24,874 nt of DNA from Candidatus Schekmanbacteria bacterium (lineage in GTDB: Bacteria; CSSED10-310; JACPHN01), in contig JACPHN010000138.1 in NCBI GenBank assembly GCA_016188575.1, positions 1 through 24,874 of the forward strand, in the 5' to 3' direction. The notes beneath the pieces were generated by a model that was not told where the DNA came from, ran no database searches, and saw nothing but the letters and a program-made list of their open reading frames with translations. Below, piece after piece: positions 1 through 24,874 of this stretch (positions are counted from its first letter, which is position 1; each line of letters opens with the position of its first letter). The position numbers and the translations under genes were made by a program.

Positions 1-741
1 AATTCCGATTACTGCCGACTCGCGATACGGGGATTTTCGGCCACACTCCGAGGGCCTGAACCTGCCGACCAGAGAGCCTTCCAAATCGGCGAATCGGGTG
101 ACAGGAGCTACCGTTCCTCCATAATGTCCCGTCCACTCTCGGACTTGTCTCGGCGGCATTGGTCAACGAGCGCCTGGCGATGCTGCTGCGGTGCTCAAAG
201 CGCGGATCTTCGGCGATTGACGGCTTCAGCGGCGGGGAGTACACTCGGAATCCAGACTTCGTGACACGCCGGCCGCCTCAGGCGATACAGTTCGTCGCGT
301 TGAGAGAGGAGAGGGCACCCGCGCACGGGCCTCGACCCCCGCGGAATCGGCTTGATCACGCACTGCTGAATCAAGCAATCGGTTCTCGACAGTATGTTGC
401 ATGGTGCATGGCAGGAGATCTGGAATCGTTCCGTTCGCTGCCGCAAGCAAATACAACACACCCCGTCTCATCTTCGCGCCGGGGGAACGAGAAGGTCCGA
501 TGTCGATGGAGAAGGTTTTTCGAAGTTCCTGTCCGTCTCTGCGTCCACGCGGATTCCCTGATCGGTTCGACCAGACTCGACCATGTGCGGCGTCCGATTC
601 ATGGGCGCTTCCAGCGCCACGGCGCCGCCAACTCTCCAGTCTCGAGAGATTCCGTGAAACCGTCCGTCAACTGCTGCTCACGAGCTGCGACAGCGGCCCG
701 GCAGCGGAAGGCGGTGGGCTCTGAACCTGGTTTTTCGCAGG
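1..741. other. Upstream region without a recognisable gene
   Basis: No reading frame here gives a protein I recognise on either strand. The frames that stay open are low-complexity, arginine-rich translations typical of non-coding frames in GC-rich DNA. It probably holds the promoter and 5' region of the glucan synthase-like gene that starts at 742, but I could not identify a convincing -35/-10 pair. Two small inverted repeats are present: 350-376 (7 bp arms) and 604-618 (GGCGCT/AGCGCC with a three-base loop). The left edge of the window may cut off a further upstream gene. Confidence 0.5.
350..376. repeat. Inverted repeat upstream of the glucan synthase-like gene
   Basis: GCTTGAT at 350-356 and ATCAAGC at 370-376 are perfect inverted arms separated by 13 bases. 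The site could be an operator or a weak hairpin. It has no T-run, so it is not an intrinsic terminator. It lies about 370 bases before the start codon at 742. A function is not supported beyond the symmetry. Confidence 0.25.
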
Positions 742-2622
742 ATGTTCTTCCGGAAGGGCGAGGAGCCAGTCCCGCTCGCTCCGGCCGAGCTCGCGCGCTG
801 GGCGGAGGAATTGTATGCGGCCAGCGCCACCGAGCCGCCCTTGCGTGGAGCCATCTTCACGATCGAGCAGCTCGAGCTGCACGCCAAGGCCCTCGCCACC
901 GCCCATGTGCTGGGTCGCCGTCGTGGTGGCGGTCAGCTCTTGAAGCGACTGGCCGACTCCCAGCGGGTGATCGCTCAATGCCACGATCTGGTGTCCGGCG
1001 CACACGCTGCCGGGCGGCACCTGACACCCGCCGCCGAGTGGCTGCTGGACAACCACTACCTGATCGAGGAACAAGTCGACCTGGCCAAGAGACATTTTCC
1101 GCGTGGTTTCCAGCGCCAGCTACCGAGCCTGAAGAGCGGCGAGTCCTCCGGATTGCCCCGGATCTACGACCTCATCCTGGAGCTGATCTCACATGTGGAT
1201 GGCCGAGTGGATGGGGAAGCCTTGGGTCGTTACATCGCCGCGTACCAATCCGTCACGCATCTGTCGCTAGGAGAGCTGTGGTCGATCGCCATCATGCTCC
1301 GGCTCGCCCTGATCGAAAATTTGCGCCGCGTCTCCTTGAGTATGAGCTGGCAGCGGGCTCATCGGGAAAGCGCCCTGGCGTGGGCGCAGCGGATCGATGC
1401 CCCCGGCGACACGCATGATACCCCGCTCCTGGTACTCGCGGACATGGTCCGCGAGAACCCGCCACTCTCGACGGCGTTTGTCGCTCAGTTTACGCAGGCC
1501 CTCCAGGGGCGCAGTGCCACCACGGCCTTCGTGCTGGCGTGGCTGGAACAGCGGCTCGCCGAACGAGGTCAGACGATCGAGGAAGTGATTCGCGCGGAGA
1601 GCCAGAGCCAGGCGGCCGACCAGGCATCGATGGCCAACAACATCGCCAGCCTGCGCTTCGTCAACGCCACCGAATGGGCCAAGTTAGTCGAGGCGCACAG
1701 CGCCACCGAGGAGATCCTGCGGGCCGAGCCGGCCGGCGTGTACGGCCAAATGGATTTCGCGACACGCGACCAATACCGGCATGTCGTGGAAACGCTGTCC
1801 CGGCGGTTCCACTTGGGAGAAGAGGAAGTGGCTCGGGCCGCCGTGGCGCTCGCCGCCGCGCGACATGCCGCGCAGAGCGAAGATGTCGGCGCCCACGTGG
1901 GTTACCTGCTCGTCGATGACGGGAAGCCGCATCTCGAGCGAGCTCTCCGCGGGCGCCATGCCGCCAGCCTCCCTCCGCGGCTGGCGCTGCGCGAGCTACA
2001 GCTTCTGGGGTATCTCGGACCCGTCGCCCTCCTGACAGCCGCCATCGCCGCGTGGCCGCTCATTCAGTCCTGGCGGGCATCCTATCTCGCGTGGCCTGCC
2101 CTGGCACTCTGCGCGGCCCTGGCGGCGTCGCAGTGCGCAATCGCAACGGCGAACTGGTTCGCCTCGATTCTGCGCCGACCTCGGACATTACCCCGGATGG
2201 ACTTCGAACGCGGCATCCCCGATGCGTGCCGCACGATCGTCGTCGTGCCCACGCTACTGACAGGGTCCAAACGCATTTCCGAGATAATCGAAGGCTTGGA
2301 ACGTCGCTACCTGGCCAACCGCGATCCGAACTTGTGGTTCGGGTTACTGACCGATTTCGGTGATGCCGCGCAGAAACGCGTTGCAGGGGACGACGCGTTG
2401 CTGGAACTGGCGGCCGGCGGCATCGCGGAGCTCAACGGCAAGTACGGCGACGGTGCCCACGGGCGGTTCTTCCTGTTCCATCGGCCCCGCCTGTGGATCC
2501 GCAGGAAGGCTGCTGGATGGGCCGCGAACGCAAGCGGGGCAAGCTCGAGGACTTCAACACCTTGCTGTGCGGCGACGATCGGGATCGCTTCAGCCGCATC
2601 GTGGGTGACGTTTCACAGTTGA
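742..2622 (+). CDS. Cyclic glucan synthase-like protein, N-terminal fragment
   Basis: This 626-residue frame is homologous to the family up to about residue 585 (W at 2494-2496). The last ~40 residues are out-of-frame sequence after the first break. The N-terminal part carries family-typical stretches such as TPAAEWLLDNHYLIEEQ (residues ~95-111) and LGELWSIAIMLRLALIENL (~175-195). A hydrophobic stretch at about residues 415-470 should form one or two membrane segments. The beginning of the GT84 fold follows (IVVVPTLLTG, ~500-510). ATG 742 is the first possible start after an in-frame stop. Its ribosome-binding site is weak (only GCAGG directly abutting), so the true start is uncertain. Alone, this fragment lacks the catalytic aspartates. 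Confidence 0.7.
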   Translation: MFFRKGEEPVPLAPAELARWAEELYAASATEPPLRGAIFTIEQLELHAKALATAHVLGRRRGGGQLLKRLADSQRVIAQCHDLVSGAHAAGRHLTPAAEWLLDNHYLIEEQVDLAKRHFPRGFQRQLPSLKSGESSGLPRIYDLILELISHVDGRVDGEALGRYIAAYQSVTHLSLGELWSIAIMLRLALIENLRRVSLSMSWQRAHRESALAWAQRIDAPGDTHDTPLLVLADMVRENPPLSTAFVAQFTQALQGRSATTAFVLAWLEQRLAERGQTIEEVIRAESQSQAADQASMANNIASLRFVNATEWAKLVEAHSATEEILRAEPAGVYGQMDFATRDQYRHVVETLSRRFHLGEEEVARAAVALAAARHAAQSEDVGAHVGYLLVDDGKPHLERALRGRHAASLPPRLALRELQLLGYLGPVALLTAAIAAWPLIQSWRASYLAWPALALCAALAASQCAIATANWFASILRRPRTLPRMDFERGIPDACRTIVVVPTLLTGSKRISEIIEGLERRYLANRDPNLWFGLLTDFGDAAQKRVAGDDALLELAAGGIAELNGKYGDGAHGRFFLFHRPRLWIRRKAAGWAANASGASSRTSTPCCAATIGIASAASWVTFHS

Positions 2623-5600
2623 CCTCGGTCCGCTACGTGATCACCCTGGACACCGACACGGACCTGCCCTGGGGGGCCGGCTGGCGCCTGGTGGGCGCCG
2701 CCGCCCACCCGTTAAACCGCCCGACGATGGATGTTGGCGACCAGCGCCTCGTCCGTGGCTACGCGATCCTCCAGCCCCGCGTCAGCATCTCACTCGCCAG
2801 CGCCCGGCAGAGCCACTATTCGCGGCTGATGGCCGGCGAGGTGGGCATCGACCCCTACTCCCGAGTGGTTTCGGATCTCTACCAGGACCTCTTCGGGGAG
2901 GCGTCCTTCATCGGCAAGGGCATCTATGACGTGGGTGCCTTCCGCCGGTTGCTGGACGGGCGATTCCCCGACAACACGGTGCTGAGCCACGATCTGCTGG
3001 AGTCGTGCTACGCGCGGACCGGCCAGTGCAGCGACGTGGAGCTGCTCGAGGACTCCCCTTCGCGGTACCTCGATGACGTCAGCCGGCGCCACCGCTGGAT
3101 GCGCGGCGATTGGCAGATCGCACCGTGGCTTGGCCTGCGGGTGAGCGATGCCCAAGGCCGGCGGATTGAGCCCTGGATCGCGGCACTGGGCTGGTGGAAG
3201 ATATTCGATAACCTGCGCCGGGCCTTCGTCGCGCCCGCCTATGCGACACTGCTCACGCTGGGGTGGATTTTGCTGCCGGATCCCCTTCCGTGGACGCTGG
3301 GAATTCTCTCGTTGCTTTTCGTCCCCGAGTTGCTGCCCGGCATGGCCGAGTTGGTGCAGCGCCCGGCGAAACTGCCGCCGTGGCTGCATCTGACCACTGT
3401 CGGCCGGTCGACAGCGCGGCGACTGACCAAGATCGCGCTGTGGCTGGCGTTCATCCCATTCGAGGCGGCGGTCGCCCTCGATGCCGCCCTCCGCTCGCTG
3501 TGGCGCATGCTCTACAGCCGCCAGCGCCTGCTCGAGTGGCAGACGGCCGCGGCGGCGGCCGAGAGCGGGGCGGCGTCGGGCATCGGGCGCGTCGTCCAGC
3601 GGATGTGGGTGGGTCCGAGCCTGGCGACGGCGGTCGCAGCGTTGTTGATCACGATGGGCACGCCCCGCGCCGCTGCGTCAGCGAGCGCCATCGTGCTGTT
3701 GTGGTTCCTGTCACCGTTGATAGCATGGTGGGTCAGCCGGCCGCTGCGGCCGGGTTCGACTCGGCTCGGCGATGGCGACGAGCGCTTCCTGCGCCACGTC
3801 GCCAGGCTCACCTGGCGTTACTTCGAAGTATTCGCCGGACCCCAAGAACACTGGCTTCCCCCAGACAACTTCCAGGAGCTGCCCGCTCACCGCGTGGCCC
3901 ATCGCACCAGCCCGACGGACATGGGCCTGGCGCTGCTGTCCAACCTGGCGGCGTACGATCTGGGTTATCTGAGCGGGGGGCAGTTGCTGGACCGAACGGC
4001 CCGCGCGATCGAATCCATGGAACAGATGGAGCGCTATCGGGGGCACTTCCTCAACTGGTATGACACCAACACGCGCAGAAGCCTCCGGCCCCTCTACGTC
4101 TCCACTGTCGACAGCGGCAACTTGGTCGGGCATCTGCGGGTCCTACGCAGCGGGCTGCTCGAGCTTGCCGCCGGGACGCTGTTGCCGGCAGGGGCACTGG
4201 GGGGCCTGCACGACACACTGCGCGTGCTGGCCGAGCAGAACAGCCAGGTCAAGGATCCGCCGGTCGCTTGCGACCAGCCGGCCTTCGATGCGATCGCACG
4301 ATTGCTGTTGGGTCAACCCGAAGGCCTTACGGCCACAGCAGCTTGGCTGACAGAGCTCGCCGCCGCAGCCACACGGTTGGCCGAATCGATCGATCGGCAG
4401 CGTCATCCTGAAGTCGCCTGGTGGGCGAACGCCTTTGACCGGCAGGTGCGCTCCTTCCTGGATGATTTGACCGCGATGGCGCCGTGGCTTGTCCCCAGCG
4501 CCGAGCCACTTCACGGCGGGTCCCAGCACCTGATGTCCGAGATCGACCGCGCGCGCAGCCTGCAGCAGCTCGGCGACCTCACGCAATACGCCGCCGAGGT
4601 GCTGGGCTCGATCTCCGCTACCGAAAGCCCCGGCCAACTGGCCCGGGCGTTGCGGCTCGGCTCTGAACGCATCTCGGCGCGCATCCGCGAGATCGACGCC
4701 CTCTACGAGCGATGCCTCGGCCTGACGGATGCGGAGTTTTCGTTCCTCTACGATCAGAGGCGCAAGCTCCTGTCTATCGGATACTGGGTGGCCGATCGCA
4801 GACTGGACAACAGTTTCTATGACCTGCTGGCGTCGGAGGCGCGGCTGGCGAGCTACGCCGCCATCGCTTCCGGCCAGATCCCGTTCGACCATTGGTTCGC
4901 TCTCGGGCGGCTCCTGACGACGGCGCGTGGCAAACAGGTGCTGCTGAGCTGGAGCGGCTCGATGTTCGAGTACCTGATGCCGTTGCTGGTGATGCCCGGC
5001 TTCGAGGGTGCGCTCCTGGACCAGACATGCCACGCGGCCGTCGCCCGTCAAGTGCAGTACGGCCGGCAACGCGGTGTCCCGTGGGGCATTTCCGAGTCCT
5101 GCTACAACGTGACGGATTCCGAGGGCACCTACCAATATCGCGCCTTCGGGGTGCCCGGACTGGGCCTACAGCGCGGGCTCAGCGACGATGTGGTGGTCTC
5201 ACCGTACGCCTCGGCGCTGGCCCTGCTGGTCGATCCGCAACGCGCCTGCGAGAACCTGCGACGAATGGCCCGGGATGCGTACCTCGGCCCCTACGGATTC
5301 TACGAAGCCATCGACTTCACACCCGGCCGCATACCGAAGGGAGAGCAGCGGGCGGTCGTCCGGGCGTTCATGGCCCACCATCATGGGATGAGCCTGGTGG
5401 CGATCGGGCAGGCAGTGCTGGGCCCACAGATGCAGCGGAGGTTCCTGAGCAATCCGGACCTCCGCGCCGCGACCCTGCTGCTCCAGGAGCGGATTCCCAA
5501 GTCGATTGCGCTCATGCGTCCGCATGCGCGGGAGGCCCAGGTTTCGCACCGGGTTCTGGGCCCGGAGGCGGATCACGCGATTCGCATGTTCACCAACCCG

Positions 5601-6068
5601 AACGCGCCGATCCCCGAAGTGCATCTGCTCTCCAACGGCCGTTACCACGTGATGATCTCCGCCGCGGGAAGCGGTTACAGCCGCTGGAACGACCTGGCGA
5701 TCACCCGCTGGCGAGAGGATCCCACTTCCGAGTCGTGCGGGATCTTCTGTTACATCGGCGACCAAATGACCCACCGCTGGTGGTCAAACTCGTTTCAGCC
5801 GACCCTGCACGCCGGCCGACAGTACGAAGCGGTATTCACGTTGGGCCGGGCCGTGTTCCGATGCTGGCGGCCAACGGCAAGGTGGGCGCGTGCAGCTACG
5901 CGACGGATCGCGGACGCTGCGTCGGCAGGGGCCGCAGCACTCGTCAACCCGCAGTGCTCGACGACTGGGGCCCTCTTCCGGGAACGGCGGGGCAGGTGCT
6001 GGACCCATGTGTCGCGCTCCGGCGTGCGGTGGAGCTACCGGTTGACGGCAGTGCGCAACTCGACCTGA
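2493..6068 (+). CDS. Cyclic glucan synthase-like protein, middle fragment (GT84 and glycoamylase-like)
   Basis: This frame continues the protein from DPQEGCWMGRERKRGK (residues 2-17). The GT84 catalytic core shows TLDTDTDLP (aspartates at ~53, 55 and 57), LSHDLLE, and the RRHRWMRGDWQ acceptor motif near residue 200. Membrane segments follow at roughly 240-280, 310-340 and 370-415. A glycoamylase-like domain then contains GHFLNWYDT, VSTVDSGNLVGHLRVL and, later, SWSGSMFEYLMPLLV, PWGISESCYN and MAHHHGMSL. Homology ends at GRAVFR (about residue 1,123, base 5861). The final ~70 residues are out of frame. There is no credible ribosome-binding site for GTG 2493, because in the intact gene this was internal sequence. 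Confidence 0.75.
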   Translation: MDPQEGCWMGRERKRGKLEDFNTLLCGDDRDRFSRIVGDVSQLTSVRYVITLDTDTDLPWGAGWRLVGAAAHPLNRPTMDVGDQRLVRGYAILQPRVSISLASARQSHYSRLMAGEVGIDPYSRVVSDLYQDLFGEASFIGKGIYDVGAFRRLLDGRFPDNTVLSHDLLESCYARTGQCSDVELLEDSPSRYLDDVSRRHRWMRGDWQIAPWLGLRVSDAQGRRIEPWIAALGWWKIFDNLRRAFVAPAYATLLTLGWILLPDPLPWTLGILSLLFVPELLPGMAELVQRPAKLPPWLHLTTVGRSTARRLTKIALWLAFIPFEAAVALDAALRSLWRMLYSRQRLLEWQTAAAAAESGAASGIGRVVQRMWVGPSLATAVAALLITMGTPRAAASASAIVLLWFLSPLIAWWVSRPLRPGSTRLGDGDERFLRHVARLTWRYFEVFAGPQEHWLPPDNFQELPAHRVAHRTSPTDMGLALLSNLAAYDLGYLSGGQLLDRTARAIESMEQMERYRGHFLNWYDTNTRRSLRPLYVSTVDSGNLVGHLRVLRSGLLELAAGTLLPAGALGGLHDTLRVLAEQNSQVKDPPVACDQPAFDAIARLLLGQPEGLTATAAWLTELAAAATRLAESIDRQRHPEVAWWANAFDRQVRSFLDDLTAMAPWLVPSAEPLHGGSQHLMSEIDRARSLQQLGDLTQYAAEVLGSISATESPGQLARALRLGSERISARIREIDALYERCLGLTDAEFSFLYDQRRKLLSIGYWVADRRLDNSFYDLLASEARLASYAAIASGQIPFDHWFALGRLLTTARGKQVLLSWSGSMFEYLMPLLVMPGFEGALLDQTCHAAVARQVQYGRQRGVPWGISESCYNVTDSEGTYQYRAFGVPGLGLQRGLSDDVVVSPYASALALLVDPQRACENLRRMARDAYLGPYGFYEAIDFTPGRIPKGEQRAVVRAFMAHHHGMSLVAIGQAVLGPQMQRRFLSNPDLRAATLLLQERIPKSIALMRPHAREAQVSHRVLGPEADHAIRMFTNPNAPIPEVHLLSNGRYHVMISAAGSGYSRWNDLAITRWREDPTSESCGIFCYIGDQMTHRWWSNSFQPTLHAGRQYEAVFTLGRAVFRCWRPTARWARAATRRIADAASAGAAALVNPQCSTTGALFRERRGRCWTHVSRSGVRWSYRLTAVRNST

Positions 6069-9000
6069 TCATCGGTGCGGCTCCGACGCGCGAGGCCGCG
6101 CTGGCGCTGGTCTCGAAGTACCAGGATCACCGCATGGTCGACCGCGTGTTCGAGGTGGCGGCCACCCATGGTAGGGCCGTCCTGGGGCACCTCGGGGCCA
6201 GCGAAACGGAGGCCCAGCACTACGGACAGCTAGCGTCAGCCGTCGTTTTCCCCGTCGGCGCCTACCGTGCTCCCAGCGGAATCTTGCGACGCAACCGCAA
6301 GGGCCAGTCGGGCCTCTGGGGGTACACGATCTCGGGCGATTTCCCGATCGTGCTTCTCCGAGTGAGCAACCCCGAGCGCCTCAACTTGGTGCGCGACCTG
6401 CTGCGGGCCCACGCCTACTGGCGGATGCGCGGTTTGCTGACCGACCTGGTGATCTGGAACGAGGACGCCTCGGGCTACCGGCGCGTGCTCAACGACCAGA
6501 TCCTGGCGCTCGTCGCCGCCGGCACCGAAGCCCAGTTGCTTGACAAGCCGGGGGGCGTCTTCGTGCGGCACATCGACAACTTCCCCGAGGAGGACCGCGT
6601 GCTGCTGCAGGCGGTGGCGCGGATCGTCATCCGGGATGTCGACGGTCCTCTCGAGCACCAGATGGACCGCCGGCGGCGGTCATCGCTGCAGGTCAGACCG
6701 CCGCTGTTGGCCCCCTCGCGCCTGGCGTTCTCCCCGCGCCGTGACGTCGGCGATTCCCTTCCACGGAACGACTTGATCTTTTTCAATGGAACTGGCGGGT
6801 TCACGCCAGACGGGCGCGAGTACATCATCGACCTTCCGCCGGGCCGTCACACCCCGACGCCTTGGGTGAACGTGATCGCCAACTCGCGGCTCGGCACCGT
6901 GGTCAGCGAGAGCGGTAGCGCCTACACCTGGTATGGCAACTCCCAGCTCTGCCGCCTTACGCCGTGGAGCAACGACCCTGTCACCGATCCGAGCGGCGAG
7001 GTGATCTACATCCGCGATGAACCGAGCGGACGGTTCTTCAGCCCGACACCTTGGCCGCCGACCAGCGATACCGCGTACGCTTGCCGACACGGGTTCGGGT
7101 ACAGCGTTTTCGAGCACCGCGAGGAGGGGCTCAAGTCGGACCTGACGACGTATGTGGCAGTCGGAGCGCCGGTGAAGTTCCTGGCGCTGAAGATCAGGAA
7201 CGAGAGCGAGCGCCGCCGCACCGTCAGCGTCTTCGCCTCGGCCGACCTCGTGCTCGGTGACCTGCGGTCTCGGCAGGCCATGCACGTCGTGACCGAGCTC
7301 GAGCCGCTGACGGGCGCGATACTCGCCCGCAACAGCTACAACAACGACTTCTCCAATGCCGTGGCTTTCTTCGACTGCAGCGAGACCTCGCGCGGCCTGA
7401 GCGGCGACCGCACCGAAATCCTGGGGCGCAACGGTGACCCGTCCAACCCGGCGGCCCTGCGCCTGCGGCTGCTCTCCGGGCGGTTGGGTGCAGGACTGGA
7501 CCCCTGCGTCGCGATGCAGGCGCGCGTGGAGCTGGCCGAGGGGGAGGAGCGGGAGATCGTCTTCATTCTCGGCGCGGGCAACAGCACCGCGGAGGCCGTT
7601 GCGCTCGTCCAGAGCTACCGGGGCGTTGGGGCCGCACGCGTCGCCTTGGAGGAGGTCTGGCAGTTCTGGAATGAGAAACTGGGCGTGCTCTACGCCGAAA
7701 CGCCGGATGCCGCCCTGAACGTGATGCTGAATGGCTGGTTGCCGTATCAGGTGCTTTCCTGCCGCCTCTGGGGCCGCAGCGGCTTTTACCAGTCCGGCGG
7801 CGCCTACGGCTTCCGCGATCAGCTCCAGGACTGTCTGGCCCTGTTGCACGAGATGCCCGATCTCGCCCGGCAGCATCTTCTGCGCTCTGCCGAGCGGCAG
7901 TTTGTCGAAGGCGACGTGCAGCACTGGTGGCACCCGCCCGGCGGCCGCGGCGTCCGCACGAGATGCTCGGACGACTACTTGTGGTTGCCGTACGCCGTCA
8001 CTCGGTACGTAGCCTTCACGGGCGATACCGGCGTACTTGACGAGACGGTCCCCTACCTCACCGGCCGGGCGTTGAACGACCGCGAGGAAAGTTACTTCGA
8101 CCTGCCGGGACGCTCCGGCCAGACCGGGACCCTGTACGAGCACTGCACGCGGGCCATCATCAACGGTCTGAAGTTCGGCGTGCACGGCCTGCCGTTGATG
8201 GGCTCGGGGGACTGGAACGACGGCATGAACCGGGTCGGTCATTTGGGGCAGGGCGAGAGCGTGTGGCTCGGGTTCTTCCTGCACGAGGTACTGTCGAAGT
8301 TCGCTGCATTGGCTGAGCGACATGGGGATGAGGCGTTCTCCAAGCGTTGTCTGGCCACCGCCAGCGAGCTGGCGCTCCAGATCGAGAAGCACGCATGGGA
8401 TGGCCGGTGGTACCGCCGCGCCTACTTCGATGGCGGCGAGGTCCTGGGCTCGGAGCAGAACGAGGAATGCCGGATCGACTCCCTACCCCAGAGTTGGGCG
8501 ACGATCTCCGGAGTCGGCGAACCCGAGCGCCGCCGGCTGGCCCTGGATTCCGTATGGGACCACCTGGTGCGCCAGGATCTGCAGCTCGTCCAACTTTTCG
8601 CCCCGCCGTTCGACCGTTCCACCCTCGATCCTGGCTACATCAAAGGGTACCCGCCGGGGGTACGCGAAAACGCCGGGCAATACACCCATGGCGCCGTCTG
8701 GACAGCGCTGGCCCTTGCGTTGGCCGGGCGAGACGAGCAGGCTGCGGCCCTCGTTTCGTGGCTCAACCCCATCAACCACGCGCTGGACCCGCTGGCTGTC
8801 GAGCGCTATGGAGTCGAGCCATACGTGATCGCAGCGGATGTCTACAGCCAGCCTCCGCACGCCGGTCGCGGTGGATGGACCTGGTACACCGGCTCGGCGG
8901 CGTGGTACTACAGGCTGCTGCACGAAGTCATCCTCGGGATCGAGCGAGAGGTGGACACGCTGTGTTTCCGGCCGCGGGTACCTGCCTCGTGGACCGGGTT

Positions 9001-9223
9001 CAAGCTTCACTACCGGTACTACCAGACCTTCTACCACCTCGAATTCAAGCAGGATCCGACACACCGCGGACCGGTTCGGTTGACGCTCGATGGTCGGCAG
9101 CTGCAGGAAAACGCCATGAAGCTGCTCAACGATCGACGTGCGCATACCGTGGAAGTGCTCTTCGGGCTCGGTGCGGTCGAGTGCGCTCGGCTGCTTGCTG
9201 AGCCGGACCTATCGACGGCATGA
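5861..9223 (+). CDS. Cyclic glucan synthase-like protein, C-terminal fragment (GH94)
   Basis: In this frame family homology begins near MLAANGKVG and runs to the end of the gene, about 1,120 residues. Visible landmarks include YATDRGRCVGRGR, a sugar-binding sandwich region (LALKIRNESERRRTVSVFAS), RSGFYQSGGAYGFRDQLQD and a GH94 catalytic (alpha/alpha)6 core with GSGDWNDGMN at about residues 782-790. That Asp-containing motif matches the general acid of cellobiose and chitobiose phosphorylases. The end (GGWTWYTGSAAWYYRLLHE, then a small beta domain) is typical of GH94. The same frame stays open upstream to 4892, but that part is a shadow of the middle fragment. 5861 is the first ATG at the homology boundary and is not a proven start. 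Confidence 0.75.
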   Translation: MLAANGKVGACSYATDRGRCVGRGRSTRQPAVLDDWGPLPGTAGQVLDPCVALRRAVELPVDGSAQLDLIIGAAPTREAALALVSKYQDHRMVDRVFEVAATHGRAVLGHLGASETEAQHYGQLASAVVFPVGAYRAPSGILRRNRKGQSGLWGYTISGDFPIVLLRVSNPERLNLVRDLLRAHAYWRMRGLLTDLVIWNEDASGYRRVLNDQILALVAAGTEAQLLDKPGGVFVRHIDNFPEEDRVLLQAVARIVIRDVDGPLEHQMDRRRRSSLQVRPPLLAPSRLAFSPRRDVGDSLPRNDLIFFNGTGGFTPDGREYIIDLPPGRHTPTPWVNVIANSRLGTVVSESGSAYTWYGNSQLCRLTPWSNDPVTDPSGEVIYIRDEPSGRFFSPTPWPPTSDTAYACRHGFGYSVFEHREEGLKSDLTTYVAVGAPVKFLALKIRNESERRRTVSVFASADLVLGDLRSRQAMHVVTELEPLTGAILARNSYNNDFSNAVAFFDCSETSRGLSGDRTEILGRNGDPSNPAALRLRLLSGRLGAGLDPCVAMQARVELAEGEEREIVFILGAGNSTAEAVALVQSYRGVGAARVALEEVWQFWNEKLGVLYAETPDAALNVMLNGWLPYQVLSCRLWGRSGFYQSGGAYGFRDQLQDCLALLHEMPDLARQHLLRSAERQFVEGDVQHWWHPPGGRGVRTRCSDDYLWLPYAVTRYVAFTGDTGVLDETVPYLTGRALNDREESYFDLPGRSGQTGTLYEHCTRAIINGLKFGVHGLPLMGSGDWNDGMNRVGHLGQGESVWLGFFLHEVLSKFAALAERHGDEAFSKRCLATASELALQIEKHAWDGRWYRRAYFDGGEVLGSEQNEECRIDSLPQSWATISGVGEPERRRLALDSVWDHLVRQDLQLVQLFAPPFDRSTLDPGYIKGYPPGVRENAGQYTHGAVWTALALALAGRDEQAAALVSWLNPINHALDPLAVERYGVEPYVIAADVYSQPPHAGRGGWTWYTGSAAWYYRLLHEVILGIEREVDTLCFRPRVPASWTGFKLHYRYYQTFYHLEFKQDPTHRGPVRLTLDGRQLQENAMKLLNDRRAHTVEVLFGLGAVECARLLAEPDLSTA

Positions 9224-9442
9224 GGCGACGCTGGAACAGTTGCGACAGGTATGATTGTCCGCAAGACGAGCGGCGCGAGGGCTGGTCACGGCGGTCAGAT
9301 GCCTGTCTCGTCTGGCGGCGGACGAAGCGTAGTCTCGCTGAACGGTGGTTCCGGGGCAGCGCGGGGGGCCAGACCACAGACTCGCGGCGGCGCGGCCACC
9401 TCGCCCATTTCCTCGCTCGTTTCGGTGCCCGTGAGCGGGACG
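9224..9442. other. Intergenic gap between convergent genes
   Basis: The + strand glucan synthase-like gene and the minus-strand peptidase-permease gene end facing each other. I see no protein signal. I also found no hairpin followed by a T-run in either direction, so termination here is probably Rho-dependent or not recognisable by eye. Confidence 0.5.
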
Positions 9443-12400
9443 CTATTGCCCCGCGACCGCCACAGTGTTGTCGTCAGGATTGCGATCGATGAGCTTGTTG
9501 AGCGGATCGATGCCGGCGCGGGCCGGCCGCTCCCTGACCGTCAGCTCAAACTCCTCGCGCGGCTGCGTAAGGTGCCGTTTTTCGAGGGCCAAGACGCGGT
9601 CGGTACCAGCTTCGCCATCCGCGAGGACGCCAACGTCAATCCAGTCGTCGACGGCACCTGGAGTCTCCCCGCCCTGGCCGTCTGCTTGCAACTTCCGCGC
9701 TTCTACCGCGAGCTTCACCGTGAAGGCGCCGTCGGACCGAGCAACCGCCGTCGCCTCCGTTGCGCGCAGGTCGTAGAGCGTTATCCGCTCGAACAAGTCC
9801 GCGATGATCCCTTGCCTGTCCGGCGGCACCGCCGCGCGGATGAGCTCGATAAGATCGCGCGAGCTCGCATACGGTGGCCCCTGGAACGCGGCCTTCTTCA
9901 CGAATGCCGAGAGCGCACCGTTCAACGCCTGTTCGCCAATGTAGTCCTTGAGCGCGTACATCACCAGGCTTCCCTTGTGATAGTGAATGTACGGTTGGTT
10001 CTCTACCAGCGCGAGCGGCAGCTCCTCGACGAGCTCTCCGCCGCGGCCCTTCAAATACCGGTCCAGCTCGTACCTCAGGAGCTTTCTCATCTTCTCTGCG
10101 CCATACGCCTTCTCCATGACCATTAGCGCTGAGTACTCGGCGAGCGTCTCCGAAAGCATGGTCGATCCCTGCACATCGCCGCCGATGACCTGATGTCCCC
10201 ACCACTGATGGGCGACTTCGTGTGCGGTTCCCGCGACAACCAAGTCGACCGCCTCCGGGTCACGCAGATCGGTAATGAAGCCCACGCTCTCCGAGTACGG
10301 AATCGTGTTGGGAAAGGACTGAGCAAACCGCTGATAGCGCGGAAATTCCACGATCCGTAGCTGCCGGTGCTGATAGGGACTGAAGCTCGCGGTGAAGTAG
10401 TCCAGCGATTTCTTCACGCCGTCGATCATGCGGTCCACGTTGTACTCGTGATCCGCGTGGTAGTAGATTTCGATGGCAACGTCGTTCCACCGATCCCTCT
10501 TCACCATGTAGGCGGCCGACTGAAAGGCAAAAAAATCGAGGATGGGCGCATCCATCTCGTAGCGGAAATGCCGGCGCCCTCCTTCGCTCCACTCCCGCTG
10601 CAGATACCCCGGTGCGATCGCAATCTGGTCGGCATCGGTGCTGACGGTCGCGGCGAAAGTGAGCCAGTCCGCTTCTTGCGAGAAATAGGTGTTTCCACGC
10701 GCGCGCACGTCGTCGATCTTCGGCATGCGCACCACGGGGGGCAGGCCGTATTTCTTGCGGGTAGCGCTGTCCTTGAGCTCATCCCAGCGCGCGTAGCCGA
10801 GGTGAGGAAACGTGTCCATGTTGTCGAAAAACGTCCCGTTCGCCACGACCTTGGTGTCGGAGTGCCCATTGACGAAGCCCCGATTGATGATGCGCGTAGC
10901 GAATTCCATCGGCAGGCTGCCGCCGGGCGGTAACGGCGTTTTCAGGTGGTAACGCCGGTAGCCGAGCGGGGCATCGGTCGCGGCGAGATCTGCGCCTGGG
11001 ACGTCGATGCGATCGGTCTCGATGCCGGCCGGAACCAGCACGTGGAGGTCGGAAATCGGCGCCTCCGTCTTGTTCACGAGGGTATACGTCCCCGCGATGT
11101 GCGCCTCGCGCTGCCGCGGGTAGATGTCGACGGTCGCCTTGATATCGACAATGCGCGGTTGCGCGACACTTTCCAGGTACTTGTATTTCTTTTCGAGCTC
11201 GCTGGCACGCTGCTCATCGTCCTGCTGGGTCCGGTAGGGGTTCAAACGGCACGTGTTGTAGTAAATATTGCCGCCCGTGGCCAGAAGGCCGAGCAGCAGC
11301 GCCGCCGCGACCGTCGCCACCGGTTTCGTTAGCCGCCGCCCGGCCGACCTCAGGCGCATCCCGAGCTGGATCTCGGCGCCGCGCGGCCACAGCAGATGCG
11401 TCGCGACGACAAGCAGCCCCGCAAACAGCGCCCAGTACAGCGTAAACCAAAACAGAGGTGCCGCGAAGTGCCCGTACCCATTCATGTCTGAATAGATACT
11501 CGGTGGGGCCGTGGCGTAGCTGAGTAGGTGATGCTCGATATGCAGCGCCGGCAGCACCGCCAGGCTGACGTAGTAGAGGATCATGAGCAGGAACCCGAAG
11601 TATTTGCTCCCCGTAAGCGCCTGGACAAAAAAGGCCAGCACGACGACCAGCGCCAACGAAGATCCAATTTCCAGGTAGAGCGCCTTGAAATAAAGCAGCG
11701 GCTCAATTCGCTGATACCCTTCCGCGAGCTGCATCACAACCGTAGTGGCCCCGGCCGCAGTGAGCAGCAAGAGCAGCGCGCACAGCAGCGAGGCCAGCTT
11801 GGCCGCCCACGTCACTCCAATCGGCACGGGCAGCGCGTCGAGAACCCCATCCAACCTGAGGGAACGTTCCCGCCACGCCGTCTCGCCGCTGTACAGTGTC
11901 AGCACCAGCAAGGCGAAAATGAGATACGCGCCCTGGATACCCTCGATCATGAGATAGGTTACCGGGTAGACTGGGGTGCCCAACACTTCTTCCCGGGCGC
12001 TCGTCGACGCGATCGTGTTGACGACGCCAAGGAAAAGAATAACGAGGAACGGCAGGCCCCGAACGATGCAAGAGATTTCCAGCCGCGTGAGCTGGAAAAA
12101 GGCGCGCACGGCATCGCTGCGCCGAAACGACTGGCGCACGACGCGCGGTTCGGTCGACACCGCGAGCGGTCGCTCTCCTGCCGCCGCCTCATCACGCTCC
12201 ACGCCTCGAGCTCGACCGCGCGCCACCTCGCCCATGCGAAAGCGCAAGGCGGTCAAGCAGAGGACGCCCACGGCAACGATCAGCATCGCGAGGCGGTTGG
12301 CGAGCAGAGTACCCCACAGCGGCGGAAGCGCGACGTTCTTTTCGGCAACCGTCCAGTACGCTGTGGCGTGGAAGAAGGCCGCCGCCCCGAAGGGGTCGAT

Positions 12401-13033
12401 GAGCGCTGCATACGTCACGTCCGACACGTCGCTCATCAGGGTGAGCGCGATCAAGTAGAGCACGAAAAAGACCGCCATCCCGGCATACGTGTGCAGCAGG
12501 CTTCGCGTCAGCGACGCAATTGCGAAAAAGATCGCCCCCATGACCAGGAGATTTGGAAAGACGAAGACAAGCAGCGCGAATAGATACGCGCCGGGCAGGA
12601 ACGGTCCCACCCGCCCGGGCTCCAGCCACGGCATCTTTCCGCCGATAGCGATGGCCGCAGCGACGCCGACAAAGATCAGGAAAGTGACGGAGAGCGAGCC
12701 GGCGAAGCGGCCCAGCAGATACTCGCTCTTTTTCATGGACGTCGTGAAGAACACGGGATACATCCGGGATTCGAAGTCCCGGTACACGGCGTTGGAAACG
12801 AACGCGGTCACCGCAAAGACGCCGAGAATGCTGAGGATCACGAGCGTCTGCATGACGACAAACGAAGCGTTGCGGTTCACGTTGCCGATGGCGCCGCCGA
12901 TGGTCACCGCGTCGGTGGTCACGGCGCCGAACGCCATGGCGGAAAAGAACAGCAGGCACACCCAGAAGAGTGGTTGCCGCAGGTGATGGCGGAGCTCGAA
13001 GGCCGCGATTTCGCGCAACACGGTGGCGCTCAT
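9443..13033 (-). CDS. ABC-2 type permease fused to M1 family metallopeptidase
   Basis: This 1,196-residue protein joins two modules. Residues ~1-600 carry about 13 hydrophobic segments in two blocks (roughly 20-290 and 330-600) separated by a charged linker, as in ABC-2 permeases. Residues ~610-1196 are a peptidase domain with the gluzincin motif HEVAHQWWGH (H938, E939, H942) and a third zinc ligand candidate in LSETLAEY (E about 962). PYSESVGF sits where M1 enzymes carry GAMEN, and HYHKGSLVMY supplies the likely catalytic Tyr. The last membrane segment (~570-590) should place the peptidase on the outer face of the inner membrane. ATG overlaps the stop of the upstream ATPase gene by four bases, so the two are translated together. 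Permease/aminopeptidase fusions of this type are known, but their substrate is not. Membrane topology is inferred. Confidence 0.88.
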   Translation of the reverse strand: MSATVLREIAAFELRHHLRQPLFWVCLLFFSAMAFGAVTTDAVTIGGAIGNVNRNASFVVMQTLVILSILGVFAVTAFVSNAVYRDFESRMYPVFFTTSMKKSEYLLGRFAGSLSVTFLIFVGVAAAIAIGGKMPWLEPGRVGPFLPGAYLFALLVFVFPNLLVMGAIFFAIASLTRSLLHTYAGMAVFFVLYLIALTLMSDVSDVTYAALIDPFGAAAFFHATAYWTVAEKNVALPPLWGTLLANRLAMLIVAVGVLCLTALRFRMGEVARGRARGVERDEAAAGERPLAVSTEPRVVRQSFRRSDAVRAFFQLTRLEISCIVRGLPFLVILFLGVVNTIASTSAREEVLGTPVYPVTYLMIEGIQGAYLIFALLVLTLYSGETAWRERSLRLDGVLDALPVPIGVTWAAKLASLLCALLLLLTAAGATTVVMQLAEGYQRIEPLLYFKALYLEIGSSLALVVVLAFFVQALTGSKYFGFLLMILYYVSLAVLPALHIEHHLLSYATAPPSIYSDMNGYGHFAAPLFWFTLYWALFAGLLVVATHLLWPRGAEIQLGMRLRSAGRRLTKPVATVAAALLLGLLATGGNIYYNTCRLNPYRTQQDDEQRASELEKKYKYLESVAQPRIVDIKATVDIYPRQREAHIAGTYTLVNKTEAPISDLHVLVPAGIETDRIDVPGADLAATDAPLGYRRYHLKTPLPPGGSLPMEFATRIINRGFVNGHSDTKVVANGTFFDNMDTFPHLGYARWDELKDSATRKKYGLPPVVRMPKIDDVRARGNTYFSQEADWLTFAATVSTDADQIAIAPGYLQREWSEGGRRHFRYEMDAPILDFFAFQSAAYMVKRDRWNDVAIEIYYHADHEYNVDRMIDGVKKSLDYFTASFSPYQHRQLRIVEFPRYQRFAQSFPNTIPYSESVGFITDLRDPEAVDLVVAGTAHEVAHQWWGHQVIGGDVQGSTMLSETLAEYSALMVMEKAYGAEKMRKLLRYELDRYLKGRGGELVEELPLALVENQPYIHYHKGSLVMYALKDYIGEQALNGALSAFVKKAAFQGPPYASSRDLIELIRAAVPPDRQGIIADLFERITLYDLRATEATAVARSDGAFTVKLAVEARKLQADGQGGETPGAVDDWIDVGVLADGEAGTDRVLALEKRHLTQPREEFELTVRERPARAGIDPLNKLIDRNPDDNTVAVAGQ

Positions 13034-13920
13034 TGCGGTCGCTCGGGTGCCGCATGCAGCGTGCGAAAGTAGACGTCCTCGAGCGACGCTTCGATGGGCG
13101 AAAATGACGCGTCCGGCCGCTCCGCGGCGTGCACGTGGATCACCGTTCGCCCGGCGACCAGCCGCGTCATGATCACCGGCAGCTCCATCTCGTACCGCGG
13201 CAGCTCCGCTTTCGGAATGGCTTTCGTCCAGGTCTTGCCGCGCAGCTCGTCGATGAGCCGCTGAGGGTCACCGGTGGCGAGCGTGCGGCCGTTGGCGATG
13301 ATGGCCATCTGCCCACAGAGATCGCTCACGTCGTCCACGATATGTGTCGACAGGATTACGACGACGTTCTCGCCGATCTCGCTCAACAGATTGTGGAAGC
13401 GAACGCGTTCCGCGGGATCGAGACCGGCGGTAGGCTCGTCGACGATGATGAGCCGAGGGTTACCGAGAAGCGCCTGCGCGATCCCGAAGCGCTGCCGCAT
13501 GCCACCGGAGAACGTGCCCAGCTTCCGCCGGCGCACGTCGTAGAGGTTGGTGCGGTGCAAGAGCGCCGCCACGCATTCCTTCCGCTCGCGCGCGTCGTGA
13601 ATCCCCTTCAGGACGGCAAGGTGCGTCAGCAATGCCTCCGCCGTGACCTTTGGATAGACGCCGAATTCCTGCGGCAGGTAGCCGAGGACGCGCCGCAGGC
13701 GGTCTTTCTGTGAGCGCACGTCGAAACCGTCGAAGCGGATGCCACCGCTGTCCGGCTCCTGAAGCGTCGCAATCGTGCGCATCAGCGTTGACTTTCCCGC
13801 GCCGTTAGGGCCAAGCAGACCGAACATCCCGGTGCCGATGGTCAGCGTCACGCCGTCCAGCGCGCGCACGCCGCCCGGATACGTTTTGGAAAGGTTTGCG
13901 ATTTCGAGCTCCAGTCCCAT
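13030..13920 (-). CDS. ABC transporter ATP-binding protein
   Basis: This 296-residue cytoplasmic ATPase powers the adjacent permease. It has Walker A GPNGAGKST (37-45), a Q-loop in GYLPQEFGVYPK (~80-91), the signature FSGGMRQR (137-144), Walker B LIIVDEP with D161/E162, and the switch histidine in STHIV (~193). The architecture matches the CcmA/NatA-type ATPases that pair with ABC-2 permeases. A C-terminal extension of about 80 residues follows the nucleotide-binding domain. The start ATG is preceded by a G-rich Shine-Dalgarno (GGGGGG, five bases before ATG). Its stop overlaps the permease-peptidase start (ATGA). It lies 105 bases after ilvD on the same strand, so it may be read through from the BCAA operon, though a link in function is not evident. 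Confidence 0.93.
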   Translation of the reverse strand: MGLELEIANLSKTYPGGVRALDGVTLTIGTGMFGLLGPNGAGKSTLMRTIATLQEPDSGGIRFDGFDVRSQKDRLRRVLGYLPQEFGVYPKVTAEALLTHLAVLKGIHDARERKECVAALLHRTNLYDVRRRKLGTFSGGMRQRFGIAQALLGNPRLIIVDEPTAGLDPAERVRFHNLLSEIGENVVVILSTHIVDDVSDLCGQMAIIANGRTLATGDPQRLIDELRGKTWTKAIPKAELPRYEMELPVIMTRLVAGRTVIHVHAAERPDASFSPIEASLEDVYFRTLHAAPERPQ

Positions 13921-13987
13921 CTCGTCCCCCCAACTTTTCGCTTTCGCGGCAAAACACCACTACTCCGGCGCAGCGATTCCTCCGGCG

Positions 13988-14018
13988 GCCGGCCCGCTCG
14001 CGACGCGAATGGGCCGGC
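13988..14018 (-). terminator. GC-rich inverted repeat after ilvD (possible weak terminator)
   Basis: GCCGGCCC (13988-13995) and GGGCCGGC (14011-14018) form an 8 bp perfect stem with a 15-base loop just downstream of ilvD on the transcribed strand. No T-run follows, so it is at best a partial or Rho-assisted terminator, or a processing/stability hairpin separating the BCAA genes from the ABC genes. Confidence 0.3.
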
Positions 14019-14025
14019 GTCCTGT

Positions 14026-15699
14026 TCAGAATTCGTCTTGCAAGACAGCCCCGCGACTGCCGCTCGTCACCAGCCGCGCGTAGCGCCGCAGCCACCGGCT
14101 GCCAATGCGGCGATCGGGCGGAACCCACGAGGCCCGCCGCCGCGCGAGCTCCGCCGCGTCGACCGCAATATTCAGACGGCGACCAGGAATATCGACCTCG
14201 ATGATATCGCCATCCTGGACGAGCGCGATGGGGCCCCCCGCCGACGCCTCCGGCGAAACGTGACCGATGCACGCGCCTCGCGTCCCGCCGCTGAAGCGAC
14301 CGTCGGTGACCAGCGCCACGCTCGTCCCCAGGCCCATCCCCATGATGTTGCTGGTGGGCGCCAACATCTCCTGCATCCCCGGTCCACCTGCCGGTCCCTC
14401 GTAGCGGATAATGACCACGTCGCCCCGTCTTACGCGTCCTGCGAGGATTCCGGCATTGGCGCTGTCGTGGCTGTCGAAGCAAACGGCCGGACCGCGGTGG
14501 GTCAGCATCTCCGCGGACACGCCGGCAGTTTTCACCACGCCGCCTTCCGGAGCCAAGTTTCCAAACAGAACGGCGAGCCCACCGGTTTGACTGTACGGCT
14601 CCTCCAGCGAGCGTATGACGGCGCGATCCTTGCTCAGGCAGCCGATGACGTTTTCCCCGAGCGTTTTTCCGGTGACGGTTGCGGCCTCGAGCCCCAGCAA
14701 GCCGGAGCGGCGCGCGAGCTCCGCCAGAATCGCCGACACCCCGCCGGCGCGGTCCACGTCCTCGACGTGGTACGGACTGGACGGCGACACCTTGCAGATG
14801 CACGGAATCTTCGCGGCGAGATCGTTGAGCCGGGACAACGGGTATGCCACTCCCGCTTCATGCGCCAGCGCGATCGTGTGCAGGACTGTGTTCGTGCTCC
14901 CGCCCATGGCGATGTCGAGCGCGAAAGCGTTGTCGATCGCGGTCGCCGTCACGATCTGGCGCGGTGTCAGGTCGCGCGCGATCAGCTCGAGGATCTGCCG
15001 CGCCGCGGCGCGCGCGAGCTCGGCACGCCTCTCATCGACCGCGAGAATGGTGCCATTGCCGGGCAGCGCCATGCCGAGCGCCTCGCAGAGGCAGTTCATG
15101 GAATTCGCCGTAAACAACCCCGAACAGGAGCCACAGGTTGGACATCCGAAGTCTTCGAGCTCCTTCAGCTCTCGATCGGAGATGCTCCCTGCCTGGCGGG
15201 CGCCGACACCTTCAAAGACGGAGATAAGGTCGACCGTCTTGCCGGACGGCGTCTTCCCCGCCGCCATGGCGCCGCCGCTGATGAAGATGGTCGGAATATC
15301 CAGACGCATCGCCGCCATGAGCATGCCGGGCACGATCTTGTCGCAGTTCGGGATGCAGATGAGGCCATCGAAGTGGTGGGCGGCAACGACGGTCTCCACG
15401 CAGTCGGCGATGAGCTCGCGACTGGGAAGCGAGTATTTCATGCCCGCGTGTCCCATAGCGATACCGTCGTCCACGCCAATGGTATTGAACATGAACGGCA
15501 TGCCGCCCGCTTCGCGCACTGCCGTGCGCACGATCTCGCCAAACGCGTTCAGGTGCACATGGCCGGGAATAATGTCGATGTAGGAGTTGGCGATGGCGAC
15601 GAAGGGCTTGCCCATGTCCTCGTCGCGAACTCCGGTCGCCTTGAGCAGCGCCCGGTGTGGCGCCCGCTCGAAGCCCTTCTTGATCGTATCGGATCTCAT
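14026..15699 (-). CDS. ilvD: Dihydroxy-acid dehydratase
   Basis: IlvD dehydrates 2,3-dihydroxy-isovalerate and 2,3-dihydroxy-3-methylvalerate to the keto acids that precede valine and isoleucine. The 557-residue length is normal. Iron-sulfur cluster ligand motifs are visible: IPNCDK (C119) and PTCGSCSG (C189, C192). The N-terminal segment reads IIPGHVHL, like the E. coli-type enzyme, rather than the PCN variant with an extra cysteine. GGSTNTVLH and VTDGRFSGG, both strongly conserved in the IlvD/Edd family, are present. ATG 15699 has GGGAG about eight bases upstream. It is the last BCAA gene of the run, separated from cimA by 128 bases with no obvious signal, so it may need read-through transcription. 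Confidence 0.96.
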
Positions 15700-15827
15700 C
15701 CGTTGTCTCCCTTTTCATGATCGGCGCGCATCGCCCAGTCAGCTTCCCGACGACCACCCGTGCAGGTTCGGGTGCGGCGGCGAGCCCCGGCCCTGCTTGG
15801 GCGCGTGGCCACACCCGAGACCGCATT

Positions 15828-17435
15828 TCACGCTCCGGGATCTCCCGGCGGCACCACCGGGGTCTCGACGCCGGCCCGCCACAGGCCGGTCTCGATGCTG
15901 TCCACCAGCGCCTGCCAGGATGCCTCGATGATGTTATCCGAGCAGCCTACCGTCGTCCAGGTATCGTTGCCACTGGTGGAGGTGATGAGCACGCGGGTCG
16001 TCGCACCCGTCGCCTTGTCACCATCCAGGATCCGCACTTTGTAGTCGATCAGGTGGATGCCGGCGAGCACGGGGTAATATGGCAGGAGCGCCTTGCGCAG
16101 CGCCCGATCGAGGGCCTCGACGGGGCCGTTTCCCTCGGCCGCGGTGTGGACGGTGCAGCCTCCGACCTTGACCTTGACGATGGCTTCGGCAAGCAACCCG
16201 CGCTGATCCCGATGCTCGACCAGCGAGAGGAAATCAATGAGCTCAAAGGGGGGGCGATACTGGACCCGATTGCGGCGAAACAACAGCGCAACCGATGCTT
16301 CCGCCGCCTCGAACGAGAACCCGCGCGCCTCGAGGAGCTTGATTTGCTCGACCACACGCCGCGCCTCGTCGACTCCGAGATTATCCGAAAAACCGAGCTC
16401 CTGCGCCTTGAACAGGAGATTCCCCTTGCCGGAAAGCTCGCTCAGCAGCACGCGCGTGCGATTGCCGACGAGCTCGGGGCGAATGTGCTGGTAACTCTCG
16501 GGGCACTTTACGGTCGCGTCCGCGTGAATGCCGCCCTTGTGCGCAAAAGCGCTCACGCCGACAAACGGCTGATGCGTGTCGGGAGAGAGGTTGCAGAGCT
16601 CGGCGACAATGCGCGCGACCTCCGTCAGGCGGCCGAGTTGCTCGTCGGTGACGCAGATGATGCCCATCTTGAGCTTGAGGTCAGCGATGGCGGAGACGAG
16701 GTTGCAGTTTCCCACGCGCTCACCGTATCCGTTGATCGTGCCCTGGACCTGGGTCGCGCCGGCTCGCACCGCGGATAGCGCGTTTGCGACGGCCAGCTCG
16801 CCATCGTTGTGCGTGTGGATGCCGACGGCCGCGGGGGTCGCCGCAACGACCGCGGCCGTTACCTCGCCAACGACCCAGGGCAGCGACCCGCCGTTGGTAT
16901 CGCACAGGACGACGGTTTCGGCACCGGCTTCGCAGGCCGCACACAACGTCTCTTGCGCGTATTCGCGGTCGGCCCGCCAGCCGTCGAAGAAGTGCTCCGC
17001 GTCGTAGATGACGCGCCGCCCGTGCGATCGTAGGAAGCGCACCGTGTTTCCGATCATGACGAGGTTTTGCTCACGGCTGACGCGCAGCACCTCGTTGACG
17101 TGCAGGATCCAGGACTTGCCGACGATGGTGACGATCTCGGTCCCGGCGGCGAGCAGTTGGAGCAGGTTGGGGTCATCCTCCACGTGGGTATGCGCCCGCC
17201 CGGTATAGCTAAACGCGCAGATTTTCGCGGTCTTGAGCGGCAGCTCCTTGACCCGCTCGAAGTAAGCGACGTCCTTGGGGTTGGAGCCGGGCCAGCCACC
17301 CTCGACGAGCTGCACGCCGAGCTCGTCGAGCAAGCTCGTAACCTGGAGCTTGTCGGCCACAGAAAGGGAGATGCCCTCGCGTTGGCTGCCGTCGCGCAGC
17401 GTGGTGTCGTACAGAAAAACGGGCCGGTGAGTCAT
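15828..17435 (-). CDS. cimA: (R)-citramalate synthase
   Basis: This 535-residue DRE-TIM metallolyase condenses pyruvate with acetyl-CoA to citramalate, opening a threonine-independent route to 2-ketobutyrate and isoleucine. It shows YDTTLRDGSQREG (9-21), GGWPGSNPKD (47-56), the metal-binding HTHND (H207, H209) and NGYGERVGNCNL, followed by a C-terminal LeuA-type dimer/regulatory domain. SQREG instead of EQSPG, and GGWPGSNP, mark the Geobacter-type citramalate synthase group rather than LeuA. I chose ATG 17435 because GGAGG lies seven bases upstream (ACCGAGGAGGCGGGA). The frame could start at 17498 inside leuB, but that extension is charged and not family-like. The spacing to leuB is 49 bases. 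A homocitrate synthase reading is less likely because the neighbours are all BCAA genes. Confidence 0.92.
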   Translation of the reverse strand: MTHRPVFLYDTTLRDGSQREGISLSVADKLQVTSLLDELGVQLVEGGWPGSNPKDVAYFERVKELPLKTAKICAFSYTGRAHTHVEDDPNLLQLLAAGTEIVTIVGKSWILHVNEVLRVSREQNLVMIGNTVRFLRSHGRRVIYDAEHFFDGWRADREYAQETLCAACEAGAETVVLCDTNGGSLPWVVGEVTAAVVAATPAAVGIHTHNDGELAVANALSAVRAGATQVQGTINGYGERVGNCNLVSAIADLKLKMGIICVTDEQLGRLTEVARIVAELCNLSPDTHQPFVGVSAFAHKGGIHADATVKCPESYQHIRPELVGNRTRVLLSELSGKGNLLFKAQELGFSDNLGVDEARRVVEQIKLLEARGFSFEAAEASVALLFRRNRVQYRPPFELIDFLSLVEHRDQRGLLAEAIVKVKVGGCTVHTAAEGNGPVEALDRALRKALLPYYPVLAGIHLIDYKVRILDGDKATGATTRVLITSTSGNDTWTTVGCSDNIIEASWQALVDSIETGLWRAGVETPVVPPGDPGA

Positions 17436-17484
17436 TCCCGCCTCCTCGGTAGCGCGTCGCGGCGGGCGTGCCGAGCGGTCGCGC

Positions 17485-18588
17485 TCATGAGGCGACACCC
17501 GCGGCGCGGGCGGCTGTTGGCGCTGGGGCGAGAAGGTCGAGCACCTGGGCGGTCATGGCGCGGGTCCCTACGGGTTCGCACCCAGGACTCGCGATGTCGC
17601 CGGTGCGGAGACCCCGGTCGAGCGCCGCCGCGACCGCGCTTTCGACCGCCTCCGCCTCGACGTTCAATGCCAGCGAATACCGCAGCAGCAGAGCGGCGCT
17701 CAGGATCGTCGCAAGCGGATTGGCAACACCCCTGCCGGCGATGTCCGGCGCCGACCCGTGAATCGGCTCAAACAATCCGGGTCCGCGATCTCCGAGCGAA
17801 GCGCTCGGCAGCATGCCGAGCGAGCCGGCGATCATGGATGCTTCATCGGTGAGAATGTCACCGAACATGTTCTCGGTGACGATGACGTCAAACTGCGCCG
17901 GCCGGCGGATCAGGAACATGGCGGCGGCGTCGACAAGAATGTGTTCGAGGGTGACGTCGGGGAAATCGCGCGCTACCACCTCCATCGCGACTCGGCGCCA
18001 CAGACGGGACGATGCCAGGACATTGGCCTTGTCCACCGACGTCAACCGGCCACGGCGCAGGCGCGCAAAGCGGGCCGCGAGCCGCACGACGCGCTCGACT
18101 TCGGCGGCGGTATAGACCATGGTGTCGAACGCCCGTCCGCCGGTTTCCTCCTGGCGGTCACCAAAATAGAGGCCGCCCGTCAGCTCCCGCACAACCAGCA
18201 GATCGACGCCCGCAACGATCTCGGGTCGCAGCGGCGACGCGGCGGCGAGCTGGGGAAAGATGCGCACGGGCCGCAGGTTGGCATACAGCCCCAGCGCCTT
18301 GCGAATGCCGAGCAGGCCTTGCTCAGGACGAACCGGCGCCCGCGGGTCGTCCCACTTCGGGCCACCAACCGCACCCAGAAGCACGGCGTCGGACTCGCGG
18401 CACGCCGCCAACGTGTCCTCAGGGAGTGGTTTTCCGGTCGCGTCGATGGCGCACCCGCCGATGAGGCAGGACGAAAAGGTGAAGGTATGACCCCAGAGCG
18501 CGGCGACCCTGGCGAGCACGTCGCGCGCCGCGCCCACGACCTCGGGGCCGATGCCATCACCGGGAAGCAGGACGATGTTGGCCTTCAT
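17485..18588 (-). CDS. leuB: 3-isopropylmalate dehydrogenase
   Basis: LeuB is an NAD-dependent oxidative decarboxylase that turns 3-isopropylmalate into 2-ketoisocaproate precursors in leucine synthesis. The 367-residue length fits. Motifs include [10 protein letters not shown] at the N terminus (~8-17), the substrate-binding [20 protein letters not shown] (~89-108), the TSVDKANVL segment (~190-200), [10 protein letters not shown] and [15 protein letters not shown] with the NAD-site region. ATG overlaps the leuA stop (ATGA), so translation is coupled. Because cimA follows it directly, the same enzyme probably also oxidises 3-methylmalate in the citramalate branch, as known for LeuB in citramalate-pathway organisms. 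That is inferred from context. Confidence 0.96.
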
Positions 18589-20174
18589 ACGGCTTCCTTG
18601 CGCTCGCGAGCGGTCAGGATCAAACGGTTCAGCGCCTGGACATAGGCCTTGGCACTGGCGACGATGATGTCGGTATCGACCCCGCGACCGCTGTAGATGG
18701 TGCGATGCGGGCCGGTCTGGGGATTGACGCGCAACAGCTCGCCTTCACCCTGAACGCGAACGGTAACGTCTCCCACGGCGTCGATGCCGGCCGTGACTCC
18801 CTGAACTGTGTATTCGATCAGTTGGTTGGGCGCCTGGACGATCTTCTGGATCGCCTGGTAAACGGCGTCGACAGGCCCGGTCCCCATGGCGGTAGAGGCC
18901 AGCTCCTCACCGTCCTCGCGGCGCAGGAGCACTGTAGCCGTGGGAATGTTCTTGTTGCCACAAATGACTTGCACCTGTTCGAGGTGCCAGACCTCGATGG
19001 GCTGATAGAGCTGCTCGCCGAGAATCGCCTCGATATCCGCATCGGTAACGCGCTTTTTCTTGTCCGAGAGCTCCTTGAAGCGACGGAACGCTTCATTGAC
19101 CTGCGCCTCATCGAGCTCATAGCCGAGATCGACGAGGCGGTTGCGAAAGGCGTGCCGGCCACTGTGCTTGCCGAGCACGAGCTTGCTCTCGGGAGCGCCG
19201 ACGAGCTCCGCGTCCATGATCTCGTACGTGCGCTTGTGCTTGAGCATTCCGTCCTGGTGAATGCCGGCCTCGTGAGCAAACGCGTTGGCACCGACGATCG
19301 CCTTGTTGGGCTGAACCACGAGCCCGGTGTAGCGACTGACCATGTCACTGGTGCGATGGATCTCGGGGCTGTCGATGCCGGTGACCAGGCCGTAGAACGG
19401 CTTGCGCACATAGAGCGCCATCACGACTTCCTCGAGCGAGCAGTTTCCCGCGCGCTCGCCGATGCCGTTAATCGTGCATTCGACCTGCCGGGCGCCGGCG
19501 CGCACCCCGGCGAGGGCATTGGCGACGGCCAGCCCGAGATCGTCATGGGTGTGGACGGAGACCACCACGTCGCGCTCACGCACTCCCGATGTATGGGCGA
19601 TGATGTCGCGAATCAACCCGCCAAACTCCTCGGGCGTGGTGTAGCCGACCGTGTCCGGAATGTTGATCGTCCGGGCTCCCGAAGCGACGGCCGCGGCGAG
19701 CACCTGGTAGAGAAACTCTGGATCGCTGCGCCCGGCATCTTCCGGGGAAAACTCGATGTCGTCGCAGTATTGCTTCGCGAGCGCCACCATGTCGCCTACG
19801 GTCGCGATGACCTCGGCGCGCGTCATGCGCAGCTTGTGCTGCACGTGAATGTCGCTGGTCGCGAGGAAAGTGTGAATGCGCGGGCGCGCTGCGTGTTGCA
19901 CGGCCTCCCAGCACTTGGCGATGTCCTGCGGGTTGGCGCGGGCCAGGCCGCAGATGATGGGACCTTCCGGCTTGCCGACGGTGCGCGCGATCTCGGCTAC
20001 CGCGTCGAGGTCCCCCGGCGAAGCGGCCGGGAAGCCGGCCTCGATCACGTCGACCTTGAGCCGCGCCAGTTGCTTGGCGATGTCCAGTTTTTCGTGTGTA
20101 TGCAGCGTCGCGCCCGGCGACTGCTCGCCATCGCGCAACGTCGTGTCGAAAATGAAAACCCGATCTGAGCTCAC
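18585..20174 (-). CDS. leuA: 2-isopropylmalate synthase
   Basis: LeuA condenses acetyl-CoA with 2-ketoisovalerate, the committed step of leucine synthesis. The 529-residue protein has [13 protein letters not shown] (9-21), the metal-binding HTHDD (H208, H210), [14 protein letters not shown], and [17 protein letters not shown]-terminal dimer domain of the leucine feedback type ends the protein. The start is GTG 20174, which overlaps the ilvC stop (GTGA), with a GAGG ribosome-binding site about nine bases upstream. The frame continues upstream into ilvC, but that extra sequence is an arginine-rich shadow. Having both LeuA and CimA in one operon shows that the two acetyl-CoA-dependent routes are co-expressed. 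Confidence 0.96.
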
Positions 20175-21181
20175 GATTCTTCGACCTCTTTGGGATCGAT
20201 CCAGGTCATCATGCCTCGAAGCTTCTTGCCGACCTGCTCGATCTGGTGCTCCCGTTCGGCCCGGCGGCGCGCATTGAACCACGGCCGGCCCTTGCGGTTT
20301 TCTTCGATCCACCCCCGGGCGTAGGTGCCGTCGCGGACCTCGTCGAGGATCTTCTGCATCTCGGCCTTCACGCGGCCATCGATGAGGCGGTCTCCGGCAG
20401 TGTAGTCGCCGTGCTCGGCGGTATCGCTGATCGAATAGCGCATGTAACTGAGGCCACCCCTGTAAATGAGATCGACGATCAGCTTGAGCTCGTGGAGGCA
20501 CTCGAAGTAGGCGACCTCAGGCTGGTACCCCGCGCGCACGAGCGTCTCGAATCCGGCCTTGATGAGCGCGGAGGCGCCGCCGCACAGCACCGCCTGCTCG
20601 CCAAACAAGTCGGTCTCGGTCTCCTCCGCGAATGTCGTGGCGATGACTCCGGCTCGCGTGCATCCGAGGCCGGCCGCGTAGGAGAGCGCAAGTGGCAGAG
20701 CTGAGCCCGACACATCCTGGTGAACCGCCACGAGCGCGGGCGTGCCGCCGCCTTCGGTGAAAACCTCCCGCACGCGGTGGCCCGGCGCTTTTGGTGCGAC
20801 CATGCTGACGTCGATGCTCGCCGGCGGGGAAATTTGTCCGAAGCGGATGTTAAAGCCGTGAGCGAACATCAGGGTCGCCCCCGGACGCAAGTTGGGAGCG
20901 ATCTCTTCGTGGTAGACCGCAGCCTGGCTGGTGTCGGGCAGCAGCACCATGATGACGTCGGCATCCGCGACCGCGGCGCCTACGGAGTGGACGGGCAGAC
21001 CGTCGGCGGCGGCCTTGGCGCGACTCTTGCTAGCCGCGTGCAGGCCGACCCGGACGGACACGCCGCTATCGCGTAGGTTGAGCGCGTGTGCGTGGCCCTG
21101 GCTGCCGTATCCGAGCACGGCGACGCTTTTCTGCCTGATGAGCGTGAGGTCGGCGTCGCGATCATAGAAAATGTTGGCCAT
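20171..21181 (-). CDS. ilvC: Ketol-acid reductoisomerase (NADP-type, class I)
   Basis: IlvC isomerises and reduces acetolactate and acetohydroxybutyrate in the shared valine/isoleucine pathway. The 336 residues match short, class I enzymes. The Rossmann motif [17 protein letters not shown] is at 24-40. The following loop [12 protein letters not shown] carries serines and basic residues, which favours NADPH. The metal-binding motifs [14 protein letters not shown] and [11 protein letters not shown] are intact. ATG 21181 has GAGGT seven bases upstream. The frame extends to 21319, but the extra N-terminal part overlaps the end of ilvN and is not family-like. There is a 40-base gap after ilvN and a four-base overlap with leuA. 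Confidence 0.96.
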
Positions 21182-21221
21182 GATATACCTCGCCAAGAAA
21201 ACGGCGGTACGCCGTAGGGTG

Positions 21222-21746
21222 TCAGATGTTGACCTGCTGCGCGGCAGCAACCGCGGGGACTTCCTTGTCGCTGCGGCCTCGTTCCATCGCGACGAGACCG
21301 GTCCTGACCAGCTCGGCAATGCCGAACTCCTTGAGCACCTCGATGAACGAATCGATCTTCTTGACCTCTCCGGTGAGCTCGATGATGACGCTGCTGGGAG
21401 CGACGTCGACGACCTTGCCGCGGAAAATGTCCACGAGATTGAGGACTTCGGAGCGCGTATCGGGGTTCGTGTGCACCTTGATCAGGGCCAGGTCGCGCTT
21501 GACCGCGGGGAGGTCGGTGACGTCCTTCACCTCAATCGTGTTCACGAGCTTGTACAGGTTGCGTTCGACGATCCGCGCATCCGTTCGGGTAGCGTCGACA
21601 ACGATCGTCATTCGCGAGACTGCGGGGTTCTCGGTCGGGCTGACGGTCAGGCTGTCGATGTTGTAGAGGCGGCGGCGAAACAGACTGGAAATGCGATTGA
21701 GCACGCCGGGCTTGTTCTCGACCTTGCAAACGAGGACGTGTTTCAT
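21222..21746 (-). CDS. ilvN: Acetolactate synthase, small regulatory subunit
   Basis: This 174-residue regulatory subunit binds IlvB, raises its activity and usually confers valine feedback inhibition. An ACT domain is at residues ~2-75 ([18 protein letters not shown], then [12 protein letters not shown]), followed by the ALS small-subunit C-terminal domain (~85-160: [10 protein letters not shown], then FRGKVVDV and ELTG). The start ATG 21746 overlaps the ilvB stop (ATGA) and has AGGAGGTG about six bases upstream. The open frame continues to 22025 but lies inside ilvB and is a shadow there. The last ~15 residues form an Ala/Gln/Val tail outside the usual domain. Some relatives call this gene ilvH. 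Confidence 0.95.
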
Positions 21747-23452
21747 TCGTGCACCTCCTGCGCCTTTGGCTGACTTGGCCTCCGAATCATGTCGGCCAGG
21801 TCCGCCCCGCTGGGGACCATGGGGTAGACGCTGTCCGCGGACTCGACGACGAAATTCAACAGGGCGGGACCGTTGACCTCGCGCGCGCGGAGCGCGGCGG
21901 GAATGACGTCCTCTCTCCGGTCGACGCGAAATGCCGCAATCCCATAAGCCTCGGCCAGCTTGCAGAAGTCCGGGTTGACCAGCGGTGTTGCGGAGTAGCG
22001 GCGCTCGTAGAAAAACTCCTGCCACTGTCGAACCATGCCGAGAAACCCGTTGTTGATGATGGCGATGCGGAGCGGCAGTTTCTCCTGGACCACGGTGCCG
22101 AGCTCTCCCAGGGTCATCTGAAAACCGCCGTCACCGGCAATCACCCAGACTTCGGCATCGGGGCGACCGATCTTGGCGCCGATCGCCGCGGGGAGAGCGA
22201 ACCCCATGGTTCCCAGACCACCGCTGGTGATGAGCGAGCGCGGCTCTTCATGGCGGTAGTACTGCGCCTCCCACATCTGGTGCTGCCCGACGTCGCTGAC
22301 GATGATGGCGTTGCCGGCTGTCGCCTTCCACAGATCGACGATGACGTGCGCGGTCCACAGCTTACCTTGGGGATCGTGGTGCAGGATGTCGCGCTCGCGG
22401 GTGGCCGCTAACCAGGTGTCGATGCGCGCCAGCCACAGCGACCGATCGGCCTTCTCGACGTGCGGCAGGAGCTCGCGGAGAACCTCGCGCACGTCGCCGA
22501 TGATCCCGACGTCGACCTTGACGTTCTTGTTCAGCTCGGAAGGATCGATGTCGATGTGGATCTTGTGAGCTCCTGGGGCGTAGGTCTTGAGGTTGCCGGT
22601 GACGCGGTCGTCGAAGCGCATCCCGAGCGCGATGAGCAGGTCCGCCTCCTGGATGGCATGGTTTACCGCGGCCTCGCCGTGCATGCCCATCATTCCCGCG
22701 CACAGTCGATGGGAGGCGGGAAGGCCGCCGATCCCGAGGAGCGTCAACGCCACTGGAATGTCAGCCTTTTCCACGAGCCCGCGGAGCTCCGCCACAGCGC
22801 CGCTCATGATGATCCCGTGGCCGGCAAGCACGACGGGGCGCTGGGCGCCATTGATCAGCTCGATCGCGCGCTCGAAGTCGGCCTTGGGGACGATGGTGCG
22901 CGGCCGGTAGCCGGGGAGCTCGATGGGATCATCTGGATAGTGAAACCCGGTGCGGTCGAGCTGCACGTCCTTGGGGATGTCGACCAGTACGGGTCCCGGC
23001 CGCCCGGTGCGCGCGATGTGGAAGGCCTCGCGAATGGTCGATGCGAGCTCGCGGACGTCGGTGACGATGTAGTTATGCTTGGTGACCGGCAGCGTCACGC
23101 CGGTGACGTCCGTCTCCTGAAAAGCGTCGCTGCCGATCACGCCTTTGGCGACCTGACCCGTGATCGCAATCAGGGGAATTGAATCCATCATGGCGTTGGC
23201 GAGACCCGTGACCAGGTTAGTGGCCCCCGGACCACTGGTCGCGACCACGACGCCCGCCTTGCCGGTGGCGCGGGCGTAGCCGTCGGCGGCGTGCGTGGCG
23301 CCTTGCTCGTGCCGGACCAGAACGTGCCGAATATCGTACTGGGTCATGGTGTCATAGGCGGGTAGGATGGCGCCGCCGGGGTAGCCGAAGACGACGTCGA
23401 CACCTTCACGGAGCAAGCACTCCCAGAGGATCTCGGCACCGGTTTGTTGCAA
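21743..23452 (-). CDS. ilvB: Acetolactate synthase, large catalytic subunit
   Basis: IlvB is the thiamine-diphosphate- and FAD-dependent enzyme that makes acetolactate from two pyruvates, or acetohydroxybutyrate from pyruvate plus 2-ketobutyrate. With the TTG start it is 569 residues, the usual size. The catalytic Glu is E49 in VRHEQGATHAADGYARATG. SGPGATNLVTG follows. The ThDP/Mg motif starts at GDGGFQM (440-446) and ends with INN. The conserved MVRQWQEFFYERRYS is close after it. I chose TTG 23452 because GGAGGG (23460-23465) lies seven bases upstream and homology begins there. A GTG at 23521 would put the N terminus inside the attenuator hairpin. This is the first structural gene behind the attenuator. 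Confidence 0.95.
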   Translation of the reverse strand: MQQTGAEILWECLLREGVDVVFGYPGGAILPAYDTMTQYDIRHVLVRHEQGATHAADGYARATGKAGVVVATSGPGATNLVTGLANAMMDSIPLIAITGQVAKGVIGSDAFQETDVTGVTLPVTKHNYIVTDVRELASTIREAFHIARTGRPGPVLVDIPKDVQLDRTGFHYPDDPIELPGYRPRTIVPKADFERAIELINGAQRPVVLAGHGIIMSGAVAELRGLVEKADIPVALTLLGIGGLPASHRLCAGMMGMHGEAAVNHAIQEADLLIALGMRFDDRVTGNLKTYAPGAHKIHIDIDPSELNKNVKVDVGIIGDVREVLRELLPHVEKADRSLWLARIDTWLAATRERDILHHDPQGKLWTAHVIVDLWKATAGNAIIVSDVGQHQMWEAQYYRHEEPRSLITSGGLGTMGFALPAAIGAKIGRPDAEVWVIAGDGGFQMTLGELGTVVQEKLPLRIAIINNGFLGMVRQWQEFFYERRYSATPLVNPDFCKLAEAYGIAAFRVDRREDVIPAALRAREVNGPALLNFVVESADSVYPMVPSGADLADMIRRPSQPKAQEVHE

Positions 23453-23459
23453 AGGATTA

Positions 23460-23465
23460 CCCTCC
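23460..23465 (-). promoter_or_regulatory. Ribosome-binding site fixing the TTG start of ilvB
   Basis: On the minus strand GGAGGG lies seven bases before TTG 23452. It supports TTG over the upstream in-frame GTGs at 23473 and 23521. The latter lies in the attenuator terminator loop and would be absent from any ribosome-accessible leader after folding. Confidence 0.8.
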
Positions 23466-23503
23466 GTTGTCACGGCCGTGCTGAGGCTTTGGCCGCGTGG
23501 GAT

Positions 23504-23540
23504 AAAAAAACTCGGGGCCACCGCGTTGGAGGCCCCGAGT
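23504..23540 (-). terminator. Attenuator terminator of the ilv-leu operon
   Basis: In the transcript, ACTCGGGGCC (23540-23531) pairs perfectly with GGCCCCGAGT (23519-23510) across an 11-base loop. Seven U follow (23510-23504). It is a textbook intrinsic terminator placed between the leader ORF and ilvB, about 50 bases before the ilvB start. The only way into ilvB from the promoter at 23718-23746 is through it. Confidence 0.93.
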
Positions 23541-23578
23541 CATTCCAGCGTCATTATTCGGTTAAACCTGGGGCCACC
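23528..23578 (-). promoter_or_regulatory. Predicted antiterminator pairing
   Basis: In the transcript GGTGGCCCC (23578-23570), at the end of the leader ORF, can pair with GGGGCCTCC (23536-23528), giving eight pairs with one T-T mismatch. This uses the 5' arm of the terminator stem, so the two structures exclude each other. CGCGGTGGCCCC occurs twice in the leader, once here and once in the terminator, which is what creates the alternative pairing. A preceding hairpin, CTCCTCG (23615-23609) with CGAGGAG (23598-23592), covers the control codons and could act as the protector stem. Confidence 0.75.
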
Positions 23579-23663
23579 GCGAAGTACGCCGCTCCTCGCC
23601 AAGAATGACGAGGAGCCGGTCTACGATGAGGAGGATTTGGCTGGCGGAGCGATCCAGGTGCAT
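23562..23663 (-). CDS. ilv-leu operon leader peptide
   Basis: This 33-residue ORF runs from ATG 23663 to TAA (23564-23562). Residues 10-21 read ILLIVDRLLVIL, that is three Ile, five Leu and two Val in 12 codons, far above chance and exactly the amino acids made by the operon. In attenuation, low charged tRNA stalls the ribosome on these codons, freeing bases 23570-23578 to form the antiterminator. When supply is ample the ribosome reaches the stop, covers that segment, and the terminator forms. GTG 23669 two codons upstream is an alternative start. No strong Shine-Dalgarno is seen (GGGAAGAG lies 13 bases before the GTG). The ORF is too short for standard gene callers. Confidence 0.9.
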   Translation of the reverse strand: MHLDRSASQILLIVDRLLVILGEERRTSRWPQV

Positions 23664-23717
23664 CTTCACTAGTACCGAAATGCTCTTCCCAAGCGCATCT
23701 GGGAGGCACGGGCAGAA

Positions 23718-23746
23718 ACTATATGACGCGTTTCGCAGTGTGTCAA
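23718..23746 (-). promoter_or_regulatory. Sigma70-type promoter of the ilv-leu operon
   Basis: On the minus strand a perfect -35 TTGACA (23746-23741) is separated by exactly 17 bases from the -10 TATAGT (23723-23718), one mismatch from consensus. Transcription should start near 23711. That leaves about 48 bases before the leader ATG and about 200 bases of leader to the end of the terminator. Such a strong promoter suits an operon controlled by termination rather than by initiation. Confidence 0.88.
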
Positions 23747-23872
23747 GAGGTTGACGCTGCCCGAATCCACCGCCTCTTCGCCTGCAAGTTACGCGAAATC
23801 GGAACGTAGACCACCAACGAACACTTGCGGGCTGGAAGGCGAGCGGAGAACCCGGGCCCGCGCTGCGGCTTC

Positions 23873-23901
23873 TTGATGCCCGCCGGCGCCCGCGCTAGAC
23901 T
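23873..23901 (+). promoter_or_regulatory. Candidate promoter of the right-edge surface-protein gene
   Basis: TTGATG (23873-23878) and TAGACT (23896-23901) each match four of six consensus positions and are separated by the ideal 17 bases. The predicted start near 23908 lies about 48 bases before ATG 23956. It diverges from the ilv promoter with about 130 bases between the two -35 elements. Confidence 0.45.
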
Positions 23902-23940
23902 CGCGGATGCCGGCTCGTCACGACTGCTGCTCACAGCCAG

Positions 23941-23947
23941 AAGGAGG
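23941..23947 (+). promoter_or_regulatory. Strong ribosome-binding site before ATG 23956
   Basis: AAGGAGG is a near-perfect Shine-Dalgarno eight bases ahead of ATG 23956. It marks that ATG as the intended start even though the present number of G in the following tract throws the frame off. Confidence 0.8.
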
Positions 23948-23955
23948 TTCTCGGG

Positions 23956-24874
23956 ATGCGAAAGGTTGGGGGGGGGGTACGGCCGGATCGTCGCCGTAGC
24001 AGTGGCGGCGTGCTGCTGTGCGCTGCTCGCACTGGCGGCCACCGGCGCGGCGGCGCAGGTGGATGAGAGCTTCGAGAGCGGCGGCCTCGACCAGTTGCCG
24101 TGGGTGACCGATCCGGTCGGGGGCTGGGCGGTGGTCGAGGGCGTGGCGGCTGCCGGGAGTCGGGCGGCTTCCGCGAGCGGCGCCGCGGGGGCGGGCGCGG
24201 TTCGACTGGAGCTCGCGATTGCGCTCGCCGCGGCGGGCACCGTCGGGTTTCAGGTGAAGACCTCCACGGAGGCGGACCGCGACAAGCTGTGGTTCCGGAT
24301 CGTGAGCGCCTCGGGAGCCGTGGCGGACAAGGGAAGCTGGAGCGGCGAGACCGATTGGACGGCGGCTTCGGCCACCCTGGGGGCGGGAACCTGGACGCTG
24401 CGCTGGGAGTATGCCAAGCAGGCCGCGGGTGGCTCCGGCGCTGATCGGGTCTGGATCGACGAGATCGACTTGCCGGCGTACACGCTGCCCTCGACCCCGA
24501 CGGCGACCGGAACGTCCACCGCGACGCGCACGCCATCCTCCACCCGCACGCCGACTGCCACCCGGACCCCGACAAGAACGTCTACCCCGACCGGCACTGC
24601 CACCCCCTCGCGGACGGCGACCGCGACGCGCACGGCTACTTCGACCCGCACCGCGACCGCCAGCGCCACGCCGATTGCCTACGACGAGGGCTTCGAGAGC
24701 GGCGATTTTTCGCGGCTGCCGTGGGTGGTCGAGCCGGTGGGCTCGTGGCAGGTCACGACCGAGGCCGCCTGGGAAGGAACCCGGTCCGCCCGGCCCGCGC
24801 CGCTCGGCGATGGCGGCAGCGCGGCGCTGGCGGTGACGCTCGACGTGCTCGGCACGGGGATGCTGCGCTTCCGG
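23956..24874 (+). CDS. Secreted repeat-domain protein, partial, with out-of-frame poly-G at the N terminus
   Basis: ATG CGA AAG GTT is followed by ten G (23968-23977). The frame that continues from TAC 23978 is open to the window edge for 299 codons. It reads a hydrophobic signal sequence (IVAVAVAACCCALLALAATGAAAQ), then a ~140-residue domain beginning DESFESGGLDQLPWV. A 62-residue Thr/Pro/Arg linker follows (24488-24673), then a second copy beginning DEGFESGDFSRLPWV. The domains look like extracellular beta-sandwich modules, with WIDEIDLP closing the first copy. From ATG 23956 the frame with ten G stops at TGA 24064; nine G would join it to the signal peptide. TTG 23966 is an in-frame but poorly positioned alternative. 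I do not recognise a specific family. The protein is probably secreted or surface-anchored and continues beyond the window. Confidence 0.7.
23968..23977 (+). repeat. Homopolymer tract of ten G inside the signal-peptide coding region
   Basis: The ten-base run lies four codons after the start. A length divisible by three gives the secreted protein; ten gives early termination. Such tracts are classic slipped-strand sites and equally classic sequencing-error sites. Confidence 0.85.
24488..24673 (+). repeat. Degenerate Thr/Pro/Arg codon repeat encoding a linker
   Basis: Sixty-two codons are dominated by ACG/ACC, CCG/CCC, GCG/GCC and CGC, encoding patterns such as TPTATRTPT and TATRTATSTRT. It separates two homologous domains and would form an extended, possibly glycosylated spacer. 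Linkers of this type are common in secreted proteins of GC-rich environmental bacteria. Confidence 0.8.

Follow-up and report, generated by a model that had tools for sequence, protein, structure and literature searches.

Attenuation by translation of a leader peptide is a textbook mechanism in Proteobacteria and is also known in Actinobacteria. Among enteric bacteria, branched-chain amino acid (BCAA) attenuation is exemplified by the ilvB and ilvGMEDA attenuators of Escherichia coli. Enterics and Corynebacterium have established attenuators of this kind at ilvB, and others have been proposed for several further groups (PMC10272879; PMC1262725; PMC11857589). As stated in PMC2965389 (2010), leader-peptide systems had been demonstrated only in Proteobacteria and Actinobacteria until its own case in Firmicutes. 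In the literature searched, we found no on-point attenuator from Chloroflexota or Acidobacteria; a 2010 survey (Lopatovskaya et al., as cited in PMC4833913) may list some.

Here, we describe the region upstream of ilvB in a 24,874-nucleotide contig (the window) from a Candidatus Schekmanbacteria bacterium. Judged by its parts, their conservation and covariation, and RNA folding, the region is very probably (probability roughly 0.87) a ribosome-mediated BCAA transcription attenuator of the classical amino-acid-operon kind. The mechanism is already known; for its occurrence in these lineages we found no published description.

The window shares with E. coli ilvB and ilvGMEDA, as cited in PMC10272879 (its reference 15), an Ile/Leu/Val (I/L/V)-rich leader peptide, alternative antiterminator and terminator helices and a U tract, all ahead of acetolactate synthase genes. 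Conversely, the sequences are different, a compact hairpin lies within the control codons, and one leader precedes ilvBNC-leuAB-cimA-ilvD. The ilvB-II motif, found in the Corynebacterium ilvBNC leader (PMC10272879; three-hairpin model in PMC11857589), also has an I/L/V-rich uORF, a leader hairpin and a terminator, and its antiterminator likewise uses part of the terminator stem. However, the Corynebacterium uORF has 15–17 codons, compared with 33 in the window, and an Rfam-based search found no sequence similarity. The ilvB-OMG and Leptospira ilvB motifs (PMC10272879) are similarly structured RNAs before ilvB, with BCAA-rich uORFs, and are proposed attenuators. In those motifs Thr codons are abundant too, and no Rfam family, ilvB-OMG included, gave a covariance-model match above its curated score in the window.

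Architecture of the ilvB leader region and operon

All elements proposed by the sequence-only reading were located where it had placed them, on the minus strand from 23746 to 23504 (Table 1). These include the near-consensus promoter, the 33-residue leader and, on translation, a run of 12 consecutive codons of which 10 specify Ile, Leu or Val. Two hallmarks of an attenuator are evident: a short leader ORF in which codons for the operon's end products cluster, and an intrinsic terminator between that leader and the first gene. Comparable −35/−10 pairs lie upstream of the leaders of relatives. No other promoter-like site was found between positions 13000 and 23800, the 10.8 kb holding the operon.

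Table 1. Features of the leader region and the operon in the window.
Feature	Position	Strand	Details
σ70-like promoter	23718–23746	−	TTGACA-17 nt-TATAGT; 11 of 12 consensus matches
Expected transcription start	near 23711	−	From promoter position
Leader ORF MHLDRSASQILLIVDRLLVILGEERRTSRWPQV	23562–23663	−	ATG at 23663; 33 codons and TAA ending at 23562; from translation
Control codons ILLIVDRLLVIL	23601–23636	−	Inside leader ORF
Leader hairpin P1, GCTCCTCGTCA/TGGCGAGGAGC	23591–23616	−	Fold; compensatory changes among relatives
Antiterminator 5′ arm core GCGGTGGCCCCAGG	23567–23580	−	Pairs with terminator 5′ arm; adjoins leader stop
Intrinsic terminator ACTCGGGGCC...GGCCCCGAGT and U7	23504–23541	−	Hairpin 23541–23510
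ilvB, acetolactate synthase large subunit	21743–23452	−	TIGR00118, 749.8 bits (cut-off 538.35)
ilvN, acetolactate synthase small subunit	21222–21746	−	TIGR00119; ATGA overlap with ilvB
ilvC, ketol-acid reductoisomerase	20171–21181	−	TIGR00465
leuA, 2-isopropylmalate synthase	18585–20174	−	TIGR00973, 704.9 bits (cut-off 598.7); overlaps ilvC
leuB, 3-isopropylmalate dehydrogenase	17485–18588	−	TIGR00169; overlaps leuA
cimA, citramalate synthase	15828–17435	−	TIGR00977, 673.2 bits (cut-off 450)
ilvD, dihydroxy-acid dehydratase	14026–15699	−	TIGR00110

The density of control codons is far above that of shuffled sequence. When the 293-nt region was shuffled 3000 times with dinucleotides preserved, no shuffle gave ten I/L/V codons in 12 (the best had 9), and neither did any of 1448 windows of equal size taken from the genome's other contigs. 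Leaders with at least 9 were present in 4 of 1448 random windows of the host genome (~0.3%). Elsewhere in the window's genome, the leader was not found again. No good Shine-Dalgarno sequence precedes the leader ATG in the window; relatives have GAGGA or AGGAG before their leaders. A precedent without a ribosome-binding site is C. glutamicum ilvBNC, as cited in PMC10272879 (its reference 16).

The gene content was also as proposed, including the citramalate route, since cimA scores above its curated cut-off. Translation of ilvB starts at a TTG codon (23452) downstream of GGAGGG. Where the genes do not overlap, the gaps are ~40 nt (ilvN/ilvC), ~50 nt (leuB/cimA) and ~130 nt (cimA/ilvD). Because genes overlap, and no other promoter was found, it is plausible that a single leader governs the whole set from ilvB to ilvD. 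The leuC gene is away from the operon, on contig C162 of genome G000 (L192), and no fitting BCAA leader was found in the 1500 bases upstream of it. Beyond ilvD, positions 13920–9443 of the minus strand encode an ABC transporter ATPase, which is co-directional with ilvD and follows it by 105 nt, then a protein of 1196 aa containing ABC-2 membrane and peptidase M1 domains. On the plus strand, positions 2493–6068 encode a 1191-aa cyclic-glucan-synthase-like protein with glycoamylase and GH94 supersandwich domains.

Predicted folding of the leader RNA

The 208-nt leader RNA folds at −86.5 kcal/mol (z −3.31 compared with shuffles). Hairpin P1 is built from the last control codons and the codons that follow them. 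Pairing of the antiterminator arm with the 5′ arm and loop of the terminator is worth −20.5 kcal/mol, and those same terminator segments also serve the terminator itself (−25.7 kcal/mol; −24.4 kcal/mol for the bare hairpin). When the terminator 3′ arm was left out of the transcript, P1 and the antiterminator both formed in the predicted fold. The antiterminator and terminator therefore appear to be mutually exclusive, as the sequence-only reading had it: they have an arm in common, and cognate pairing, covariation and folding all agree. The terminator is indeed strong and is followed by seven U, but its stem is not strictly perfect, as had been claimed, because of one U-U mismatch near the loop.

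The same reading had described P1 as a protector hairpin. This was not borne out. P1 is compatible with the antiterminator in predicted folds and so is not a protector in the sense of the trp 1:2 helix; alone, it leaves the antiterminator arm unmasked. In most relatives a longer helix is predicted, in which upstream control codons pair with a stretch including the antiterminator arm and P1 forms the tip (z down to −3.7 compared with shuffles). The best long helix in the window has a free energy of −22.8 kcal/mol, a z of only −0.6 compared with shuffles, and is missing from the MFE structure. On thermodynamic folding alone, the window leader is predicted to allow more read-through without translation than the leaders of its relatives.

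Related leaders in Chloroflexota

Related loci were fetched using IlvB, yielding 25 ilvB loci with enough upstream sequence in genomes near G060. The closest IlvB proteins are 73–74% identical and belong to genomes close to an Ardenticatenaceae-labelled MAG (Chloroflexota). A leader with at least 9 I/L/V codons in 12, together with a matching antiterminator and terminator, was found at 13 of the 25 loci. All five of the closest leader loci (L112, L115, L116, L117 and L118) have a leader of the window's type, such as MVLSVLLLVLVLIIQLLVIILGKERMRVGRAGSST (L115) and MLVSLALLNLVLVVLLSLLVIIIGKEPARVGKAASTKV (L118), and their peptides end LLVI-x-GKE-xx-RVG. Eight further loci (L119, L123, L125, L127, L134, L137, L141 and L143) have 9 to 11 I/L/V codons in 12, then an antiterminator arm and terminator. 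The sequence-only reading would have been undermined by close relatives that had no leader ORF or competing helix. Instead, an I/L/V leader, its hairpin, an antiterminator and a terminator are all present at the five closest and the eight further loci, despite divergence of the leader sequences and of the IlvB proteins, which are down to 66–81% identity.

Hence, the Chloroflexota leaders match the window in leader tail, P1, antiterminator and terminator architecture and, for the closest, in the operon that follows. They differ in having, in most cases, the longer protector helix, as well as a leader Shine-Dalgarno sequence and, in the five closest, a U tract weaker than that of the window. Four of these (L117, L118, L112 and L115) have a second strong hairpin, with four or five T after it, downstream of the attenuator terminator and ahead of ilvB. 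This hairpin is worth about −30 kcal/mol in L117 and L118; the window has a weaker hairpin at that place.

The covariation that was anticipated among relatives is present, with compensatory changes in P1 and in the antiterminator and terminator arms. We paired the antiterminator arms and terminator 5′ arms of 14 loci in all combinations. The cognate arms sum to −294.9 kcal/mol, whereas swapped arms average −244.7 kcal/mol (sd 10.4); not one permutation out of 20000 reached the cognate sum. Matched changes can be seen in GTTTGGAAGG/CCTTCCAAAC (L141) and GTTTAGGA/TCCTAAAC (L143) compared with GTTGGGAGG/CCTCCCAAC (L115). Alignment of 13 whole leaders with MAFFT misaligned P1; pairs were therefore counted on hand-cut arms, with kinship ignored. 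Counted in this way, 98.6% of cells are paired in P1, and both partners have changed at 4 of its 8 pairs; in the antiterminator core, 89.3% of cells are paired and both partners have changed at 5 of its 7 pairs. The covariation score of P1 was reached by none of 500 shuffles. Because the hand-cut register favours the structure, we give more weight to the alignment-free comparison of cognate and swapped arms.

These data bear on an alternative explanation, in which the terminator is a constitutive or factor-independent cause of premature termination, the leader ORF is a by-product of GC-rich sequence, and amino acids are not sensed. There is a cautionary case in Streptomyces coelicolor, where mutating the codons of an ilvB leader of similar appearance brought no response, so that these codons are dispensable (PMC1262725). 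However, such an origin would not account for an I/L/V density beyond that of 3000 shuffles, for retention of the leader while IlvB diverged, or for helices that covary, and we consider it improbable.

Candidate leaders were also noted elsewhere. Four Acidobacteriota ilvB loci (L061, L070, L010 and L076) have weaker candidate BCAA leaders, then terminator-like hairpins, and may be a separate attenuator group. In a genome of another phylum (G011), locus L091 combines the leader MLNGKSLKGVFNANISLGLSLLGLLIVILGGLIITP with a strong eight-T terminator, in the stretch from ~260 to 93 bases ahead of ilvB.

Origin of the operon

The closest Chloroflexota loci have the gene order of the window, with extra genes between leuA and leuB. 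Compared with G060 and G068, identities are 74% for ilvB, 67–68% for ilvN, 78% for leuA, 68–69% for leuB, 74% for cimA and 79–80% for ilvD. Conversely, ilvC is only 44–48% identical. Hence, the operon looks mosaic, and the history of ilvC seems to differ from that of the other genes. In an IlvB tree, the window falls inside a supported set of 32 sequences made up of Chloroflexota and one Thermoanaerobaculia group; G007, the one IlvB orthologue found in the phylum of the window's genome, is far away. In an RpoB tree, full support places the window's genome outside Chloroflexota, among members of its own phylum. The best-matching stretch of its RpoB shares 52% identity with the G060 protein.

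The proximity of the operon proteins to Chloroflexota is what would be expected if the contig were a Chloroflexota contaminant of the assembly, and the attenuator foreign to this lineage. The tetranucleotide profile argues against this. The window correlates at 0.90–0.95 with eleven of twelve other contigs of its genome (0.75 for the remaining one, of 4 kb) and at 0.67–0.76 with the tested Chloroflexota contigs; both halves of the window behave alike. Contamination is thus unlikely. Taking the operon identities, IlvB tree, RpoB placement and tetranucleotide profile together, the simplest reading is transfer: the operon, leader included, seems to have moved between phyla horizontally from a Chloroflexota-like donor. 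Separately, Acidobacteriota IlvB proteins of Thermoanaerobaculia/Holophagales (L032, L033, L034, L043, L045, L055, L057 and L058) lie inside the Chloroflexota clade, possibly another transfer.

A fuller scenario can be offered only tentatively. A complete BCAA operon with its attenuator may have crossed a phylum boundary. Re-matching of the terminator and antiterminator arms may then have kept the switch working, even as the leader Shine-Dalgarno sequence and the long protector helix were lost. The untranslated leader would hence read through by default, unlike those of its Chloroflexota kin.

A model for attenuation

We propose that the region works as follows. RNA polymerase would start at the expected site and make a leader of ~210 nt, with a ribosome behind it translating the 33-codon peptide. 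With an ample supply of charged Ile, Leu and Val tRNAs, the ribosome would reach the stop codon (23564–23562) and cover the antiterminator arm. The terminator would then form and transcription would stop before ilvB. Should any one of the three amino acids be short, the ribosome would stall on the control codons. The antiterminator arm would be left free to pair with the terminator 5′ arm, and transcription would continue into ilvB-ilvN-ilvC-leuA-leuB-cimA-ilvD. We infer that the leader is translated, that the switch responds to starvation and that the genes past ilvB come under its control.

Folding of the pre-terminator transcript is consistent with this scheme. With a ribosome mask placed so that the A site was on any control codon, the antiterminator still formed. 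Conversely, it was abolished when the mask was moved to the stop codon or to the final sense codon. The coordinates confirm that the leader stop lies at the antiterminator arm, with the terminator downstream. Across 14 of 14 loci, the stop is between 20 nt before and 15 nt after the end of that arm, within reach of the ribosome; both this placement and folding of the window would permit the ribosome to block the antiterminator. When the full terminator was included, the equilibrium fold favoured the terminator in every case. Hence, read-through must be kinetic, decided during RNA synthesis. Known attenuators likewise make this decision while the RNA is made.

Arrest by the nascent peptide, to which the conserved tail of the five closest leaders might point, or a ligand-binding riboswitch or T-box, is highly improbable: conservation falls on the codons from which P1 and the antiterminator arm are built, and RNA pairing thus accounts for it, in more distant relatives the peptide changes while pairing stays, and Rfam matches in the window, taken at E values up to 10, were at chance level and below gathering score.

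The covarying BCAA attenuators of Chloroflexota, and their apparent transfer across phyla, suggest that such switches travel as self-contained modules. These would need only ribosome, tRNA and RNA polymerase. The diverged natural variants are available for testing which helices are essential.
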